The notes under the pieces were generated by a model. The model saw nothing but the letters and a program-made list of their open reading frames with translations. It searched no databases and was not told the origin of the DNA. Positions 1 through 64,000 of a stretch of 64,000 bases of DNA are shown in pieces. The position numbers were made by a program, and so were the translations under genes. Source of the DNA: Candidatus Chloroploca asiatica (GTDB lineage: Bacteria; Chloroflexota; Chloroflexia; Chloroflexales; Chloroflexaceae); assembly GCF_002532075.1 (NCBI RefSeq), contig NZ_LYXE01000063.1, positions 62,001 to 126,000 of the forward strand, written 5' to 3'. Numbering within the stretch: the stretch's first letter is position 1; the number at the start of each line of letters is the position of its first letter.

Positions 1-900
1 CTCGCAAGCGGGGGTCAGATCACCGGGCGCGTTACGGCCACCAGTGGTGGGGCAGGGCTACCGGATGTCCAGGTGCAGGCCTTCGATGCCGACGGCAACC
101 AAGCTGGGGCAACGGCAACCACTGATGCCACTGGCACCTATACAATCACCAACTTGCGTCCAGGGACGTACCGCGTCTTCTTCGAGCCTGCCGGTGCTTC
201 AAGCGGGTACTTCCCCGAGTATTACAACAACAAACCCGATCTCGCGAGCGCCGATCCCGTCACGGTCATCGCCTCCCAGACCACCTCCAACATCAACGCG
301 AGCCTCGCGAGCGGGGGCCAGATCGCCGGGCGCGTCACGGCTGCCAGCGGTGGTGCGGGGCTAGCAGGTGTACACGTACGGATCTTCGATGCCAGTGGCA
401 CCGAAGTCGTCAGCACCACAACCACGGCCACTGGTACCTATACAACGCCAGCATTAAGCAGTGGCGCCTACCGCGTCTTCTTTGAACCACAAGCAACAAC
501 CAGCGCCTATCTGCCGATCTACTACGATAACAAGCCTGACCTCGCCACTGCCGATGTCGTTACCGTCGGTCTGAGCACGGTCGAGAATATCAATGCGGCC
601 CTTGTGCGGGGCGTGCAATTCACTGGTCGTGCATTGCGGGCCAGTCCGGCCAGTCTGGCTCAGGTTGGCGTGGCCGATGTGCAGGTCAATGTCCTGAACG
701 ACGCCGGGGCCACTGTTGCAGGGGCCACCACGAATGCAAATGGTGAGTTCACCACCTCGCCTGGCCTCAACAGTGGCACCTATCGTGTGGAATTTGTCCC
801 ACCCCTTGGCAGCGGCTTGCGGTCAAGTGTCACTGACCCCCTTACGGTCACGGTTGGCACACCAGTCGATCCAATCGAGCAGACGTTGGAACCTCAAGGG
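1..900 (+). repeat. Three tandem ~300-bp coding repeats
   Basis: Repeat units start near 1, 304 and 601 (303 and 297 bases). Units 1 and 2 are clearly similar at nucleotide level (for example ctcgc[a/g]agcgggggtcag near 1 and 304), whereas unit 3 is divergent and lacks the Y-Y-x-N-K-P-D-L-A segment. More units may lie upstream of the window. Confidence 0.75.
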
Positions 901-939
901 GATGCCTTCCGGGTCTTGTTACCGCTCGTACGACGGTAA
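1..939 (+). CDS. Repeat surface protein, 3' part (carboxypeptidase-regulatory-like repeats)
   Basis: The frame is open from base 1, so the start and N-terminus lie outside the window. The visible 312 residues are three consecutive ~100-residue repeats, starting near bases 1, 304 and 601. Each begins with a G-x-Q-x-x-G-R-V type strand, contains T-G-T-Y and Y-R-V-F-F-E-P segments and, in repeats 1 and 2, a Y-Y-x-N-K-P-D-L-A motif. This is the pattern of carboxypeptidase-regulatory-like/Cna-B-like beta-sandwich domains, which usually form stalks of secreted proteins. The extreme C-terminus reads F-R-V-L-L-P-L-V-R-R, which I recall as a recurrent tail of Chloroflexota exported proteins (memory, not a search). 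Function is unknown; a cell-surface structural or adhesive role is inferred. A strong hairpin follows the stop codon. Confidence 0.8.
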   Translation, partial: LASGGQITGRVTATSGGAGLPDVQVQAFDADGNQAGATATTDATGTYTITNLRPGTYRVFFEPAGASSGYFPEYYNNKPDLASADPVTVIASQTTSNINASLASGGQIAGRVTAASGGAGLAGVHVRIFDASGTEVVSTTTTATGTYTTPALSSGAYRVFFEPQATTSAYLPIYYDNKPDLATADVVTVGLSTVENINAALVRGVQFTGRALRASPASLAQVGVADVQVNVLNDAGATVAGATTNANGEFTTSPGLNSGTYRVEFVPPLGSGLRSSVTDPLTVTVGTPVDPIEQTLEPQGDAFRVLLPLVRR

Positions 940-944
940 AGATG

Positions 945-987
945 CCTGGGTTGCGGCAGGAGGGGCACCCTCCTGCCGCAACCCAGG
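945..987. terminator. 20-bp perfect hairpin after the surface-protein gene
   Basis: Left arm 945-964 and right arm 968-987 are perfectly complementary with a 3-base loop. No T-run follows, so it is either a non-canonical terminator or an mRNA 3'-end stabiliser. Confidence 0.6.
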
Positions 988-1018
988 TGGTGTTGCCAAG
1001 GCTCGTGCCCTCAGCCTA

Positions 1019-1046
1019 TTGTCCCTAAGGGGCAACGTGGTATAAT
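1019..1046 (+). promoter_or_regulatory. Sigma-70-type promoter of the Fe-S protein gene
   Basis: TTGTCC at 1019-1024, a 16-base spacer and TATAAT at 1041-1046 preceded by TG (TGGTATAAT, an extended -10). It lies 40 bases before the ATG at 1086, with a GGGAG ribosome site near 1072. Confidence 0.65.
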
Positions 1047-1085
1047 CAGACCCAGGCGAAGCAGATTGCGAAGGGAGTAGATCCT

Positions 1086-1718
1086 ATGCCCAAAGTGATT
1101 ATCAATGATGTGGAGATGGAAGCGAAACCTGGTGAACGCCTTGTGAGTGTCGCACGACGCAATGCCGCCCATATCGGGTTTGTCTGTGGCGGTAATGGCG
1201 TTTGCCAGACCTGCCAGTGTCGCGTGCTTGCCGGGGCCGATCAGTTGAACCCGCCTACCGCAGTGGAACTGGCCTGGATGCCCGAACGACGCCTCGCTGA
1301 AGGCCATCGTCTGGCGTGCCAAGCTTCAATCCGCGGCCAGGGACCCATCGAGATCCTGAGCAAGGCCGAAGAATTGCGTCGTCAGGCGGTGCATGTGGTG
1401 CAACCCCCCGCCAATGAGCAATGGGTCGATCAGCTCAATCCCCTGGTCGATAATGTGCTTAAGCTGTGGGTTGATCAGCTCTCGCGCTATCCCTTTAACT
1501 TGATCAATGCCGTACGCCATGCCGGGCCAGTACGTTTTACGAATCCATCTGATGATGTTGCCCAGTGGGTTGATGACACCTTCCGCGTGGGCAGTATGAT
1601 GCTCACCGGAAGTGCCGCCGCACCCAGGGTTCCCGGACAGGGACGCGCCGAAGCGGCCCTAGACAATGCAGCCCGTGACGTTCGTCGTGCCGAAGCAGAA
1701 GTAAAACGTCTTTCATAG
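1086..1718 (+). CDS. [2Fe-2S] ferredoxin-domain protein, candidate chlorosome-envelope Fe-S protein
   Basis: 210 residues. The N-terminal ~85 residues are a plant/adrenodoxin-type [2Fe-2S] domain with C34-x5-C40-x2-C43 and a fourth ligand C78 in R-L-A-C-Q. The remaining ~120 residues are not ferredoxin: an amphipathic region (about 105-165) and a charged, helix-prone tail. A [2Fe-2S] domain followed by a helical extension is the layout of chlorosome envelope Fe-S proteins (CsmI/J/X of Chlorobi; a Fe-S protein named CsmY in Chloroflexus). That assignment is inferred from architecture and the likely host and is not proven. If right, the protein would pass electrons at the chlorosome surface for redox control of energy transfer. 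It has its own promoter, and the next gene starts 21 bases downstream. Alternative: a soluble electron carrier of unknown partner. Confidence 0.75.
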   Translation: MPKVIINDVEMEAKPGERLVSVARRNAAHIGFVCGGNGVCQTCQCRVLAGADQLNPPTAVELAWMPERRLAEGHRLACQASIRGQGPIEILSKAEELRRQAVHVVQPPANEQWVDQLNPLVDNVLKLWVDQLSRYPFNLINAVRHAGPVRFTNPSDDVAQWVDDTFRVGSMMLTGSAAAPRVPGQGRAEAALDNAARDVRRAEAEVKRLS

Positions 1719-1739
1719 TAAGACCAGTAAGATACGCGT

Positions 1740-2558
1740 ATGCAGCTTGGTATCAGGCTTGAGATTCACCCTGGAGACGATCTAAGTCGTGTGGCTGATA
1801 TGATCGCCTCCAGGGGCTTTGGTGCGTTGCACGCCCATTTCCCCGAAGGTTGTGACCGCTCGCTGGCCCGTCGCCTTGGACGCGCCTGTGCCCACCATGG
1901 GCTCTCGGTTGATGCCATTTCGGGGTATGCGAACCCCCTGCGCCCTGATGAGGCCCCCATGGGCAGTACGTTTGAGCAACTCTTGGATCTGATTGACCTC
2001 TTGCCCTTGCTTGATGCGCGACGAATTGTGAGTTGGAGTGGTAGTTTTGGGCCGGGGCTGTTTGATGAGCACCCCGATAACCACGGCGAGCTCGGGTGGC
2101 AAGCGTTGCAGCAAAGCGTGGAGGATCTCTTTCCCGTGCTTGATGATGCCGAGGCGATTCTCGTGCTTGATCCCTACTATACCCATGTGCTCAGCCATCC
2201 CAACGAAGTGGCGCGCTTCTGCGCCGAAATCAATTCGCCCTATGTCCGCGTGATGCTCGATCCGCCCGGCATGCTCCCCCCTGAGAACTGGGATCATCAA
2301 GCCGAACTGATCCCGCTAGGCGTCAGGGCGTTGACCCCCTATGTCGGGATGATCCAGTTTCGCGATATGCGCCTGAAGCACGGCGCGTTCGAAGATGCCC
2401 CCCCAGGCCACGGAGTCCTTGATTATCGCGCTTTTGTCCAGGCTATCCAGGCCAGCGAGTTGAGTGTCCCGATGTTCATCAGTCATACGCCCCTGGATCA
2501 GGCCGCGGCAGCCAGACGCTTTGTGCTTGACTACGCTCACGCTGTCCAACTCCGCTAA
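1740..2558 (+). CDS. Sugar phosphate isomerase/epimerase-like TIM-barrel protein
   Basis: 272 residues, consistent with the xylose-isomerase-like/AP-endonuclease-2 TIM-barrel superfamily. Visible features are an N-terminal L-G-I-R-L-E-I strand, a central strand with V-L-D-P-Y (about residue 140), V-M-L-D-P-P-G (about 170), a Q-F-R-D segment (about 208), and a G-H-G-V-L-D-Y-R-A-F motif (about 222) typical of sugar phosphate isomerases that bind a divalent metal through Glu, Asp and His. The substrate cannot be told from sequence. It probably shares the transcript of the Fe-S gene, 21 bases upstream, without a clear ribosome site of its own. No signal peptide is seen, so it should be cytoplasmic. 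Confidence 0.75.
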   Translation: MQLGIRLEIHPGDDLSRVADMIASRGFGALHAHFPEGCDRSLARRLGRACAHHGLSVDAISGYANPLRPDEAPMGSTFEQLLDLIDLLPLLDARRIVSWSGSFGPGLFDEHPDNHGELGWQALQQSVEDLFPVLDDAEAILVLDPYYTHVLSHPNEVARFCAEINSPYVRVMLDPPGMLPPENWDHQAELIPLGVRALTPYVGMIQFRDMRLKHGAFEDAPPGHGVLDYRAFVQAIQASELSVPMFISHTPLDQAAAARRFVLDYAHAVQLR

Positions 2559-2580
2559 GCCTAGGTGGATTTCTTCGTTC

Positions 2581-2598
2581 CCTACCCAGTCGGGTAGG
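2581..2598 (+). terminator. Short hairpin after the isomerase-like gene
   Basis: A 7-bp stem (2581-2587 with 2592-2598), loop AGTC, followed by TTAAAA. It is a weak terminator candidate. I recognise no other element in 2559-2798. Confidence 0.3.
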
Positions 2599-2798
2599 TT
2601 AAAACTGTCACCCCTGCCGTCGCTCTGAGGGATGTTTGACCGTATACTGAGACTATGAAATCCCTGCCTGTTCACCAGAGCGATGGATCATGCCACGAGC
2701 ATGGTCACCAACAGAACGATAGAGCTTCAGTCCAGTGCGATGCTGTGATGAAGCACTCTTCGGCTGTATCGCGCTGTGTGTCTGTGGTGCCATAGACT

Positions 2799-3713
2799 AT
2801 GGAACAACCGCCGGTCATTCTGGCAGTCGTGGGCGACAGTGCAGCGGGCAAAACAACCCTGACCACCGGTGTTGCCACCATCCTTGGCCCGAGCCAGGTT
2901 GTTACGCTGCGGCTTGATGACTATCATCGGTACAATCGCGCCGAACGCGAATGCTTTGGGCTGACACCATTGCATCCTGATTGCAACTATCTTGAGATGA
3001 TGGAAGACCACCTGTTCCAGTTGTCGATGGGTAGGTCGATTATCAAGCCAGTCTATAACCACAAGACGGGTGATTTTGATGCACGCCAGCGCCTTGAAGC
3101 CGCCCCCTTCGTGATGACCGAAGGGTTGCTCGCCCTGGCAACCCCTCGCCTGCGTGAGCCTTGCCATATGCGGGTCTTTCTTGATCCACCTGAAGATTTG
3201 CGTGAGCGGTGGAAGATCCGCCGTGACTCGGTGCGCCGCGGCTATACGCCTGAACAGGTGCGTGAAGAGATGGCCCGGCGACGGGGTGATGCGATTGAAT
3301 TTATTCAGCCCCAGCGCGGCTGGGCTGATCTTATCGTGCGCTTTTTTCCCGCTGAACCTGGTGCCGAACAGTTGAGTGTGCGCCTCATTTTACGCCCTAC
3401 GCTCAGTTATCCCGATCTCAGTGAGGTCATTGCGTCACAGGGCGATCCGCCGGTGATGCGCTTGCGCGTCGGCCGCGATGATGGGCGGCTAACCGAAATT
3501 CTTGAAATTGATGGACGCCTCAGTACGCTGCAGGCCGAAGCCGTTGAAGATGTGATCTGGGAACATTTGCCCGGCCTCAGCCATCTGCGCCCCGAGCAGA
3601 TCGGCACTTACCTCGATGGCACCGATTGCCGGCAAAGCCATGTGCTCGGTCTCGTTCAATTGCTGATCGCCTATCAACTGCTGCTCAAAGCCGAAACCCT
3701 GCAACAATCATAG
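2799..3713 (+). CDS. Phosphoribulokinase/uridine kinase-family protein, PRK-type motifs
   Basis: 304 residues. The P-loop is at 12-20 (G-D-S-A-A-G-K-T-T). L-R-L-D-D-Y-H-R-Y follows at 38-45; the D-D-Y-H form is typical of phosphoribulokinase rather than uridine kinase. Further PRK-type segments are K-P-V-Y-N-H-K-T-G (about 86-94), T-E-G-L (about 107), W-K-I-R-R-D (about 141), a basic R-R-G-Y stretch and Q-P-Q-R-G-W-A-D-L-I (about 176). These resemble cyanobacterial/plant PRK, which phosphorylates ribulose 5-phosphate in the Calvin cycle, yet the paired redox cysteines of that class are absent from the N-terminus. No RuBisCO or other Calvin gene is in the window, so the real substrate is open. 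The ATG at 2799 has no obvious ribosome site. Confidence 0.8.
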   Translation: MEQPPVILAVVGDSAAGKTTLTTGVATILGPSQVVTLRLDDYHRYNRAERECFGLTPLHPDCNYLEMMEDHLFQLSMGRSIIKPVYNHKTGDFDARQRLEAAPFVMTEGLLALATPRLREPCHMRVFLDPPEDLRERWKIRRDSVRRGYTPEQVREEMARRRGDAIEFIQPQRGWADLIVRFFPAEPGAEQLSVRLILRPTLSYPDLSEVIASQGDPPVMRLRVGRDDGRLTEILEIDGRLSTLQAEAVEDVIWEHLPGLSHLRPEQIGTYLDGTDCRQSHVLGLVQLLIAYQLLLKAETLQQS

Positions 3714-3767
3714 CAGCTTCGCCGCTCACACCCCACCGCCGAAAGCGGACGTTGCAACAGCCCTCCA

Positions 3768-3800
3768 AGCTTCCTGGGGGCCTACGGCCCCCAGGAAGCT
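3768..3800. terminator. 15-bp perfect hairpin between PRK-type kinase and cyclophilin
   Basis: Arms 3768-3782 and 3786-3800 are perfectly complementary with a 3-base loop. It ends only a few bases before the -10 element of the next gene, so it could separate the two transcripts. Confidence 0.6.
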
Positions 3801-3803
3801 CTA

Positions 3804-3812
3804 TGCTATAAT
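3804..3812 (+). promoter_or_regulatory. Extended -10 promoter element of the cyclophilin gene
   Basis: TGCTATAAT, a perfect extended -10. No -35 is recognisable because that position lies inside the preceding hairpin. Confidence 0.5.
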
Positions 3813-3873
3813 CCCTTGGTAAGTTTCAAGTGTGCTTGAAGCATCGATGCATGTCCAGGTGAAAGGAATACAT

Positions 3874-4356
3874 ATGAGTGTCAAGAAGTGGAGCAATCCG
3901 CCCACGATGCAGATCGATCCGACCAAGAACTATGCCGTGACCATGGAGACCACCGCGGGAACCATGGAGTTAGAGCTGTATCCGCAGCATGCCCCGGCCA
4001 CGGTCAATAACTTTGTGTTTTTGGCCTCTGAGGGTTTTTATGATGGGGTGATCTTTCATCGCGTCATTGCCAATTTTATGATCCAGGGCGGCGATCCTAC
4101 CGGTACCGGCACCGGCGGCCCAGGCTATCGTTTCAAAGATGAGCTCTATGGCAATCCGCTCAAACACGAGCGCGGGGTCATCTCGATGGCCAATGCCGGC
4201 CCTAATACGAACGGGAGCCAGTTTTTTATTACGCACGCGCCCCAGCCCCACCTCAATGGCAAGCATACAGTCTTTGGGAAAGTCACCGCCGGGCTAGAGG
4301 TCGTTGATACGATCCGCCAGGGCGACAAGATCGTCAAAGTCACCGTACAACCATAG
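3874..4356 (+). CDS. Peptidyl-prolyl cis-trans isomerase, cyclophilin type
   Basis: 160 residues from the ATG at 3874, chosen because AAAGGAA lies 6 bases upstream; an in-frame ATG at 3832 would add 14 unremarkable residues and has no ribosome site. Core cyclophilin motifs are present: V-N-N-F-V-F-L-A, the catalytic stretch F-H-R-V-I with [22 protein letters not shown], and [10 protein letters not shown]. These include the active-site Arg, Phe, Gln and His of the family. It catalyses proline isomerisation during protein folding. With no signal peptide or membrane segment it should be cytoplasmic. It is monocistronic, with its own promoter and a strong terminator. Confidence 0.95.
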
Positions 4357-4383
4357 CGACCCTGACCATCAACCAGCGTATGC

Positions 4384-4420
4384 ACAAAGAGCCTGCCAGT
4401 AAAACTGGCAGGCTCTTTGT
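4384..4420. terminator. 17-bp terminator hairpin after cyclophilin
   Basis: Perfect arms 4384-4400 and 4404-4420 with loop AAA. The A-run of the left arm and T-run of the right arm lie inside the stem, so it could work in both directions. Confidence 0.75.
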
Positions 4421-4478
4421 GGGTGCACTGAATCGTGTGTGCATTTATGACGCAAAAGCTGTGTTACGAAGTCATTCC

Positions 4479-4506
4479 TTGACGCGGCCCTTTAACATTC
4501 TATAAT
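4479..4506 (+). promoter_or_regulatory. Sigma-70 promoter of the EF-G paralogue
   Basis: TTGACG at 4479-4484, 16-base spacer, TATAAT at 4501-4506. It lies 77 bases upstream of the start codon. Confidence 0.75.
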
Positions 4507-4583
4507 ATGTCCTTAATGAACCTCTTCTTTTTTCACCGCCCAACCCCTCGGGCGGCACGTCGGATAGGTCAAGGAGGACTGTG

Positions 4584-6695
4584 ATGCGAGCGTATGGCCC
4601 CGAAAGGATTCACAACATCGGCATATTTGGTCACCTCGGCAGCGGCAAGACAACGCTGGCCGAGGCAATGCTACTGACCGCCCACGCTATCCCGCGTATG
4701 GGGCGCGTCGAGGACGGGTCGACGGTGAGCGACTACGACCCCGATGAGCACCGCCGCGGGATGTCTGTTTCCCTCTCTGTCCTTCCTCTTGAATGGCACG
4801 ATGATAAGATTAATCTGATTGATACGCCCGGCTCTGCCGATTTTGTGGCTGATGTGGCAGCGGCGATGCGCATCCTTGATGGTGCAGTGCTTGTGCTGGA
4901 TGCCTCGGCCGGCGTTGAGGTTGGCACAGAACTCGTCTGGGAAATGGCCGTTCAGCATAAGGTGCCGCGGATCCTCTTTGTCAATAAACTGGATCGCGAG
5001 AACGCAAATTTCTATCGCACCGTTGAGCACGCCCGCGAGGTGCTTGATGCGGCGGTGATCCCTATGCAGATCCCGATTGGGTCTGGCAAGGATTTTAAGG
5101 GCATTATTTCCCTTCGTCAGCAGCGCGCCTGGCTTGTCTCACCTGACCACGATGGCGGATTCATCGAGAATGATGTCCCTGCCGAACTCAATGAGGTGAT
5201 GCACGAATGGCGTACGGCGTTGATTGATAAGATTGCCGCCACCAATGACGATCTGATCGAGCGCTATCTGGAGGGCGGCGAAGATGCGCTGACCCGTGAT
5301 GAGTTGCTGGTCGGTCTGCGGGCTGGCATTTCCGATGGCTCGATTGTCCCCGTCTTCTGTGGCTCGGCCCTCGAAGTTGCCGGAATCCAACAACTGCTCA
5401 ATGCAATTGTCGACTCGATTCCCTCAGCTGCACGCAAGTCGGTCAGTGCGACCGATCTCAATACCGGTGAGCCGCTTACCCTGCGGGCCGCTGATGATGA
5501 GCAGGCCAGTGCGCTGGTTTTCAAGACGGTCTCGGATACCTATGGCAAGGTGAGTCTCTTCCGCGTCTTTTCGGGTGAAGTGCACGCTAATAGTAGCCTG
5601 CTGAATAGTCGCACCCGCAAAGAAGAACGGATCAACCACGTCTATAGTGTCTTTGGCAAAGAGCAGCGTGATCTGGAACGTGTCGGCGCAGGTGATATCG
5701 GGGTGCTGACCAAGCTCGCCGAAACGATGACCAATGATACGCTCTGTGCCGCCGCGAGCCCGGTACAACTCGATCCGATCAGTTTCCCCGCCCCGGCGTT
5801 CATTGCGACCGTCAAACCGCATAGCCGCGCGGATCTCGATAAGCTCGGAACGGCCCTCGGACGGATGATTGAAGAAGACCCGAGCCTTCAGACGTCACGC
5901 GATATGCAGACTGGCGAAACGTTGCTCGCTGGCCTCAGTGAGAGCCACCTCCAGTTTGTGGGCGAGCGGATGAAACGCAAGTTCGATGTCAGTATTGACG
6001 TTGATTTGCCCCGCATTCCTTACCGCGAAGCAATCCGGGGCAAAGCGGAAGCGCAGTATCGCCACAAGAAGCAGACCGGCGGCGCTGGGCAGTTTGCCGA
6101 TGTCACCCTCAGGGTTGAACCACTTGAGCCAGATCCTAACCGTGAAGATGGCCTCGAGTTTATTAATGCGGTCGTCGGGGGCGTGATCTCGCGTGGCTTT
6201 ATGCCCGCCATCGAGAAGGGTATCCGTGAAGCAATGGCCGAAGGCTTGCTCTCGGGGAGCCCGATCAGTGATGTGCGCGTTGAGGTCTTTGATGGCAAAG
6301 AGCATCCGGTTGACTCGAAGGAAATTGCGTTTAAGTCAGCCGGCAAAGAGGCCTTCAAGCTCGCCGCGCATAAGGCGGGTGTGGTGATTATGGAGCCGAT
6401 CTACACGATGGAGATTGTGGTTCCTGATCAGTTCGCCGGTGATATTATGAGCGATATGAGTACGCGCCGCGGGCGGGTGATGGGCATGTTGCCAACCGGT
6501 ACCGGCAAGACGGCGATTTCGGCGCAGGCACCGCTGGCCGAGATTCAACGCTATGCGACGGATCTGCGGGCGATGACCCAGGCTCGTGGGCGCTTTGCGA
6601 TCGCGTTTGCCGCCTATGAAGAAGTGCCGGCCCATCTGGTTGAGACTGTGATTGCGGCCCATAAGAAAGAAGCCGAAGCCAATAACACTCATTAA
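4584..6695 (+). CDS. Elongation factor G-like GTPase (FusA2-type paralogue)
   Basis: 703 residues from the ATG at 4584. A GTG at 4581 is also in frame, but AAGGAGG at 4571-4577 is better spaced for the ATG. All EF-G domains appear: G domain with G1 at 16-24 (G-H-L-G-S-G-K-T-T), switch I R-R-G-M-S-V-S-L, G3 at 80-84 (D-T-P-G-S), G4 N-K-L-D, then domains II to V. G1 and G3 differ from canonical EF-G: A-H-I-D-A-G-K-T-T becomes G-H-L-G-S-G-K-T-T, and the catalytic His of D-T-P-G-H is Ser84. That places it with EF-G-II/FusA2-like paralogues rather than the main translocase. Its ribosomal role is unknown; slow or uncoupled GTP hydrolysis is inferred. It is a single-gene unit with strong promoter and terminator. 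Confidence 0.9.
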   Translation: MRAYGPERIHNIGIFGHLGSGKTTLAEAMLLTAHAIPRMGRVEDGSTVSDYDPDEHRRGMSVSLSVLPLEWHDDKINLIDTPGSADFVADVAAAMRILDGAVLVLDASAGVEVGTELVWEMAVQHKVPRILFVNKLDRENANFYRTVEHAREVLDAAVIPMQIPIGSGKDFKGIISLRQQRAWLVSPDHDGGFIENDVPAELNEVMHEWRTALIDKIAATNDDLIERYLEGGEDALTRDELLVGLRAGISDGSIVPVFCGSALEVAGIQQLLNAIVDSIPSAARKSVSATDLNTGEPLTLRAADDEQASALVFKTVSDTYGKVSLFRVFSGEVHANSSLLNSRTRKEERINHVYSVFGKEQRDLERVGAGDIGVLTKLAETMTNDTLCAAASPVQLDPISFPAPAFIATVKPHSRADLDKLGTALGRMIEEDPSLQTSRDMQTGETLLAGLSESHLQFVGERMKRKFDVSIDVDLPRIPYREAIRGKAEAQYRHKKQTGGAGQFADVTLRVEPLEPDPNREDGLEFINAVVGGVISRGFMPAIEKGIREAMAEGLLSGSPISDVRVEVFDGKEHPVDSKEIAFKSAGKEAFKLAAHKAGVVIMEPIYTMEIVVPDQFAGDIMSDMSTRRGRVMGMLPTGTGKTAISAQAPLAEIQRYATDLRAMTQARGRFAIAFAAYEEVPAHLVETVIAAHKKEAEANNTH

Positions 6696-6701
6696 CCCTG
6701 G

Positions 6702-6752
6702 TCTGAACGGGACAAAAAAGCCGGCGACGCCGGCTTTTTTGTCCCGTTCAGA
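6702..6752. terminator. 24-bp bidirectional terminator after the EF-G paralogue
   Basis: Perfect arms 6702-6725 and 6729-6752 with loop GAC. A-6 and T-6 tracts are embedded symmetrically in the stem, and a further ten or so base pairs lie outside them. Confidence 0.8.
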
Positions 6753-6826
6753 TACAAATGAGCGGATAATGGCCCTTACACGTGATGGTTGCTTCGCCAC
6801 TCTCACGCAGTGAGAAGGGTAAATGT

Positions 6827-7564
6827 GTGGTTGACGTTGGCGTTTCACTCCTCGCTTTGCTCGTGGTCTTTGGGGCAGCCCTTCTCGGGGGGATCAGTGG
6901 GTTTGGGTTCGCCCTAGTCAGTATGCCTTTTTTGCTCGTCCTGGGCTTTCCCCTAGCCCTGCTGGTGCCCCTCAACTTGAGCATTGCGCTGCTCACGCGC
7001 ATTGCCGTCGCGTATCATCTCCGCGAGCATATTCGCTATCAACGGGTGTTGATCATGGCTGGTGCGAGTGTGCCGGGGATCGGGCTTGGCTTGGTGACCC
7101 TGGGGTTAGTTGCTTCATCAACCATCAAACTGGTCACAGGGGTTGTGGTGATCATCGCAACGGCGCTGATCTGGCAAGCTTCACGACGACCACCAGCACG
7201 CCTTGTGCCGGGCGCACCAGCCCTTGCCGGGGTGCTCGGGGGGTTCCTCGGCGCTACGACGTCATTGAATGGCATCCCGGCCGTGCTGCTGCTCGCCCGC
7301 GAACAGACAGCACCACGTCGCTTTCAGGGCGAACTGGCGCTTTTTTTTGTGCTGACGAATACGGCAACCCTGTTCCTTTTGGCGACGCAGGGGAGGTTGC
7401 CAGGCGTAAGTGTGCTGCCGCTGGGTCTGCTGTGGCTCAGTGTCGCCCTGGTCGCCAACCACCTGGGCACACAACTGGGCGGCAAACTACCAGCCGCGCG
7501 GTTCCGCTATCTCGCGATGAGCCTCGCGTTCCTTGCCGGGGTCATGACGATCTTGACAGCATGA
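6827..7564 (+). CDS. TauE/SafE-family membrane transporter
   Basis: About 245 residues from the GTG at 6827, preferred because GAGAAGGG lies 5-6 bases upstream and the first residues then lead straight into the first membrane helix; in-frame starts at 6782/6785 add a basic segment. The protein is almost entirely hydrophobic, with 7-8 predicted membrane helices and the G-G-I-S-G-F-G-F-A segment near the N-terminus, repeated in weaker form around A-G-V-L-G-G-F-L-G-A. This two-repeat layout is typical of TauE/SafE (DUF81) permeases, which export sulfite, sulfoacetate or other organic anions. The substrate cannot be assigned. It lies between two strong palindromes and is convergent with the pilin-like cluster. 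Confidence 0.75.
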   Translation: MVDVGVSLLALLVVFGAALLGGISGFGFALVSMPFLLVLGFPLALLVPLNLSIALLTRIAVAYHLREHIRYQRVLIMAGASVPGIGLGLVTLGLVASSTIKLVTGVVVIIATALIWQASRRPPARLVPGAPALAGVLGGFLGATTSLNGIPAVLLLAREQTAPRRFQGELALFFVLTNTATLFLLATQGRLPGVSVLPLGLLWLSVALVANHLGTQLGGKLPAARFRYLAMSLAFLAGVMTILTA

Positions 7565-7607
7565 TCGCTGCGCTCAGTATGACAATCCGGTAAGGGTTCA
7601 CACTTGT

Positions 7608-7670
7608 CCTGGGAGCGAGGGCGTCTCGCCCTCGGAATGCCTTCGAGGGCGAGACGCCCTCGCTCCCAGG
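7608..7670. terminator. 27-bp hairpin between convergent genes
   Basis: Perfect arms 7608-7634 and 7644-7670 with a 9-base loop; each arm also contains a shorter internal palindrome (GAGGGCG/CGCCCTC). It lies between the TauE-type gene and the convergent pilin-like operon. GC-rich, with no T-run. Confidence 0.6.
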
Positions 7671-7730
7671 CTTTGTCTTACCCCAAATGTGAACACGTAC
7701 ACAATCCGGTACCTTCAGCCGAAATTGGTC

Positions 7731-8471
7731 TTATGGCAAAGCCTCGACCCCCAGATCATCAAAACAGGCCTTGGAATTCGCCCAAGTGCGAAAACCCATG
7801 CCGCCACTCATATAGGGATTTTGATCCGTGACTCGTAAGATCTCCTCGCCATCAATAGAAACAGCAAAAGTATCCCCAACCACTTCAAGCTCAATCTGGC
7901 GGTCTGCACCACGCCAGAGATAGTCTGGTGGTGCTTGGACTCGTTTAATTGGTGAAGCTTCAGTGCCATTCGTCCATTTGCGAATAATGAATTCCCCCTT
8001 CGCATACCCCGGATCGTACTGAAACGAGTAACCATTAAGTTGCCCGACAAATCTAGCACTACCTGAAGTACCTGGCACGTCAAAATTGCTTGCACGGAAA
8101 AAGACCCCGTAGCCATCCCCCGAAACGAGCATACTCTGATCAACTTTGATGCGGTAATTGTCGGCTTCGACTGGACGATAGATCGACCCGGCACCAGGGC
8201 CTCCGCAGAGTTTGCCACCTTCTACGTTCCAGTTGCCATATTTTGTCGGCCACGCATTGAGATTATCAAAGGAATCACGAAAGAGCAGATTGCTGAGCTC
8301 TTCGCACTGCTCATCGGCACCCAGACCATTGGCAATCTGGCACATAACGGTGCGAAGGTTCACGCCGATCATGCTCAACCCGAGGATCGCGGTGAGTGAA
8401 ACCAGGGCAAGCAGAGCTCCAATTTCCACGAGCGATTGCCCTGAACGGCGATGGAGAGGCTGCTGATGCAT
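7731..8471 (-). CDS. Flp-pilin-like protein with beta-sandwich (LamG/ConA-like) ectodomain, paralogue 1
   Basis: 246 residues from the ATG at 8471 (GGAG 7 bases upstream); the longer in-frame start at 8543 lacks support. Residues 7-52 resemble a Flp/Tad pilin: basic R-R-S, then G11 followed by Q-S-L-V-E16, a ~22-residue hydrophobic helix, and a T-V-M-C-Q-I-A-N-G-L segment as in Flp tails. G11/E16 fits the prepilin-peptidase rule G|xxxxE. From about residue 65 a ~180-residue domain follows with F-R-D-S-F-D-N-L-x-A-W, V-F-F-R-A, and V-x-I-D-G near the end, the layout of concanavalin-like/3-keto-disaccharide-hydrolase-like sandwiches. C44 and C56 are conserved in the paralogues, as are C-terminal C-F-D/N residues. 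It would be membrane-held or assembled into a pilus; function is inferred. Confidence 0.75.
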   Translation of the reverse strand: MHQQPLHRRSGQSLVEIGALLALVSLTAILGLSMIGVNLRTVMCQIANGLGADEQCEELSNLLFRDSFDNLNAWPTKYGNWNVEGGKLCGGPGAGSIYRPVEADNYRIKVDQSMLVSGDGYGVFFRASNFDVPGTSGSARFVGQLNGYSFQYDPGYAKGEFIIRKWTNGTEASPIKRVQAPPDYLWRGADRQIELEVVGDTFAVSIDGEEILRVTDQNPYMSGGMGFRTWANSKACFDDLGVEALP

Positions 8472-8629
8472 AGGAATGCTCCAATTAGTAGTTCGTAACA
8501 AAAGTTTTCTGCTCTCGGTATTGGCTTCGACAAGCTCAGCCAACGGCGGACAATGGGCGTTGCGAACGGACGGAGGCTGAGCCTATCGAAGCTCCCGCTT
8601 GGTATCAAAAAACTTACGTTACAGACTAC

Positions 8630-9385
8630 TCAATCGAGCGGCTGGATCAAAACATTGTTAAAGCAGGTCTGGGTGGAACCTGTCGGGGTAGGCGAATGAA
8701 AGCCGATGCCCCCTGTCGCATATGTTGCGTCCTTCACTTGCATAACCTCTGTGCCATCAATCATGACACGAAAGGTATCGCCGCTGACAGTAAGCTCAAC
8801 GTTGTTGCTAGCACCGTAACCTTTCGGGATCGGCACCGTTCTCAGATCAGGCGTAACCATATTGCCGCCCGTCCATTTCACGATCGCAAGCGATGCTGGT
8901 GTAGTAGTCTGGCCAATTGTCTTAGATGGAGTGTAACGCAGCGAATAACCATTGAGCGAACCGACGCCGTTTGACTTACCTGAGCCGGTATCTGTAGCGC
9001 GAAAAAAGACATTGTGACCACTACCAGCGCTTGCTCCGGCACCCTGACTCTTGGTGTCGATCGTTTGCTTAAAGGAGATCGTGTAATCGTTAGCCCCCAC
9101 TGACTGAAAGCGTTGATCACTTTTGGCGTCTCGGCCCTGGCAAAAATCCTCCATCTTGATGGGTCCACCCGACGCCGGTGGTGCGGCGGGTGGTTCGGCT
9201 GATGCAATGATCGGCGCACAGTTCGCACCGGCATCCAGGCCCGTGGCAATCCGGCACAAGACGGCATTGAGATTGACCCCCACCAGGTTCAAGCCCACCA
9301 GGGCGGTGATGGAGACAAGCGCCAGGAGGAGACTGATTTCGACGATTGACTGTCCTGCTCTTTTGTCCTGAGTTGTTGTATGCAT
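8630..9385 (-). CDS. Flp-pilin-like protein with beta-sandwich ectodomain, paralogue 2
   Basis: 251 residues from the ATG at 9385, preceded by AAGGGAGA; upstream in-frame ATGs run into the neighbouring gene and are rejected. G11-Q-S-I-V-E16, the hydrophobic helix and C44/C56 fall at exactly the same positions as in the two paralogues. After the helix comes an Ala/Pro-rich linker (about 60-80), longer than in the others. The sandwich domain follows with V-F-F-R-A-T-D, L-N-G-Y-S-L-R-Y, V-M-I-D-G-T-E-V and a terminal C-F-N-N. It is the most divergent paralogue, mainly in the N-terminal part of the sandwich. It lies 22 bases after the carboxypeptidase-regulatory-like gene in the same operon. 158 bases without recognisable genes separate it from paralogue 1. 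Confidence 0.75.
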   Translation of the reverse strand: MHTTTQDKRAGQSIVEISLLLALVSITALVGLNLVGVNLNAVLCRIATGLDAGANCAPIIASAEPPAAPPASGGPIKMEDFCQGRDAKSDQRFQSVGANDYTISFKQTIDTKSQGAGASAGSGHNVFFRATDTGSGKSNGVGSLNGYSLRYTPSKTIGQTTTPASLAIVKWTGGNMVTPDLRTVPIPKGYGASNNVELTVSGDTFRVMIDGTEVMQVKDATYATGGIGFHSPTPTGSTQTCFNNVLIQPLD

Positions 9386-9407
9386 CGTTGGTCTCCCTTG
9401 ACCAAAG

Positions 9408-9866
9408 CTAACGCACAGGTTGAGTCGTTGTTTCGGACTTGACTGTCCCGACATTGATGGTCTGACCATTGCGGACATTGATCGGATACTCAACCGCAAC
9501 CCCGTCACGGGCGACGACAAGTACCTGGGCACCTGTCGGGACGCCAGCAATCTGGAAGCGACCATCGGGGGCTGTCTGCACAATCAGATCGGTCTTCTGA
9601 ATAATCACTTCGGCAGGTTGAGGGCGTCCGGCCTGATCAACCACCTGGCCGGCCACCGTGCCACTGCCTGTACCGGCAACCGACGGCACAACATCCATCA
9701 TCTGCACCAGACGGATGACAAGCAACAACCCGGTGGTGATGCTCAACACAATCAGTGCGATCCGCACGGGCTTTTGCCAGCGTGGCGGCGGCGGTGGTGG
9801 GGTGGATCCTGGCACAAGATCCTTGAATGAGTCCTGGAACGTCATAGCTTTGTCTCTTCTTTTCAT
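9408..9866 (-). CDS. Membrane-anchored protein with one carboxypeptidase-regulatory-like domain
   Basis: 152 residues from the ATG at 9866; an in-frame ATG at 9845 (145 residues) is an equal alternative with an AGAAGAGA site. A short cytoplasmic segment with six consecutive prolines (about 23-28) is followed by one membrane helix (about 33-55). An external ~80-residue beta domain contains G-T-V-A-G-Q-V-V-D-Q-A-G-R-P, G-R-F-Q-I-A-G-V-P-T-G and V-L-V-V-A-R-D-G, the signature of carboxypeptidase-regulatory-like domains. It starts 3 bases after the stop of paralogue 3 and precedes paralogue 2, so it should be co-expressed with the pilin-like proteins. It may be a periplasmic scaffold or partner for them (inferred from position only). 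Confidence 0.75.
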   Translation of the reverse strand: MKRRDKAMTFQDSFKDLVPGSTPPPPPPRWQKPVRIALIVLSITTGLLLVIRLVQMMDVVPSVAGTGSGTVAGQVVDQAGRPQPAEVIIQKTDLIVQTAPDGRFQIAGVPTGAQVLVVARDGVAVEYPINVRNGQTINVGTVKSETTTQPVR

Positions 9867-9869
9867 AGC

Positions 9870-10574
9870 CTATGGAAGTGCGCTAACACTCAGATTGTCG
9901 AAACAGGCTTCGCTACCATACCAGGTACGAAAGCCAACACCACCAGTCGTATATGGCGTTGCACTAGTATCACTTCCCGTTAGCACTTGAACTCCATCAA
10001 TATAGGCCGTAAAGGTATTGCCTTTCACCTCGAGTTCGATTTGGCGGTTCGTGTTATACCAATCATAATTCGCCGGCACATTAACACGAGCAAAAGGCCC
10101 AGCTTCACTTCCATCCGTCCACTTGCGCATCACAAATTGATTCAAACCTTTATCATACTGAAACGTATAGCCATTGACTTTCGTTTTCGTATCAAAATTA
10201 GTCGCCCGGAAAAAGACCCCATGGCCAGGCCCATTGACAAGCATCGACTGGTCAACGCGGATCCGATAATCATTGGGTTCAACAGGACGAAAGATCCGCC
10301 CACCATCCTTGATGCAGAGCTGCCCATCCTTGAGTTGCCAATTGCCATACTCTTTGTACCAGGCATCGAGGTTATCGAAGGAGTCATGAAAGAGCGGGCC
10401 GGCTTCGCAAACGTCGTCACCGCCCAGCGTCGAGGCAACTTGGCAAAAGACGGTCTCGATGTTCTTGCCAAGTATGCTGAGACCAAGGATTGCGGTCAGC
10501 GAGACCAGCGCAAGCAGTGCCCCGATTTCAACGAGCGATTGGCCTGATTGTGAAGATGAAAGTCGCATAGCCAT
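9870..10574 (-). CDS. Flp-pilin-like protein with beta-sandwich ectodomain, paralogue 3
   Basis: 234 residues and the first gene of the minus-strand cluster. The N-terminus has G11-Q-S-L-V-E16, a hydrophobic helix and T-V-F-C44-Q-V-A-S-T-L with C56 twelve residues later, matching paralogue 1 almost residue for residue. The ectodomain keeps F-H-D-S-F-D-N-L-D-A-W, R-I-F-R-P-V-E, V-F-F-R-A-T-N-F-D and the terminal A-C-F-D-N-L. Compared with paralogue 1 it lacks a short loop in the middle of the sandwich. Flp pilins are usually ~50-70 residues, so the ~180-residue domain is an unusual addition. No Tad secretion ATPase, prepilin peptidase or platform gene is in the window, so assembly would depend on genes elsewhere. 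Confidence 0.75.
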   Translation of the reverse strand: MAMRLSSSQSGQSLVEIGALLALVSLTAILGLSILGKNIETVFCQVASTLGGDDVCEAGPLFHDSFDNLDAWYKEYGNWQLKDGQLCIKDGGRIFRPVEPNDYRIRVDQSMLVNGPGHGVFFRATNFDTKTKVNGYTFQYDKGLNQFVMRKWTDGSEAGPFARVNVPANYDWYNTNRQIELEVKGNTFTAYIDGVQVLTGSDTSATPYTTGGVGFRTWYGSEACFDNLSVSALP

Positions 10575-10623
10575 ATCCTAAGCTCCGGTAACAGAATGCA
10601 ATCCTAGTTGTGTGCTTATCTTA

Positions 10624-10632
10624 ATTATATCA
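10624..10632 (-). promoter_or_regulatory. Extended -10 element upstream of the pilin-like operon
   Basis: Minus-strand TGATATAAT, about 50 bases before the ATG at 10574. No good -35 is visible. Confidence 0.4.
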
Positions 10633-10665
10633 AACGCCTCGAACGGGGTTATTACCACTCCGCTA

Positions 10666-10706
10666 TGGCGTGATGGGTGGTGGCGCAACCACCACCCATC
10701 ACGCCA
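10666..10706. other. 18-bp palindrome between divergent genes
   Basis: Perfect arms 10666-10683 and 10689-10706, loop of 5. It lies between the divergent pilin-like operon and the aminotransferase, so it is not a terminator of either neighbouring gene. It could be an operator or a leader hairpin. I recognise nothing further between it and the aminotransferase start at 10887. Confidence 0.5.
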
Positions 10707-10886
10707 ACGCACGCCTCGCCACATCCGCGCCCCAGCGGCGCCGTTCCTCAAGCCTTGGAACCACAGGCGTTCACCTTGCAGAGCATCCTGATATCGAGTA
10801 GAATCAAGCCTACATCTGTCAGAATACACGCAGCGCAGCGGTTTCGCCGATCGGGCGGAATCGCTTATTGTTGGCAAGGAGGAGTT

Positions 10887-12230
10887 GTGTTGATCGATCA
10901 TGACCTGATTGAGAGTGATCACGCCCACGTCTTGCACCCGCTCTACCATCCCAGTGCGCACCAGGCAATGAAACTCTGGGTACGGGGCCAGGGGGCCATC
11001 GTCACAGATATGCACGGGCAAGAATTTATTGACGGGCTCAGTGGCTTGTGGAACGTCAATGTGGGCCACGGGCGTGAGGAATTGGCCCGCGCTGCGTACG
11101 AGCAGATGCAGCAACTCGCCTACTATTCGTCGTATGTTGGTAGTTCCAATCTGCCGACGATCAAACTGGGCGAGAAGTTGGCCGAGTTGATGTACCCCTC
11201 GATCAACACCTTCTTCTTTACGAGTGGCGGGGCCGAAAGCACCGAGAGTAGCTTCAAGACGGCCCGTTTCTATTGGAAGGCCGTCGGCAAGCCCGACAAG
11301 GTCAAGTTCATTTCACGGATCAAGGGCTACCACGGCGTCACAATGGCCGCAATGAGCGCCACCGGGTTACCGGCCTACTGGCCGATGTTCGAGCCGCGTG
11401 TCCCCGGGTTTGTTCATATCGACTCGCCCTATCCCTATCGGTTTGTCAATCCAAACCCCGAGGTGAGTGACGGTATCGCTGCGGCGAATCTGCTCGAAGC
11501 GGCGCTTCTGCGCGAAGGCCCCGAGACAGTCGCCGGGTTCATTGCCGAGCCGATTCAGGGTGCCGGCGGCGTCATTGTGCCCCAGGACGACTATTTCCAG
11601 CGCATCCGTGAGATCTGCGATACGTACGAGGTGCTGCTGATCGCCGATGAGGTGATTACTGGCTTTGGCCGCACGGGGCGCTGGTTTGGCCTAGAAGACT
11701 ACGGCATCGAGCCGGATATTATCCAGTTTGCCAAAGGCATTACCTCGGGCTATGTCCCCCTCGGCGGCATCGGGGTCAATGATACCATCCGTGATGTGAT
11801 CGAGACGGTGCCGGGTGAGAAGCGCTGGATGCACGCCTTTACCTATTCGGGCCACCCCACATCATGCGCAGTCGCCCTCGCGAATCTTGACCTGATTGAA
11901 CGTGAAGGCCTGGTTGCCCGCGCCGCCGAGGTCGGAGCGCATATGAACAACGCCCTCAACGAACTCGGCACGCTCGCAGGTGTCGGCAATGTGCGCGGCA
12001 AAGGCATGATGGCCGCCGTTGAACTGGTCGCTGATAAGGCAACCAAAGCCCCCTTCCCGCCAGCCGAGAACGTTGGCGGGCGTGTGCAGAAAGAGATGAC
12101 GAGCCGCGGGCTCTTTACCCGTGTCGTTGGCGATACGATCTGCATTGCGCCACCACTGGTAACACCCGTTGAAACCATTGATCGCATGGTGACGATTATC
12201 GGCGAGTCGATCACCGCTGTCTGCCAGTAG
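10887..12230 (+). CDS. Class III pyridoxal-phosphate aminotransferase (omega-amino acid/beta-alanine type)
   Basis: 447 residues from the GTG at 10887 (TTG at 10890 equally possible), chosen because AAGGAGG at 10876-10882 lies just upstream; the longer frame back to 10677 reads through the palindrome and is not credible. Typical motifs are G-L-S-G-L-W-N-V-N-V-G-H-G, F-T-S-G-G-A-E-S-T-E for cofactor phosphate binding, A-E-P-I-Q-G-A-G-G-V, L-I-A-D-E-V-I-T-G-F-G-R-T-G, and the PLP lysine in Q-F-A-K-G-I-T-S-G-Y. This subfamily moves amino groups from omega-amino acids, beta-alanine or putrescine-type donors to pyruvate or another oxo acid. The exact donor cannot be read from sequence. It is monocistronic with a strong terminator. 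Confidence 0.9.
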   Translation: MLIDHDLIESDHAHVLHPLYHPSAHQAMKLWVRGQGAIVTDMHGQEFIDGLSGLWNVNVGHGREELARAAYEQMQQLAYYSSYVGSSNLPTIKLGEKLAELMYPSINTFFFTSGGAESTESSFKTARFYWKAVGKPDKVKFISRIKGYHGVTMAAMSATGLPAYWPMFEPRVPGFVHIDSPYPYRFVNPNPEVSDGIAAANLLEAALLREGPETVAGFIAEPIQGAGGVIVPQDDYFQRIREICDTYEVLLIADEVITGFGRTGRWFGLEDYGIEPDIIQFAKGITSGYVPLGGIGVNDTIRDVIETVPGEKRWMHAFTYSGHPTSCAVALANLDLIEREGLVARAAEVGAHMNNALNELGTLAGVGNVRGKGMMAAVELVADKATKAPFPPAENVGGRVQKEMTSRGLFTRVVGDTICIAPPLVTPVETIDRMVTIIGESITAVCQ

Positions 12231-12248
12231 CGACAACAAGAATTTCCC

Positions 12249-12297
12249 TTGTGTGAGTGAAAACGGCCAGTTTCACTGGCCGTTTTCGCTCACACAA
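12249..12297. terminator. 22-bp bidirectional terminator
   Basis: Arms 12249-12270 and 12276-12297 pair fully with a single G-T wobble; 5-base loop. The stem holds AAAA and TTTT tracts. It lies between the convergent aminotransferase and beta-helix genes and can serve both. Confidence 0.75.
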
Positions 12298-12313
12298 ACC
12301 ACCGTAGTGCCGT

Positions 12314-14491
12314 TTATTGAGGCGGTAGGCAAGAGGGTGGGGCTGTGAGCCACGGGGCATAGATGATATTGTTGCCTACCGAGTCGCCGCGGCCCAATGG
12401 ATTGGTTTCTGGCTCATAGGGGCCCGAGGCTTCTCCCCACCAGTTGTTGCGCATGTCAAGCAGAATCTCGCTCGTCGCACCACGACCCAGGCCATACCGC
12501 AGATAGACCGGAATAATCGGCGGGAGATGCTCGTCAATCAGGTTGTTTTCGATCCGCAAGGCCATCGGCGGCACCCCATTGGGATTGACCTGAGGCGTCT
12601 GGGTACGAAGACCAAAGCCCTGCGCATCGCCAACCAGCGCATTGCAACCGACTGTTCCCTGCAACGGCCCATTCGTAGTGAGTTGCAGATTAGGTGCGCC
12701 CCCACGGATCAAATTGCCTTCAACGGTCAGATTCAGGGTCTCAAAGGTGCTGCGGTTGCTGATCCGTACTTGCGGCGCACCCTCGCTTAACCGATTGCCG
12801 CCAAAGCGATTATTGGTGAGCGTGATGAAATTGCCACGCCCATACGTCGCCTCCAACGCGGGGCCAAACGGCATATCATTGCCAGTCACTTCGCTATCAC
12901 GCATCTCGAGGCGTGTATCGTTGAGCAAAATCGCCCCGCCATTATCGGTAAAGCGGGTCGAACGCACGATCAACTCGCTACGCTCACTCGCCAGGAGGGT
13001 GCCACCAAGCCCGGCCCCACGCACCTCGGCATGTTCCAGCACGACAAAGCTATTGGGGCGCACAAAAATCCCGTTCCAGCGCTCACCAGTTGCGCTAACG
13101 AAACGGACAGGCTGATCAGGCTGCCCAAGGGCAAGCAACCGGCCACCATCCACAAAGATCGCGACTCCAGGAGCAAGCTGCACCTCAACCCCCGGCTCGA
13201 TGATCAACTCACTACCGGGAGCAATTTGGACATCACGTTCAATGCGGAGTGGGCCCTGATCGCGGGACCAGCGGATATCGCCACTGAGCACATCCGCAGG
13301 CGGCGGTGGCGGCACCGTCGGTGGCGGCGGTAGGGTTGGTCGTGGCGCTGGCGTCGCCGTCGGGGGTGGTACCGGATCAACAGGCGGGAGCGGCGGCGTG
13401 GTTGGAGCAACGACCGACGGATCATCGGTTGGCGTTGGTTGCGGCAATGCCGTCGGTGGAGGAAGTGCTGTTGGTCGCACCAGGGTTGGTTGAATAGGCT
13501 GAGGAACCGCGGTAGGCGGCACCGTCGTCAAGGCCAGCGTTGGCATTGGCGGCGGGGTACCTTCACCAATCGGCCCATCAACCGTAGGCGTAGCCGTTGC
13601 CGGGCCTCCAGGCACCGGATCCTCAGTCGGCACCCCTAGCTCGGGTTCAGGGAACGGCGTCGCGGTTGGCGTCGCGGTTGGCGTTGGCGTCGGAACCTGC
13701 GCGACCGGACGATCAAAGAAGCTATCGGCAATCCCAGCAATTGATGGAACAATCAGTTCCGCCGGAACACTCGCCACCTCATCATCAGGGCCAAAGAGCC
13801 TGACCGTATACTGACGCGTTTCAACTGGCTGGGGCGCATCAGCGGCCCGTGGAATCTGAAACTCGAGGCGATTATTCCGCACCCGTGCGGTGGCCAACTC
13901 AGTATCAAACCAGGAAAAAGGAAAGTCATCTTCAAACATCTCGGCGCGAACAACGGTACCATCAGGCAAACCGATACTTGCGCCAGCAATCGTCACGGTC
14001 AAGGGATCGGCCCGCGCAACCGAAGCACTCTGCACGAGCAACGTCACCGGAATGGGCGTCGGCTCGACAATAATAAGCTCGGGTTCGTCAGCCGTCGGCA
14101 ACAGGAGCAATAGTCCAAAGAGCCCAAGCAGCATCAAGAGGGGGGCCAGAATCAAGAGCAGCCTGGATGTAAGCGGCAAACGAGCGAAGCGCTCACGCCA
14201 ACCCTCTGGTTCTTCGTCGGGCGCAATCGAAGGATACTCGTCACCGTCAGCATCAAAAGCGAGGGAAGGGTAACCATCCGCCTCAAAATCCGGCTGATCC
14301 TGAGCAACCAGCGCGTCAAAATCAAGCGTATCCTCAAGCGTAGTACTCGCATCAAGGGTCGTAGGATCGATAGCTTCAACTGATGGTCTACGCAAGCGGA
14401 GGACAACAAAAACGACGGCAACCACTACAAGAATGATTACAACAAAGGCAAGGCTAAGGAGAAGCGGCTGTCCGCTGAGCGCGCTTTGCAT
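12314..14491 (-). CDS. Membrane protein with Pro/Thr-rich stalk and right-handed beta-helix domain
   Basis: 725 residues if started at the ATG at 14491; in-frame starts at 14512 and 14572 exist and the choice is uncertain (AAGGGA lies 12 bases before 14491). A first membrane helix (about 10-32) is followed by an acidic cytoplasmic segment, a second helix (about 108-132), and an external beta domain (to about 260). Then comes a ~150-residue stalk very rich in Pro and Thr, and a ~300-residue parallel beta-helix with repeated short strands. The C-terminus carries N-N-W-W-G-x-A-S-G-P-Y and Y-A-P-W-L, a common end of right-handed beta-helix repeat regions. Such domains bind or cleave polysaccharides or act as adhesins; no catalytic residues are identifiable. 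It follows the GAF gene on the same strand. Confidence 0.75.
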   Translation of the reverse strand: MQSALSGQPLLLSLAFVVIILVVVAVVFVVLRLRRPSVEAIDPTTLDASTTLEDTLDFDALVAQDQPDFEADGYPSLAFDADGDEYPSIAPDEEPEGWRERFARLPLTSRLLLILAPLLMLLGLFGLLLLLPTADEPELIIVEPTPIPVTLLVQSASVARADPLTVTIAGASIGLPDGTVVRAEMFEDDFPFSWFDTELATARVRNNRLEFQIPRAADAPQPVETRQYTVRLFGPDDEVASVPAELIVPSIAGIADSFFDRPVAQVPTPTPTATPTATPFPEPELGVPTEDPVPGGPATATPTVDGPIGEGTPPPMPTLALTTVPPTAVPQPIQPTLVRPTALPPPTALPQPTPTDDPSVVAPTTPPLPPVDPVPPPTATPAPRPTLPPPPTVPPPPPADVLSGDIRWSRDQGPLRIERDVQIAPGSELIIEPGVEVQLAPGVAIFVDGGRLLALGQPDQPVRFVSATGERWNGIFVRPNSFVVLEHAEVRGAGLGGTLLASERSELIVRSTRFTDNGGAILLNDTRLEMRDSEVTGNDMPFGPALEATYGRGNFITLTNNRFGGNRLSEGAPQVRISNRSTFETLNLTVEGNLIRGGAPNLQLTTNGPLQGTVGCNALVGDAQGFGLRTQTPQVNPNGVPPMALRIENNLIDEHLPPIIPVYLRYGLGRGATSEILLDMRNNWWGEASGPYEPETNPLGRGDSVGNNIIYAPWLTAPPSCLPPQ

Positions 14492-14619
14492 CGGTGTCCA
14501 ACGTCCCTTCATCAACATGACCGCGTTAAAGCGGATCATTGTCATGATAGGACAATGGGCACCGTTCTGCAAGTATCAGCTGGGGAACAGAAATTACAAC
14601 ACAGCGACAAAGCCAGGGG

Positions 14620-15681
14620 TCACGAAGCTTTGGCGAGCAGACTCTGCTGTTCGTGGCGCAACCGTTCGGCGACGGCAACAACCGTTGCCAGGGCGGTCAC
14701 ATCACCAGCCTGGATAGCCCGCAGAGCCGTTTCGAGATAGGTTGCCATGGCCCCCATCGTTGCAGCGTTCGCGGCGATGCGCGCATCGAGAAGCGCCGCG
14801 TGAACCGCAAGTGAGACATGACATGCCACAAGTTCGAGGAGATTAAGGTGGGTCGGACTAAAGAGGCGACTCTGCGAAGTTGTCACCGTCAGCACACCAA
14901 CGACGTAACTTCCCCAGAGCAACGGAACCGCCATCGCACAACGGGTCGGCGTATTGGTTTGCTGCATAGGCAGACTGAGCCAGCGGCGGTCAGTATCAGT
15001 CTCATCAATAATGATCGGCAAACAATCGCGGAGCACCATAGCAACAAGACCCTGCTCGCTCACCTGAACCGCACGTTCGGTTGTCGTCAGGGTACCATCA
15101 CTCAGCACCAGGATCGGTTCATCGCCCGTTTCATCAGGTAACAACAAGAGGGAAGCACGTTCGCCACTGACCATGACAGGGATCTGGGCAACAATAAGGC
15201 TTGCCAACTCAAGAGGAGTTGCCGCCCCACGCACGACCTGACGGCCAAAATCGAGCAAACGATCAAGCGTATCACTATACGCCCGAGCTTCAAGCGCGTG
15301 CGATGCGATCTGGCTTTGCAATGAATGGTGTTCAAGCGCAGCGCCAATCATCTTGCCAAGCGTGGCAAGTAAGGCGCGATCATCCTCATCAAACGGATGT
15401 GAACGATAGACTTCAATCGCACCAACAACCTGTCTTCCGATCTGAATCGAACCACATATTTTGTTGTTATCGTTGCAATGGAGGGGAGCCAAGCCAGCGG
15501 GGATATGGATCACAACTTCTTCCGCATACATCCAATCGCATGCGAGATCGTGGAGTCTGGGCAGAGGATCAAGATCACGGGCTGCGGCGAGGAAAAGCCC
15601 ATAGCCTTCAAGGGCTTGTTGCAGACGGATCGTACGACTCTTGCGCTTTGACATAGGCCTGGTGGTAGGAACCGTATGCAC
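14620..15681 (-). CDS. Double GAF-domain protein
   Basis: 353 residues from the GTG at 15681, which has GAGG 5-6 bases upstream; the ATG at 15654 is an alternative. Two GAF-type sensor modules are seen. The first (about 25-130) is short and includes C-G-S-I-Q-I-G-R-Q-V-V-G-A-I-E-V. The second (about 145-300) has E-R-A-S-L-L-L-L-P, A-V-P-L-L-W-G-S-Y-V-V-G-V-L-T-V and F-S-P-T-H-L-N-L-L-E-L-V-A. A short helical tail follows. There is no kinase, cyclase, phosphodiesterase or DNA-binding output domain, so it would signal through a partner. GAF domains bind small ligands or chromophores; no conserved bilin-cysteine context is apparent. The beta-helix gene follows on the same strand. Confidence 0.75.
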   Translation of the reverse strand: MHTVPTTRPMSKRKSRTIRLQQALEGYGLFLAAARDLDPLPRLHDLACDWMYAEEVVIHIPAGLAPLHCNDNNKICGSIQIGRQVVGAIEVYRSHPFDEDDRALLATLGKMIGAALEHHSLQSQIASHALEARAYSDTLDRLLDFGRQVVRGAATPLELASLIVAQIPVMVSGERASLLLLPDETGDEPILVLSDGTLTTTERAVQVSEQGLVAMVLRDCLPIIIDETDTDRRWLSLPMQQTNTPTRCAMAVPLLWGSYVVGVLTVTTSQSRLFSPTHLNLLELVACHVSLAVHAALLDARIAANAATMGAMATYLETALRAIQAGDVTALATVVAVAERLRHEQQSLLAKAS

Positions 15682-15806
15682 ATATACCTCACTGAGGCTT
15701 CATTGCCATAACAAAACGTAGAAGATATGCGTCAAGTGATTTATAACGATAATTGTACCGCAAAATGCCTTGTTGTTTTATGACAAATTTGTAATCCATA
15801 AAAAAG

Positions 15807-15869
15807 CGTGAAGGTGCGTATGTAGAAACGGCCAGCTAAGCTGGCCGTTTCTACATACGCACCCTCACG
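15807..15869. terminator. 30-bp near-perfect terminator palindrome downstream of clpC
   Basis: Arms 15813-15836 and 15840-15863 are perfect (24 bp, loop TAA); after one A/C mismatch five more pairs extend it to 15807-15869. Core is CCAGC-TAA-GCTGG. The right end lies 3 bases from the clpC stop codon. Confidence 0.8.
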
Positions 15870-15871
15870 GG

Positions 15872-18352
15872 TCACGCACCCATCGGTTCCGTCGAGCGTG
15901 TCGTCTCGATCGTGAGCACGTCGCCGCGATGGAAGACGAGTTGCCCATGTTCAAGGTCAACCTCAATCGCGTCACCTTCCTTGAAGATGCCACGCAGCAA
16001 CTCACGCGAGATGGGAGTCTCAACGAGGCGCTGAATCGTCCGGCGCAACGGACGAGCACCATAGACCGGATTAAAGCCCTCGACGACCAGAAATTCCTTG
16101 GCAGCGTTGGTAAGACTCAAAGCAATCTTCTGTTCGCGGAGACGCTCAACGAGTTCGGCAATCTGGAGATCAACGATACAGGTCAGATCCTCCATCGTCA
16201 ACGGATGGAAGAGGATCGTGTCATCAATACGATTGAGGAACTCGGGCCGGAAGGTCTGGCGCATCGCATCAAAAACCTTCTTGCGGGCCTCGTTCAGATC
16301 AACTGTTTTCGACGACCGACTTCCCGCCGAAAAACCGATGCTACCACCCTGCAGATGCTCGGTGCCAGCGTTGCTCGTCATGATAATGACGGTATTGCGG
16401 AAGTCAACCGTACGCCCCTGCCCATCGGTAAGGCGGCCATCATCAAGCACCTGGAGCAAAGCATTGAAGACATCGGGGTGCGCCTTCTCAATCTCATCAA
16501 AGAGCACCACCTGATACGGACGCCGCCTGATGCTCTCGGTCAACTGCCCACCCTCATCATAGCCAACATAACCAGGAGGGGCTCCGATCAACCGACTGAC
16601 CGTATGGCGCTCTTGGAACTCACTCATATCAACCCGAGTCAGCGCATCATCGCTATCAAACAGAAACTCAGCGAGCGCCTTGGCGAGCTCAGTCTTGCCG
16701 ACACCAGTTGGGCCGACAAAGATAAAACTACCGATCGGGCGACGATGATCACGCAAGCCACTGCGGGCACGACGGATCGCATCAGAGAGCGCAACAATTG
16801 CTTCGTGCTGACCAATCACACGCTCGTGGAGGCGTTCCTCCATATGGACAAGCTTTTCGCGTTCGGTTTCGAGCATCCGACTGACGGGCACCCCTGTCCA
16901 ACTCGAAACAATCTGCGCAACATCCTCATCATCAACAACTTCATCAAGGTTCGCCGACTTGAGCCAGGCGTCGCGCTCTTGATCAAACTCATTCTGCAAG
17001 GCGAGGAATTGCGCACGCAGCAACGCAGCCTTTTCATACTCACGCCGTGCGCCAGACTCCTCCTCTTCCTGTTGCAAGCGGTGCAACTCAGCTTCTTTCT
17101 CCTTCAGCGGAGTAGGCATCGCAAAGATATCAATGCGCAACTTGGCACTAGCTTCATCAATCAAATCAATCGCCTTATCGGGCAAAAAGCGATCATTGAT
17201 ATAGCGACTAGAGAGATGAACAGCCGCATTGAGCGCATCATCGCTAATCGTCAACTGATGATGATCTTCATAGCGCTTGCGCAAACCACGCAGCATCAAC
17301 AAGGTCGTTTCGAGATCCGGTTCTTCAACAAAAACGGGACTGAAGCGGCGCTCGAGGGCGGCTTCTTTTTCGATATGCTTGCGATACTCATCAATCGTCG
17401 TCGCCCCGACCACCTGGATCTCACCGCGGCTCAGGGCTGGCTTGAGCATATTGCTGGCATCAATGCTACCGGCGGCGGCACCAGCACCAACGACGGTATG
17501 CAATTCATCAATAAAGAGCAGCACTTTGCCTTGCGCACTCCGCACCTCTTCCATCACCGCCTTGAGACGCTCTTCGAACTCACCACGGAACTTCGAGCCA
17601 GCTACCATCCCGGCGAGATCAAGCGCGAGGAGCTTGCGATCGCGCAGGGTTGGCGGAACATCACCACTGACAAGGCGTTGCGCCAGACCTTCGGCAATAG
17701 CCGTCTTGCCAACCCCGGTTTCGCCGACCAGGACAGGATTATTCTTGGTGCGCCGCGAAAGAATGCGGATCACGCGGATAATCTCTGACTCACGGCCAAT
17801 GACCGGATCGAGTTTACCTTCGCGCGCCATCTGGGTAAGATCCGTACTGTACTTCTCCAGCACCTCATAGCGACTCTCGGCGGTAGGATCATCGGAACGC
17901 TGGGAACCTCGGATCTCCATCAGCGCCTGATAGATCCGTTCCTGATCGATATTAAAACTATTCAGAATCCGCGCCGACGCACCTTCACGTTCACCACTGA
18001 GCGCAATCAGCAAATGATCAATGCCGACATACTTATCACCAAGGCGAGCGGCCTCTTCTTCGGCACGCTTCACCAAGCGCTGGGTTCGCGGGGTAACATA
18101 GACGCGATTATCAAAACCATATTGACCATAAACCTTGGGGGATTTCTCAAGTTCACGCTCAACACGCTGTGAAATGACCTCAGGCTCAACCTGCAAACGC
18201 ACCATAGTACGTTGAGCAAGGCCATCCTTCTGGCGCAACATCGCCAAAAAAACGTGTTCGACATCTAGCTGAGTATGGTGCTGCTCTTGCATGATTTCCT
18301 GAGCAGTCTGAAATGCATCTTGCGCCTTTTCGGTGAAGCGCTCTAATCGCAT
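15872..18352 (-). CDS. clpC: ClpC-type AAA+ chaperone ATPase
   Basis: 826 residues, matching ClpC length. Order: Clp N-terminal double repeat (1-150), first AAA+ module with Walker A G-E-T-G-V-G-K-T and Walker B-like L-F-I-D-E-L-H, a short UVR-like middle helix pair ([12 protein letters not shown]), and a second AAA+ module with G-P-T-G-V-G-K-T-E and L-F-D-E-I-E-K-A-H. The small C-terminal D2 domain follows. The short middle region favours ClpC over ClpB. It unfolds substrates for the ClpP protease in the cytoplasm; I did not check the ClpP-docking loop in detail. The ATG at 18352 has GAGGAAAA upstream and an extended -10 about 45 bases away. A very long palindrome sits right after the stop. 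Confidence 0.92.
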
Positions 18353-18394
18353 AGGATTTTCCTCATCTATCTTCTTTTATGAACGGACATTTCT

Positions 18395-18403
18395 ATTGTA
18401 GCA
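18395..18403 (-). promoter_or_regulatory. Extended -10 element of clpC
   Basis: Minus-strand TGCTACAAT. The surrounding TCTGTGCTACAATAGAAA is shared exactly with the site at 29752-29760 upstream of the pseudo-helicase gene. No clear -35. Confidence 0.5.
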
Positions 18404-18508
18404 CAGAGGCTCTTGGATTGGAGGGTTGGGGAGTGGGGTTCTTATAAATCTCTACTACGCGGTTGCCCAGGCCAGCATAACGAACCTGGGCAACCAGCGG
18501 AGCAAACC

Positions 18509-20182
18509 CTAGACAACGAGCGTCTCCTGGTAGACGCCGAAGGTCTCGCGGAGCACATCGCACATCTCGCCGACGGTGCAGTAGGCACGCACACAATTGA
18601 GGATGGCCGGCATAGTATTGTCGGTGCCTTCAGCAGCAGCCCGTAGCTCGGCAAGGCGTTGGGCAACCAGCGCCTGATCACGCTCACGGCGCACGCGATT
18701 GAGGCGTTCAAGGTGCTTGCGCTCACCTTCGGGATCCATTTCGAGGATCGGCACCTCGATCGGCGCTTTGACAGTATGCGCATTGACCGCGATCACCTCA
18801 CGCTCACCATCGTCAATTTCTTGCTGATAGCGGTAGGCCGCATCGGCAATAGCCTGCTGGAAATAGCCATTGCGAATAGCGGCAATCACGCCACCCTGAG
18901 CATAGATCGCCTTGAAATACTCATTTGTCTCGCGTTCCATCCGGTCGGTCAGCGCCTCAACAAAATAGCTTCCCCCGAGCGGATCAACCGTATTGGTCAC
19001 GCCACTCTCGGCGGCAATGACCTGCTGGGTACGCAAGGCAATCGTCACGGCCTTCTCGCTGGGCAACGCCAGGGCTTCATCCATCGAATTCGTATGCAGG
19101 CTCTGGGTACCACCGAGGACAGCAGCGAGGGCCTGGATCGCCGTGCGAACGATATTGACCTCAGGCTGCTGCGCCGTCAACGAGCAACCGGCGGTCTGCG
19201 TATGGAAACGGAGCCACCAGGAGCGTTCTTTTTTGGCCCCATAGGTCTCACGCATCAACCGCGCCCAGATCCGGCGGGCGGCGCGATACTTAGCGATCTC
19301 TTCAAAAAAGTCATTATGGGCATTGAAGAAGAAAGAAATCCGGGGCGCAAAATCATCAATATCGAGCCCACGCTCAAGGCAGGCCTCGACATAAGCCCGT
19401 CCATCAGCCAGCGTAAAAGCAAGTTCTTGCACCGACGTACTGCCGGCCTCACGGATGTGATACCCACTCACACTGACCGGATTCCACTGCGGGACATACG
19501 TGCTCCCAAACTCAATGGTATCCACCACCAGCCGCATACTAGGTTCAGGCGGAAAGATATACTCATTCTGAGCGATATACTCTTTGAGGATATCATTCTG
19601 GGTCGTCCCACGGAGCCTCGACCATGGAATGCCGCGCTGCTCGGCCACGACAAGATACATTGCCCAGATCATTGCGGCGGGCGAATTGATCGTCATCGAG
19701 GTCGAGACCTGATCGAGGGGCAAACCATCGAGCAGCAGTTCCATATCGGCGAGTGACGAGATCGCCACCCCACACTTGCCAAACTCACCCTCTACCAGCG
19801 GATGATCGGTATCGCGTCCATAGAGGGTCGGCATATCAAACGCGATCGACAACCCGGTCTGGCCCTGGCTGAGCAAATACTTGAAACGCGCATTCGTCTC
19901 TTCGGCCGTACCAAAGCCGGCGAACATGCGCATCGTCCAGACCTTGCCACGATATCCGGTGGGATGCACCCCGCGTGTATAGGGATACTCACCAGGATGG
20001 GCAAGCTCACGCAGATAGTCATTATCCTGCAGATCGAGTGGCGTATAGAGGCGCTCGATGGGCGCACTACTCGTCGTCATAAACCGCACATCTCGCTCGG
20101 GCGTACGCTCGAGCGTCGGCCAGAGTGTCTCTTGTTCCCAGCGCGCCTGTGCTGCTTGCACTGCTTCTTTTTCCTCTACCAT
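18509..20182 (-). CDS. Methylmalonyl-CoA mutase, catalytic (N-terminal) subunit
   Basis: 557 residues covering only the TIM-barrel substrate domain of methylmalonyl-CoA mutase. Visible family segments include [63 protein letters not shown] and [14 protein letters not shown]. The cobalamin-binding D-x-H-x-x-G domain is absent, so a separate B12 subunit must be encoded elsewhere, as in other two-part mutases. It interconverts methylmalonyl-CoA and succinyl-CoA, a step of propionate metabolism and of the 3-hydroxypropionate bi-cycle known in Chloroflexus. It is divergent from comF and in the same orientation as clpC downstream. No recognised element lies in the 156-base gap to clpC. Confidence 0.92.
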
Positions 20183-20226
20183 GCGTTGATCCTCCAGACT
20201 AGAGCCAGGCCAAGATGCTTTTTCTT

Positions 20227-20235
20227 ATTGTAACA
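20227..20235 (-). promoter_or_regulatory. Extended -10 element of the mutase gene
   Basis: Minus-strand TGTTACAAT, about 45 bases before the ATG at 20182. No clear -35. Confidence 0.4.
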
Positions 20236-20296
20236 CGTCCAATCGGCCTGCGGCTGAGTCGCGCATCTTTTTTGCGATCCAGGCGGTACAAAGAGT

Positions 20297-20995
20297 ATGA
20301 AACAGTGGCTCAAGCAGATCTATCAACATCTTTTCGCCCTCTTTTTCCCCGATCATTGTGCGGTGTGCCGACAGAGGGGCACCTTACTGTGTGGCAACTG
20401 TCGCGCAACCTTGCAGGCGTACCCAACGATGGCGGTACCAACCGATCTCGTGAGCATCCAGGTCGGCTGGATCTACGACGAACCCGCACGTCGGGCAATT
20501 CACTGCCTGAAATACCGCGGACGACGGCGGATGGGTGGCGTACTGGCCGAGGCCTTAGCGACCACGCTCACCCCACCTGCGGCTGACGCCCTGATCCCGG
20601 TTCCTCTGCACCCTGATCGCCTGAACGAGCGTGGCTTCAACCAGGCCGAAGAACTCGCCAACAGTCTCGGCTTATGCTGGGGCATACGAGTCTGCAACCG
20701 GGGGCTCGAACGCGAACGTGACACAGGGCATCAGGCCCGTCTGAATCGCGAAGCACGTCAGGGCAATGTCGCCGGAGCCTTCTTCTGGCATGGCCCGGGT
20801 CGACCACCGGCCCGCGTCATCCTGATTGATGATGTTGTTACCACCGGGGCCACCCTCTCGGCATGCGCCGAAGCATTGCTAGCCGCCGGAGCAAAGGAGG
20901 TTCATGCGATTGCGCTGGCACGTTCGCTCGTACGTGGCTCGAGTGGATCGGCAGTCCGACGGCATTTTGCCCAGCGACGGCGTAGGCAAGCATAA
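20297..20995 (+). CDS. comF: ComF-family phosphoribosyltransferase-like protein
   Basis: 232 residues. The N-terminus has a four-cysteine zinc-ribbon pattern, C-A-V-C near 21-24 and C-G-N-C near 32-35. The C-terminal two thirds form a type I phosphoribosyltransferase fold with V-P-L-H-P-D-R-L-N-E-R-G-F-N-Q-A-E and the PRPP loop V-I-L-I-D-D-V-V-T-T-G-A-T. Both are hallmarks of ComF (GntX), needed for uptake or processing of transforming DNA in naturally competent bacteria, probably on the cytoplasmic side of the membrane. No other competence gene is nearby, and the gene stands alone, divergent from the mutase. Confidence 0.9.
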   Translation: MKQWLKQIYQHLFALFFPDHCAVCRQRGTLLCGNCRATLQAYPTMAVPTDLVSIQVGWIYDEPARRAIHCLKYRGRRRMGGVLAEALATTLTPPAADALIPVPLHPDRLNERGFNQAEELANSLGLCWGIRVCNRGLERERDTGHQARLNREARQGNVAGAFFWHGPGRPPARVILIDDVVTTGATLSACAEALLAAGAKEVHAIALARSLVRGSSGSAVRRHFAQRRRRQA

Positions 20996-21060
20996 ATCAT
21001 GTGAGCAGTAACGTCATGGTTGCACGATACCGTATAATTGAGCTAACGGCACACGGAAGC

Positions 21061-21091
21061 CGGGACGTAGCCCCACGTCCACTATGACGTG
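21061..21091 (+). promoter_or_regulatory. Two mutually exclusive short hairpins before a glycosyltransferase
   Basis: GGACGT (21063-21068) can pair with ACGTCC (21075-21080), or CACGTC (21074-21079) with GACGTG (21086-21091); the second and third segments overlap. It resembles a small attenuator or clustered operator half-sites. A TATAAT lies upstream at 21033. Confidence 0.3.
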
Positions 21092-21130
21092 ACTCACCAC
21101 AATGGTGTGGCACGAGACTGGAACCATGCC

Positions 21131-22090
21131 ATGCTCACACAATCTTCCTCATCCACTCCAACAATCGATCCAGTGACCCAAGTCTCGGTCGTTATCTGCA
21201 CACGAAACCGGGCCGCGGATCTCCTCCGTGCAACCGAGTCGGTTCTAGCCAGCACCCACACCAACTTCGAATTATTGGTCATTGATCAGAGTGACAGTGA
21301 TGCCTCGGAACACATTATGCAGCCCCTGAGTCACGACTCGCGCCTGCGCTATGTCCGCACCGCAGGGGTAGGGGTTGGCCTGGCGCGGAACATTGGGGTC
21401 AATGCAGCGCGTGGCGAATACCTCGTGATGACCGATGACGACTGCGTCGTCTCGCCCACCTGGGTTCACGAGATGGTGCAAGCGCTTGAGGCGCATCCCA
21501 AAGCCGCCATGGTCTTTTGCGATGTTGTCGCTGCCCCCCACGATAGCACGCTTGGCTGGATTACAGTCAGCATTGCCGATCATAATCGCACGATCAGCAG
21601 CATTCGTGATTGGTGCGCGGCAGGAGGCGGCAATACGGGCATCGGAGCGGGCGTCGCAATGCGGCGTTCGATGATGCTGGCGATCGGCGGCATTGATAAA
21701 CACCTCGGATCAGGCTCGATGTTTCGAAGTGCATGGGAGACCGATGCAGCGCTGCGCTCGATCCTGCGTGGCTTCACCATCTATCGCACAAAGGATATCG
21801 CAGTTGAGCATTACGGCTTTCGGAATCATGCCGATGGGCGCACCCTGATGAAGCGTTATATCTTTGGCATGGCCGCGATCTATGCCAAGCTGTTGAAATG
21901 TGGGCACCCCGCGATGCTGCTCGTCTGCGGATGCGAACTGTGGCGCGTCATCATTGGGCCAACCCTGAGTTCACTCAGACGCTTCCAACGGCCCCCGGTC
22001 TTGAATCGCACCATCGCGTTTGCACAAGGCTTTCTTAAAGGGTTGAAGACCCCGGTTGATCGCAGAACTTGCACCTTTCGTCCTCAATAG
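21131..22090 (+). CDS. Family 2 glycosyltransferase
   Basis: 319 residues from the ATG at 21131; an in-frame GTG at 21089 would add 14 residues. The N-terminal GT-A fold shows V-S-V-V-I-C-T-R-N-R at the first strand, G-L-A-R-N-I-G in the nucleotide-binding region and the metal-binding T-D-D-D-C (about residue 101). E-T-D-A-A-L-R later corresponds to the acceptor-side E-D/E-T-D motif. A hydrophobic C-terminal stretch (about 255-280) could contact the membrane. GT2 enzymes transfer sugars from nucleotide sugars to polysaccharide or lipid acceptors; the specificity is unknown. No other cell-wall sugar gene is adjacent. Confidence 0.85.
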   Translation: MLTQSSSSTPTIDPVTQVSVVICTRNRAADLLRATESVLASTHTNFELLVIDQSDSDASEHIMQPLSHDSRLRYVRTAGVGVGLARNIGVNAARGEYLVMTDDDCVVSPTWVHEMVQALEAHPKAAMVFCDVVAAPHDSTLGWITVSIADHNRTISSIRDWCAAGGGNTGIGAGVAMRRSMMLAIGGIDKHLGSGSMFRSAWETDAALRSILRGFTIYRTKDIAVEHYGFRNHADGRTLMKRYIFGMAAIYAKLLKCGHPAMLLVCGCELWRVIIGPTLSSLRRFQRPPVLNRTIAFAQGFLKGLKTPVDRRTCTFRPQ

Positions 22091-22116
22091 ATTTCGTGAA
22101 ATCAGAAAATTCGTTC

Positions 22117-22145
22117 TTGACGCAACCCCCTCCCTCTGCTATACT
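22117..22145 (+). promoter_or_regulatory. Sigma-70 promoter of the small membrane protein gene
   Basis: TTGACG at 22117-22122, a 17-base spacer, TATACT at 22140-22145 with a TGC extension (TGCTATACT). This is one of the best promoter matches in the window. Confidence 0.75.
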
Positions 22146-22218
22146 TTAGCACAGAAGAGCGCAAAAGCCAAACACGACCGTTATGGTGCCGTGTCAATTC
22201 CTGGAGGAGGGGTCTACG

Positions 22219-22743
22219 ATGGCTGTCCAGAGTCGTGAATTACGCGCTGAGCGGCGTTGGCCGCTCAGCATGCCCAACGGGTATGCGGGCAATCTTGCCT
22301 ATCTGATTACAGGCATTCTCGTTCTGCTTGCCAGTTATGTCTTGCTGAGCAGCATCGTCAGCCGGGTACGCATTGCCATAGACGACATCCAGTATGGGCG
22401 TCCACGCACCTATCATCTGACCGCACATGTTGGACGGCCCGAGGAGACTGGGGCACCCACCCACTTGATTGCCCTAAATCTTGATCGGCAGGTCATGATT
22501 ATTGAAATTCCTGGTGGGGACGTTAATCAGGTACGCACCATGCCCGGGCCATACCTATTCGGAGCAGGCGAAGACCTAACACCAGTCACCATGCGCCTGG
22601 CAGACATCAACGGTGACGGTGCCAATGATTTGATTGTACGGATCAAGAATGAAGAGATGGTCTATGTCAACCGTGAACAGAGCTTCACGCTGCTCACCGC
22701 TGAAGAGCGTCAACACCTGCTCCAACAACAGGGCGAACGTTAG
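22219..22743 (+). CDS. Single-pass membrane protein with FG-GAP-like calcium motif, unknown function
   Basis: 174 residues from the ATG at 22219, which has GGAGGAGGGG just upstream; an earlier in-frame start at 22183 precedes that ribosome site and is rejected. One membrane helix (about 28-50) is preceded by a basic segment, giving an inside-N orientation. The ~120-residue external part carries D-I-N-G-D-G-A-N-D-L-I-V, the calcium-binding D-x-D/N-x-D-G motif of FG-GAP/VCBS-type repeats, but only one copy. I do not recognise the family. It has its own strong promoter and is convergent with the DinB/SCP2 gene 14 bases downstream. Confidence 0.65.
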   Translation: MAVQSRELRAERRWPLSMPNGYAGNLAYLITGILVLLASYVLLSSIVSRVRIAIDDIQYGRPRTYHLTAHVGRPEETGAPTHLIALNLDRQVMIIEIPGGDVNQVRTMPGPYLFGAGEDLTPVTMRLADINGDGANDLIVRIKNEEMVYVNREQSFTLLTAEERQHLLQQQGER

Positions 22744-22757
22744 CCCACAGACATGAC

Positions 22758-23729
22758 TCATCCAGGGATAAGCAAAGTCGGCAACCTGCGAGCCAGGCGC
22801 AGGTTGCCTTTGATCCGCAATGTACGGCGCAACCAATGCTGCCACGGCGAAGCTTGGCCCAACACGAGGCGGCAAAAGAGATCAGCACTCGCGATCTCCA
22901 GCGTCACATCAGTCGTACGTACGATCCCAATTTTACCCATACCACCTTCGGGACTGATACGGACGAACCAGCTTCCACCACCCTGACCAGCAATATTGAG
23001 CCCAATCGTAGCATACAGCTCGCCCCCCTGCTTGATGCGGTAGCTCAGTCCCATCAGATGGATCAGCCGCGTCAACTGGCGGCGCATCATGCCAGGTGAA
23101 AAATAGAGCCAGATTGGACGTGAGCGGGCCAACGCCAGATGCAACCCATAGAGTACGCCCGCATTTGCCAGCACAGCCCCAGCAAGTTCAGCTACCGTCG
23201 GAACTGACGTCATCCACGGCACAGCTTGCGTGCGCCCTAACTCTTCAGGGCCAAGTTGACCAACAATACGTGCAATCTCGCTGAAGGCTGTCTCAAGTGA
23301 ACCGATCAGTTCCGCTTCGGTAGCCTCAGCCCGCACCTCGATCTGTTGGCGGGCAAAGGTTGGCAATTCATCAAGGTGGTTGAGACCTGGAATAATCAAC
23401 GGGGCACCACCAAGGGTCGCGAGGATCGCCAAATGATACGTATGCGTCATCGCTTCGACATATGCCAAGGCTTCACGACGTGTCCAACCCTCTGCGTTTC
23501 GTCCCAAACGCCGTAGCCAATCCTCGTCACGGGTACGCTCGAAAGTTCCATGATAAATATCACGTAACTCGAGCAGATCAGCGGCGAGCGTCACCGAGGT
23601 AAAGGCACCGCTCCGATCTTCTAGGCGGGCCAAGGCAGCCGCTGCTTCAATTTGCTCGGGGGTAAGTTCTGGCTCTGGTACCTCTGGTGTTGCGGCTGAT
23701 GCAAGGACATTTTGTTCTGGCTTGGGCAT
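22758..23729 (-). CDS. DinB-like plus SCP2 sterol-carrier-like two-domain protein
   Basis: 323 residues. An acidic, Pro/Glu-rich N-terminus (1-35) is followed by a four-helix region (about 45-175) resembling DinB/mycothiol-dependent maleylpyruvate isomerase-type domains, with W-T-R-R-E-A-L-A-Y-V-E and T-H-T-Y-H. The C-terminal part (about 195-323) has the SCP2-like layout ending in L-R-I-K-G-N-L-R-L-A-R-R-L-P-T-L. SCP2 domains bind lipids or other hydrophobic ligands. Similar pairings are known in the maleylpyruvate isomerase superfamily, but whether a metal-binding His triad is intact was not established. It is divergent from the amidase. Confidence 0.6.
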   Translation of the reverse strand: MPKPEQNVLASAATPEVPEPELTPEQIEAAAALARLEDRSGAFTSVTLAADLLELRDIYHGTFERTRDEDWLRRLGRNAEGWTRREALAYVEAMTHTYHLAILATLGGAPLIIPGLNHLDELPTFARQQIEVRAEATEAELIGSLETAFSEIARIVGQLGPEELGRTQAVPWMTSVPTVAELAGAVLANAGVLYGLHLALARSRPIWLYFSPGMMRRQLTRLIHLMGLSYRIKQGGELYATIGLNIAGQGGGSWFVRISPEGGMGKIGIVRTTDVTLEIASADLFCRLVLGQASPWQHWLRRTLRIKGNLRLARRLPTLLIPG

Positions 23730-23805
23730 AGGTTCTATCGTGTTTCGTCTGTCTCTACAGATTGTATACTATAACCTGGGTAGTATAACACTGTAGGAAG
23801 ACTCT
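23730..23805. promoter_or_regulatory. Divergent promoter region with repeated GTTATA(C/G)TA boxes
   Basis: The 76-base gap between divergent genes contains, on the minus strand, GTTATACTAC and GTTATAGTATAC boxes about 15 bases apart. They supply -10-like TATACT/TATAAC elements on both strands. Which box serves which gene cannot be decided by eye. Confidence 0.4.
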
Positions 23806-25230
23806 ATGTCAGAAGAACTCTGCTTGATGACGGCAGCCGAACTCGCGACACATATACGCGCACGACGTCTGAGTTGCACTGAGGTCATGCAAGCGCACAT
23901 CGAGCGCATTGATCGGCTGAATGCTCAGGTCAATGCGCTCGTGACATGTATCCCTGAACGTGCATTGACCATTGCCCGCTCGTACGATGAAGCCCTCGCT
24001 CACGGGACAGCACCCTCGTTAAAAGAGGCACCATTGTACGGACTCCCTGTGGCGCACAAGGATCTGACAGAAACGCGAGGGCTACGCACAACCTACGGGT
24101 CCCCCATCTTTGCCGATTATGTCCCGGCTTTTGATGCCTTGATTGTTGATCGCCTGAAGCGGGCCGGTGCGATTACGGTTGGCAAAACGAATACCCCCGA
24201 GTTTGGGGCTGGTTCCCAGACGTTCAATGCCGTCTTTGGCGTCACGCGCAACCCCTATGATCTGGATAAAACATGTGGCGGGAGCAGTGGAGGGTCTGCC
24301 GTCGCCTTAGCTTGCAGAATGTTACCCCTGGCCGATGGCTCAGATATGGGTGGGAGTCTGCGCAATCCGGCGAGTTTTTGCAATATTGTCGGGTTTCGTA
24401 CAACCCCAGGACGAGTCCCCGTGTGGCCTGACCTCGCTCCGTATATGCCACTGTCGGTGGTTGGACCGATGGCACGCACCGTCAGCGATGTCGCCCTGAT
24501 GCTCTCGGCGATCGCAGGGCCAGATCCACGGGCACCGCTGTCGCTCGATGAACCCGGTGCATCCTTCCGCGAACCGCTGGCAAGCGATCTTCACGGTCTG
24601 CGCATTGCATGGGCACCGGATCTCGGTGGGTTACCGGTGGATCACGAGGTCGCCACGGTCTTTGCAGCCCAACGACCGATCTTCGAAAGCCTCGGATGTT
24701 TGGTTGAAGATGCGCATCCTGACCTGAGCGATGCCGATGAGATCTTTCTCACTCTCCGTGCCATGCACTTTGAGTTGAGCCTGGGAAACTTGCTTGAAGA
24801 GCATCGTGCCCAGATGAAGGACACGGTGATCTGGAATATCGAGGCTGGTCAGCAGTTGCGGGGGCCAGCGATCGGTCAAGCCCTGCGCAAGCATAGTCAA
24901 TTGCTCGCCCATATGCGGGCTTTCTTCAACCGCTATGATGCGATGGTCTTGCCAGTGAGCCAGGTGCCGCCATTTCCGATCGAACAACCCTATGTGACTG
25001 AGATCAATGGGGTGCCAATGCAAAACTATATCGAGTGGATGCGCTCGTGCTACTGGATCAGCGTGACCGGGCAACCCGCCCTGGCAGTCCCCGGTGGCTT
25101 TACTTCCACTGGCTTGCCTGTAGGCCTGCAAATTGTTGGGCGGCCCCGCGATGAACGCCTCCTGCTCCGGCTCGGGTATGCATTTGAACAGGCAACTGGC
25201 TACTATCGTCACCAACCAGCCATGGTCTAA
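23806..25230 (+). CDS. Amidase-signature-family hydrolase
   Basis: 474 residues, the normal length for this family. The catalytic triad is in place: Lys85 in V-A-H-K-D, cis-Ser160 in G-G-S-S-G-G-S, and nucleophile Ser184 in G-G-S-L-R-N-P. The 24-residue spacing between the two serines equals that in well-studied members. A C-terminal G-L-P-V-G-L-Q-I-V-G-R-P segment is also typical. These enzymes hydrolyse amides to acid and ammonia. It is not adjacent to gatB/gatC, so a role in tRNA amidation is unlikely. The substrate is unknown; the AAC(3)-like and RraA-like genes follow on the same strand. Confidence 0.9.
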   Translation: MSEELCLMTAAELATHIRARRLSCTEVMQAHIERIDRLNAQVNALVTCIPERALTIARSYDEALAHGTAPSLKEAPLYGLPVAHKDLTETRGLRTTYGSPIFADYVPAFDALIVDRLKRAGAITVGKTNTPEFGAGSQTFNAVFGVTRNPYDLDKTCGGSSGGSAVALACRMLPLADGSDMGGSLRNPASFCNIVGFRTTPGRVPVWPDLAPYMPLSVVGPMARTVSDVALMLSAIAGPDPRAPLSLDEPGASFREPLASDLHGLRIAWAPDLGGLPVDHEVATVFAAQRPIFESLGCLVEDAHPDLSDADEIFLTLRAMHFELSLGNLLEEHRAQMKDTVIWNIEAGQQLRGPAIGQALRKHSQLLAHMRAFFNRYDAMVLPVSQVPPFPIEQPYVTEINGVPMQNYIEWMRSCYWISVTGQPALAVPGGFTSTGLPVGLQIVGRPRDERLLLRLGYAFEQATGYYRHQPAMV

Positions 25231-25379
25231 GCCCGTTACGGATATGGTGGCCTTTGGCTTGCGCCGCTCCTCATCACCGTGTAGGATGCCCAGCAACGTA
25301 CATCCAGCATTGTCAACAGGAATTGGCCTAACTAGGCGGGAAACTTCGTTGGCAGACCAATAACCAGGATAGCACACAC

Positions 25380-26234
25380 ATGATGCGCGAGGAAGAAGCA
25401 ATACGTCAGTCAGTTGGTATGCCGGTTACAGTTGCAAGACTCTGTGACGATCTGCGTAGACTCGGCCTGCAAGCCGGTATGACCGTGCTGGTGCATGCAA
25501 GTTTGAGTCGCTTGGGGTGGGTCTGTGGGGGACCGGTTGCGGTCATCCTGGCCCTCGAAGAGGTTCTGGGCAACACGGGCACCCTGGTGATGCCAACCCA
25601 TAGCGCCGATCTTTCCGATCCTGCGGCCTGGGTGGCTCCACCCGTCCCCGAACCCTGGTGGCCGGTGATCCGTGACCATATGCCCGCCTATGATCCGGCG
25701 CTCACTCCGTCACGTCGGATGGGGACGATCGCCGAAACCTTTCGTCGCCAACCAGGCGTCGTACGGAGTCAGCATCCTCAGGTCTCTTTCGCTGCATGGG
25801 GTCGCCACGCCGAGTGGATTGTGGCCGATCATACGTATCAGGTCAATCTCGGCGAAGGCTCGCCCTTAGCGCGCCTGTACGAGTGCGCTGGATTTGTGTT
25901 GCTGCTCGGTGTCGGCCACGCCAACAATACGTCGCTCCATCTGGCCGAGTACCGCGCTAATTTTCCGCAGAAACAAAAGATCATAACCGGTGCGCCCATT
26001 CTGGTGGATGGGCAACGACAATGGGTGACCTGGACTGATCTTGATTGGAATGACCACGATTTTGCCCAGATCGGGGCTGATTTTGCCCAAGCGACTGGCC
26101 TCGAACGGCGCGGTGCCGTGGGAGTAGGGACGGGTATCCTGGTACCACAGCGGCCTCTCGTTGATTATGCGGTAGCCTGGATGGAACGGTTGCGGATTGA
26201 CGAGAGAGACGGTTTTAACGCAGAGGCGCAATAG
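25380..26234 (+). CDS. AAC(3)-family (aminoglycoside N3-acetyltransferase-like/YokD) protein
   Basis: 284 residues. Typical features of the antibiotic_NAT family are [21 protein letters not shown]-x-A-L near 51-60, G-T-L-V-M-P-T-H-S, a [11 protein letters not shown] segment, R-S-x-H-P-x-V-S-F-A-A-W-G, and [14 protein letters not shown]. The family uses acetyl-CoA; the H-P and H-L-A-E regions hold the likely catalytic residues. Many chromosomal members of environmental bacteria do not confer resistance, so drug modification should not be assumed. It lies 149 bases after the amidase and 23 bases before the RraA-like gene. I recognise nothing in the 149-base gap. Confidence 0.85.
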
Positions 26235-26257
26235 AATATAGAAGTAAGGAGGAGTCA

Positions 26258-26731
26258 ATGACGTTCAAGACGACTGATCTTTCCGACACCAATCCCGAGG
26301 TGCAGGTCGGTGAACCAATGTGGCGTCATTTTGGTGGCGTAACCGTCTTTAGCGGGCCAATCGAAACGCTGCAGGTCTTTGAAGATAATGCGCTGGTGCG
26401 GACGATCCTCGAAGAACCCGGCGAAGGGCATGTGCTCGTTGTTGATGGCGGCGGGTCGCTACGTTGTGCGTTGCTCGGTGACCAGTTAGCGGCCCTGGGT
26501 ATAAAAAATGGATGGGTCGGTGTGGTGATTCACGGTTGTGTCCGTGATACCAAAGACCTTGCACATATGCCCCTGGGCATCCTGGCTCTCGCTCCACATC
26601 CACGACGCAGTATCAAACGAGGTCAGGGTACCCGCAGCGGAACGCTGCACCTCGCCGGTCTTACCCTCAAGCCAGGGGCGTATCTCTATGCTGATGCCGA
26701 TGGGGTCATTGTCAGCGATTATAAGTTATGA
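26258..26731 (+). CDS. rraA: RraA-family protein
   Basis: 157 residues; the ATG at 26258 has TAAGGAGGAG upstream. Family hallmarks are present in order: [39 protein letters not shown] and [12 protein letters not shown]. The length and the R-R-S-x-K-R-G-x-G segment match the E. coli/plant RraA group, which inhibits RNase E by binding. Relatives with the same fold are 4-hydroxy-4-methyl-2-oxoglutarate aldolases using the conserved G-x-x-R-D site. Both functions are possible. It overlaps nothing and ends 4 bases before the convergent pseudo-helicase gene. Confidence 0.88.
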
Positions 26732-26735
26732 CACG

Positions 26736-29717
26736 TTAGCTGCGTGCCTGAACAAGCCGTACCGCACTCACGATGGCATCAATCGTGAGATGTCCATAGA
26801 TGGGAAAGGCGACAACAAGGATTTCACGATTATCCTCGATCCGGCTGGCAAGAACCTCGCCTTCCCCATAAGGATTGCAGAGCACCTGGTCACCAGGGAG
26901 AAACCGCGGTTCAATTGGCTCGAAGCTCGACGAAGATGGCAGAGATGGTGTTGTCTGCTTCTGCTTCTGAGCTTCCTGTTGCTGACGCATACGCCGTAGC
27001 CGTTCCACCATCGCGGCCGCGTCAGGCATAACAGGTGGTGGTTCAGACAATGGTTTGGGCGGTGGTGGCACAGGCGGTTCTTGTGGTGGCGCAGGTCGCG
27101 TAGGCGGACTCGCTGGAGGAGCCGCTTTAGAAGGTGCATCAGCCTGGGCACGGCGACTGCGTGGCATACGCGGGGCCGTGCCTTCTCCTTCTGGCGTAGC
27201 CGCATTCGCATCTGACTTCGGCTGTTTACGTGCTGGCGAGGAGGATGAAGGCGGCGAGGTCCGGGCTTTGCCTGATGAACGTGTCCGGGACGGCGGCGGC
27301 GACTCACGTGCCCGATCCGGTTCGTCAGCAGGTGTTTGCGGCGAGATGAGAACCGACGCTTCGCTACCCGGCTCACTTACGCCCCCCGACGGCCCGGTCA
27401 ACTCCTCATGCACCGGCGCGGGCGACTCGCCGGACGCCCCGCCACCCGACGGCCCGGTCAACTCCTCATGCACCGGCGCGAGCGACTCGCCGGACGCCCC
27501 GCCACCCGGGGGGGGCACGGATGAGGCGGCAGTGCGCCGCACATCGGTCGGGGGGATCGCGGCTGGACGATGCGGCGAACGGGCAGGGGGCGAAGACTGA
27601 GCAGGGAACGGGGGCACCGACTGAGGACGCACGCCAGAACGTGGCTGGGGCAGCGCAACTGCCTGACCACCGGCAAGCAAGGCAAGCAACCAATCCTTAT
27701 CGGCACGAGCCACCGGCTCGAAGAGCGGATCAAGGCCACGCTGATTCACAATATCATAGGCAAGCGGCAAGAGCGTTTCAAGCGCCTGATAGAGCCAGTA
27801 AGCGACCCCATTGCCACCTGCTTCGGTATCAACAAAATAGAGCCTGCGGGCTTCTTCATCATATGCAGGCACAAGATCGTAGATCGAAGCAAGGGTAGCA
27901 AGCGGCAGCGCCAGCACGAGCGACCAACCCATCACCTGACCCTCGGCCTTGATCCCATTTACCAGATCAATCCAGAGCGCCGGGGCGGTCCACTTCCCCA
28001 TAATTGGCTCGGCCAACGGCACCTGTGTGATCACATTGCTGGCATTGGCTTCGCGTAGGGCATAGATCTCCTCATCAACAGTCACCCGCCCCCAGGCGAT
28101 ATCGAGGCCCCGGATCACACGCTGTTCACGGCGCTCGCGCACATGCACACTACACCGGCGCAGCGGCATCGTACGGCGCGACTCGTAGGCCGTACTCAGC
28201 GTCAGCACAAGGTTCACTTCATCGCGCTCGAGCACACGATAGCCACGGCCAAAGGGGGGCAAGACCGCATTGACCGCACCCCAGCGGTCAAACAGCGCCA
28301 TCGTGACCGAACCGAGATCCGTACCCTGGGAGCTCACAAGATGGGCGACTTCACCCTCAACGCTCTGCACAGTGAAGGCAGCATAGGGATCTTGCGGCCC
28401 AGCAGCAGGTTGCCACATCTGGGCAGAGCCTGGCAATATACGGAGCCGACCCTGCTGTTGCAAACGCTGCACCATAGGCATTGACTGCCACTCTTCCGCC
28501 ACTTCAGCGGCATGCAACGGCTGCTCGCTGGCGGCACACAACAGATGCTGGGCTTCGATATAGCTATTGCCAGGGGCAACAATCCATACAGGAGGCTGAC
28601 CATCGAGCAAGGGAAACTGATTCTGCATTGCCATCCGTACGAGCATATGTTCCGCAGGATCATCACCGAGCATCAAGACAATCAGCCGCGTGCGATCCAG
28701 CGCTGCACGGAGTGAGGCAGCAACACCACTCAGACTAGGAAAGATCTGCACCTCGGCAGGCACAGCATGCAAGCCGATACTCACCGCTGGTTCATCCTGA
28801 CCAACAACAGACTGCACAAGCGCCAATTCAAACGCAGGGCAGGTCACATGAAGCGAAGTTCCAGTACGAGCGAGCCCAAGGGTGAGCGCCACGAGATCGC
28901 GCATCCGTTCGGCACCCGTGCGCCAGACCGCGAGCGTCACCTCTGGTGAGAGGGTATCGTGGGCGGAAATAACACGCCAGGCGACCCGACTCATCGTAGC
29001 GAGCGCCTCTTCTGCCCCGGTAACAGGCGCCATCGTGGCCATATACTGGAGGTTAGAACCTGCAGGGCTCAAACGGCGCACACGGAGCAACAGAGCCTCA
29101 AGGTGGGCAGCAGCAACACCGGTATAGGCATGAGCGCTGAGTAAAACCACCGTGCGTAACCGCGACCAGAAGGCCATCCAGGCGCGATCATGGTGACGCA
29201 AGAGGCGCTGATGCAGCATTGCAGGCGTCGCCACGATCACCTGAGCCGCCATCGCGTTGCGCACACCGGCTCCGGCGGCGATACCCACACGCAACGGCTC
29301 GGGTAACGCTGCGGTCAACCGGACGAGATCGGCAGCATAATGGGTTGCGCTTAGATCATCGGGAACCAGCACCAGCGCAGTCGAAGGGGAAGTGTCACGC
29401 ACATACTCGGTCAGCAGCAGCGAGAGCGTTTGCTCGGCAGAAGCGCCGCCCATAAGAGCCAACGGTTCACCACGACGCAAGGACGCGAGCGCCAGCGCCT
29501 GATGCTGATGAAACGGTTCACCAACAACACGGATCCAGGCCTGTTCCAGATGCTGGTGAATCGGCAAGTGGGAAATGCGCACCCCTGCACGTTTCGCAAA
29601 GGTTTGCACGGCAAGCAACGGCGACTCGTTGCGCGTGCGTTGGCGGGCAATCTGTTGCAGGGCGGTAACAAGATCGCCCCCACCATGTCGACCACCTGAT
29701 TGCGAATTGCTATCCAT
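26736..29717 (-). CDS. Catalytically degenerate MrfA/YprA-like helicase with Pro-rich linker and Tudor-like tail
   Basis: 993 residues. Residues ~60-330 follow the MrfA/YprA DExH helicase pattern: F-H-Q-H-Q-A-L-A-L-A-S-L-R-R-G-E, then L-V-L-V-P-D-D-L-S-A, V-A-T-P-A-M-L-H, and L-R-T-V-V-L-L-S-A-H-A-Y-T-G-V near 187-201. The catalytic motifs are lost. The Walker A position (90-97) reads G-G-A-S-A-E-Q-T without G-K-T/S, DEAH is L-S-A-H (193-196), and the SAT motif reads M-A-T-M-A. A DUF1998-like region (about 560-690) keeps D-T-E-A-G-G-N-G-V-A but lacks its cysteine cluster. A ~250-residue Pro/Ser/Lys linker follows, and a ~55-residue C-terminal domain (G-D-Q-V-L-C-N-P-Y-G-E-G-E-V) resembling the UvrD/PcrA Tudor-like tail. 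ATP hydrolysis is unlikely; a DNA or RNA-polymerase-bound scaffold role is inferred. Confidence 0.75.
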   Translation of the reverse strand: MDSNSQSGGRHGGGDLVTALQQIARQRTRNESPLLAVQTFAKRAGVRISHLPIHQHLEQAWIRVVGEPFHQHQALALASLRRGEPLALMGGASAEQTLSLLLTEYVRDTSPSTALVLVPDDLSATHYAADLVRLTAALPEPLRVGIAAGAGVRNAMAAQVIVATPAMLHQRLLRHHDRAWMAFWSRLRTVVLLSAHAYTGVAAAHLEALLLRVRRLSPAGSNLQYMATMAPVTGAEEALATMSRVAWRVISAHDTLSPEVTLAVWRTGAERMRDLVALTLGLARTGTSLHVTCPAFELALVQSVVGQDEPAVSIGLHAVPAEVQIFPSLSGVAASLRAALDRTRLIVLMLGDDPAEHMLVRMAMQNQFPLLDGQPPVWIVAPGNSYIEAQHLLCAASEQPLHAAEVAEEWQSMPMVQRLQQQGRLRILPGSAQMWQPAAGPQDPYAAFTVQSVEGEVAHLVSSQGTDLGSVTMALFDRWGAVNAVLPPFGRGYRVLERDEVNLVLTLSTAYESRRTMPLRRCSVHVRERREQRVIRGLDIAWGRVTVDEEIYALREANASNVITQVPLAEPIMGKWTAPALWIDLVNGIKAEGQVMGWSLVLALPLATLASIYDLVPAYDEEARRLYFVDTEAGGNGVAYWLYQALETLLPLAYDIVNQRGLDPLFEPVARADKDWLLALLAGGQAVALPQPRSGVRPQSVPPFPAQSSPPARSPHRPAAIPPTDVRRTAASSVPPPGGGASGESLAPVHEELTGPSGGGASGESPAPVHEELTGPSGGVSEPGSEASVLISPQTPADEPDRARESPPPSRTRSSGKARTSPPSSSSPARKQPKSDANAATPEGEGTAPRMPRSRRAQADAPSKAAPPASPPTRPAPPQEPPVPPPPKPLSEPPPVMPDAAAMVERLRRMRQQQEAQKQKQTTPSLPSSSSFEPIEPRFLPGDQVLCNPYGEGEVLASRIEDNREILVVAFPIYGHLTIDAIVSAVRLVQARS
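27385..27508. repeat. 60-bp direct repeat, two copies, in the pseudo-helicase linker
   Basis: Copies 27385-27444 and 27445-27504 are identical except one base (27421 versus 27481), with four further matching bases. They encode two 20-residue copies beginning at P-V-H-E-E-L-T-G-P-S in the linker. Near-identity indicates a recent slippage duplication. Confidence 0.9.
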
Positions 29718-29751
29718 GCATCTACACTATGCCTATAGATCCCCTTTTTCT

Positions 29752-29760
29752 ATTGTAGCA
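29752..29760 (-). promoter_or_regulatory. Extended -10 element of the pseudo-helicase gene
   Basis: Minus-strand TGCTACAAT, 35-43 bases before the ATG at 29717, with the same CTCTGTGCTACAATAGAAA context as at clpC. Confidence 0.5.
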
Positions 29761-29795
29761 CAGAGCAGCAACGCAGGGGCGCAGCACCCGCGCCC

Positions 29796-30626
29796 CTACG
29801 GACGATCCGAGCCAAACCAGCGTTGCTCAAGGGTCATCAAAATACCTTCCCGGCGGAGGTCGGCGAGGATGCGGTTGATATCGGCTTCAAGCTGAAACGC
29901 CGAGCGCGGCATCGCCAGCACCAGAGGCTCAAAGCTCAATGCTTCGGCAATGCGAAGCTCTGGATGCGCATGGATGGCCGCAAGCGCCGTCATATGATCA
30001 ACCATCACGGCCTCAAGATAGCCTGCCTGCAACGCTGCGACTGCATCGGCTGGCTCGTCATACGCTGAAACAAGGTGCATCGTGAGCCCATCGCGCACCA
30101 GGCCTCGGGCCAAGGCATCAGCATCGCTTCCCAGCGCAACCCCCACGGTGCGCCCGGCAAGATCGCGTCGCTTGCGCACTGGCCCCGCCTCAGGGACAAG
30201 GAGCATCTGCCCGGCGTCAAAATAGAAGGAAGAAAAGCGTGCGCGAAAACCCTGTTCAGGGGCATAGACAAGCGCCGAAGCAACCAGATCAGCGCGACCA
30301 CTTGTCAGCGTATCATAGAGGCCATCAAAGCCGGTTGGCACAAACTCGGTGGCAAGCCCCATCCGCGCAGCAACGATCTCGACCAGTTCAATATCGTAGC
30401 CGACCAGACGCTCGCCCTGCTGATCAGCAAAGGGTAACACCCCGACATCTACGGCAATGCGAAGCGTGCCACGTTCCCGGGCTGCCGCCATCACAGGGTC
30501 AAGCGCAACCGACGCCGTTCCCTGTGCGCCCCCAGCAACAAGCCAGACGAGCCCGCCATACCCACACAACACCGCCAGGGCCAAGAGATCAACCATCCAA
30601 TGACGAACAACGCCCGCTCGTATCAT
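29796..30626 (-). CDS. Family 3 extracellular solute-binding protein, membrane-anchored
   Basis: 276 residues. One N-terminal hydrophobic helix (about 12-32) is probably an uncleaved anchor or signal peptide; no lipobox Cys is seen. The rest matches periplasmic amino-acid-binding proteins: G-T-L-R-I-A-V-D, P-F-A-D, L-V-G-Y-D-I-E-L-V-E-I-V-A, a R-A-D-L-V-A-S-A-L segment, and L-A-G-R-T-V-G-V-A-L-G-S near the hinge. It would bind a polar amino acid or similar ligand. No permease or ATPase is adjacent; ruvB lies 51 bases upstream on the same strand. It may serve a transporter encoded elsewhere or act as a sensor. Confidence 0.82.
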   Translation of the reverse strand: MIRAGVVRHWMVDLLALAVLCGYGGLVWLVAGGAQGTASVALDPVMAAARERGTLRIAVDVGVLPFADQQGERLVGYDIELVEIVAARMGLATEFVPTGFDGLYDTLTSGRADLVASALVYAPEQGFRARFSSFYFDAGQMLLVPEAGPVRKRRDLAGRTVGVALGSDADALARGLVRDGLTMHLVSAYDEPADAVAALQAGYLEAVMVDHMTALAAIHAHPELRIAEALSFEPLVLAMPRSAFQLEADINRILADLRREGILMTLEQRWFGSDRP

Positions 30627-30677
30627 CGCATCCTCATCGCTGCTGGCCTCTGGTGCGAAGCCTCAGGCAGGGGGCTT

Positions 30678-31730
30678 TTACCAGAGGCGGGGCTGCAAAT
30701 CATTGTCATCAGGCGACGAAAGCGTCTTCTCGGGGAACGGCAAACCGAGGTGCTCAAAGGCACGGCGCGTCGCAATGCGGCCACGGGGAGTGCGCTGGAG
30801 GAAACCAAGCTGAAGCAAAAAAGGCTCGTAGACATCCTCAATGGCATCAACCTCTTCGGCAAGGGCAGCGGCGAGCGTCGAGAGCCCGACGGGACCACCA
30901 TTGAAGAGTTCAATAATCGCCCGCAGCAAGCGGCGATCATTTTCATCAAGGCCAAGATCATCGACTTCAAGCTGAGCAAGGGCCGCTCGTGCCACCTCAA
31001 GATCGATCTGCCCCTCGGCGACAACCTGGGCATAGTCGCGCAAGCGACGCAACAGACGATTGGCAATACGGGGCGTACCACGAGCCCGACGGCCCACTTC
31101 CAGCGCAGCCTCAGCCGTGATCGGAACCTCAAGAATGCGCGCCGAACGAACGACGATCTCGCACATCGCCGTATCGGTATAAAACTCAAGGCGATGGGGC
31201 GCAACAAAACGATCGCGGAGCGGCGAAGTCAGCAAGGCAAGTCGCGTCGTGGCCCCAATCACGGTGAAACGAGGCAATTTGAGGCGCAAACTACGCGCAC
31301 TTGGCCCTTTACCGACGATCAGATCGAGGGCAAAATCCTCCATCGCCGGATAGAGTACCTCTTCAACAACCCGATTAAGGCGGTGTACCTCATCAATGAA
31401 GAGGATATCATTTTTCTGGAGATTGGTGAGCAACGCAGCGAGATCACCGGCCCGTTCGATGGCCGGGCCACTCGTCACCTTGATCTTGACCCCCATCTCG
31501 TGCGCAATCACATTCGAGAGCGACGTTTTACCAAGGCCAGGAGGCCCATAAAAGAGAGTGTGATCCAGGGGCTCGCCACGCGCACGCGCCGCCATAATCG
31601 CAATACGCAGTTGCGCAACAACCTTCTCCTGACCAATAAATTCGGCCAGACTGCGCGGGCGCAGACTCTTTTCAACCTGCGGATCGTCCCCATCAGACCT
31701 GGGGCTAACGAGTCGATCTTGCTGCTCCAT
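30678..31730 (-). CDS. ruvB: Holliday junction branch migration helicase RuvB
   Basis: 350 residues. Family landmarks are [11 protein letters not shown] (about 24-34), Walker A at 62-69 (G-P-P-G-L-G-K-T), Walker B in [10 protein letters not shown], sensor 1 in [19 protein letters not shown], and the C-terminal winged-helix stretch [12 protein letters not shown]. It forms hexameric rings that drive RuvA-bound Holliday junction migration in recombinational repair. ruvA and ruvC are not in the window. The 209-base upstream gap (31731-31939) holds no recognised gene or clear promoter. Confidence 0.95.
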
Positions 31731-31939
31731 CCGAACCTCGCTGCGATCTGCTGTTGACGACTATCATCGCCAGGAGAGTCTTAGCATACCACAATCTCTA
31801 CCATCAGCGGGCGCTCATCCCAATAACACTTGAAGGCACCGTAACGCAAAAAGATAGGGCAAGCAAGACATTGCGAAGCGCCAAACGAATTGGTACTCGC
31901 AACGACTCATTTACCCCATCTTGTTGTTTCCCAACAGAG

Positions 31940-32332
31940 CTATGCTTTGACGCGAGCATCAAGATCAGCGAAGGCCCGGAAAATATCACTCTCGGTTACA
32001 ATACCCACAATGGTTTGCTCAGCATCAGTTACGGGCAAACTTCCAAAGTGATGATTGGCCATCAACAAAGCAGCCTCGGCCAGCGGTGTCTCGGGACGGA
32101 CAACAACAACGTCGCGTGACATCACTTCTGAGACTTCCATTCCGGCGTGCAGATGACGTGATGCCGCAAGCAGCAGGTCACGCTCGGCCAGGATGCCGAC
32201 CAAACGACCGGTCGGGTCGACAACGGGCAAATGGCGAAGGTGATGGTACTGCATAATGCCAAGCGCTGACAATGCGCTCGACTCGGGCTCAATCGTAACG
32301 GGATGGGCACTCATACGATCGCGGACCAGCAT
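31940..32332 (-). CDS. Two-CBS-domain protein
   Basis: 130 residues from the ATG at 32332, preferred because AAAGGAA lies 7 bases upstream; a longer frame to 32422 adds an implausible leader. Two CBS motifs occupy nearly the whole protein: L-V-R-D-R-M-S-A-H-P-V-T-I ... G-R-L-V-G-I-L-A-E-R-D-L (1-55), and V-S-E-V-M-S-R-D-V-V-V-V ... T-I-V-G-I-V-T-E-S-D-I (68-120). CBS pairs bind adenosine nucleotides and act as energy sensors, usually with a partner. No attached effector domain exists. It is transcribed divergently from the PAS kinase gene. Confidence 0.9.
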   Translation of the reverse strand: MLVRDRMSAHPVTIEPESSALSALGIMQYHHLRHLPVVDPTGRLVGILAERDLLLAASRHLHAGMEVSEVMSRDVVVVRPETPLAEAALLMANHHFGSLPVTDAEQTIVGIVTESDIFRAFADLDARVKA

Positions 32333-32548
32333 GGTCTCGTTCCTTTCTGGCAGCGGGCACAACGCTACAGATATCACCATCCGAACAGAATCAAACGCGA
32401 AGTCTCCGCCTCTTGTTTGCATATCTACATGATTACTCCAGGTCTACTAAATATCGTAGACCGGTATTGGCCATTTCGGTGATAAGAAGCATTAAGGTAG
32501 TGTTATCATTAAGCAACTATCCAGGCAAAGAAGAGAAAAGCATAGACT

Positions 32549-34531
32549 ATGAATGAGCAACAAGAGTATGACGCTGATGCCACGACCCGCTTTGCAGCCA
32601 TATTTTATCATAGTCCAATTGGCATTGTCATCACCCGCATCCAGGATAGCGTGATTGTCGAAGTGAATGCTGCCTGGATGAAAATCATTGGGTATACCCG
32701 CGAAGAGGCACTTGGGCGAACTGCGATGGAACTCGACCTCTGGGAGGAACCAGACCAGCGCCAGCGCCTCATGGATCACCTCGATGCACAGGGGAAAATT
32801 GATGGGTTTGAGGCCGTGCTACGCCAAAAGGGGGGCGGGCAATGTCATGCCCTGATCTCTGGCGAGTACCTGGTCTTGAAGCATGAGCGCTTCCTGATTT
32901 TACAGCTTGTTGATATCACCGCACGGAAGCAGTCGGAACTCTCTTTACGTGAGAGTGAAGAACGTCATCGCCTGCTCTTCGAGACAATGGTGCAAGGAGT
33001 TGTCTACCTCCACCCCGATGGCTACATTATTGACGCGAATCCAGCCGCACAGCGCATCCTTGGCCTGACCCTCGACCAACTACGCGGAAGAACCCCACGT
33101 GATCCGCGCTGGAAGGCGATCTATGAAAATGGTACGCCCTTTCCGGGTGAGACGCATCCGGTCAGCATTGCCTTACGTACCGGCCAACCCGTCTACAATA
33201 TCGTGATGGGGATCTATAATCCCCTCATCGACAAAACCAACTGGATCAGGATCAATGCCATCCCGCTCTTCAAACCAGGCAACAGCACCGCCTATCAGGT
33301 ATACGCCACTTTTGAGAATATTACCGAACGCAAAGTGGCCGAGTTCGCACTACGCGCAAGCGAGGAAGAGCTGCGCAATCTGAATCAAAACCTCGAAGCA
33401 CTGGTACGCAAGCGCACCGCCGAGGTGCAAGATCTCTATGATCGCGCCCCGAATGGCTACCATTCCCTTGATGCCGAGGGCAATATTTTGATGGTCAATC
33501 AGACGGAACTGGCATGGCTCGGCTATACCCACGAAGAACTGCTTGGGCAGCATATGAGCAAAATCATCGCCCCACACAGCGTACCCACCTTCCAACAGTC
33601 CTTTCCGATCTTGAAAGCTCAGGGCTGGATCAAAGATCTCGAATTCGATTTGCTCCGTAAAGATGGAACCACGTTTCCCGTGCTTGTGAGTGCCATTGCG
33701 ATTCCAGATGAGGCCGGTAATTTTGTGATGAGCCGGACAACGATTTTCGATAATACTGAGCGCAAAAAGGCCGAGCAGGCTCAATTGCTCGCCAACGCCG
33801 AAATGGCGCGCGCTCTGCGTACCAAAGATGAGTTTCTCGCCACGATGAGTCACGAATTGCGCACGCCGTTGAACGCGATCCTGGCCCTGAGCGAGAGCAT
33901 GCTCGAAGGGCTACGAGGGTCGCTCAATGAACGCCAGCAAGAGGCGATCCATCATATTGAAGTCAGTGGCAAGCATCTGCTCACGTTGATCAATGATATC
34001 CTCGATCTCTCAAAGGTTGAGGCCGGGCGCCTCGATTTGCAGATCAGCCCTTTCCCGGTCATCGAATTGTGCCAGGCAAGCATGCAGTTTGTCAAAGAGA
34101 CGGCCCGCAAGAAGCAACTGACGTTGCACATTGAGGTACGTGAAGAGGATGGCAAAATTCAACTGGCCGCTGACCCCAAGCGCCTCAAACAGGTTCTGGT
34201 CAACCTGCTCTCGAATGCGGTGAAATTCACACCCAGCGGTGGCCAAGTCACCCTCAAAGCTGGTGTCTCCGCTGACCAGACCGGCTTTTATTTTGCCGTG
34301 CGTGATACTGGTATGGGCATCCAGCCTGAGGATATGCAACGCCTCTTCCAACCCTTTACCCAACTCGATGGCGGACTGAGGCGGCAACACGATGGCACCG
34401 GCCTCGGGCTTACCCTCGTACGCCGTCTGGCAGAATTGCATGGTGGCACCGTCACGGTAGAGAGTATGTTTGGTCAGGGCAGTTGTTTTACCGTTATGCT
34501 GCCGTATCAACGCTGCAAACCTACTTCATGA
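32549..34531 (+). CDS. Multi-PAS sensor histidine kinase
   Basis: 660 residues, no membrane segment, so a soluble sensor. Three PAS modules are visible, at about 10-130, 135-275 and 295-410, each closing with a D-I-T-A/E-N-I-T-E-R/D-N-T-E-R type motif before a connecting helix. The phosphoacceptor H435 lies in M-S-H-E-L-R-T-P-L-N. The ATPase domain has the N box N-L-L-S-N-A-V-K-F-T, G1 D-T-G-M-G-I, F box F-Q-P-F and G2 G-T-G-L-G-L. All catalytic motifs look intact. No response regulator is adjacent. The 3' end overlaps the convergent membrane protein gene by 11 bases. A CBS protein lies divergently upstream. Confidence 0.93.
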   Translation: MNEQQEYDADATTRFAAIFYHSPIGIVITRIQDSVIVEVNAAWMKIIGYTREEALGRTAMELDLWEEPDQRQRLMDHLDAQGKIDGFEAVLRQKGGGQCHALISGEYLVLKHERFLILQLVDITARKQSELSLRESEERHRLLFETMVQGVVYLHPDGYIIDANPAAQRILGLTLDQLRGRTPRDPRWKAIYENGTPFPGETHPVSIALRTGQPVYNIVMGIYNPLIDKTNWIRINAIPLFKPGNSTAYQVYATFENITERKVAEFALRASEEELRNLNQNLEALVRKRTAEVQDLYDRAPNGYHSLDAEGNILMVNQTELAWLGYTHEELLGQHMSKIIAPHSVPTFQQSFPILKAQGWIKDLEFDLLRKDGTTFPVLVSAIAIPDEAGNFVMSRTTIFDNTERKKAEQAQLLANAEMARALRTKDEFLATMSHELRTPLNAILALSESMLEGLRGSLNERQQEAIHHIEVSGKHLLTLINDILDLSKVEAGRLDLQISPFPVIELCQASMQFVKETARKKQLTLHIEVREEDGKIQLAADPKRLKQVLVNLLSNAVKFTPSGGQVTLKAGVSADQTGFYFAVRDTGMGIQPEDMQRLFQPFTQLDGGLRRQHDGTGLGLTLVRRLAELHGGTVTVESMFGQGSCFTVMLPYQRCKPTS

Positions 34532-36710
34532 CACTGAGTACACTGGCAAAATCGTCGGTCCAGAGGGGGGTCTGCGGCGAAGCAACCGCACGTCGCCAGC
34601 GCGGATCATCACGCAGGCGACCAAGGTCAGCCTCGGAGGCGGCGAGCACGGCCCAACTCGACGGCCAGTGTCCTGATGCATACTGTTCGGGCGTCACCGT
34701 CAGATCGTGGCGAATCATCGCGATCATCCCTGCGTCGTCAGCAAGCTTGGCCAGTACCGGTTCAAGATCAAAAAAGCGATTGGAAATATGAAAAGCCAGC
34801 AAGCCATCGTCGGCAAGCCGGTCACGGTAGAGCTGCAGGGCTTCACGGGTGATCAAATGGATCGGAATCGCATCAGATGAATAGGCATCAAGTACCAGCA
34901 GATCATAAATGCGATCGGTCTGCTGGAGCGAGAGCCGAGCGTCACCAGGGACAATCAGAGCATCGGGCAAACATGTGCTAAGAAAGGTGAAAAGATCGGT
35001 GTCACGGGCAATGGCAATCACTTCCGGATCGATCTCGTAAAAAGTCCAGGTCTGCCCGGGCCGCGCATAACAGGCCATCGAGGCGGTTCCCATACCTACC
35101 CCGCCCACCCGCAGATCAGACCGATCCTGCCGTTCCGCAAAAATCTGCCCAAGTGGGCCACTCGTTGTATAGTAGCTCAATGGCTCAGCCTGACGTGCTG
35201 GATCGAGACTCTGCAACCCATGTTTGGTATTGCCATGCACGAGCACATGGTAGCCCCCCCCTGGCTCTAACAACACCCGGTGAACCCCAAAGAAGGTACG
35301 TTGGGCATAGATCTGGTCGCCGTTGCCAGGATTGAAGAGCGCACCAGCCACAAGCAGAGCAAGCAACCCAAGTCCAAAGCGGAGGGGACGCCGTGAGAAA
35401 CTGAAACCAATCAACGCGGGAATACCAAGCATTACCATCAACCCGGTTGAACCAACGATGCCAAACCGCTGACCAGCGATGATCAAGACGGACGTAAGCA
35501 GACCAAGACCAAGCGGCATCGCGACATCGTTGAGACGTTGCTGGCGCGGAATCATCGACGTAGTAGCCTCATCCGTCATCACGGGCAACAACAGGGCCGC
35601 CAGGATCAGCGCCAGCGGGTATTCCAGAATCGTCACAAAAATCGTCGGCGCGATGAGCGCATTGAAGATGCCACCAAGCGCCCCACCAACCGACATCAGG
35701 AGATAAAATTCAGTCAGGTACCGCGGAGCAGGGCGATCCGCAGCCAGTTCACCATGACAGACCATCGCAACCACAAAAAAGACCCCGAGATGCAGCGCCA
35801 GCAAGAGACCAAAGGGCTGCGTCGCCTGTGCCACAATCGTCACAAAAAGGGGCAACACAAGAATCGGCATCGCCCGCACCATCAGCCAGTGTGGAAGCGG
35901 TGGGCGAGCGGCAAACACCAACGTAAAGGTCAAGAGGTAGAGCGCTAACGGCCAGACCCAGAGCAATGGAATTGCCGCCAGATCAGTCGTCACATAGGTC
36001 GTCAGACTCAAAAGCAGACTCGAAGGCACACTCGCGAGCAAGACCCAACGGCCACGTTGCCGCCAGGTTGGCCCTTGCTCAACCGAGGGCGCAGCAAGAT
36101 CACCCGATGGGGGCACCACAACCGGTAATCGCCAGAGCACCAGCGCACAGGCGAGGGCGAGCAAGACGAGCACGCCATACCCAATCGACCAGAGCAAACT
36201 CTGTTGATCAAGGCGTACATATGGCTCAAGCAGCACGGGGTAACTGAGCAAAGCCAGCATACTGCCGAGGTTGCTGGCAGCATAGAGCGTATAAGGACTG
36301 CCCACCCGCGGGCCAGCGGTGGCAAACCAGGCCTGCAAGAGGGGACTGCTCGTCGACACAACAAAATAGGGTAAGCCAACCGCAGCCGCCAGCAGCGCCA
36401 GCACCCAGAACGCCGGATTTGCCTCGGTGGGCGGCAACCAACCCGCAGGAACAGCAATCGGCAGCGTCACCAGAGGCAACACCATCACCACCAGATGCAC
36501 CATTGCCTGACGGCGTGCCCCGAGCCAACGGATCGTCAGATGCGCATAGGCATAGCCGACGAGCAGCATGCTCTGATAAAAGACCATCGCGGTATTCCAG
36601 ACGGCTGGCGTACCGCCAAGCAGAGGTAATATCATCCGGGCGAACATCGGCTGAAGCAGAAACAGCAGCAGCGCGCTAACAAAAATCGTAATAGTATAGA
36701 CCACGCGCAT
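34521..36710 (-). CDS. Fused membrane/spermidine-synthase-like protein
   Basis: 729 residues. The N-terminal ~460 residues have about 11-12 hydrophobic helices, starting V-Y-T-I-T-I-F-V-S-A-L-L-L-F-L-L-Q-P-M. The C-terminal ~260 residues are a soluble spermidine-synthase-like Rossmann domain, with L-R-V-G-G-V-G-M-G-T-A-S-M (nucleotide loop), F-Y-E-I-D-P-E-V, and L-L-V-L-D-A-Y-S-S-D-A-I-P in place of the aminopropyltransferase D-x-x-D site. This fused arrangement is widespread and annotated as fused MFS/spermidine synthase, but activity is rarely shown and the substrate is unknown. Its 3' end overlaps the kinase gene by 11 bases. A ~300-base REP-bearing spacer lies upstream. Confidence 0.85.
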   Translation of the reverse strand: MRVVYTITIFVSALLLFLLQPMFARMILPLLGGTPAVWNTAMVFYQSMLLVGYAYAHLTIRWLGARRQAMVHLVVMVLPLVTLPIAVPAGWLPPTEANPAFWVLALLAAAVGLPYFVVSTSSPLLQAWFATAGPRVGSPYTLYAASNLGSMLALLSYPVLLEPYVRLDQQSLLWSIGYGVLVLLALACALVLWRLPVVVPPSGDLAAPSVEQGPTWRQRGRWVLLASVPSSLLLSLTTYVTTDLAAIPLLWVWPLALYLLTFTLVFAARPPLPHWLMVRAMPILVLPLFVTIVAQATQPFGLLLALHLGVFFVVAMVCHGELAADRPAPRYLTEFYLLMSVGGALGGIFNALIAPTIFVTILEYPLALILAALLLPVMTDEATTSMIPRQQRLNDVAMPLGLGLLTSVLIIAGQRFGIVGSTGLMVMLGIPALIGFSFSRRPLRFGLGLLALLVAGALFNPGNGDQIYAQRTFFGVHRVLLEPGGGYHVLVHGNTKHGLQSLDPARQAEPLSYYTTSGPLGQIFAERQDRSDLRVGGVGMGTASMACYARPGQTWTFYEIDPEVIAIARDTDLFTFLSTCLPDALIVPGDARLSLQQTDRIYDLLVLDAYSSDAIPIHLITREALQLYRDRLADDGLLAFHISNRFFDLEPVLAKLADDAGMIAMIRHDLTVTPEQYASGHWPSSWAVLAASEADLGRLRDDPRWRRAVASPQTPLWTDDFASVLSVMK

Positions 36711-36831
36711 CGAGGCTACTCCTCACTAGCCGAACGTACGCTTCCGGCTGGGGGTTTGGGATGCCTGCAGCCCCAAAGGATTTCACCCCCACGTCCACCC
36801 ACGGCACGGCCTGGACAACCGCGACCATCCG

Positions 36832-36902
36832 CTGGATGCCCGCTTCTGCGGGCATGACATGGGTACGGCCCACCGTGTCGTTCCCGCGCACGCGGGAACC
36901 CA
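36832..36902. repeat. Pair of REP-like palindromes
   Basis: Two short hairpins ~20 bases apart: ATGCCCGC-TTCT-GCGGGCAT (36836-36855) and GTTCCCGCG-CA-CGCGGGAAC (36880-36899). Their flanks, CTGGATGCCCGC... and ...GCGGGAACCCAG, resemble the two halves of REP-type elements known in many bacteria. The rest of the 36711-37010 gap carries only the palindrome listed next. Confidence 0.55.
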
Positions 36903-36966
36903 GTTCTGGGCCATCCTGCGCCAAACATGGCGATGGCGTAACCCCATATGCTGGCACCCGAACAGT

Positions 36967-37001
36967 CAGGCTGCATGGGGGCTGTGCCCCCATGCAGCCT
37001 G
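36967..37001. terminator. 16-bp hairpin downstream of the FAD oxidoreductase gene
   Basis: Arms 36967-36982 and 36986-37001, perfect, 3-base loop. It lies 9 bases beyond the stop codon of the minus-strand oxidoreductase. GC-rich, no T-run. Confidence 0.55.
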
Positions 37002-37010
37002 AGAACAACG

Positions 37011-38168
37011 TCAAATCACATTGCGTTCAATCCGTGCCGCGCCATCGCGAAAACGACTGATCCGCAACTCATCAATGTTGATCGTCTGAGCTCGCCCATC
37101 AAGAATTTCCTCAGCAATCAGCATCCCGGTAGCCGGCGCATGCATAATACCATGCCCGCTAAAGCCACTGGCATCAAGATAGCCTTGCAGATCGGGATGA
37201 TAGCCAAGGATCGGATTATGGTCAGGCGTAATTTCATAGAGGCCCGCCCAGCACTGGCTTTCAGCCAGGCCAGCCTCTTCAAGCACAGGGAAACGAGCGA
37301 GACCGACTTCGAGCACATGATCAAGCCAGTCCCAATCAACGGTCTGATTAAAGCTACTCGGCTCTTCGAGATTCGATTTGCCCATCAAGATCCCGGCACC
37401 CTCGTGGCGCATATAGAAACCAGAGCCAACGTCAATGATCAGTGGAATAGGCCCAGGAATCTGCGGGAAGGGCGTCGTCATATAGATATTGCGCCGATAG
37501 GGACGCACCGGTACATCGAGGCCGGCGAGTGCAGCTACTTCACCGGCCCAGGGGCCGGCCGCATTGACGACCATATCGCAGGCAATCGGGCCTTGCGTCG
37601 TCTGTACACCAACGACGCGCCCCTCGACACAGTCGAAACCAGTCACCTGAGTCGCACGCTGCAAACGTACCCCCAGACGCTGGGCCGCCCGTAAGTAGCC
37701 GAGGGCGATTCCGTATGGATCGCAATAACCATCATCAGGGCCAAACGTCGCCCCGAGCAGATCGTCAGTGCGCATCCGTGGCACAAACCGGGCTGCCTCA
37801 TCGGGAGTCAGAATTTCAACGCGGACACCAAGCTCACGCTGCAGGGCAACATTGCGTTGATACTCTTGCCAGGTAACCGGATCATTGACAAGGAAGAGAT
37901 ACCCCACCTGATGTAACTCGGCATGGCCGCCCACCTCCTCATCAAAAACGCGCAACTTCTCAATACTATGGCGCGAGAGCAAAATATTGGTCGTATTCGA
38001 AAACTGATGTCGCACCCCCGCCGCCGAACGGGCCGTACTGCCACTAATTTCTGCTTCCTCCTTCTCCAGGATCAACACATCAGTACAGCCCCGTATTGCC
38101 AGATGATAGGCAATGCTCGACCCGATCACGCCGGCGCCGATGATCACAACCTGCGCACCTCTTGCCAT
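37011..38168 (-). CDS. FAD-dependent oxidoreductase, DAO/sarcosine oxidase beta-like
   Basis: 385 residues from the ATG at 38168, which puts the dinucleotide-binding motif at the very N-terminus as is normal (V-V-I-I-G-A-G-V-I-G-S-S-I-A-Y-H-L); a longer frame to 38231 adds 21 unrelated residues. Further DAO-family features are E-K-E around 36, S-A-A-G-V-R-H-Q-F near 50, V-V-N-A-A-G-P-W-A-G, and the C-terminal S-G-F-S-G-H-G-I-M-H-A-P. These enzymes oxidise secondary or primary amino acids such as sarcosine, proline or glycine, passing electrons to oxygen or a carrier. The substrate is not determinable. It is divergent from secG. Confidence 0.9.
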   Translation of the reverse strand: MARGAQVVIIGAGVIGSSIAYHLAIRGCTDVLILEKEEAEISGSTARSAAGVRHQFSNTTNILLSRHSIEKLRVFDEEVGGHAELHQVGYLFLVNDPVTWQEYQRNVALQRELGVRVEILTPDEAARFVPRMRTDDLLGATFGPDDGYCDPYGIALGYLRAAQRLGVRLQRATQVTGFDCVEGRVVGVQTTQGPIACDMVVNAAGPWAGEVAALAGLDVPVRPYRRNIYMTTPFPQIPGPIPLIIDVGSGFYMRHEGAGILMGKSNLEEPSSFNQTVDWDWLDHVLEVGLARFPVLEEAGLAESQCWAGLYEITPDHNPILGYHPDLQGYLDASGFSGHGIMHAPATGMLIAEEILDGRAQTINIDELRISRFRDGAARIERNVI

Positions 38169-38239
38169 AGTGTCACACCCCGCCTTTCCCAGGACACATA
38201 AGCAGGACACACCCGCTGAAATATTATACACGGTGCATG

Positions 38240-38248
38240 TGGTATACT
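38240..38248 (+). promoter_or_regulatory. Extended -10 promoter element of secG
   Basis: TGGTATACT, about 40 bases before the preferred start codon. No convincing -35. Confidence 0.45.
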
Positions 38249-38289
38249 AAGAAAAGTTTGGTTCATCGTCTAGTATGGAGAAAAGAAAC

Positions 38290-38505
38290 GTGGAGCTTGC
38301 GCTCTATTTTTCCATGATTATCGTCAGCATCGTGCTTATTACGCTGGTGGTGTTGCAGGCACGCTCGCTTGGGATGGCAAATCGCGATACGAGTTCGATC
38401 TATCGCACCCGTCGCGGGCTAGAGAAGACCATGCATCAGGCTACGATTGTGTTGAGCGTCGTCTTTTTGATGCTCGCGCTGCTCACCAGCCTACCGATCT
38501 TCTAA
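38290..38505 (+). CDS. secG: Protein-export membrane protein SecG
   Basis: 71 residues from the GTG at 38290 (GGAG 9 bases upstream); the in-frame ATG at 38275 adds five residues and has no ribosome site. It has two membrane helices (about 5-24 and 52-70) joined by a short polar loop, with S-I-V-L-I-T-L-V-V-L-Q in helix 1 and H-Q-A-T-I-V-L-S-V-V-F in helix 2, as in SecG. SecG is the non-essential third subunit of the SecYEG translocon. The stop is 4 bases before the ATG of a solute-binding protein gene, so the two should be co-translated. Confidence 0.8.
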   Translation: MELALYFSMIIVSIVLITLVVLQARSLGMANRDTSSIYRTRRGLEKTMHQATIVLSVVFLMLALLTSLPIF

Positions 38506-38509
38506 AGCT

Positions 38510-40165
38510 ATGGCGCGTCGCATTCGCTGGCAACTCGTTATTGCGACCCTGAGCATTCTGCTTGTGACGGGCCTACTCGGGCGGCTTGCCCTCACGACCA
38601 CCTCGGTGGCAAGCCCACTCGAGGGGGGGGCGCATATCGAGGCAGTAGTAGGCAGCCCACAACTGCCCATTCCACTGCTCAACAACCCGCTGACTGATCC
38701 CGTAGGACGTGACCTCATTGCGCTGATTTTTGATACTCTGGTACGGATTGGGGCCGATGGACTGCTCGAACCAGGCCTCGCGTCCTATGAGCTTGATGCC
38801 ACGGGAACAACCTATCTCTTCAGGCTCCAGCGCAATGCCACCTGGCACGATGGGCAGCCAGTCACCGCTGATGATGTCGTCTTCACCCTGCGTACCCTGC
38901 AGATCCTCGAAGAGCCAGGTGAACCAGGGGTGGCCGAGGCGTGGCGTTCCTTACTCGTGGATCGCCTTGACGATTATACGGTGCGGGTTACCCTTGTTGA
39001 ACCGTTCGCCTCGTTTTTGAGTTTTGCGCGCGTGCCGATCCTCCCAGCCCACTTGCTCTTTGGCCTACCGCCTGACCAGTGGGCCAGTTCGGCTTTTGCT
39101 GAACAACTCGTCGGTAGCGGGCCGTATCGGCTGATCGAGCTCAATGAAGAGCACGCCTTGCTCGAAGCAAATGAGGCCTATGCGAACGGGCGCCCCTACC
39201 TCGACCGGATTGAACTGCGCTTTCTTGCCGCCCCTGCCGCAGCCCAGGCAGCGCTATCGCGCGGTACGGTGACTGCGTACGGCGAACGGACGGCCCTTGG
39301 GCAGCCAGGCGTTACGTCTGCAAGCAACCTCCGCAGTAACGTCGTTCCGCTTGATGATTATACGGTACTCAGCTTTAATCTTCGTACCTACCCCTTTAAT
39401 GATATCGGCTTTCGGCAAGCGCTTGCCCATGGCCTCGACAAAGATCTCCTGATTGAAGAGGCCCTCAACAGCAGTGTTGTGCGGCTCGATACACCCATCT
39501 TGAACGGATCATGGGCGGCCGCCCCCGAGCTCACCTGGTATGACGCCGATCCTGCACGCACGGCAACTATGCTCAGCGACCTTGGGTATGCGCTCAATGA
39601 CCAGGGCTTGCTGACGGATAATGACGTTCCTGTGACGGCGAGTCTGCTGGTGGACAGCGAACCACGCCGAATTGCGGCCGCCAATGAGATAGCACGTCAA
39701 TGGGCCGAACTAGGGTTGACGATTGAAGTGGTTGAACTAGAGAGCGCAACCCTCCAACGGCGACTGCGCACAGGCGATTTCACGCTTGCGCTCCATAGCT
39801 GGGCACGGCTTGGGCCTGATCCCGATCCCTATCTGCTCTGGCATTCGAGCAGTGAACTGAATGTGACTGGGCTCGAAAACCGCGAGATTGATATTCTCCT
39901 GCGGCGAGCACGCACCGAGCAGGAGCTAGCCGCTCGCATTGCCGATTATGTCACGTTTCAGCAACGCTGGATCGAGCTTGTTCCTGCCATTACGCTTTAT
40001 CAACCCCTCTATCGTTTTACCACTGAGACTCAGTTAGGCGGCTCAGGGCTTGACGACCCTGATAGTGCCGTCAGTCGCCAACTCTTTGGCACCGAAGATC
40101 GTTATCGTACCGTGATCCGGTGGTATACCGACAGCTACCGTGAAATCCAGGGCGATCTACGTTAG
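38510..40165 (+). CDS. Family 5 extracellular solute-binding protein (peptide/nickel-type)
   Basis: 551 residues. The N-terminal signal/anchor helix (about 9-29) has no lipobox Cys. The body has the SBP family 5 pattern: L-N-N-P-L-T-D-P-V-G-R-D, I-F-D-T-L-V, L-E-P-G-L-A, W-H-D-G-Q-P-V-T-A-D-D-V-V-F-T-L, F-A-E-Q-L-V-G-S-G-P-Y-R-L and F-N-D-I-G-F-R-Q-A-L-A-H-G-L-D. Such proteins deliver peptides or other ligands to ABC permeases, but no permease is in the window. It is translationally coupled to secG, an arrangement that suggests a secretion-linked or membrane-quality role rather than ordinary uptake (inference). Confidence 0.88.
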   Translation: MARRIRWQLVIATLSILLVTGLLGRLALTTTSVASPLEGGAHIEAVVGSPQLPIPLLNNPLTDPVGRDLIALIFDTLVRIGADGLLEPGLASYELDATGTTYLFRLQRNATWHDGQPVTADDVVFTLRTLQILEEPGEPGVAEAWRSLLVDRLDDYTVRVTLVEPFASFLSFARVPILPAHLLFGLPPDQWASSAFAEQLVGSGPYRLIELNEEHALLEANEAYANGRPYLDRIELRFLAAPAAAQAALSRGTVTAYGERTALGQPGVTSASNLRSNVVPLDDYTVLSFNLRTYPFNDIGFRQALAHGLDKDLLIEEALNSSVVRLDTPILNGSWAAAPELTWYDADPARTATMLSDLGYALNDQGLLTDNDVPVTASLLVDSEPRRIAAANEIARQWAELGLTIEVVELESATLQRRLRTGDFTLALHSWARLGPDPDPYLLWHSSSELNVTGLENREIDILLRRARTEQELAARIADYVTFQQRWIELVPAITLYQPLYRFTTETQLGGSGLDDPDSAVSRQLFGTEDRYRTVIRWYTDSYREIQGDLR

Positions 40166-40177
40166 GCACATAGCCGC

Positions 40178-41269
40178 TTAATTACCTGGCACATCACGCG
40201 GTTGGCCCACCGGTATAACGGGCACATCGGACGATGGCTGAGTTGGGGAGGATTTCGGGCGAAGATCGGGGCGCAGTTCGCGCAAAATGACCATAGCAGC
40301 CGTGATGATTGGTACGGTTAGCAAGGCCGCAAAAAAACCACCGATCTGACCGCCAATAAAGAGGCCCAGCAAAATCAAAGCGACCGGAACTTCCACTGCT
40401 TTCGAGAAGGCATATGGAGCCACAACATAGACCGCGATGGCTCCGATGATCACATTCACGATCAAGGTCAGCACCGCGAGCGTTGGACTGACCGTTGCCG
40501 CCGCAAGCGCACCGAGAACCATCCCAACAATGCCCCCCAGATAGGGGATAAACTCGAGCAAGCCGCTCACTACTGCGATCTGCACCCCATAGGGCACCCC
40601 AAGAATCAGATTCGTAATCGTATAGGCGATCGTGTAGTACCCACAAATCGCCAACTGGGCCACAAACCAGCGTGATAGCCCATGACTGACTGCATGCGTC
40701 AGTTGGGTCGTCCGCTGATGATACCGTACGGGCAAAAAGAGCCGCATGACCCAGACGGCACTGCTTTTGCTGCTGACCAGCGTAAAAACAACGACAAAGA
40801 GCACAAAAAGGGCAAAGCCCACCGCGCCCACCTGCCCCACCGTACCGCCAATCTGCCCAAGCCCCCACTGAATCGCTGCCGCAGCATCACCAACCAGGCG
40901 TTCGCCAAAGGCCCCAAACTCAGAGAGGCCAAAGGTGGTTTCCAGCTGGGCCGGCAGATCATTGGCCAGCCGGGTCAACGCCCCCGAAAGAAGGCGCAGA
41001 CTCTCAAACAGGATGGGCAGCAACATCAGCACCAGGGCCGCAAGAATGGCAATCACCCCACCAAGTGTCGCACCCGCCGTAAACCCTCGTGAGAAGCCAC
41101 GACGCTCAAGCCGATCAGCAACAGGGCTGATCAAGAGCGTCAACAGAGCCGCAACAATCATAAGGGTCAGGAGATTCCGAAAAATGGGCAGGATCTGAAT
41201 TGCGACATAGATGGCTGGACCCAATGCAACAAAGGCAAACCAGGTACGTATATCCAGTTTGAAAGCCAT
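40178..41269 (-). CDS. AI-2E family (PerM/YdiK) membrane permease
   Basis: 363 residues with about 7-8 membrane helices: two near the N-terminus (11-57), a third at 65-90, a large polar segment (about 95-145), a helix at 150-170, then a closely packed C-terminal group with G-L-L-E-F-I-P-Y-L-G-G-I-V-G and L-I-V-N-V-I-I-G-A-I-A-V. This matches the AI-2E transporter superfamily, whose members include proton- or sodium-coupled exporters and general permeases. Transport of autoinducer-2 is established for few members and should not be assumed. The last ~25 residues are polar and cytoplasmic. It is convergent with the solute-binding gene 12 bases away. Confidence 0.88.
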   Translation of the reverse strand: MAFKLDIRTWFAFVALGPAIYVAIQILPIFRNLLTLMIVAALLTLLISPVADRLERRGFSRGFTAGATLGGVIAILAALVLMLLPILFESLRLLSGALTRLANDLPAQLETTFGLSEFGAFGERLVGDAAAAIQWGLGQIGGTVGQVGAVGFALFVLFVVVFTLVSSKSSAVWVMRLFLPVRYHQRTTQLTHAVSHGLSRWFVAQLAICGYYTIAYTITNLILGVPYGVQIAVVSGLLEFIPYLGGIVGMVLGALAAATVSPTLAVLTLIVNVIIGAIAVYVVAPYAFSKAVEVPVALILLGLFIGGQIGGFFAALLTVPIITAAMVILRELRPDLRPKSSPTQPSSDVPVIPVGQPRDVPGN

Positions 41270-41623
41270 ACCCTGATCCTTGAGCTATGCGCTTATACGG
41301 TTTACGCCAATGGGAAATGAAGTTCATGGGCATTATACCATTGCTCCCATGTCTAGCTAGAACCTGATACATTCTTCAGCGCATGTTCAGGTCTGTACAA
41401 GCCCTTGTAAAACCAACCTTCATTCAGTTTACGCAGGTTTCTCACTATACTAGAGATGAGACGCCTGGATAAGCACCTACGGGGAGACTCGGAGGCGACA
41501 CAGGCCCCAAACCCTGTTCTTGTGTAGGACACACAAGAAGATGTTCGGGTGAGGATGCGATGGGTGTTCCCATCGCAAGATCGCAAGCGCAACTTGTGCG
41601 CATGTAGCTACAAGGAGGAGACC
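41270..41623 (+). promoter_or_regulatory. 354-base gap: promoter-like element and structured leader of the propeller gene
   Basis: TATACT at 41446-41451 is a possible -10 (TTCAGT 17 bases upstream is a poor -35). About 170 bases of leader follow, with two perfect small hairpins: 9-bp stem 41517-41525/41531-41539 and 8-bp stem 41557-41564/41569-41576 (loop TGTT). I do not recognise a known riboswitch. Nothing is seen between 41270 and 41440. Confidence 0.35.
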
Positions 41624-43504
41624 ATGAATACGAGACGATTGACGCAGCGTATGATGGCCCTGCTGACGGCTCCTTTGATTGTTGTGTTGCTCTTTACCGT
41701 TGTGCCAGCCTGGGCAGCGCCGTTCGACGGTGGGCGGACGCGCTTCGCCGATCCACGGTTCGAGCAGGTTTGGACACGAACTGACAGCGAAGCGGTACGG
41801 TCAGGGCGAACGTGGTATTGGGGGCCAGGACCCTGGTTCGACTATGCCGAATTCTATCGCCAGGGCACAAACGGCCTCAGAACCGTGCAGTATTTTGACA
41901 AAGCCCGGATGGAACTGAACAACCCCAGTGATTTTGGTGGCCAAGCCCAGGGTGTGACCAATGGCCTGCTGGTCAAAGAACTGGTCAGTGGTCGGTTGCA
42001 GCGTGGCGATGACCCGTATGATGTTGATATGCGTGGGCCAAGTGATGTCCCCGTTGCGGGCAATCCGCGCAACGCCAACCCTACCTCGCCAGGCTATGGC
42101 TCTTTTGCCGGCGTCGCGACCATTGACAATGGCTATCGTGACCCCCAGCGAATTGGTGAACGGATCAGCCTGACCATTGACCGAGCGGGCAACCTGGGGC
42201 AACGCCCCGACCTGGCCCTTCCCGAAACCGAGATCGTGCAGTACAACAGCGTCACCGGCCACAACATCCCCCGGATCTTCTGGGATTTTATGGGCCAGCA
42301 AGGACCGATCGTCATTGATGGTCGCATCGTACGCGGCCCCGTGGTCGACTGGCTCTTTGCGATGGGCTTGCCGATCACCGATGCCTACTGGACACGTGCC
42401 CGCATTGGCAATGCTGAACAGGATGTCCTGGTGCAACTCTTCGAGCGCCGCGTGTTGACCTACGTCCCCTCGAACCCGGCTGGGTACAAAGTCGAAATGG
42501 GCAATGTTGGGCAGCACTACTTCCAGTGGCGCTATCCCCACCTTGGCACGCCCTGGGTCTCGCCCGAACCACGTGAGATCTTGGTGTATGCCTCGAATGT
42601 TGACACCGGTAGCCATTGGGAAGTCTATCGTTACGACGGCAATGGGCAAAGCCAGCGGATCACCTTTAACGACCATGAAACGGTGGCCTTCTCGTGGCGC
42701 CGCAGCTGGGATCCTGGCCAGCAAAGCCTGCTTGGTGACTCGCGGCGTGCCGGCACTGGGTTCCGTCAACTCTATGAATTCGATATCGTGACGGTCTATG
42801 ACGGCGACCGTGCCTGGAATGCCCGGGTCAAACGGCTCAGTTACAGTGATGGCAAAGGCTGGCCCGAGCCCGGCCCCTTCCCAGGGTATTTGCCCAACAA
42901 CACAGCGAACGACTATAACGCTGCTGCGTCACCCGATGGAACCAAGCTGGTCTTTGTCTCGGATCGGATGGGCAATGGCAGTCAAGAGTTGATGATCGCA
43001 TCCATCACTGGCAATAATCCAGTGCAATTGACCAGTGATGGATGTGTCAACGAATCACCTTCGTGGTCACCTGATGGACGACGGATCTACTGGACAGCCA
43101 ACTGTGACGGGAGCTTTAACCTCTATCAAGCTGAACTCAGTTATGGGCACGATGCGCAGGATTATATTTATGCCCGGTTCGTGAACGCTCGACGGCTCAC
43201 CGACAATGGCACCGACAACCGGTATGTCCGGCTTGCACCTGATGGTCGCACCCTGGCCTATTCGATCAAGCAAGAAGGTCGTTGGCAACTGGCGCTCTAT
43301 GAACTTGCGACGGGACGCACACGGATCTTTGCCGAGCCAGGCAACAACGAAGCACCAACATGGTCGGCCGATAGCCGCACCTTGGCCTTTGCAAGTGACC
43401 GCACCGGCAACTATGAAATCTACACCATCGGCGTCGACGGCCAGAACCTGACCCGCCTCACCGCGAATGGGGCACAGAATCGCTGGCCGCTCTGGGCGCA
43501 ATAA
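41624..43504 (+). CDS. Secreted protein: Chloroflexota-type module plus TolB-like beta-propeller
   Basis: 626 residues from the ATG at 41624, which has a strong AAGGAGGAG site. A Sec signal peptide (1-~33) ends in P-A-W-A|A-P. Residues ~35-310 form a module with R-T-W-Y-W-G-P-G-P-W, R-T-V-Q-Y-F-D-K-A-R-M-E, T-N-G-L-L-V-K-E-L-x-S-G, F-E-R-R-V-L-T-Y-V-P-S-N-P and K-V-E-M-G-N-V-G-Q-H-Y-F-Q-W-R-Y. I recall this as frequent in Chloroflexota exported proteins, function unknown. Residues ~315-626 contain PD40-type blades with S-P-D-G-T-K-L-V-F-V-S-D-R, S-W-S-P-D-G-R-R-I-Y-W and A-F-A-S-D-R-T-G-N-Y-E-I-Y. TolB-like propellers bind proteins or glycans. It should be periplasmic or extracellular. Confidence 0.8.
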   Translation: MNTRRLTQRMMALLTAPLIVVLLFTVVPAWAAPFDGGRTRFADPRFEQVWTRTDSEAVRSGRTWYWGPGPWFDYAEFYRQGTNGLRTVQYFDKARMELNNPSDFGGQAQGVTNGLLVKELVSGRLQRGDDPYDVDMRGPSDVPVAGNPRNANPTSPGYGSFAGVATIDNGYRDPQRIGERISLTIDRAGNLGQRPDLALPETEIVQYNSVTGHNIPRIFWDFMGQQGPIVIDGRIVRGPVVDWLFAMGLPITDAYWTRARIGNAEQDVLVQLFERRVLTYVPSNPAGYKVEMGNVGQHYFQWRYPHLGTPWVSPEPREILVYASNVDTGSHWEVYRYDGNGQSQRITFNDHETVAFSWRRSWDPGQQSLLGDSRRAGTGFRQLYEFDIVTVYDGDRAWNARVKRLSYSDGKGWPEPGPFPGYLPNNTANDYNAAASPDGTKLVFVSDRMGNGSQELMIASITGNNPVQLTSDGCVNESPSWSPDGRRIYWTANCDGSFNLYQAELSYGHDAQDYIYARFVNARRLTDNGTDNRYVRLAPDGRTLAYSIKQEGRWQLALYELATGRTRIFAEPGNNEAPTWSADSRTLAFASDRTGNYEIYTIGVDGQNLTRLTANGAQNRWPLWAQ

Positions 43505-43517
43505 CCTCAATAGACGC

Positions 43518-43572
43518 GCTTCTTCCTACGCCAAAACGCCAGCTATGCTGGCGTTTTGGCGTAGGAAGAAGC
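43518..43572. terminator. 26-bp perfect terminator palindrome
   Basis: Arms 43518-43543 and 43547-43572, no mismatch, loop TAT, core CCAGC-TAT-GCTGG. AAAA/TTTT tracts lie inside the stem with a further 12 bp outside. Confidence 0.8.
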
Positions 43573-43589
43573 ACATTCTACACACAATA

Positions 43590-43598
43590 TGCTACAAT
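43590..43598 (+). promoter_or_regulatory. Extended -10 element of the M50 protease gene
   Basis: TGCTACAAT, ~35 bases before the GTG start. No -35 match; that position falls in the preceding palindrome. Confidence 0.45.
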
Positions 43599-43631
43599 GC
43601 AAACACGTTCTTAGCAATCCAGGAGTAACGT

Positions 43632-44264
43632 GTGCGTGATATATTTGCCGGGCCGCCCGATGAAATGAGCATGTACGGGCGCAATGACAACCTTGAATTG
43701 CTCAAAGCCTGGGCTGGCACCTCGCTGGCCTTTGCAATTTATATTTTGCAGGGGCAAATCTTCAATAGTCGCTTTTTCTATTTTCTGGCGATCGCAGCGC
43801 TCACCTGTGGCATTGGCTTTTTGCTGCACGAACTCGCCCATCGCGTAGTGGCCCGCAATTTTGGAGCCGAGGCCCACTTTGTTGCACATAATGGATGGCT
43901 CTTGATCTCGATAGGGATTGCTTTTCTCGGCATCTTCATTGCTGCCCCTGGGGCCGTCTGGCATCGCGGCTATTTGACGCCTCGGCAGGGCGGCTTGATT
44001 GCGCTGGCAGGGCCGGTGACCAACCTCGTGCTTGCCGTTGGGTTCCTGCTGATGAGCATGGTTGTTGCCCCGGGTGATGCAATCTTTGGCGTGCGCCTCC
44101 TTGATCTCGCTCGTATTGGCTATCGCATTAATGCCTGGCTCGGGCTCTTCAATATGATTCCTGCCGGTCCCTTTGATGGGGCCAAAGTTCTCGCCTGGGA
44201 TTGGCGCGTCTTTGCGGTAACCGTCGGGATAGCCCTGCTCTTAACCTTCGGGATTCGAGTCTAA
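43632..44264 (+). CDS. Site-2-protease-like M50 family membrane metalloprotease
   Basis: 210 residues from the GTG at 43632 with AGGAG upstream. The zinc motif H66-E-L-A-H70 lies in a membrane helix. A second conserved segment, F-N-M-I-P-A-G-P-F-D-G-A, supplies the third ligand Asp in place of the common N-P-x-P-x-L-D-G. About five or six membrane helices are predicted. Such enzymes cut substrate proteins within the membrane, for example in stress or envelope signalling. There is no PDZ or CBS domain, so it belongs to the small M50B type. tpiA starts 47 bases downstream on the same strand. Confidence 0.88.
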   Translation: MRDIFAGPPDEMSMYGRNDNLELLKAWAGTSLAFAIYILQGQIFNSRFFYFLAIAALTCGIGFLLHELAHRVVARNFGAEAHFVAHNGWLLISIGIAFLGIFIAAPGAVWHRGYLTPRQGGLIALAGPVTNLVLAVGFLLMSMVVAPGDAIFGVRLLDLARIGYRINAWLGLFNMIPAGPFDGAKVLAWDWRVFAVTVGIALLLTFGIRV

Positions 44265-44311
44265 CGATCGACAGCACTGGGCTGTCGTCGGCAAGTGGAC
44301 AAAGGATTAGT

Positions 44312-45064
44312 ATGCGTACTCCGATCATTGCTGGTAACTGGAAGATGTTCAAGACGGTGGGCGAGGCCGTAGAACTGGTCAAAGCTCTGCTGGCCGAGGT
44401 AAGTAGCCTGGAGGGTCGTGAGGTGGTGATCTGTCCGCCCTTTACGACGCTCTACGCTCTGCGTCCGTTGCTCGTAGGTACCCGCCTTGGCCTTGGCGGA
44501 CAAAATGTCTATCATGAAACGCAGGGAGCCTATACCGGCGAAATTGCACCTGGCATGCTGGTTGACGTGGGGTGTCAGTATGTCATCTTGGGGCATAGCG
44601 AGCGCCGTCAGTATTTTGGCGAAACTGATGCAAGCGTGAATCGCAAACTGCGGGCTGCGCTGACCGCCGGGTTGACGCCTATTGTGTGTGTCGGTGAGAC
44701 CAAAACCGAACGTGACGCCGGGCAGGCCGAAGCTGTGGTCGGTAGCCAAATTCAGGGCAGCCTGGGGGGGCTCACGCCAACTGAAATGGCAAAATGCATC
44801 GTCGCCTATGAGCCCGTCTGGGCGATTGGCACCGGTGATACCGCAACCCCCGAGGATGCCCAGGCAATGCATGCTGCGATTCGGGCGATGCTCGCGGATC
44901 AGTTTGGCGGTGAGACCGCCAGTGGCGTACGCATTCAGTACGGCGGAAGCGTCAAGCCTGATAATATTGATGTGTTGATGTCCCAGGCTGATATTGATGG
45001 AGCCCTCGTTGGTGGGGCATCGTTGACCGCAAGCAGTTTTCTGCGGATTGTGAAGTATCAGTAG
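44312..45064 (+). CDS. tpiA: Triosephosphate isomerase
   Basis: 250 residues from the ATG at 44312, which gives the expected N-terminus [12 protein letters not shown]; the in-frame extension to 44201 overlaps the protease gene and is rejected. Catalytic residues are all present: Lys11, the His in I-L-G-H-S-E-R-R, and the Glu in [12 protein letters not shown]. The phosphate-binding Y-G-G-S-V and G-A-L-V-G-G-A-S-L segments follow. It interconverts dihydroxyacetone phosphate and glyceraldehyde 3-phosphate in glycolysis and gluconeogenesis. The usual gap-pgk neighbours are absent. It probably shares a transcript with the M50 gene. Confidence 0.97.
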
Positions 45065-45100
45065 CGCCCTGAATCGGGTACGTGAACCGTATCCGACTGT

Positions 45101-45128
45101 GTTTGGAGAGACAGGTGTCTCTCCAAAC
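45101..45128. terminator. 13-bp hairpin between tpiA and the CorC-type gene
   Basis: Perfect arms 45101-45113 and 45116-45128 separated by only two bases. It lies 24 bases before the next start codon and could act as a terminator or attenuator. Confidence 0.5.
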
Positions 45129-45151
45129 GTTCCCCCGGAGGGGAAGGTGGT

Positions 45152-46462
45152 ATGACCGTTGAGGTCGCATTGTTAGTTGGTTTCATTCTTGCTCGCGGGC
45201 TCCTGGTCGGTGCAGAATGGGCGATTTTCTCGGCAAGTCGGGCTCGACTTGAGGAACTCGACGAAGATGGCGATGAGGCAGCCAACCTTGTCTTGAAGTT
45301 GCAAGATGAACCCGAACAGTTTCTCCCAGCTGTACGGGTGGGCATCGCAACCGTGGGGATCCTCATCGGTGCGTTCAGTGCCACCACGATCGCAACCCTC
45401 GCGCTGCCCCTGGTCTACACCTGGTCATCACTTGATGAAACAAGCATCCCGCTGGTAGCGACTGGGCTTGTCGTCGCAAGTGCGCTGCTCTTGACACTCA
45501 TTTTTGGGGAGTTGATCCCACAGCGGCTAGCCGAGATCAAGACCGAGCGCTATGCGCTGTTGATGGCACGCCCAATTGCCTTCTTTGCGCGGGTCAGTGC
45601 ACCTGTCGTGGGTGGCATCAATCTGATCGCACGTATTATCCTCATGATCTTTGGGCTCCGCAATGCCCCCGAAGAACGAGTCACCGAGGAAGATATCAAA
45701 GCGTTGGTGCGTGAAGGTGCTGAGGACGGCGAAGTTGCATTGCAAGAACAACTCTTTATCGAGAGCATCTTCAAGTTTAGTGACTGCGAAGTACGTCACA
45801 TTATGACCCCGCGACGCGATGTCGAAATGGTCGAGGCCGATGCGCTGCTCGGTGACGTCCTGGATGAGTTGCTCGAAAGTGGCTACTCACGCTTTCCCGT
45901 GTATGAAGAAACACCTGATCAGGTCGTTGGTCTCGTGCATGTCCGTGATCTGCTGATGCTCTATCGTCGGAAGGGCGAAGCATCACAGGTACGTGAAGTC
46001 ATCGCCCCACCTCTCTACGTCTCGGAAAATAGTCTGGCCTCGATCTTGCTCGCAACCTTTCGCAAAAATCGCCGCCATATGGCGGTCGTCGTGAGTGAAC
46101 TGGGCGGCATTGAAGGCGTCGTGACCCTCGAAGATGTCCTCGAAGAGATCGTTGGCGAAATCGATGATGAATTCGATGAAGCTTCAGAGGAACCGATCGT
46201 CCGCCGTGAAGATGGCTCGTGGCTGGTTGATGGCGGGCTGGCGATTGATGAAGTCAAGAGCTTGCTCGATGTCGAAGAACTGCCTGGCGAAGCGACGTTT
46301 CGCTACGACACACTGGCGGGCCTTGTGATCGCCCTGCTCGGCCAGTTGCCAAAGACGGGCAATTATGTCACATGGGACGTATGGCGCTTCGAAGTGGTTG
46401 ACATGGATGGCTTACGCATTGACAAAGTCTTGATCAGCCAGGAATCCCAAGGCGAGGCCTAA
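45152..46462 (+). CDS. CNNM/CorC (HlyC/TlyC) family protein with CBS pair
   Basis: 436 residues. The N-terminal CNNM transmembrane domain (1-~190) begins V-A-L-L-V-G-F-I-L-A-R-G-L-L-V-G-A-E-W-A and contains L-I-F-G-E-L-I-P-Q. A CBS pair (about 205-335) carries I-M-T-P-R-R-D-V and V-V-T-L-E-D-V-L-E-E-I-V-G-E-I-D-D-E. The CorC_HlyC domain follows (about 350-430) with W-L-V-D-G-G-L and the terminal phenylalanine/valine-rich strand. This complete architecture belongs to membrane proteins involved in magnesium/cobalt export; the old haemolysin name is misleading. GGAGGGGAAGG lies upstream of the ATG. Confidence 0.93.
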   Translation: MTVEVALLVGFILARGLLVGAEWAIFSASRARLEELDEDGDEAANLVLKLQDEPEQFLPAVRVGIATVGILIGAFSATTIATLALPLVYTWSSLDETSIPLVATGLVVASALLLTLIFGELIPQRLAEIKTERYALLMARPIAFFARVSAPVVGGINLIARIILMIFGLRNAPEERVTEEDIKALVREGAEDGEVALQEQLFIESIFKFSDCEVRHIMTPRRDVEMVEADALLGDVLDELLESGYSRFPVYEETPDQVVGLVHVRDLLMLYRRKGEASQVREVIAPPLYVSENSLASILLATFRKNRRHMAVVVSELGGIEGVVTLEDVLEEIVGEIDDEFDEASEEPIVRREDGSWLVDGGLAIDEVKSLLDVEELPGEATFRYDTLAGLVIALLGQLPKTGNYVTWDVWRFEVVDMDGLRIDKVLISQESQGEA

Positions 46463-46530
46463 CCCTTGTCTGCGCTATATTTCCCGCAATGAACCTGTGC
46501 GCCAGCCACAAGTAAGCCCTGTAACAACGC

Positions 46531-46558
46531 TTGACAGTCACAAGAAGCGTGCTATACT
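46531..46558 (+). promoter_or_regulatory. Consensus sigma-70 promoter of the lacI-type gene
   Basis: TTGACA at 46531-46536 (perfect), 16-base spacer, TATACT at 46553-46558 with the TGC extension. It is the best promoter in the window. Confidence 0.85.
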
Positions 46559-46587
46559 GGAACCAGTTCCAATTATAGAACTGGTTC
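46558..46587. promoter_or_regulatory. Double palindromic operator GAACNNGTTC
   Basis: GAACCAGTTC at 46560-46569 (within TGGAAC-CA-GTTCCA, 46558-46571) and GAACTGGTTC at 46578-46587. Each is palindromic apart from its centre, and the two are reverse complements, 18 bases apart. They start at the last base of the -10 and cover the likely transcription start, as expected for autorepression by the LacI-type protein. Confidence 0.7.
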
Positions 46588-46623
46588 ATTCTGTCATTGA
46601 CGACACGATTGACCGGGGGTGTC

Positions 46624-47637
46624 ATGGCTGCCACTATTCGCGATGTTGCACGAGTTGCTGGGGTTGGGCTTGGTACAGTTTCACGAGTGATCAACAATAG
46701 CCCACTCGTAAGCCAGGCAACCCGCCAGCGTGTGCTTGATGTGATCGCTGAATTGCGCTATAACCCCAGCCAGATTGCGCGTAGCTTCTCCCTTGGCAAA
46801 ACCCTAACGGTTGCAACCATTGCCCCCTTTTTTACGCGCCCTTCGGTCGTTGAGCGCTTACGTGGGATCGAGGCAGCCCTGGCAAGCGGTGGCTATGCCC
46901 TGGTTGTGTTCAATGTCGAGACGCGAGCGCGCCGTGATAACTGCCTGCGTGATGTGCCACGCAGCCAGCGTGCCGATGGATTGTTGATTATCTCGCTTGC
47001 CCCCCAACCCGATGAGGTTCTTGCCCTCCAGGAAACGCGCCTCCCAGTAGTCTTGATCGACGCCTATGCCGATAGTTTACCAGGGGTGACCATTGATGAT
47101 GTAGCCGGGGGAGCGCTGGCTACCGAATACCTGATTGCCCTGGGCCATCGGCGCATTGGTTTTATCGGGGATCTGATTGCTGATGAAATGAGTTTTAACT
47201 TTACCAGTAGCCGTCATCGACTGGAGGGTTATCAGCAAGCCCTGGTAGCCGCAGGCATTCCCCCTCGTGACGAATATCAACGCCACGGCTTGCACGGGCG
47301 TTATGAGGCGCGCGTGCTTGCCCGTGACTTGCTGGAACTTCCTGAACCACCCACGGCTCTTTTTGCCGCTAGTGATACCCAGGCTATGGGGGTGCTCGAA
47401 GCAGCGCGGGATCTCAATCTTGCGGTACCTGATCAGCTTTCCGTCATCGGCTTTGATGATATTGATGTGGCCGAGTATCTGGGGTTGACGACAATTCGTC
47501 AGTTACTCTTCGAGAGTGGCGAACGCGGGGTCGAGTTACTGCTGAAACGGATAGCGAACCCGGCGACCAAGCTTGAACGCGAATATCTACCCATTGAATT
47601 AATTGCGCGTGGTACCACGCGACGCATCGCTAGATGA
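46624..47637 (+). CDS. LacI-family transcriptional repressor
   Basis: 337 residues from the ATG at 46624. The N-terminal helix-turn-helix reads T-I-R-D-V-A-R-V-A-G-V-G-L-G-T-V-S-R-V-I-N (about 4-24), followed by the hinge helix Y-N-P-S-Q-I-A-R-S. The effector domain (about 60-330) is a periplasmic-binding-protein-like fold with I-G-F-I-G-D, F-A-A-S-D-T-Q-A-M-G and S-V-I-G-F-D-D-I-D. It probably senses the sugar transported by the ABC system encoded downstream and represses that operon and itself. Its own promoter has a double operator over the start site. No copy of the operator is visible in the 206-base gap before the transporter genes. Confidence 0.93.
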   Translation: MAATIRDVARVAGVGLGTVSRVINNSPLVSQATRQRVLDVIAELRYNPSQIARSFSLGKTLTVATIAPFFTRPSVVERLRGIEAALASGGYALVVFNVETRARRDNCLRDVPRSQRADGLLIISLAPQPDEVLALQETRLPVVLIDAYADSLPGVTIDDVAGGALATEYLIALGHRRIGFIGDLIADEMSFNFTSSRHRLEGYQQALVAAGIPPRDEYQRHGLHGRYEARVLARDLLELPEPPTALFAASDTQAMGVLEAARDLNLAVPDQLSVIGFDDIDVAEYLGLTTIRQLLFESGERGVELLLKRIANPATKLEREYLPIELIARGTTRRIAR

Positions 47638-47843
47638 AGACGTTGTGTAACAACAAAATGCTGTTCGTATGACGCATCAGCAAGCCAAACATCCCTCACC
47701 CTGAGTAACGTATGGGCGGCGGGCAGTCGACGTCACGATACGCGATGTTTCAGAAAGGAGGTGGTTTCGATCACCAGTTGCACCGATCACGCATGCTCTG
47801 TCATGGCAATGTATGCCATCCGTACCAATGAAGGAAGGAATCT

Positions 47844-49337
47844 ATGCTTCGCAAATTCTCGCTTTTTGTGCTCATCGCACTGTTCACGGCAATGATCGCT
47901 GCCTGTGGCGGTGGACAAGCTGTTACGCCAACTGTCCCACCGGCCGAACCCGCTCCGACCGAAGAAGTAGCGCAACCAGCGCCGACTGAAGAGGTAGCTG
48001 CGCCCGCCCCGACTGAAGAGGTAGCTGAGCCCGCCCCAACTGAAGCGCCCGCTCCGAGTGGATCAGCAACCGCCGCGCTTGCCGATCGCGCTGCCGAAAT
48101 CAGCGAAGAACTCGTTGCTGCATTTGCTGGCGAATACAGTGGCACATCGGTCACCATGACCGGCCCCTTCACCGATCAGGACGCGGTCAACTTCAACAAT
48201 GCAATCCGCGAGTTTGAAGAACTGACCGGGATTGACATTCAGTACGAAGGCTCGAAAGAGTTCGAGACCAGCATCTCGATCCGCGTTGACGGTGGCAACC
48301 CACCTGATATCGCCGACTTCCCGCAGCCTGGCCTGCTTGCCAACTTTGTCCGTGACGGCAAGGTCATTGACGTTGGTCAGTTTGTCAGTGCTGACTGGTT
48401 GAGCCAGAACTACAACCAGAGCTGGCTTGATATGGCAACGATGGAGAGCCCCAGCGGGCCGATTACCGCTGGGATCTGGCAGCGTGTGAATGGCAAGAGC
48501 CTGGTCTGGTATCCAAGAGCCCAATTTGAGGCTGCCGACTACACCATTCCGACCACCTGGGACGAATTGCTGGCGCTAACCGACGAGATCGCGGCTGATG
48601 GCGATCCGGCCTGGTGTGTTGGCATCGAGTCAGGCACGGCCACCGGTTGGCCCGCCACCGACTGGATGGAAGAGATCATGCTGCGCACCACCTCGCTCGA
48701 GAACTATGATCGCTGGGTGACCGGTGACTTGACCTTCAGTTCGCCTGAGGTCAAAGCTGCCGCCGAGAAGATGGCCGAGATCTGGTTCAACGACGAGTAT
48801 GTCTATGGTGGTCGTGCGGCCATCGTGACCACCGGCTTCGGCGATTCCCCGCTGCCCATGTTCCAGACCCCTCCGGGATGCTGGCTGCACAAGCAGGGCA
48901 ACTTCATCACCAGTTTCTTCCCGAGCACGGCTGAGGCTGGCGTTGACTTCGACTTCTTCTACCTGCCCAGCATTGATCCTGCTTATGGCGATCCCGTGCT
49001 GGTAGCTGGTGACCTGATGGCGATGTTCAACGACCGCCCCGAAGTACGGGCCGTGATGTCCTACTTCTCAAGTGGGGCCTCGCTGCAGAACTGGCTCCAG
49101 AGCGGTGGCGCGATTTCGCCCCACAATGACTCTGACCTGAGCTGGTACGCCAACGACATCGAGCGTGGCGTGGGTGAAATCATCCTCAATGCGACCAGTC
49201 TGCGCTTCGATGCCTCTGACCTGATGCCTGGTCAGGTTGGGGCTGGCTCGTTCTGGACCGGCATGACCGACTTCGTTGCTGGCACCGTCGATCTCGACAC
49301 CGCCATGCGCGAAATTGATGCGGCCTGGCCGCGTTAA
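47844..49337 (+). CDS. Family 1 sugar-binding lipoprotein (AglE-like)
   Basis: 497 residues. Lipoprotein signal peptide with lipobox I-A-A-C21, followed by a ~45-residue low-complexity spacer containing repeats of P-A-P-T-E-E-V-A that tether the domain to the membrane. The binding domain (about 70-497) shows N-N-A-I-R-E-F-E-E-L-T-G-I-D, G-G-N-P-P-D-I-A-D-F-P-Q-P-G, and W-D-E-L-L-A-L-T-D-E-I-A-A-D-G, the family 1 (maltose-type) pattern. The neighbours suggest an alpha-glucoside system. GAAGGAAGGAATCT before the ATG gives strong translation, and a stable hairpin follows the gene, as is common where the binding protein is made in excess of the permeases. The P-A-P-T-E-E-V-A linker has an exact 24-base period. 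Confidence 0.93.
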   Translation: MLRKFSLFVLIALFTAMIAACGGGQAVTPTVPPAEPAPTEEVAQPAPTEEVAAPAPTEEVAEPAPTEAPAPSGSATAALADRAAEISEELVAAFAGEYSGTSVTMTGPFTDQDAVNFNNAIREFEELTGIDIQYEGSKEFETSISIRVDGGNPPDIADFPQPGLLANFVRDGKVIDVGQFVSADWLSQNYNQSWLDMATMESPSGPITAGIWQRVNGKSLVWYPRAQFEAADYTIPTTWDELLALTDEIAADGDPAWCVGIESGTATGWPATDWMEEIMLRTTSLENYDRWVTGDLTFSSPEVKAAAEKMAEIWFNDEYVYGGRAAIVTTGFGDSPLPMFQTPPGCWLHKQGNFITSFFPSTAEAGVDFDFFYLPSIDPAYGDPVLVAGDLMAMFNDRPEVRAVMSYFSSGASLQNWLQSGGAISPHNDSDLSWYANDIERGVGEIILNATSLRFDASDLMPGQVGAGSFWTGMTDFVAGTVDLDTAMREIDAAWPR

Positions 49338-49345
49338 GAGGTTAC

Positions 49346-49377
49346 CGTGGATGGCAGGTTAGTACCTGCCATCCACG
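49346..49377 (+). terminator. Intra-operon 14-bp hairpin after the binding-protein gene
   Basis: Perfect arms 49346-49359 and 49364-49377, loop TAGT, no T-run. It probably protects the upstream mRNA or attenuates read-through, giving more binding protein than permease. Confidence 0.6.
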
Positions 49378-49449
49378 CTGAGGTTCAGCCTCTCGGCAGG
49401 AGATTGGAGGGCGGCAGCCCTTCACATGTAACGCAATGGAGCGTCGCTC

Positions 49450-50583
49450 ATGCAAGGTACAACTGAGATGACACCGGGACGCGCTACGTCACCGTCCAGC
49501 GAGGATTTCAATCCTGGGCGGCTTGTGATCGCGCTCGGCCTGTTCGCCCTGCTCGTCCTCTTCATCTGGGGAGGCTTTGTCTTTCTGCGCGATGCACAGC
49601 GCGGTGACACGCTGCCAAAACTACTGACCGCAGCGATAGCCATCATCTGGGGTGTTGGTGGTGCCGCCGGTACCTTTTATACGCTGAACATGATCGTCGA
49701 ACAGATGCCCGGCAATGTGCGACGAATCTTGCTTCCCTACGTCTTTGTTGGCCCGGCGATCCTGTTTCTTGGATGGGCACTCTTCTTTCCCACCATCCGT
49801 ACCTTCTATCTGAGTTTCCTGGACGCCAGTTCAACCAACTTTGTCGGTATCGACAACTATCTTGCGGTCTTTACCGAACGCTCAATGCAGACGGCCTTTC
49901 GGAACAATATCTTCTTCTGGATGATCTTTGGTACCGCTGGTTGTGTCGTCGCAGGCTTGATTATCGCGGTACTCGCCGATCGCAGTAGTTTTGAGACCCT
50001 GGCTAAATCGCTGATCTTTATGCCCATGGCAATTTCATTTGTCGGTGCTGGCGTGATCTGGCGTTTTATCTACTACTACTCACCACCTGGACAACCACAG
50101 ATTGGCTTGCTCAATGCGCTTGTCACCGACATGGGCTTTCCACCGCAAGCCTGGACAACACTCTTACAACCTCAAAATAACTTTTTCCTCGTGATCATTC
50201 TTATCTGGATGCAGACCGGGTTCGCGATGGTGATCTTCTCGGCAGCAATCAAGGGGATCCCCGAAGATGTACTTGAAGCCGCTCGGGTTGATGGGGCCAA
50301 CGAGATCCAGATCTTCTGGCGCATTATGCTCCCGGCGATTCAGGGCACGGTTGTCACCGTAACGACGACGATTCTGATTGTCACCCTCAAGATTTTTGAT
50401 ATTGTTATCGTGATGACAGGGGGGCAGTACGGCACCAATGTGATTGCGGTTGAGTTCTACCGACAGTATTTCTCGAACCGTAACTTTGGCTATGGCTCGG
50501 CTGTTGCGATTGTCTTGCTCATCGCGGTCATTCCGGTGATGGTCTACAATCTGCGCCAGATCAGAAAGCAGGAGGTTTTCTAA
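49450..50583 (+). CDS. ABC sugar permease, AglF/MalF-like
   Basis: 377 residues. Eight membrane helices are likely: two in the N-terminal ~90 residues and six in the core. The cytoplasmic EAA loop is visible as E-D-V-L-E-A-A-R-V-D-G-A-N-E-I-Q-I-F-W-R-I-M-L-P with a typical Gly, the docking site for the ATPase. Size and topology match MalF/AglF-type permeases of the CUT1 class. It forms a heterodimer with the next gene product. The stop codon TAA is immediately followed by the ATG of the second permease (no gap), showing tight co-translation. Confidence 0.92.
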   Translation: MQGTTEMTPGRATSPSSEDFNPGRLVIALGLFALLVLFIWGGFVFLRDAQRGDTLPKLLTAAIAIIWGVGGAAGTFYTLNMIVEQMPGNVRRILLPYVFVGPAILFLGWALFFPTIRTFYLSFLDASSTNFVGIDNYLAVFTERSMQTAFRNNIFFWMIFGTAGCVVAGLIIAVLADRSSFETLAKSLIFMPMAISFVGAGVIWRFIYYYSPPGQPQIGLLNALVTDMGFPPQAWTTLLQPQNNFFLVIILIWMQTGFAMVIFSAAIKGIPEDVLEAARVDGANEIQIFWRIMLPAIQGTVVTVTTTILIVTLKIFDIVIVMTGGQYGTNVIAVEFYRQYFSNRNFGYGSAVAIVLLIAVIPVMVYNLRQIRKQEVF

Positions 50584-51735
50584 ATGACTGCTGTTACTGC
50601 AAAACCTGTCAAAGTCTCGCGCCGCGCCATGAGCCAGAAGCGCCAGCAATTGATCGGCAAGATTATTGTCAATACCATCCTTGGCTTGATCTGTTTGCTC
50701 TGGACAATTCCAACCGTCGGGTTGTTCATCTCCTCGTTCCGCCCCCGTGATGATATCCGTACCACGGGTTGGTGGACAGTGCTGCCCCACCGGGCCTTCG
50801 AGACGGTTGAGACAGTGCAGTTACCTCTTGATACTGATCTGCGGGCACCGATTACGTTGCCTGCCGAATTAGGTGGAGGAACCTATACGTCTGAACAACT
50901 CAATGCAGGGGTGGTTGTTCCAGGTGGGGAATTTGTCACTTGGGAAAATCGACGCGCCCGGACCCTGGCGATCCAGGAACAGAACTGGACAATCAATGCC
51001 AACTTCACGATGGATAATTATCGTGCCGTGACTGGTGGGCGTGAGTTTACGTATATCGACGCAAATGGCAATGAAGTCGTTGAATCGGGTGAAGATCTCT
51101 GGGGTGTCTTGATCAATAATATCGCGGTCGTTGTTCCCGCAACGGTCATCCCGATCCTCATTGCCGCCTTCGCTGCCTATGGGTTTGCCTGGATGCGCTT
51201 CCCAGGGCGTTTTCTGCTCTTTACGATTGTCGTCGCCCTCCTGGTCGTACCGCTCCAGGTGGCGTTGATCCCAATTTTGCGCGATTTTGTGAGCCTTGAT
51301 CTCAATGGAACCTATATGGCGGTCTGGTTGGCCCACACCGGCTTTGGGTTGCCCCTGGCAACCTATCTGCTCTATAACTATATCAGTCAGTTGCCCCGCG
51401 ATATCCTTGAGTCAGCCTTCATTGACGGGGCTTCCCATTTTACGATCTTTACCCGTTTGATTCTACCCCTTTCGGTGCCCGCCCTCGCCTCATTCGCCAT
51501 CTTCCAGTTCCTCTGGGTCTGGAATGACTACCTGATTGCCCTGGTCTTTATCGGTAGCCAGCCGAATGTCCAGGTGCTCACGATGCGACTGGCCGACATG
51601 GTCGGTTCACGAGGCCAGGATTGGCACGTGCTCACGGCAGGAGCTTTTATTTCGATGCTGATCCCGCTCATCGTCTTCTTCTCGCTGCAGCGCTACTTTG
51701 TGCGCGGTCTGCTCGCTGGCTCAGTCAAAGGGTAA
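50584..51735 (+). CDS. ABC sugar permease, AglG-like with external insertion
   Basis: 383 residues. The first membrane helix (about 22-44) is followed by a ~130-residue external segment before the remaining five helices. That is long for MalG but normal for AglG of the alpha-glucoside transporter, which is about 380 residues. The EAA loop reads E-S-A-F-I-D-G-A-S-H-F-T-I-F-T-R-L-I-L-P. Together with the binding protein and first permease it forms an importer for alpha-glucosides such as maltose, sucrose or trehalose (inferred). No ATPase gene is present, so a shared MsmK/MalK-type ATPase encoded elsewhere must energise it. Confidence 0.92.
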   Translation: MTAVTAKPVKVSRRAMSQKRQQLIGKIIVNTILGLICLLWTIPTVGLFISSFRPRDDIRTTGWWTVLPHRAFETVETVQLPLDTDLRAPITLPAELGGGTYTSEQLNAGVVVPGGEFVTWENRRARTLAIQEQNWTINANFTMDNYRAVTGGREFTYIDANGNEVVESGEDLWGVLINNIAVVVPATVIPILIAAFAAYGFAWMRFPGRFLLFTIVVALLVVPLQVALIPILRDFVSLDLNGTYMAVWLAHTGFGLPLATYLLYNYISQLPRDILESAFIDGASHFTIFTRLILPLSVPALASFAIFQFLWVWNDYLIALVFIGSQPNVQVLTMRLADMVGSRGQDWHVLTAGAFISMLIPLIVFFSLQRYFVRGLLAGSVKG

Positions 51736-51752
51736 TTTGTTTGGCTCAGACG

Positions 51753-51779
51753 AAAGAGACCAGCTTTGCTGGTCTCTTT
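51753..51779 (+). terminator. Terminator of the sugar-transport operon
   Basis: 12-bp stem 51753-51764/51768-51779, loop TTT, core CCAGC-TTT-GCTGG, right arm running into TTTT. It is the most classical intrinsic terminator in the window. Confidence 0.85.
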
Positions 51780-51828
51780 TCTGTGCCCGGGGGATTGCTT
51801 GGGCCTGAGGCAAAAGGTGCGTTTTTCA

Positions 51829-51837
51829 TGCTACAAT
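51829..51837 (+). promoter_or_regulatory. Extended -10 element of malQ
   Basis: TGCTACAAT, about 40 bases before the malQ ATG, so malQ can be expressed separately from the transporter. Confidence 0.5.
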
Positions 51838-51873
51838 ACCGCTCGGTATCCAAACGTACCTGTGAGGTTTTGC

Positions 51874-53463
51874 ATGCATTTTCCACGAAGCAGTGGTCTT
51901 TTACTTCATCCAACGGCTTTGCCGAGTCCATGGGGGGTTGGTGATCTTGGGCCAACCGCCTATCAGTTTGTTGATTTCCTTGCCGCCGCCGGGCAGAGTC
52001 TCTGGCAGATTCTGCCCCTCGGCCCGACCGGCTATGGTGACTCACCGTATCAGTGCTTTTCGGCGTTTGCAGGCAATCCGGTGTTGATTAGCCTCGATCA
52101 ATTGATCCAGCGCGGGTTGCTCAGCTATGACGAGGTCGTAGAGGCCTCACGTCGCTATGATTTGAACGCTGACCAGGTTCATTATGGCGAGGTGCTGGCT
52201 TTCAAGTTGCCTTTGTTACGCCATTGTTACGAGCGCCTCCATGAGGGCGGGGCACCAGACATGGCAGCTGCTTTTACGCAGTTTTGTCGTGACCAGCACG
52301 CTTGGCTTGATGACTACGCCCTCTTTATGACCCTGAAAGAGGTTCACGACGGTCGTTCATGGCACGAGTGGGAACCCGAGTTGCGTACACGTGATCCCAA
52401 AGCGCTGGCCGAGGCGCGTACCCAGTATGCCGAGGCCTTCACGCTGCAACAGTTTTTCCAGTTCCTCTTTTTCCAGCAGTGGCTGCCCCTCAAGGCCTAT
52501 GCCAACGAGCATCAGATCCGTATTATTGGTGATGCTCCGATCTTCGTGGCTTATGATAGCGCTGATGTCTGGGCCAATCCTGAGCTCTTTTTCCTCGATC
52601 CAGAAGGCAAGCCAACCGTGGTTGCGGGCGTTCCACCCGATTACTTCAGCACAACCGGGCAACTCTGGGGTAATCCCCTCTATAATTGGCAACGTATGGC
52701 CCAGGACGGTTATGCCTGGTGGATCAAGCGCTTGCGGGCGGCGTTTATGCAGATGGACATTCTGCGCCTCGACCATTTCCGTGGCTTTGCCGCTTACTGG
52801 GAAGTACCGGCTGGTGAAGAGACCGCGATCAATGGGCGCTGGGTCAAGGGGCCAGGGGCCGCCCTTTTCAAACGCCTCGAAGAGGAGTTCGGTGCGTTGC
52901 CGATTATCGCCGAGGATCTGGGCCTGATTACCCCTGATGTGATTGCGCTGCGTGATCAGTTTGACCTGCCCGGGATGAAGGTGCTGCAGTTTGCCTTTGG
53001 TGGCGGTTCGTCAAATATCTATCTGCCCCACCATCACGTGCCTAACTGCGTGATCTATAGCGGTACCCATGATAACAATACCACGGTTGGCTGGTTTGAA
53101 GATTTGACCGAAGAAGAACGTGAAGTTATTCGTGGCTATCTTGGTCGTAGTGGCAGCGATATCGCCTGGGATTTCTTGCGCCTGGCGATGATGTCAGTCG
53201 CTGATATGGCGGTCGTGCCCTTGCAAGATGTACTTCGCCTCGATGCCAAGGCGCGGATCAATACACCTGGACGCCTTGGGGGCAACTGGGGCTGGCGCTT
53301 CCGTGACGATGTGCTCAACGCTGGCCTGGCCCACGGCCTCCATTTCTTTACCGAGATCTATGGGCGCCTACCACCATCACCCGAACCCGACGAACCAGCC
53401 GAAGATACCGCAACCGAAGATGAACTCGTCTACGATCCCGTCGATCTTGCGGCCACCGCTTAA
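51874..53463 (+). CDS. malQ: 4-alpha-glucanotransferase (amylomaltase)
   Basis: 529 residues from the ATG at 51874 (GAGG upstream); an in-frame start at 51766 lies inside the terminator and is rejected. GH77 features are R-S-S-G-L-L-L-H-P-T-A-L-P-S, S-P-Y-Q-C-F-S-A-F-A-G-N, the nucleophile Asp in I-L-R-L-D-H-F-R-G, the acid/base Glu in I-I-A-E-D-L-G, and the stabilising Asp in S-G-T-H-D-N-N-T. It transfers maltodextrin segments between glucans, freeing glucose, and so processes sugar brought in by the upstream transporter. The last ~30 residues are an acidic, low-complexity tail beyond the usual end. Confidence 0.95.
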   Translation: MHFPRSSGLLLHPTALPSPWGVGDLGPTAYQFVDFLAAAGQSLWQILPLGPTGYGDSPYQCFSAFAGNPVLISLDQLIQRGLLSYDEVVEASRRYDLNADQVHYGEVLAFKLPLLRHCYERLHEGGAPDMAAAFTQFCRDQHAWLDDYALFMTLKEVHDGRSWHEWEPELRTRDPKALAEARTQYAEAFTLQQFFQFLFFQQWLPLKAYANEHQIRIIGDAPIFVAYDSADVWANPELFFLDPEGKPTVVAGVPPDYFSTTGQLWGNPLYNWQRMAQDGYAWWIKRLRAAFMQMDILRLDHFRGFAAYWEVPAGEETAINGRWVKGPGAALFKRLEEEFGALPIIAEDLGLITPDVIALRDQFDLPGMKVLQFAFGGGSSNIYLPHHHVPNCVIYSGTHDNNTTVGWFEDLTEEEREVIRGYLGRSGSDIAWDFLRLAMMSVADMAVVPLQDVLRLDAKARINTPGRLGGNWGWRFRDDVLNAGLAHGLHFFTEIYGRLPPSPEPDEPAEDTATEDELVYDPVDLAATA

Positions 53464-53564
53464 ATACGGACCCACGGTTCGCTGCGGGGCGATGCCCCAG
53501 AGCGATTTCGACCTTGTGGCCAGAGCTTAAATACGCCCCCACGCTTCGCTGCGGGGCGATGCCC
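53445..53564. repeat. Imperfect ~54-bp direct repeat, period 66, at the end of malQ
   Basis: The 3' end of malQ (GATCTTGCGGCCAC...CTTAAATACG...GGGGCGATGCCCC) is repeated with a 66-base offset (GACCTTGTGGCCAG...CTTAAATACG...GGGGCGATGCCCC), including the stop codon. Confidence 0.8.
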
Positions 53565-53573
53565 CGTAGCGAA
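53545..53573. terminator. Hairpin between convergent malQ and recF
   Basis: 13-bp stem 53545-53557/53561-53573 with one G-T wobble, loop GAT. The first repeat copy forms only the inner GGGGC-GAT-GCCCC. It abuts the recF stop. Confidence 0.55.
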
Positions 53574-53574
53574 C

Positions 53575-54747
53575 CTAATAGATACGCCCCTCTTCGACCC
53601 GCAGGCGGGTAATCTTGGTCAGAAATTCAGGCCGAAAGTCGGCGAGATCAGTCGCCGTGAGCAGCGTTTGTTGCCCAGGCAAACTAACCGCTTCCAGCAG
53701 ATGCGCCCGACGCTGGGCATCGAGCTCGCTCAGCATATCGTCGAGCAACAGAACCGGCGCATCACCGGCGCGCTGACGCATCAGCGCAGCCTCCCCGAGC
53801 TTGAGGGTCAGCGCCACACTGCGTTGCTGCCCACGCGAACCATACCGCCCCAGGTTGACTGCGCCCACCGTAAAACTCAGATCATCACGATGCGGCCCCA
53901 GCAACGTCTGGCCTCGCGCCAGTTCATCACGACGATGGTTGCGCAATTCCTGCATTAACCGATGGGCAAGGCTGCCCGCATCGCGCGCCTCGTGCAAAGC
54001 CAAACTCGGCAGATAGTCAATGCTCAGCGGGGTTGTCCCACCACTGATCGCCTGAAAGAGCGGGCCAACGAGCGCGTTTAGTTCACCGACAGCCCGCAGA
54101 CGTTCAGCCAGCAAATAGCCCGCTGCCGCTGTCATCTCTTGATCCCAATAGCCAAGTTCATCGTCAACTGCCCGCGGTGAACGGCGTCGCTCACGCCAAG
54201 CCCGCAAAAGGCTATTCCGTTGTTGCACAATCTTCTGATAATGCGCGAGCGTCCGAACATAGTGAGGGTCAAGCTGCGAAAGCGTAATATCAAGGTAGCG
54301 CCGTCGCTCAGCAGGAGGGCCATCAACCAGCACAAGATCGGCGGGCGTAAAAAGAACCACGCGCAACTGACCAACGAGGTCAAGCGCACGTGCCGGGCGT
54401 CGATCAATGCGGACGAGCTTGCTCGCCGTATTCGTCAACTGTCCATCTTCGTCAGTACGTCGCTGCACAATCACTTCGAGCCGCATGTGCCCGGTTAAGC
54501 GCTGGATCTCAGCAAACACCCGCGCAAACGGTGGCACTCCCGCCTCGGCCTCGGCCTCCCAACGCACCAGTTCGCGGTCGGCCCCAACCCTGGGCGACCG
54601 CGTCGTCGCAAGATAAAAAAGGGCCTCGAGCACACTGGTTTTGCCAGCGGCATTCGGCCCATAGAGCAACGTAATCTCAGGTGATAACGGGAGATCGAGG
54701 TGTTGATAATTGCGGAAATCGCGCAGGCTCAGCCGGGTAACTTCCAT
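53575..54747 (-). CDS. recF: DNA replication and repair protein RecF
   Basis: 390 residues. The SMC/ABC-type ATPase has Walker A at 30-37 (G-P-N-A-A-G-K-T), the signature [13 protein letters not shown], and Walker [21 protein letters not shown] precedes the signature. RecF loads RecA on gapped DNA in the RecFOR pathway. It is usually near dnaA/dnaN/gyrB, but here it follows idi2 by 6 bases, so the two are co-transcribed. No origin-like features are visible. The ATG at 54747 starts the canonical M-x-V-x-x-L-x-L-x-x-F-R-N-Y. Confidence 0.96.
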
Positions 54748-54753
54748 GCGTCA

Positions 54754-55797
54754 TCAGCCGCGCAACTCGGTCAGCGTCACCGAACGCAACGCCTTGAGAT
54801 CACCACACCCCGCACAGAACATCGCAACCCGCAGTTCACGCATGAACGAGGTCAGACCCTCCACGACAGCCTCGGTACCGCGTTCATCAACGGCATTGAC
54901 CAGGGCGGGACGGGCCGTCCCAGCGAGGTCAGCCCCCAGCGCAAGCGCCTTGGCGACATCAACCCCACTCCGGATGCCCCCTGAAGCAATCAGACCGACC
55001 TCGGGCAACGCAGCACGCACCTGGCGAATACATTCGGTTGTGGCAAGCCCCCAATCAGCAAAAGCTCCGGCCACCCGGCGGCCTTGTTCAGTCGGCTGAC
55101 GAAACCGTTCGACTTCACTCCAACTCGTACCACCGGCACCAGCCACATCAATCACCTGGACACCACACTCAGCGAGGCGGCGCGCATCGTGGGCCCCGAT
55201 GCCATTCCCAACCTCTTTGACGACAACTGGCACCTCAAGCGCACGACAGACCTGCTCGATCTTGCGCAGTAACCCGGCAAAGTTGGTGTCACCCTCAGGT
55301 TGCACTGCCTCTTGCAATGGATTGAGATGCAGAATAAGTGCATCAGCCTCGATCATGTCAACGGCTCGCTGGCAATGGTCAAGCCCAAAGCCATAATTCA
55401 ACTGCACGGCACCCAGGTTCGCCAGCAGGGGAATCCGCGGGGCAACCCGACGCACCTGATAGGTCGAGGCAAGGCGTGTATCAAGGACCGCCGCCCGCTG
55501 CGAACCCACCCCCATCGGTAAACCGAGGTGCTCGGCAGCCTCGGCAAGCGCCAGATTGAGCCGCTCAGCCACATTCGCCCCGCCCGTCATCGAACTGATC
55601 AGCAGAGGCGCTTGAATCATTTTGCCAAGAAACGTTGTCCGTGTATCAATCTGGGCCAGATCGAGCTCAGGCAGAGCTGTATGAGGCAAGCGATACGCCG
55701 CAAACCCGGTCGCAACACCTTTGGCGGCAACATCTTCGCCAAGCACAATCCTGATATGGTCAACCTTCCGCCCTTCGGTCTGGCCTGAATCAGGCAT
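54754..55797 (-). CDS. fni: Type 2 isopentenyl-diphosphate delta-isomerase
   Basis: 347 residues from the ATG at 55797, with AAGGAGTG just upstream; a longer frame to 55875 is rejected. FMN-dependent barrel motifs include R-K-V-D-H-I at the N-terminus, [49 protein letters not shown] and [10 protein letters not shown]. It interconverts IPP and DMAPP for isoprenoid, carotenoid and bacteriochlorophyll-tail synthesis. The enzyme needs FMN, NADPH and magnesium. It is the first gene of an operon with recF. Confidence 0.95.
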
Positions 55798-55873
55798 CAC
55801 CCACTCCTTATTGCTATGAACAAGGCATGTAATATGCTCTCTGCGGATCATACCAGCAAAGAGAAGGAGCGTC

Positions 55874-55904
55874 AAACCTCCTTCCTGCGTCCGGCAGGAG
55901 GTTT
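55874..55904. other. Hairpin in the idi2 upstream region
   Basis: 9-bp stem 55874-55882/55896-55904 with an internal alternative CCTGC/GCAGG pairing. It lies within the 287-base gap between divergent genes. Confidence 0.35.
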
Positions 55905-55932
55905 GGGGGCAACAGCCCCTAAGAAGCCTTAT

Positions 55933-55979
55933 TGCTTCCCTAGAAAAAGCCAGCGTAGCTGGCTTTTTCTAGGGAAGCA
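55933..55979. terminator. 22-bp perfect palindrome upstream of divergent genes
   Basis: Arms 55933-55954 and 55958-55979, loop GTA, core CCAGC-GTA-GCTGG, with A-5/T-5 tracts inside. It looks exactly like the terminators elsewhere, yet the flanking genes are divergent (idi2 left, small gene right), so no annotated gene ends here. Confidence 0.6.
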
Positions 55980-56084
55980 TCCAGGTCTGGGGCGTAGCCC
56001 AGATCATTGCGCAAGCATTTGCCCCATAGGGCAACCTAGGCTACACTGAATGAAGCACATCCTCACACAAGCAAAGGTTCAGCC

Positions 56085-56297
56085 ATGACTCTCGAAATCT
56101 TGCGGATCGAGCAGATGCGCACCGAACGCGACCGTCGGGTGATCCTTAGCCTCGTTGCCGAGCAACCAGGCCTCTATCACCCCATCGCAAATCTTGCCGA
56201 CCGTACGCTTCGCTTCGAACGCGATCAACAGGCCAGCCTGTCGCACATTATTGATGCGCTCAACCAGGCAGGGTATGCGCCTACGGTTCTGGCGTGA
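56085..56297 (+). CDS. Small 70-residue protein of unknown function
   Basis: 70 residues; the ATG at 56085 has AAAGG about 8 bases upstream and TACACT (56042-56047) as a possible -10. It is charged and helix-rich: M-T-L-E-I-L-R-I-E-Q-M-R-T-E-R-D-R-R at the start, no signal peptide, no cysteine. A short H-I-I-D-A-L-N-Q-A-G-Y segment near the end could belong to a small winged-helix or oligomerisation fold, but I cannot assign a family. It is convergent with the kinase gene 14 bases away. The clean spacing and ribosome site support it being real. Confidence 0.5.
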   Translation: MTLEILRIEQMRTERDRRVILSLVAEQPGLYHPIANLADRTLRFERDQQASLSHIIDALNQAGYAPTVLA

Positions 56298-56311
56298 GGC
56301 AGCAGGCCAAC

Positions 56312-57316
56312 TTAGTCAGCCGCGACCGGCCAGTGAAACCAGGCGACAAAGTGGTTGTGCGCAAGCACAATCCCAAAATGCCCTTCGGCCAAGCCCTGAG
56401 CGACATCATTGAGCCCATAGGCATTGCAGACAAAATCAGCACAGATCCGCAACCCCAGGCCACTCCCATCAGTCGTAAAGCCCCCATGAAAGAGCCCACC
56501 AACTCCCTCAGGGAACCGGTTTTCGAGGATGCGCTGCTGCGCTACGGTCAGCGGATTGGTCACCACAAAACGCAGGTCTGCCGGTTCCGCTCCGAGGGGC
56601 AGGATGGTCAACGTGATCGCCTGGGTCGCACTGTGCCTGACCGCATTGTTAATAAGATTGTAGATCACCCGATCAAGCGCCGAGAATTCCAGACAACGCT
56701 CGGCAATGGCACCAGTATAGTGCGCCTCAACCGTGATCACGGCTTCGTGCCCCCCATAATACTGGCTACTCTCTTGCCACTTCTCAACCAGTAGTTCAAC
56801 CGCATGCACGGCCCCGTTCTGATCACGCGCCAACCCGACAGGATCAATCGCAGGCAGGGCATTGCGCATAATTTTGAGTTGATCGCGGGCAAGAAAAAAC
56901 ATGCGGTGCAGGTTGGCAAGCTCTTCCATCTCAAGGGTGAGCAGTTGCAAATGCATCGCCAGCGCCTGAAACGCGCCGCCTCGCAAGTCATGAATCACCT
57001 GATAAACCCGTTGCGAGGTCGTTTCAACAGGTAACGTCTCACCTAAAGCCCGCACATCATACACCAGGGCCGCCCAACCACCCTGGTGATAGAGCGTACG
57101 CAGATGGGGCAGGGCCACGACAGGGTTATGACGATGGACGCGCAACAGTTCAAAGATATCGGTTAGCACCTGATACAGACGCCCCAACAACCGCTGATCG
57201 GCATGGGGAAACGCCGCCAGGTCGACACTCATATCGCCGCCATCGTACCGCAAGGTGCGATACGATGGCAGATCCAGCGGGGCAAGCGCATAGTACTGTT
57301 CGACAAATGCACGCAT
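56312..57316 (-). CDS. Histidine-kinase-like ATPase protein
   Basis: 334 residues from the ATG at 57316, 8 bases after the stop of the aminotransferase gene and with GAGGAG overlapping that stop; a TTG at 57340 is an alternative. The middle helix has V-I-H-D-L-R-G-G-A-F-Q, an H-D-L-R type dimerisation/phosphoacceptor motif. The C-terminal HATPase domain has the N box V-I-Y-N-L-I-N-N-A-V-R-H-S and G2 G-S-G-L-G-L. The G1 D-x-G-x-G is not evident (F-V-V-T-N-P-L-T instead), so ATP binding may be altered. There is no sensor domain that I recognise and no membrane helix. It is translationally linked to the aminotransferase. Confidence 0.75.
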   Translation of the reverse strand: MRAFVEQYYALAPLDLPSYRTLRYDGGDMSVDLAAFPHADQRLLGRLYQVLTDIFELLRVHRHNPVVALPHLRTLYHQGGWAALVYDVRALGETLPVETTSQRVYQVIHDLRGGAFQALAMHLQLLTLEMEELANLHRMFFLARDQLKIMRNALPAIDPVGLARDQNGAVHAVELLVEKWQESSQYYGGHEAVITVEAHYTGAIAERCLEFSALDRVIYNLINNAVRHSATQAITLTILPLGAEPADLRFVVTNPLTVAQQRILENRFPEGVGGLFHGGFTTDGSGLGLRICADFVCNAYGLNDVAQGLAEGHFGIVLAHNHFVAWFHWPVAAD

Positions 57317-57324
57317 CGTCGCGG

Positions 57325-58668
57325 TTAGCTCCTCACGCAAATCGTGAGCACCTGGCGAAGGCGTTCAATCGCTTCGTCAGCCTCAGCATGGGTCAACACG
57401 AGCGGCGGACAGAAACGGATGGTTGAGGCTCCACAGGTCAGTACCAGCAGATTGTTGAGAAAGGCTTCCTGCATAATCGCTTCAGCAAGATCATGGTCAG
57501 GTACCCCAGAGGTCGGTTCGATAAACTCAACTCCGATCATCAAGCCACGGCCCCGCACGACTCCGATCTGCGGAAATTCAGCCTGCAGGGCTTGAAGCCC
57601 AGCCAGCAGATGCGCACCAACCGTCGCGGCATTAGCCATCAACTCCTCTTCGACCAGGCTCAGCACGTCGTGCATCACGGCACAGGTCAGGCCGTTGCCG
57701 CCATAGGTATTGCCATGCGCCCCGGGAAGCCAGCGCTGCGCTAGTTCTGCACGGGCGATCATGGCCCCGATCGGCAAACCACCGCCAAGCCCCTTGGCCG
57801 ACGCAACGATATCAGGCACAATGCCTTCATGCTCAAAGGCCCACATCTTACCCGTTCGCCCAATGCCACTCTGGACTTCATCACAGATCAAGAGAATGCC
57901 ATGACGATCACAAATCTCGCGCAATTTGACCAGCGCCCCCTCCGGCGGCACCAGATAGCCTCCCTCGCCCTGGATCGGCTCAACGACAATCGCGGCTACC
58001 TCCGAAGGGGGTGTTGTTGTCCGAAAGAGCGTCTCTTCAATGAGATCGAGGCAGGCAATGCCACACGCAGGATGTGTGAGATTGATCGGGCAACGGTAAC
58101 AGTTGGGGTAATAGGTGTGAAAGGTTCCTGGCAAGAGCGGAAAGAAGCCCTCACGCTGACGCGGCTTCGAGGCCGTCACGGAGAGACTTCCATATGAACG
58201 ACCATGAAAAGCACCATAAAAACCAATAATATTTTGACGACCTGTCACATATCGCGCCAATTTGATACTTGCCTCAATCGCCTCGGTACCGCTATTGGTA
58301 TAAAACACTTGCCAGCCTGCGCCCCCTGGCATCAACGACACAAGCTTTTCTGCCGCCTTGATCATCGGCTCATTGTAAAAATCCGTCCCCGCCATATGCG
58401 TAAAGCGCGTAACTTGGTCCTGAATCGTCTTGACCAACCGCGGGTGGCAATGCCCTGCGGCCAGCACCGCAATGCCCGACGTCATGTCGAGATAACGATG
58501 CCCATCAACATCCCAGACCTCGCACCCCAACGCATGATCAATCACCAGCGGATACACGCGGCCCATCGGAGCCATGACCCGCTGATCACGCTCAACAAAA
58601 TGACGCGCCTTTGGCCCCGGTAGCTCGGCAGGCCGCTCACTAAGCTCAACTGTTTGTGACGTACTCAT
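57325..58668 (-). CDS. Class III aminotransferase (4-aminobutyrate/acetylornithine type)
   Basis: 447 residues. Motifs are T-S-G-I-A-V-L-A-A-G-H-C-H-P, F-Y-T-N-S-G-T-E-A-I-E-A, F-H-G-R-S-Y-G-S-L-S-V-T, V-E-P-I-Q-G-E-G-G-Y, L-I-C-D-E-V-Q-S-G-I-G-R-T-G, and the PLP lysine in A-S-A-K-G-L-G-G-G-L-P. These match GabT-like enzymes converting 4-aminobutyrate or similar omega-amino acids with 2-oxoglutarate. A cysteine-containing insertion (Y-P-N-C-Y-R-C-P) near 190 is seen in some archaeal and thermophile members. It differs clearly from the class III enzyme at 10.9 kb. The kinase-like gene follows directly, which might couple it to sensing. Confidence 0.9.
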   Translation of the reverse strand: MSTSQTVELSERPAELPGPKARHFVERDQRVMAPMGRVYPLVIDHALGCEVWDVDGHRYLDMTSGIAVLAAGHCHPRLVKTIQDQVTRFTHMAGTDFYNEPMIKAAEKLVSLMPGGAGWQVFYTNSGTEAIEASIKLARYVTGRQNIIGFYGAFHGRSYGSLSVTASKPRQREGFFPLLPGTFHTYYPNCYRCPINLTHPACGIACLDLIEETLFRTTTPPSEVAAIVVEPIQGEGGYLVPPEGALVKLREICDRHGILLICDEVQSGIGRTGKMWAFEHEGIVPDIVASAKGLGGGLPIGAMIARAELAQRWLPGAHGNTYGGNGLTCAVMHDVLSLVEEELMANAATVGAHLLAGLQALQAEFPQIGVVRGRGLMIGVEFIEPTSGVPDHDLAEAIMQEAFLNNLLVLTCGASTIRFCPPLVLTHAEADEAIERLRQVLTICVRS

Positions 58669-58742
58669 CTTTCTACTCCTTTATCGCTGCAAGCATACCA
58701 TATGACCATCGGCGCATCGCGCTCTTCAGCCCACCAGGCCCC

Positions 58743-59153
58743 TTAATCACCCCACCCGAGATCGTGTGGTTTGGCCCGCGCAGGGGCGGGTTTGCCTTCA
58801 CCCTCGTCATCTTCACCTGTGTTGCCTTCACCAGCAAGCTCTTCATCGAGCATCTGCTCAACCATCTCGTCCCAGTCTTCGCCAGCCTCCTCACCCAATT
58901 CTTTGCCAAGACGTTTGGCCCAACGTGCAATTGAACGCGGATCGCTCTCGTCGAGTCCAGCGAGGGTCGAAGGATCGGCCAGGGCTTCCATCCGTGCCTC
59001 TTCTGATTTCAAGGTGGCAAACCGCGAAACGGCTCGCTGTACCTCGCTATTGCCGCAACGCGGGCAACTCAGACCCTCGGGATCTTGAAAACCCCGTACC
59101 AGTTTCTGAAAGGTACCGTTGCACGTTGGACAGAGATATTCGTAAATTGGCAT
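58743..59153 (-). CDS. FmdB-family zinc-ribbon protein
   Basis: 136 residues. The N-terminal ~45 residues are the FmdB-type ribbon, M-P-I-Y-E-Y-L-C-P-T-C ... L-S-C-P-R-C-G-N, with two C-x-x-C pairs (C8/C11 and C30/C33) that bind one zinc. The rest is a low-complexity, strongly acidic region (about 70-125) with a basic end. The original FmdB was proposed to regulate formamidase genes, but most members, including this one, have no known function. It lies 26 bases after the pyrimidine phosphorylase gene on the same strand. Confidence 0.85.
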   Translation of the reverse strand: MPIYEYLCPTCNGTFQKLVRGFQDPEGLSCPRCGNSEVQRAVSRFATLKSEEARMEALADPSTLAGLDESDPRSIARWAKRLGKELGEEAGEDWDEMVEQMLDEELAGEGNTGEDDEGEGKPAPARAKPHDLGWGD

Positions 59154-59179
59154 AGGTAGCGTATTTCCCTTTCCGAAGT

Positions 59180-60484
59180 CTAGCGTAAGATGGCTTCAAC
59201 AAGCGCAGGAGGCGCAACCGGCTGGTCACTGAAACGGTAGGCAGCCAACAAAGCAGGCGCAACCTGGGCGGCAGCAGACTCGGTAGCAGCATGGATCGTT
59301 AGCAACGGTTGCCCGGCCTCAACCAGATCCCCCACATGGGCCTGGATCATCAAGCCAACCGCTGGATCAATCTGATCTTCTTTCCGTGAGCGACCACCCC
59401 CAAGAGCATTCACCGCTAGCCCCAGCGCCATACCATCAATTGCGGCAACATAACCCGTACTAGACGCAACGAGTGGCTGCTGCACCGGGGCGACCGGCAA
59501 GCGCTCTGGTTGCTCTATGGTACGCACCTCGCCACCCTGATGGCTGACCATCGCATGAAACTTCGCCCAGGCTGAACCGTTGGCTAACGTCGCTTGCAAC
59601 ATCGCCCGCGCCTCATCCGGCTCCTGTGTCAGCCCTGCCAATAATACAAGCTCGGTTCCCAGCACCAGGCAAAGCTCAACGAGGTCAGACGGCCCACCTC
59701 CTCGCAACACGGCAATCGCTTCACGTACCTCCAACGCGTTGCCAACCGCTTGGCCAAGCGGTTGTTGCATCGAACTCAGCACTGCCGCAATACGTCGACC
59801 CGCAAATTGCCCGATCTTCACCATGATCTGTGCCAGGTGACGGGCCTCCCCGAGGGTGCGCATAAACGCACCGCTCCCATATTTTACATCAAGCACGATG
59901 CAATCAGCGCCAGCCGCCAGTTTCTTGCTCATCACACTCGCGGCGATCAAGGGCATCGACTCAACGGTTGCCGTCACATCGCGTAAGGCATAGAGTCGTT
60001 TATCGGCAGGAGCCAGGTCGCCACTTTGGGCTACGACCGCAAGGCCAACCTCGCGTACCAGGCGGCGGAAGGTAGCACCATCAAGGGTCGTCTGAAAACC
60101 GGGAATGCTTTCGAGCTTGTCAATCGTGCCGCCACTAAACCCAAGTCCACGTCCACTCATCTTGGCAACAGGTAACCCGAGGGCCGCCACCATTGGCCCA
60201 AGTACCAGGGTCGTCTTGTCGCCAATACCGCCGGTCGAATGTTTGTCCACCGTGATTGGGGCCAGATCGTGGAGATCGAGCATATCGCCGCTCTGCGCCA
60301 TTGCTAGCGTAAGATCGGCTGTCTCGCGATCATCCATGCCACGCAGCAATACCGCCATCGCCCATGCGCTCATCTGGTAATCAGGGATGGTTCCATCACT
60401 GTAGCCAGCGATTAGCCAGTCGATCTCTTCCCGGGTCAGGGCCAGGCCATCGCGCTTCCTGGCAATCAGATCAACCATGCGCAT
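59180..60484 (-). CDS. pdp: Pyrimidine-nucleoside phosphorylase
   Basis: 434 residues from the ATG at 60484, giving the standard N-terminus M-R-M-V-D-L-I-A-R-K-R-D-G; in-frame extension upstream is a shadow of nnr. Family motifs are V-D-K-H-S-T-G-G-I-G-D-K-T-T, K-M-S-G-R-G-L-G-F-S-G-G-T-I-D-K-L-E, and D-V-K-Y-G-S-G-A-F-M. These bind phosphate and pyrimidine. It splits uridine/thymidine into base and (deoxy)ribose 1-phosphate for salvage. The length near 434 favours the pyrimidine phosphorylase of Gram-positives over E. coli DeoA, but both names are defensible. It overlaps the end of nnr by 14 bases. Confidence 0.94.
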   Translation of the reverse strand: MRMVDLIARKRDGLALTREEIDWLIAGYSDGTIPDYQMSAWAMAVLLRGMDDRETADLTLAMAQSGDMLDLHDLAPITVDKHSTGGIGDKTTLVLGPMVAALGLPVAKMSGRGLGFSGGTIDKLESIPGFQTTLDGATFRRLVREVGLAVVAQSGDLAPADKRLYALRDVTATVESMPLIAASVMSKKLAAGADCIVLDVKYGSGAFMRTLGEARHLAQIMVKIGQFAGRRIAAVLSSMQQPLGQAVGNALEVREAIAVLRGGGPSDLVELCLVLGTELVLLAGLTQEPDEARAMLQATLANGSAWAKFHAMVSHQGGEVRTIEQPERLPVAPVQQPLVASSTGYVAAIDGMALGLAVNALGGGRSRKEDQIDPAVGLMIQAHVGDLVEAGQPLLTIHAATESAAAQVAPALLAAYRFSDQPVAPPALVEAILR

Positions 60485-62117
60485 AACGTAGATCCTTGAT
60501 CGTTCGTGGCAACTCGGGCAACAGATCGCCGGCCAACGTGCCCATCTCACCCATATCGTCCCGCACCCGTGCCCCGGCTGCCCCGTGCAGATAGACCCCC
60601 AACGCAGCGGCATCATACAGAGCCAACCCCTGCGCGAGCAGGCCACCAATCACCCCCGCCAATACATCGCCCGTGCCCGCCGTTGCGAGAGCCGGGTTGG
60701 CCCCGTCATGCACAAGTAGCCGTCCATCCGGGGCTGCAATCAGCGTGGTGGCCCCCTTGAGCACCACAACCTGCCCCCAACGCTCGGCAGCCTCACGCAC
60801 CACAGCCAAGCGATCTTCGGGCAAACTCTCTACCTTCAACAAACGACGCAATTCTCCGGGGTGCGGGGTAAAAACAAAACACTCTTTCGGCAGGCGCTCA
60901 CTCCAGTCGTCAATCGTCGCCAGCAGATTAAGGCCATCGGCATCAAGCACCGTCAAGGGCAAGGACGGTACGGCTGATGAGGTCGAAGGCTGTTCTTCAG
61001 CACTACTGGAGAAAAAACCAACTCGTGGTTTTGTTTTTGGTGTATCTAGGCCAAAGGCCCGTTCCACAAAGGCCCGGGTCGAGTCGGCCTGACCAAGGCC
61101 AGGGCCAAGCACCAGAGCCTTATAACCAGTTACCTCTTTGCCAAACTCTTCGAGCGCAGCAGGGCCCAACGCCCCCCAATCACCCTCAGCCAGCGGCAAC
61201 ACCGTCACCTCAGGAAGCCGCGCCGCCATTCCCAGCACCGTACGAGCACCGGCAAGGGTCACCAACCCGGCCCCCGCACGCGCCGCTCCAGCACAGGCGA
61301 GAAAAGCCGCCCCAGGATACCGAAGTGAGCCAGCCACCACCATGACCTTGCCAAAGCTCCCCTTGTGTGCGTCAAGTGGCCGTTCCGGTAACAACGATCG
61401 AGCATAGGCTGCGGTCAGCAGATCGCTCATAAGCGCCTCCAAATCATGCGTAGGAATTTCAAGCTCGGCCAGGGCAAGGTGCCCTCGATACATTCGTCCG
61501 GGATAAGCAAAAAGCCCTGGTTTGGGCAAGCCGGTCGCGACCGTGAGATCAGCATAGAGTGCCGTTCCGAGCACGGCACCACTCTCCGCTTGCACGCCCG
61601 TGGGCAGATCAACCGCAACAACCAACGGATGCGAGTCAGCCGTCACCCTGGCCCGGCGCCGCACCGCATTGACGCGCGCAACAATCGCTGCCAGGCTCGG
61701 ATCCAGGTGCCGCGAAGCGCCCATGCCAAGCAGCGCATCAACCACCAGAGCGGTACCCTCCAGGGTTGCCGTGAGCCAATGCAGATCAGGATCGTGCGCC
61801 GCCTCGTGCTCAATGATGCCCCGTTGACGGCACTGCTGCCAGTTGGCATCATCCTCAGCGCCCTGGCGCCGCCAGAGATAGAGCGCAACGACAGCGCCTG
61901 CATCGTGCAAATGACGAGCGACCACCAAGCCATCGCCACCATTATTGCCAGGACCAACCAGCACCACTACCCGACGGCCAACCGGCGCGCCCAGGGAACG
62001 CAACGCTTCACGGGCCACCCCGAGGCCTGCATGCTCCATCAAACCTTCCCACGTAGCGCCGGCCTCAACCGCAGCCTGTTCCAAACGCCGCATCTCGGCT
62101 GTAGCAACAATTTTCAC
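60471..62117 (-). CDS. nnr: Bifunctional NAD(P)H-hydrate epimerase/dehydratase
   Basis: 548 residues. The N-terminal YjeF-type epimerase (1-~225) has V-G-P-G-N-N-G-G-D-G-L-V and V-D-A-L-L-G-M-G and V-A-V-D-L-P-T-G-V. The C-terminal ADP-dependent dehydratase (about 235-548) has H-K-G-S-F-G-K-V-M-V-V-A-G-S, G-P-G-L-G-Q, V-L-D-A-D-G-L-N-L, F-T-P-H-P-G-E, L-K-G-A-T-T and N-P-A-L-A-T-A-G-T-G-D-V-L-A-G. Both active sites look intact. A ~30-residue Ser/Pro-rich insertion (about 355-385) precedes the L-D-A-D strand. It repairs hydrated NAD(P)H. It overlaps acpS by ATGA (62114-62117) and the phosphorylase gene by 14 bases. Confidence 0.95.
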   Translation of the reverse strand: MKIVATAEMRRLEQAAVEAGATWEGLMEHAGLGVAREALRSLGAPVGRRVVVLVGPGNNGGDGLVVARHLHDAGAVVALYLWRRQGAEDDANWQQCRQRGIIEHEAAHDPDLHWLTATLEGTALVVDALLGMGASRHLDPSLAAIVARVNAVRRRARVTADSHPLVVAVDLPTGVQAESGAVLGTALYADLTVATGLPKPGLFAYPGRMYRGHLALAELEIPTHDLEALMSDLLTAAYARSLLPERPLDAHKGSFGKVMVVAGSLRYPGAAFLACAGAARAGAGLVTLAGARTVLGMAARLPEVTVLPLAEGDWGALGPAALEEFGKEVTGYKALVLGPGLGQADSTRAFVERAFGLDTPKTKPRVGFFSSSAEEQPSTSSAVPSLPLTVLDADGLNLLATIDDWSERLPKECFVFTPHPGELRRLLKVESLPEDRLAVVREAAERWGQVVVLKGATTLIAAPDGRLLVHDGANPALATAGTGDVLAGVIGGLLAQGLALYDAAALGVYLHGAAGARVRDDMGEMGTLAGDLLPELPRTIKDLRYAHG

Positions 62118-62530
62118 GGCAAGCCTGCCAATCCAACCACACTCGCCATCGCATACTCGCGTGTATGCGTCAGGCTCAGTGACAACTCGTCCAGACCAAG
62201 GGCCGCCGCAGCCTCTGCTGCCGCACCATGCAACACAAGCTGAGGCCGACCATCATCAGCCCGTCGAACCTCGATCTCGTGCAGGTGCAGCAGCGGCACC
62301 GTCGCCTCGGCAGCCCCGAGGCCACTCAGACCACGCCCAAGCGCCTTCACTGTGGCTTCTTTGGCCGCCCAGCGCGCTGCCAACGAATCAAAGCGTGGCG
62401 CTCGCGTCGCGAGGCCACAATCTTCTAGTTCCCGTGGCGTAAAGACCCGCTGCGTGAAACGCTCGCCCCACTGTTCGACCGCTTCACGTACACGCCCGAC
62501 TTCGACAAGATCAATGCCATGATAAATCAT
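62114..62530 (-). CDS. acpS: Holo-acyl-carrier-protein synthase
   Basis: 138 residues from the ATG at 62530; a TTG at 62533 directly follows the fecR-like stop. The metal-binding Asp lies in Y-H-G-I-D-L-V-E-V and the Glu in R-W-A-A-K-E-A-T-V-K-A-L, the two signature motifs of AcpS. F-T-P-R-E-L is also present. It transfers 4'-phosphopantetheine from CoA to apo-ACP for fatty acid synthesis. acpS next to nnr is a common bacterial arrangement. The start is coupled to the upstream gene and the end overlaps nnr by 4 bases. Confidence 0.95.
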   Translation of the reverse strand: MIYHGIDLVEVGRVREAVEQWGERFTQRVFTPRELEDCGLATRAPRFDSLAARWAAKEATVKALGRGLSGLGAAEATVPLLHLHEIEVRRADDGRPQLVLHGAAAEAAAALGLDELSLSLTHTREYAMASVVGLAGLP

Positions 62531-62533
62531 CAA

Positions 62534-63946
62534 CTATTGCTCGCCAACAAGTGAAACCTCGGTAACCCGTGAATCATAGTCATGGCCCTGCGCAAAGATC
62601 TGGATGCTCCGCAAATAACGAAAATCGGGTAGTTTATCTTGCTCACGCAGATCAAAACTAATCAAAGCCCACTCGGCTAATGGCACCGGATAATACGTCA
62701 CCCCTGGCTCACGCACCATCGGCGCAACCGCATCTTCATCAACAAAGATACAATAGTCACGCTGCTCTTCAGGATCAGCCGGGGTCGTCCGCTTCGCGAT
62801 GAGCCGCACCATCACTGGGCATTCGACCCCACGATCACCCGTGTCGGGCAAGGATTGATAGAGCACCCGCACCCAGAGTGAGAGGTGCAAACTGGGAAAC
62901 TCCGAGATATCCACCCCCAACCCCTGCGCCCCCAGTTCCTGCTTGATGCCGGTGGTGAAACTACTTGTCTGCCCACCCGCACGATAAAACCAGGCGGCAA
63001 CCCGTCGCTCGTTGGGGGCACAGAAGTTGTTGACAATCGGGGGCCGACAGGTCTGCGCAAGCCGAAAGAAGCCCTGGTTCTCACGCGGCAGATCTGGCCC
63101 TGAATAGACGTGCCAGTACTCGGAACGTGGTCGTGTGGGATCAGCCACCGTGGTATTGTTGTATTCCACCTCGGTAAACTGGCTAAACCCACCATCACGC
63201 ACCAGATCCCAGCGTGCCGGAACCACAAGCCCCGGGGAACCAGCCGCATCAATCGTCACCCGTTCACGCGAACCGAGGCTTACCGCTTCCCCATCCACCC
63301 CGATAACCGTGGCCGAACCACTCCGCACCGCAACGTCAACTTCCTGCGCAAGAACGTCATCAACCCGCAACACCGAGCGTGCCGGGGACCGTAACTCGAC
63401 ACTGTAACTGCCACCCGGCGTCAACTCGATCACCGCATCACCAACAAGAACCTGGAATTGCACCTGGTCATAAGGCTGAGCTTCCGCCAGATCGTACCGG
63501 ATGTATCCCCTGTTTTGCCTCATCACCACCCGAAAATGATCCTGGTTCCACCGACTAACCTCCATGGTTTCAAGCGTCAGTTCGGTTCCCGCCCACAGAT
63601 CAAATTGGCTCGCATCAAAGAGCTTGATCGTCGCCACCTGACCATAACCAGCCGTCGCCGTCGTACGCACACTATCGCCCTCAACCAGAACCAAACCATC
63701 AGGCGCACCCTGATAGATCGTCCGCTGCGCCGGGCGCCAACTCAACGACTCAGCCGGGCCACGCACAATCAGCGTCGCTTCACCGGTGAGCGTTGCCTCT
63801 TGATACACATTCCGTACGGTCAACCCTGCCCATGTCAGCAACCCGACAAAAAGGGCAAAAAAGAAGAGCAGGCTTGCCCAGGCAATGCTCAACGTCCGCT
63901 GTTGAGCCGCCTGGCGTAAAGCAACACCTGAATCAGCTGTTTGCAT
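62534..63946 (-). CDS. FecR-like membrane-anchored protein
   Basis: 470 residues. One membrane helix (about 22-46) follows a short cytoplasmic head. The external part has a FecR-type beta domain (about 60-240): L-V-E-G-D-S-V-R-T, L-F-D-A-S-Q-F-D-L-W-A-G-T-E-L-T-L, G-G-S-Y-S-V-E-L-R and R-S-G-S-A-T-V-I-G. A C-terminal jelly-roll-like ~200 residues (about 250-470) with a W-D-L-V-R-D-G-G-F start follows. FecR proteins elsewhere signal to extracytoplasmic sigma factors, but no sigma factor lies nearby and the domain also occurs in structural envelope proteins. The acpS frame begins directly at its stop codon. Nothing is recognised in the last 54 bases of the window. Confidence 0.75.
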   Translation of the reverse strand: MQTADSGVALRQAAQQRTLSIAWASLLFFFALFVGLLTWAGLTVRNVYQEATLTGEATLIVRGPAESLSWRPAQRTIYQGAPDGLVLVEGDSVRTTATAGYGQVATIKLFDASQFDLWAGTELTLETMEVSRWNQDHFRVVMRQNRGYIRYDLAEAQPYDQVQFQVLVGDAVIELTPGGSYSVELRSPARSVLRVDDVLAQEVDVAVRSGSATVIGVDGEAVSLGSRERVTIDAAGSPGLVVPARWDLVRDGGFSQFTEVEYNNTTVADPTRPRSEYWHVYSGPDLPRENQGFFRLAQTCRPPIVNNFCAPNERRVAAWFYRAGGQTSSFTTGIKQELGAQGLGVDISEFPSLHLSLWVRVLYQSLPDTGDRGVECPVMVRLIAKRTTPADPEEQRDYCIFVDEDAVAPMVREPGVTYYPVPLAEWALISFDLREQDKLPDFRYLRSIQIFAQGHDYDSRVTEVSLVGEQ

Positions 63947-64000
63947 AATTTATATCTACTCTATGCACTGCAACGCAAGGGCTGCGGCACCAAGCAAACC

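Follow-up and report, generated by a model that had tools for sequence, protein, structure and literature searches.

Why should a genome in which no RuBisCO can be found keep an intact gene of the phosphoribulokinase (PRK) type? The gene in question lies in a stretch of 64,000 nucleotides from Candidatus Chloroploca asiatica (contig NZ_LYXE01000063.1, positions 62,001 to 126,000; hereafter the window), where an open reading frame at 2799..3713 on the forward strand begins with ATG and encodes 304 amino acids. A first-pass annotation of the window had proposed either a real PRK or a kinase for another sugar or nucleoside and, noting a methylmalonyl-CoA mutase in the same stretch, had concluded that two carbon-fixation themes appear side by side. 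Here we argue that the kinase is best read as the survivor of a lost Calvin cycle, and not as a sign of two carbon-fixation pathways.

Family, fold and active site of the kinase

The three motifs that first drew attention to the gene are all present in the reading frame (DDYH at D40-H43, KPVYNHKTG at K83-G91 and WKIRRD at W138-D143), and the resemblance is well above chance. The protein matches the Pfam PRK profile PF00485 (1.7e-30) and passes the curated cut-off of the NCBIfam model NF005655, PRK07429 'phosphoribulokinase' (1.7e-95; 320 bits against a cut-off of 236). Its top matches among PDB sequences are 9qko (8.7e-79), 9qkp and 9qkn (to 1.3e-77), all titled as cyanobacteria-specific PRK, although the sequence file names the 9qkn molecule 'Uridine kinase'; the archaeal PRK 5b3f (1.3e-38) and canonical cyanobacterial PRKs (about 1e-37) come next. 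The reported closeness to cyanobacterial PRK thus holds for the second, 'cyanobacteria specific' enzymes but not for the canonical one. An AlphaFold2 model made with 33 aligned sequences (mean pLDDT 92.4, pTM 0.91) predicts a PRK fold across the full length, C-terminal domain included, and Foldseek matches it to 9qko at TM 0.90/0.91 and 42% identity, to 5b3f at TM 0.76 and to 6kev at 0.75/0.72.

Active-site residues were mapped through an ungapped phmmer (HMMER) alignment of kinase residues 7-205 to the archaeal enzyme 5b3f, the PRK of M. hungatei (MhPRK). In the accessible text of PMC5241800, MhPRK residues H55, R59, R62, Y98, H100, K151 and R154 are described as binding ribulose 5-phosphate (Ru5P) or ATP; the 5b3f chain is numbered 20 higher, an offset taken from chain lengths of 343 and 323 residues. 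All seven align with identical residues in the kinase (H43, R47, R50, Y86, H88, K139 and R142), which also shows a Walker A motif (residues 12-20), a segment holding the catalytic Asp and the Ru5P loop (D40-R50), a Walker-B-type pair (E108-G109) and a lid (W138-R147). In an alignment of 122 kinases, the seven mapped residues together with the P-loop, D40, D41, K83, E108 and W138 are identical in 11 of 11 orthologues from RuBisCO-free genomes, and the full set is likewise identical in two sister kinases encoded in RuBisCO operons (genomes G030 and G019).

In the same alignment (n = 122), 60 columns show at least 97% invariance across 47 RuBisCO-linked kinases. The 11 orthologues, that of the window included, keep 608 of 660 such cells (92.1%), as against 118/120 (98.3%) in the two operon-linked sisters and 1652/1680 (98.3%) in 28 cyanobacterial copies; the corresponding counts are 214/300 for a divergent paralogue, 204/240 for the kinases of a RuBisCO-less group, f24, 129/180 for canonical PRKs and 23/60 for a udk-type protein. 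Changes specific to the RuBisCO-free 11 include H204Y in every member and alterations at P96 and Y98 in most. The orphans thus have the full catalytic set and differ, in ways peculiar to their clade, at some positions elsewhere; because they depart from otherwise invariant PRK columns some change of property is possible. Family model, residues, fold and tree (see below) together support a kinase of the PRK type, so that the PRK half of the original alternative is favoured and a uridine kinase disfavoured.

RuBisCO and the distribution of the kinase

The window's genome is a draft of 5,839,665 bases in 199 contigs (completeness 100), and a profile search of it, as the first-pass annotation had advised, returned no match to the RuBisCO large subunit (PF00016) or small subunit (PF00101). 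As a control, the PF00016 search gave matches in five of 14 genomes, among them Bacillus subtilis, where we take the match to be its RuBisCO-like protein. A PRK acting in the Calvin-Benson-Bassham cycle would be expected to share its genome with RuBisCO, and this one does not, which leaves the genome with no Calvin cycle. The methylmalonyl-CoA mutase is real (18509-20182, reverse strand), but the claim that both carbon-fixation themes appear finds no support. The accessible portions of PMC6180586 agree: in Ca. Chloroploca, Ca. Viridilinea and Ca. Chloranaerofilum they describe genes for 3-OHP but none for the Calvin cycle, and the species covered include Ca. Chloroploca asiatica and Ca. Viridilinea mediisalina.

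The gene neighbourhood is equally free of Calvin-cycle enzymes, as had been noted: an NCBIfam scan found none among the flanking genes and 20 further large reading frames, drawn from the 45 in the window of at least 250 aa (some of them overlapping). Upstream on the same strand lie a 2Fe-2S ferredoxin-domain protein (PF00111, 210 aa, 1086..1718), a syntenic neighbour within the genus, and a xylose-isomerase-like TIM barrel (PF01261, 272 aa, 1740..2558). Downstream, and providing context only, are genes on the forward strand for a cyclophilin-type peptidyl-prolyl isomerase (3832..4356) and an EF-G-like translational GTPase (704 aa, 4581..6695). Between kinase and cyclophilin is a 15-bp perfect inverted repeat (3768..3800, forward strand; -36.8 kcal/mol over a 76-nt stretch, z -5.5), which has no T run and hence was not scored as an intrinsic terminator. 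Elsewhere in the window, a forward-strand frame at 25380-26234 resembles aminoglycoside 3-N-acetyltransferases, below the cut-offs (216 of 270 bits).

Within the family, PF00016 matches occur in 12 of 41 genomes; those of 11 reach form I strength, and that of G009 is weak (1.6e-30). Kinase matches occur in 35 of the 41, a count in which orthologues, the divergent paralogue and short matches of udk type are mixed. The close orthologues, of 71-100% identity, come from 11 genomes in four genera (g1: G000, G014, G015; g11: G023-G027; g15: G031; g18: G039, G040), 10 of them at least 95% complete; the reading frame is intact in all 11, and PF00016 is found in none. Where RuBisCO is present, a family kinase shares a contig with rbcL in 10 of 11 genomes, the rbcL match and that of the nearest kinase being 1.6-3.8 kb apart; in the other, G002, the two are on different contigs.

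The same association extends across the phylum. Among 400 Chloroflexota genomes (kinase E <= 1.6e-56, full-length rbcL E <= 1e-90; the draws for the two genes are taken as identical, their handles agreeing), the kinase was found in 41 and rbcL in 28. Since 25 genomes have both, while 16 have the kinase only and three rbcL only, the PRK07429 family is tied to RuBisCO as a rule in Chloroflexota, and the RuBisCO-free clade is the exception. The 16 kinase-only genomes comprise eight of the present clade, seven of group f24 and G222. Histidine replaces E108 in the four of seven f24 kinases that were aligned (L062-L065), G222 has Asp there, and none of the RuBisCO-less kinases inspected outside the family (f1) has the whole residue set. 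Two further kinases within f1 bear on the pattern: that of G017 (88% complete, no RuBisCO found) groups with the RuBisCO-linked clade and keeps all residues, and that of G028 belongs to the present clade and carries H43L.

Beyond these genomes, rbcL was present in the fetched stretch of 33 of 80 named loci (a hand count; some stretches are short), divided as 0/29 cyanobacterial, 0/10 proteobacterial and 33/41 others. RuBisCO occurs in all 10 genomes probed there, and in three of these (G421, G423, G426) the PRK07429 protein is the sole PF00485 match, from which we infer that it must be their PRK if the assemblies are complete.

Descent of the kinase and competing explanations

The 122 rows of the alignment represent 162 matching reading frames minus duplicates and two 96-aa fragments. 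In a first tree of all rows, udk, the paralogue rows and the canonical PRKs stood on very long branches; a second, of 66 rows, left out udk, canonical PRKs, divergent paralogues, f24 rows and some ten RuBisCO-linked rows that were redundant or long. Of the kinases that lie outside the clade and have no known RuBisCO link, this second tree kept 13 cyanobacterial and proteobacterial ones and dropped the others. In the 66-row tree the 11 RuBisCO-free kinases form one clade (support 100/100) on a long stem (0.47), nested in a wider clade of 15 rows (96/97) that adds the kinases of G028, L071 (a Roseiflexaceae MAG) and the G030 and G019 operons; support is weak (47/30) for the backbone that connects this wider clade with its relatives. 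The phylogeny called for in the first-pass annotation thus places the kinase among PRK clades. Absence of RuBisCO together with a position in a non-PRK clade had been named there as grounds against a PRK; the absence was found, the position was not.

The G030 operon (JANQID01, a Chloroflexaceae MAG) runs rbcL, an rbcS-like gene so labelled by position and size alone, cbbX (TIGR02880), the clade kinase, transketolase (TIGR00232), a second PRK and ribulose-phosphate epimerase (TIGR01163), and the G019 locus holds rbcL, a cbbX homologue, the clade kinase, a second PRK and rpiA. The RuBisCO operons of two Chloroflexales genera (L030:8226-16403 and L031:2256-8141) therefore carry two different PRK-type kinases, the second of which falls in the Oscillochloris-type clade in both. 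As the operon-linked pair forms the first branch within the clade, the simpler reading starts from an operon with two PRKs and has RuBisCO lost later; the less simple alternative is that operons recruited the kinase.

We suggest, with a probability of roughly 60%, that the gene encodes a catalytically competent Ru5P kinase of the PRK07429 clade, retained after its lineage lost RuBisCO. Such an enzyme would phosphorylate ribulose 5-phosphate to ribulose 1,5-bisphosphate (RuBP) with ATP and would descend from the second PRK copy that adjoins RuBisCO in relatives; the lineage would have lost RuBisCO and turned to a RuBisCO-free life, with purifying selection retaining the kinase thereafter, and the product may now have a use outside carbon fixation, for instance in regulatory signalling or in an undescribed route. 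We know of no sink for RuBP without RuBisCO. A study of a RuBisCO mutant of R. rubrum reportedly blamed RuBP accumulation, and PrkA is called toxic in E. coli in the accessible part of PMC7463662. Retention of the kinase is puzzling because RuBP leads nowhere when RuBisCO is absent, and does harm in other bacteria; the kinase might be tightly controlled, RuBP might act as a signal or feed an unknown route, or the substrate might have changed subtly. By analogy, the activation of CbbR by RuBP in Rhodobacter (available text of PMC4806589) may offer a precedent for RuBP as a signal. The bolder proposal, that these anoxygenic phototrophs keep an active and selected PRK and so make RuBP for a purpose that belongs to no known RuBisCO pathway (to signal pentose-phosphate or energy status, for example, or to supply an undescribed enzyme with its substrate), we put forward tentatively, as something that could well be wrong.

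Conversion of RuBP to ribose 1,5-bisphosphate by an IF-2B-type isomerase was considered and rejected as unsupported, though not disproved. TIGR00511 (cut-off 314 bits) has two sub-cut-off matches in the window's genome, an S-methyl-5-thioribose-1-phosphate isomerase (200 bits) and a divergent IF-2B-like protein (120 bits), and since the closest homologues of the latter are spread family-wide, with and without the kinase, they have no specific link to it. In G009 (genus g4), the weak PF00016 match, probably a RuBisCO-like protein, lies about 2 kb from an IF-2B/MtnA-type gene (C1:404560-405297 and 407665-408183), perhaps as a methionine salvage cluster.

A shift of substrate after RuBisCO loss, yielding a neofunctionalised sugar or sugar-phosphate kinase perhaps supplied by the TIM-barrel neighbour, is possible but on present evidence doubtful. 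It would fit the substitutions outside the catalytic core, the long stem and the harm that RuBP would do, and the TIM barrel is the same-strand upstream neighbour in eight of the 11 genomes of the kinase clade and 4.4 kb away in a ninth. Yet the mapped Ru5P-binding residues are intact in all 11, 240 bp separate the TIM barrel from the kinase, and the pairing does not hold throughout: no TIM barrel was found in G039, that of G040 lies on a different contig from the kinase, and G001-G003, G016 and G020 have one without the kinase clade. With co-occurrence this loose, we rejected the TIM barrel as an obligate partner; a PDB sequence search with it gave no match.

That the protein is in effect the genome's uridine or nucleoside kinase seems very improbable, even though the PF00485 search found three matches in this genome (the kinase, the divergent paralogue and a pantothenate kinase, with no canonical PRK) and no dedicated uridine kinase. 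It falls far short of both udk models (86.8 bits against a cut-off of 180, 70.2 against 220.3) and differs from the udk-type protein at eight of 19 key positions (D41, H43, R47, K83, H88, W138, K139, Q172), while its predicted fold, which follows PRK over the whole length, matches uridine kinases only partially (about 0.54 of the query, some 185 columns); moreover, in genomes of g15 and g18 a short udk-like match occurs in addition to this kinase. The divergent paralogue (G000:C79:26446-27345; L040:9432-10397, reverse strand), also found in G009, is likely an annotation trap and not a PRK: it scores 238.8 bits against PRK07429, 3 above the cut-off, with Tyr for the Walker-B-type Glu108 in 5/5 rows and Arg or Glu for K139.

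No better placed is the idea that the gene is a relic, decaying or neutral, that does nothing today. The lack of RuBisCO and of Calvin-cycle neighbours would suit it, but the frame and key residues are kept in 11/11, whereas other RuBisCO-less members have changed Glu108 (the paralogue and f24 rows above), and seven within-genus pairs give Nei-Gojobori dN/dS values of 0.040-0.081, which contradicts a relic. Two RuBisCO-linked pairs lie at a like level (0.075 and 0.035), and the ratio between genera g1 and g18 is 0.170 (dS 1.2); selection keeps the gene. Least probable of all is a real Calvin cycle whose RuBisCO was missed in a draft of 199 contigs, given the genome's completeness, the absence of PF00016 from all 11 mostly near-complete clade genomes, its detection at form I strength in 11 others by the same search, and the agreement of PMC6180586, as far as its accessible text goes.

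Significance and comparison with known systems

In the titles and abstracts searched, no natural RuBisCO-free PRK was reported, no paper paired 'Chloroploca' with 'phosphoribulokinase', and none mentioned 9qko, 9qkn or 9qkp; the accessible parts of PMC12168267 and PMC7895386 do not treat a RuBisCO-free PRK. PRK serves as a Calvin-cycle marker gene, and a selected, residue-intact PRK in RuBisCO-free genomes means that PRK alone is no evidence for that cycle. The lineage also offers a natural system for the role of RuBP when nothing carboxylates it, and the kinase may record the exchange of the Calvin cycle for another pathway.

Canonical plant-type PRK, which is redox-regulated, carries a P-loop cysteine with a regulatory role. 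The present kinase lacks it, reading GDSAAGKT where three of three canonical cyanobacterial rows have GDSGCGKS, and shares with the canonical Synechococcus enzyme (6kev/6hzk) and archaeal 5b3f the N-terminal domain fold and the mapped Ru5P/ATP residues, at 22-28% identity and TM 0.66-0.76. It is much closer to the 'cyanobacteria specific PRK' (9qko, 9qkp, 9qkn), the second PRK of many cyanobacteria, with the same family model and active-site residues, about 42% identity over nearly the full length and TM 0.87-0.93; unlike the window's genome, which has neither, the hosts of that enzyme possess RuBisCO, with a canonical PRK besides in 3/3 probed cyanobacterial genomes. The RuBisCO-linked PRK07429 kinases of Oscillochloris-type Chloroflexales, Acidobacteria, Methylacidiphilum and others have the same family membership and catalytic residues (44-50% identity), but form a separate clade and adjoin rbcL, rbcS-like and cbbX genes. 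Closest among RuBisCO-linked kinases are those of G030 and G019, which at 54-57% identity join the present kinase in one supported clade and yet sit inside an rbcL operon, beside a second PRK.

Follow-up and report, generated by a model that had tools for sequence, protein, structure and literature searches.

Organization of the locus

The window, that is, the whole stretch of 64,000 nucleotides that was analysed, comes from contig C62 in the 5.84 Mb genome (hereafter G000) of a Candidatus Chloroploca, a filamentous phototrophic bacterium, and contains a set of four genes on the reverse strand, three of which (A, B and C) are paralogues, whereas the fourth encodes a membrane protein and lies between A and B, 3 bases behind A. 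The features are as follows:

9870..10574, minus strand: predicted Flp-lectin pilin A, 234 residues (ATG at 10574; open reading frame with a GGAG ribosome-binding site; PF06439, E 2.2e-10; Flp_Fap, E 0.017; structural model)
10407..10574, minus strand: leader of A, residues 1-11, with cleavage predicted behind G11, followed by the Flp-type helix module, which extends to C56 (Flp_Fap alignment; modelled helices)
9873..10403, minus strand: head of A, a CBM66/PF06439-type beta-sandwich, residues about 58-234 (pLDDT about 95; 4azz, Z 21.3, rmsd 2.1)
9408..9866, minus strand: membrane partner, 152 residues (PF13620, E 3.3e-8; structural model; 22 cassettes from 19 genomes have it directly 3' of the fusion)
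8630..9385, minus strand: predicted Flp-lectin pilin B, 251 residues (ATG at 9385; ribosome-binding site; comparison with the paralogues)
9218..9385, minus strand: leader and Flp-type module of B, residues 1-56 (paralogue comparison and profile alignment)
7731..8471, minus strand: predicted Flp-lectin pilin C, 246 residues (ATG at 8471; PF06439, E 1.2e-7; ribosome-binding site)
8304..8471, minus strand: leader and Flp-type module of C, residues 1-56 (paralogue comparison and profile alignment)

An earlier note on this DNA had proposed three paralogous frames starting at positions 10574, 9385 and 8471, and all of them are indeed present, each preceded by a GGAG-type ribosome-binding site. The other two proteins share 59% and 36% identity with A, and the three have a common layout with an 11-residue leader ending in Gly, the motif QS(L/I)VE, then a hydrophobic helix, and Cys as residues 44 and 56. 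The motif G11|QS(L/I)VE16 is also as it had been described, residues G11, Q12, S13, V15 and E16 being identical in A, B and C, whereas the identical numbering of C44 and C56 holds for the three proteins of the window but not for their relatives, where the spacing varies. None of these four proteins could be assigned to a meaningful family with NCBIfam. Behind gene C (window positions 7608-7670) there is a 27-base perfect inverted repeat, a 26-base arm of which has 27 copies in the genome when up to 2 mismatches are allowed, as compared with none for the reversed control; as judged from these copies, the repeat is a dispersed REP-like palindrome.

The pilin module

Flp/Fap pilins are normally about 50-70 residues long, with a G|xxxxE site and no folded head. 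The fusions resemble them in the length of the leader, in the G|xxxxE site and in the presence of the whole helix module, but differ in their folded head and total size (234-251 residues), and the copies of the window also lack Tyr6, having Glu-Ile at mature positions +5 and +6. Nearly all members of the fusion family have a leader of 10-11 residues, and that of the ordinary Flp of G000 (MLRSFFAKEEG|QGLVEY) has the same length as those of the fusions when counted from MLRSFF. Alignment of the full-length fusions revealed that the Gly of the cleavage site is kept in 30 out of 30 sequences, and the Glu at mature +5 in 29 out of 30. A Tyr at +6 is found in the homologues of G002, G090, G241, G394, G409, G379 and G051, and the canonical GQGxxEYAL is retained by the orthologous fusions of G002 and of other families; the sequences seen in homologues from other families are GQGLVEYALL, GQGIVEYALF or GQGVTEYALL, all of them examples of the canonical G|xxxxEY.

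In Pfam, where matches were listed up to E 10, the Flp_Fap model (PF04964) aligns residues 7-49 of A with profile positions 3-45 of 46, and residues 13-49 of C with nearly the whole model, at scores (15.4 and 12.1 bits, respectively) below the cut-off of 32.2 bits; the ordinary Flps of these genomes themselves reach no more than about 31-39 bits. No Flp_Fap match was listed for B up to E 10, and an N-terminal prepilin signature of the IPR012902 type was likewise not found in the window proteins at that limit. With the Flp model of Pfam itself, scores of up to 29.8 bits were obtained for three distant fusions arranged in tandem in G379. The profile-profile comparison of 16 fusion N-termini with 26 ordinary Flps of related genomes (HHalign) gave a probability of 98.6% over 50 columns, and the profile of the fusion family matched the solved Tad/Flp pilins 8u1k (E 6e-4) and 8u2b (E 0.005) at residues 14-51. 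In the structural model of A, the pilin part consists of helices 14-33 and 39-49, modelled with low confidence (pLDDT about 40-55). The Flp-type nature of the N-terminus, as proposed in the earlier note, is supported by the alignment of the two profiles, by the match to solved Tad pilins and by the homologues with the canonical motif, although the window proteins stay below the Pfam cut-off.

The N-terminus could also have been derived from a minor pilin of the TadE/TadF/TadG type that gained a head, a possibility that we regard as very improbable. The TadE proteins of the same genomes have N-termini of the form GQSxVE, and on the Flp profile built in this work their scores are as high as 20 bits, against 15-54 bits for the fusions, so that single sequences are incompletely separated, and it is the family, rather than the single window sequences, which is decisive; shuffled sequences keeping the G..E motif reached 20 bits in 0.8% of cases. 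Extra domains are described for TadG and CpaL (PMC12075869, PMC12607857). Against such an origin, the TadE family (PF07811) gave no match in the window proteins at E values up to 10, whereas Flp_Fap was listed for two of the three; moreover, the fusions retain Gly36 and the LG..V...F..I...L half of Flp, and their relatives carry the canonical EYAL. Altogether, A, B and C are very probably Flp-type prepilins joined to CBM66-type heads.

Other Flp fusions were also observed in these genomes. In G002 (contig C96, L086:7083-7805), a diverged Flp-lectin fusion, in which Gln replaces Glu at +5, lies upstream of a putative CRISPR array, with no adjoining partner, and the three tandem fusions of G379, a genome from a distant Chloroflexota family (L145:7612-10171), combine canonical EYA Flp modules with lectin-type heads, again with no membrane partner. 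A second kind of fusion occurs in Chloroploca (L081:6520-7029 in G000:C109, L084:6524-7051 and L095:6228-6731), where a canonical Flp module (45-46 bits on the profile built here) is followed by a different domain of ~110 residues with no Pfam match. Other Chloroflexales have Flp-like modules followed by long tails rich in Ser/Thr/Gly or in Gly (L010:1540-1932, L011:1312-1701).

The head domain

The model of the A head is confident from residue 61 onwards (pLDDT about 90-98), and structural comparison with Foldseek and VIA-align placed first the CBM66 of Bacillus subtilis levanase (4azz, Z 21.3, rmsd 2.1 over 157 residues), which was also recovered by sequence profile (E 3.5e-13) and shares 18% identity with the head. 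The head and the CBM66 of this levanase, SacC (4azz, 4b1m), are alike in both fold and sequence, although CBM66 modules have been described on secreted carbohydrate-active enzymes. The LamG/ConA-like head advanced by the earlier note proved to be a ConA-like beta-sandwich, as supported by the confident model and Foldseek, but its nearest relative is CBM66/PF06439 and not LamG. Matches to PF06439 were obtained for A (E 2e-10), C (E 1e-7) and B (E 0.014), the first two scoring above the cut-off of 26.8 bits (41.4 and 32.4 bits, respectively) and B below it (15.9 bits). In B, which has a Pro-rich linker, the usual first strands of the head are missing, and B may differ in function. Two conserved pairs of cysteines were found: C44/C56 lies in the linker and C87/C224 (numbering of A) in the head; both head positions are without Cys in G012, G006 and G263, and a few other homologues miss just one of them.

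The name of PF06439, 3-keto-disaccharide hydrolase, together with the scores of A and C above its cut-off and the presence of solved 3-keto-glycoside hydratases among the structural neighbours of the A head (9fbe, Z 16.9), would fit a head acting as an enzyme on 3-keto-sugars or glycosidic bonds, tethered to the pilus or to the membrane. We consider this very unlikely, as the nearest relative by both sequence and fold is a non-catalytic carbohydrate-binding module. The fold alone is no proof of carbohydrate binding. Moreover, the specificities of CBM66 modules vary, one binding fructan ends and another one modified xanthan (PMC11002231), so the ligand is not transferable, and we infer no more than that the head would bind a polysaccharide.

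The membrane partner

The 152-residue protein encoded between A and B has a basic Pro-rich N-terminus followed by one predicted transmembrane helix (residues 31-59) and a CarboxypepD_reg/transthyretin-like domain (about 68-143), a domain that would lie outside and presumably is of the Ig-like adhesin or chaperone type. Independent searches of 400 Chloroflexota genomes, one with each of the two profiles (fusion and partner), showed that the strong matches to the partner (E below 1e-25) coincided with the genomes bearing the fusion, and they were always located directly behind it on the same strand. This arrangement was found for 22 cassettes in 19 Chloroflexota genomes, mostly within 160 bases or overlapping, a count that takes in two genomes from the first search and a second cassette of G241 whose partner was placed by the partner-profile search. 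An orthologous cassette in single copy is present in relatives whose genomes are complete on one contig. The flanking genes vary between genera. Adjoining partners were not found for the G002 fusion near the CRISPR array nor for the distant fusions of G051 and G379. Altogether, the coupling of fusion and partner is the best evidence for a functional unit, and the co-encoded membrane protein of the earlier note is confirmed by its predicted helix and its CarboxypepD_reg-like domain.

Variation within the genus

The cassette differs between G000 and G001 more than its flanks, whose alignment is 97% identical. In codon columns about 31-75, gene A of G001 (L083:4063-4800) shares 81-86% identity with gene C of the same genome and 62-73% with gene A of G000, which suggests gene conversion between paralogues in the linker region. 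When G000 is compared with G001, the heads of B and C have diverged faster than the respective pilin parts (for C, the pilin part is 100% identical and the head 77%). A general diversification of the heads was not upheld, since it fails for gene A and for the comparison of C with G002, and is reversed in four pairs from genus g9.

Relationship with Tad pili

There are no tad genes in the window, as the earlier note had stated. The G000 genome does contain a tad cluster (L077, contig C199), identified by TadA and CpaB, with a TadA-type ATPase, CpaB, a TadZ-type protein and TadE; a prepilin peptidase (PF01478) and TadA-type ATPases (T2SSE/TadA matches) are encoded as well, the Tad genes lying away from the cassette on the chromosome. 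The same note had named the failure of Flp profiles to match and the lack of a prepilin peptidase in the genome as arguments against its proposal, and neither of them was fully found. In six genomes (G012, G024, G090, G241, G263 and G409), the fusion is immediately preceded by a gene that encodes a receiver domain and a ParA/MinD-like ATPase, as in TadZ/CpaE, and a profile of five of these proteins is co-linear with the TadZ of G000 (E 2.4e-50, 31% identity, 388 columns). This TadZ/CpaE-like neighbour ties the cassette to Tad pili. Hybrid histidine kinases are found near it in several relatives. Exclusive association of the receiver-ParA gene with Flp-lectin cassettes was rejected, as in contig C61 of G000 a paralogue is followed by a long ORF with which it forms a pair: this locus (L162:4931-9421), away from any Flp-lectin cassette, contains the TadZ-like receiver-ParA gene and an ORF of 1087 residues, and similar pairs occur in G006 and G012, also away from such cassettes.

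The location of the cassette outside any tad cluster in G000 counts against its products being Tad pilins. In this regard, they could instead be surface lectins that have a pilin-like helix, whether processed or unprocessed, as their membrane anchor, never enter a filament and form a membrane complex with the partner. The lack of adjoining tad genes in the window, the constancy of the membrane partner and the large heads, which could hinder packing along a thin filament, speak for such a role. On the other hand, the invariant G11, the near-invariant E16 and the conserved leader correspond to the needs of a prepilin peptidase and of docking in a filament, a TadZ-like gene adjoins the fusion in six genomes, and the ordinary flp of G000 likewise stands alone (L080:6377-6544, contig C89), far from the tad cluster on C199. 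Membrane-anchored lectins are thus a minority possibility, to be taken seriously but rather unlikely.

Proposed mechanism

The computation shows a fusion with a complete Flp module and a CBM66-like fold, a partner that is conserved, Tad genes in the genome and, in relatives, a TadZ-like neighbour. The combination put forward by the earlier note, a chimeric Flp-type pilin with a ConA-like head of carbohydrate-binding type and a co-encoded membrane partner, is thus supported by fold, profiles and partner conservation. We consider it reasonably probable that these proteins are modular prepilins belonging to the Tad pilus (Flp, type IVc) and present a glycan-binding head with the help of the membrane partner. 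The prepilin peptidase of the genome would cleave after G11, and the freed Flp helix, with its Glu at +5, would be taken up into the Tad pilus by the TadA/B/C encoded elsewhere, most probably as a minor pilin or a subunit of the tip, with positions at the tip (as for PilC and CpaL) or in the shaft both possible. The CBM66-type head would be held outside on a linker closed by a disulphide, where it could bind a polysaccharide of the mat, the sheath or a neighbouring cell. The single-pass partner is probably a dedicated helper, which would hold or dock the large-headed pilin in the membrane before assembly, whereas the private TadZ/CpaE-like ATPase of several relatives, often beside a hybrid histidine kinase, may set where and when these pilins are used. 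The resulting role would be in adhesion, aggregation or gliding. In Chloroflexales, long pili have been seen near septa, only Tad pilus genes were found in the three genomes examined in that work, and Tad pili have been proposed as the motility appendage (PMC7332563).

A more tentative proposal, which at present we consider doubtful, is that of a hitherto undescribed lectin-pilin subsystem of Chloroflexota, in which modular pilins on a Flp scaffold, a dedicated CarboxypepD_reg partner and, ancestrally, an own TadZ-like ATPase and sensor kinase would load glycan-binding subunits onto Tad pili to give filamentous phototrophs their grip in gliding and aggregation. The fusions are concrete candidates for adhesive subunits of Tad pili, whose role in gliding and mat formation in Chloroflexales is itself a proposal, and the partner is a new candidate Tad-pilus factor.

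Comparison with known systems

The literature searched contained no description of a Flp-lectin fusion or of such a membrane partner, nor anything linking DUF1080 with a pilin. The suggestion of an undescribed surface system in the earlier note needs qualification, since lectin-headed modular pilins as such are known in type IVa pili. Among Tad pili, minor pilins with extra domains customise the tips, as described for CpaL of Caulobacter (PMC12607857) and for the Kil tips, which are interchangeable paralogues, and TadG (PMC12075869). These are TadE/F/G- or KilLMN-type proteins with vWA or other domains of unknown kind, and not a complete Flp with a lectin-type head, and no CarboxypepD_reg partner is described in the parts of these reports consulted.

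A close parallel is found in Streptococcus sanguinis, where PilC and PilB are modular type IV pilins and PilC is lectin-headed (PMC9934059, PMC8179133). In PilC, a pilin module with a class III leader is grafted to a ConA-like lectin domain, and the protein is stabilised by a partner, PilA, which recalls the membrane partner of the window. It differs in its type IVa pilin module, in an extra Ig-like domain and in a partner that is itself a minor pilin. The survey of modular pilins covered IPR012902 only, and neither Flp nor Tad is mentioned in it (PMC9934059, PMC8179133). The fusions of the window join a pilin module to a grafted functional module just as modular pilins of the PilB/PilC kind do, and, if our reading is true, the principle of the modular pilin, for which type IVa pili are the main known case, reaches the very small Flp pilin.
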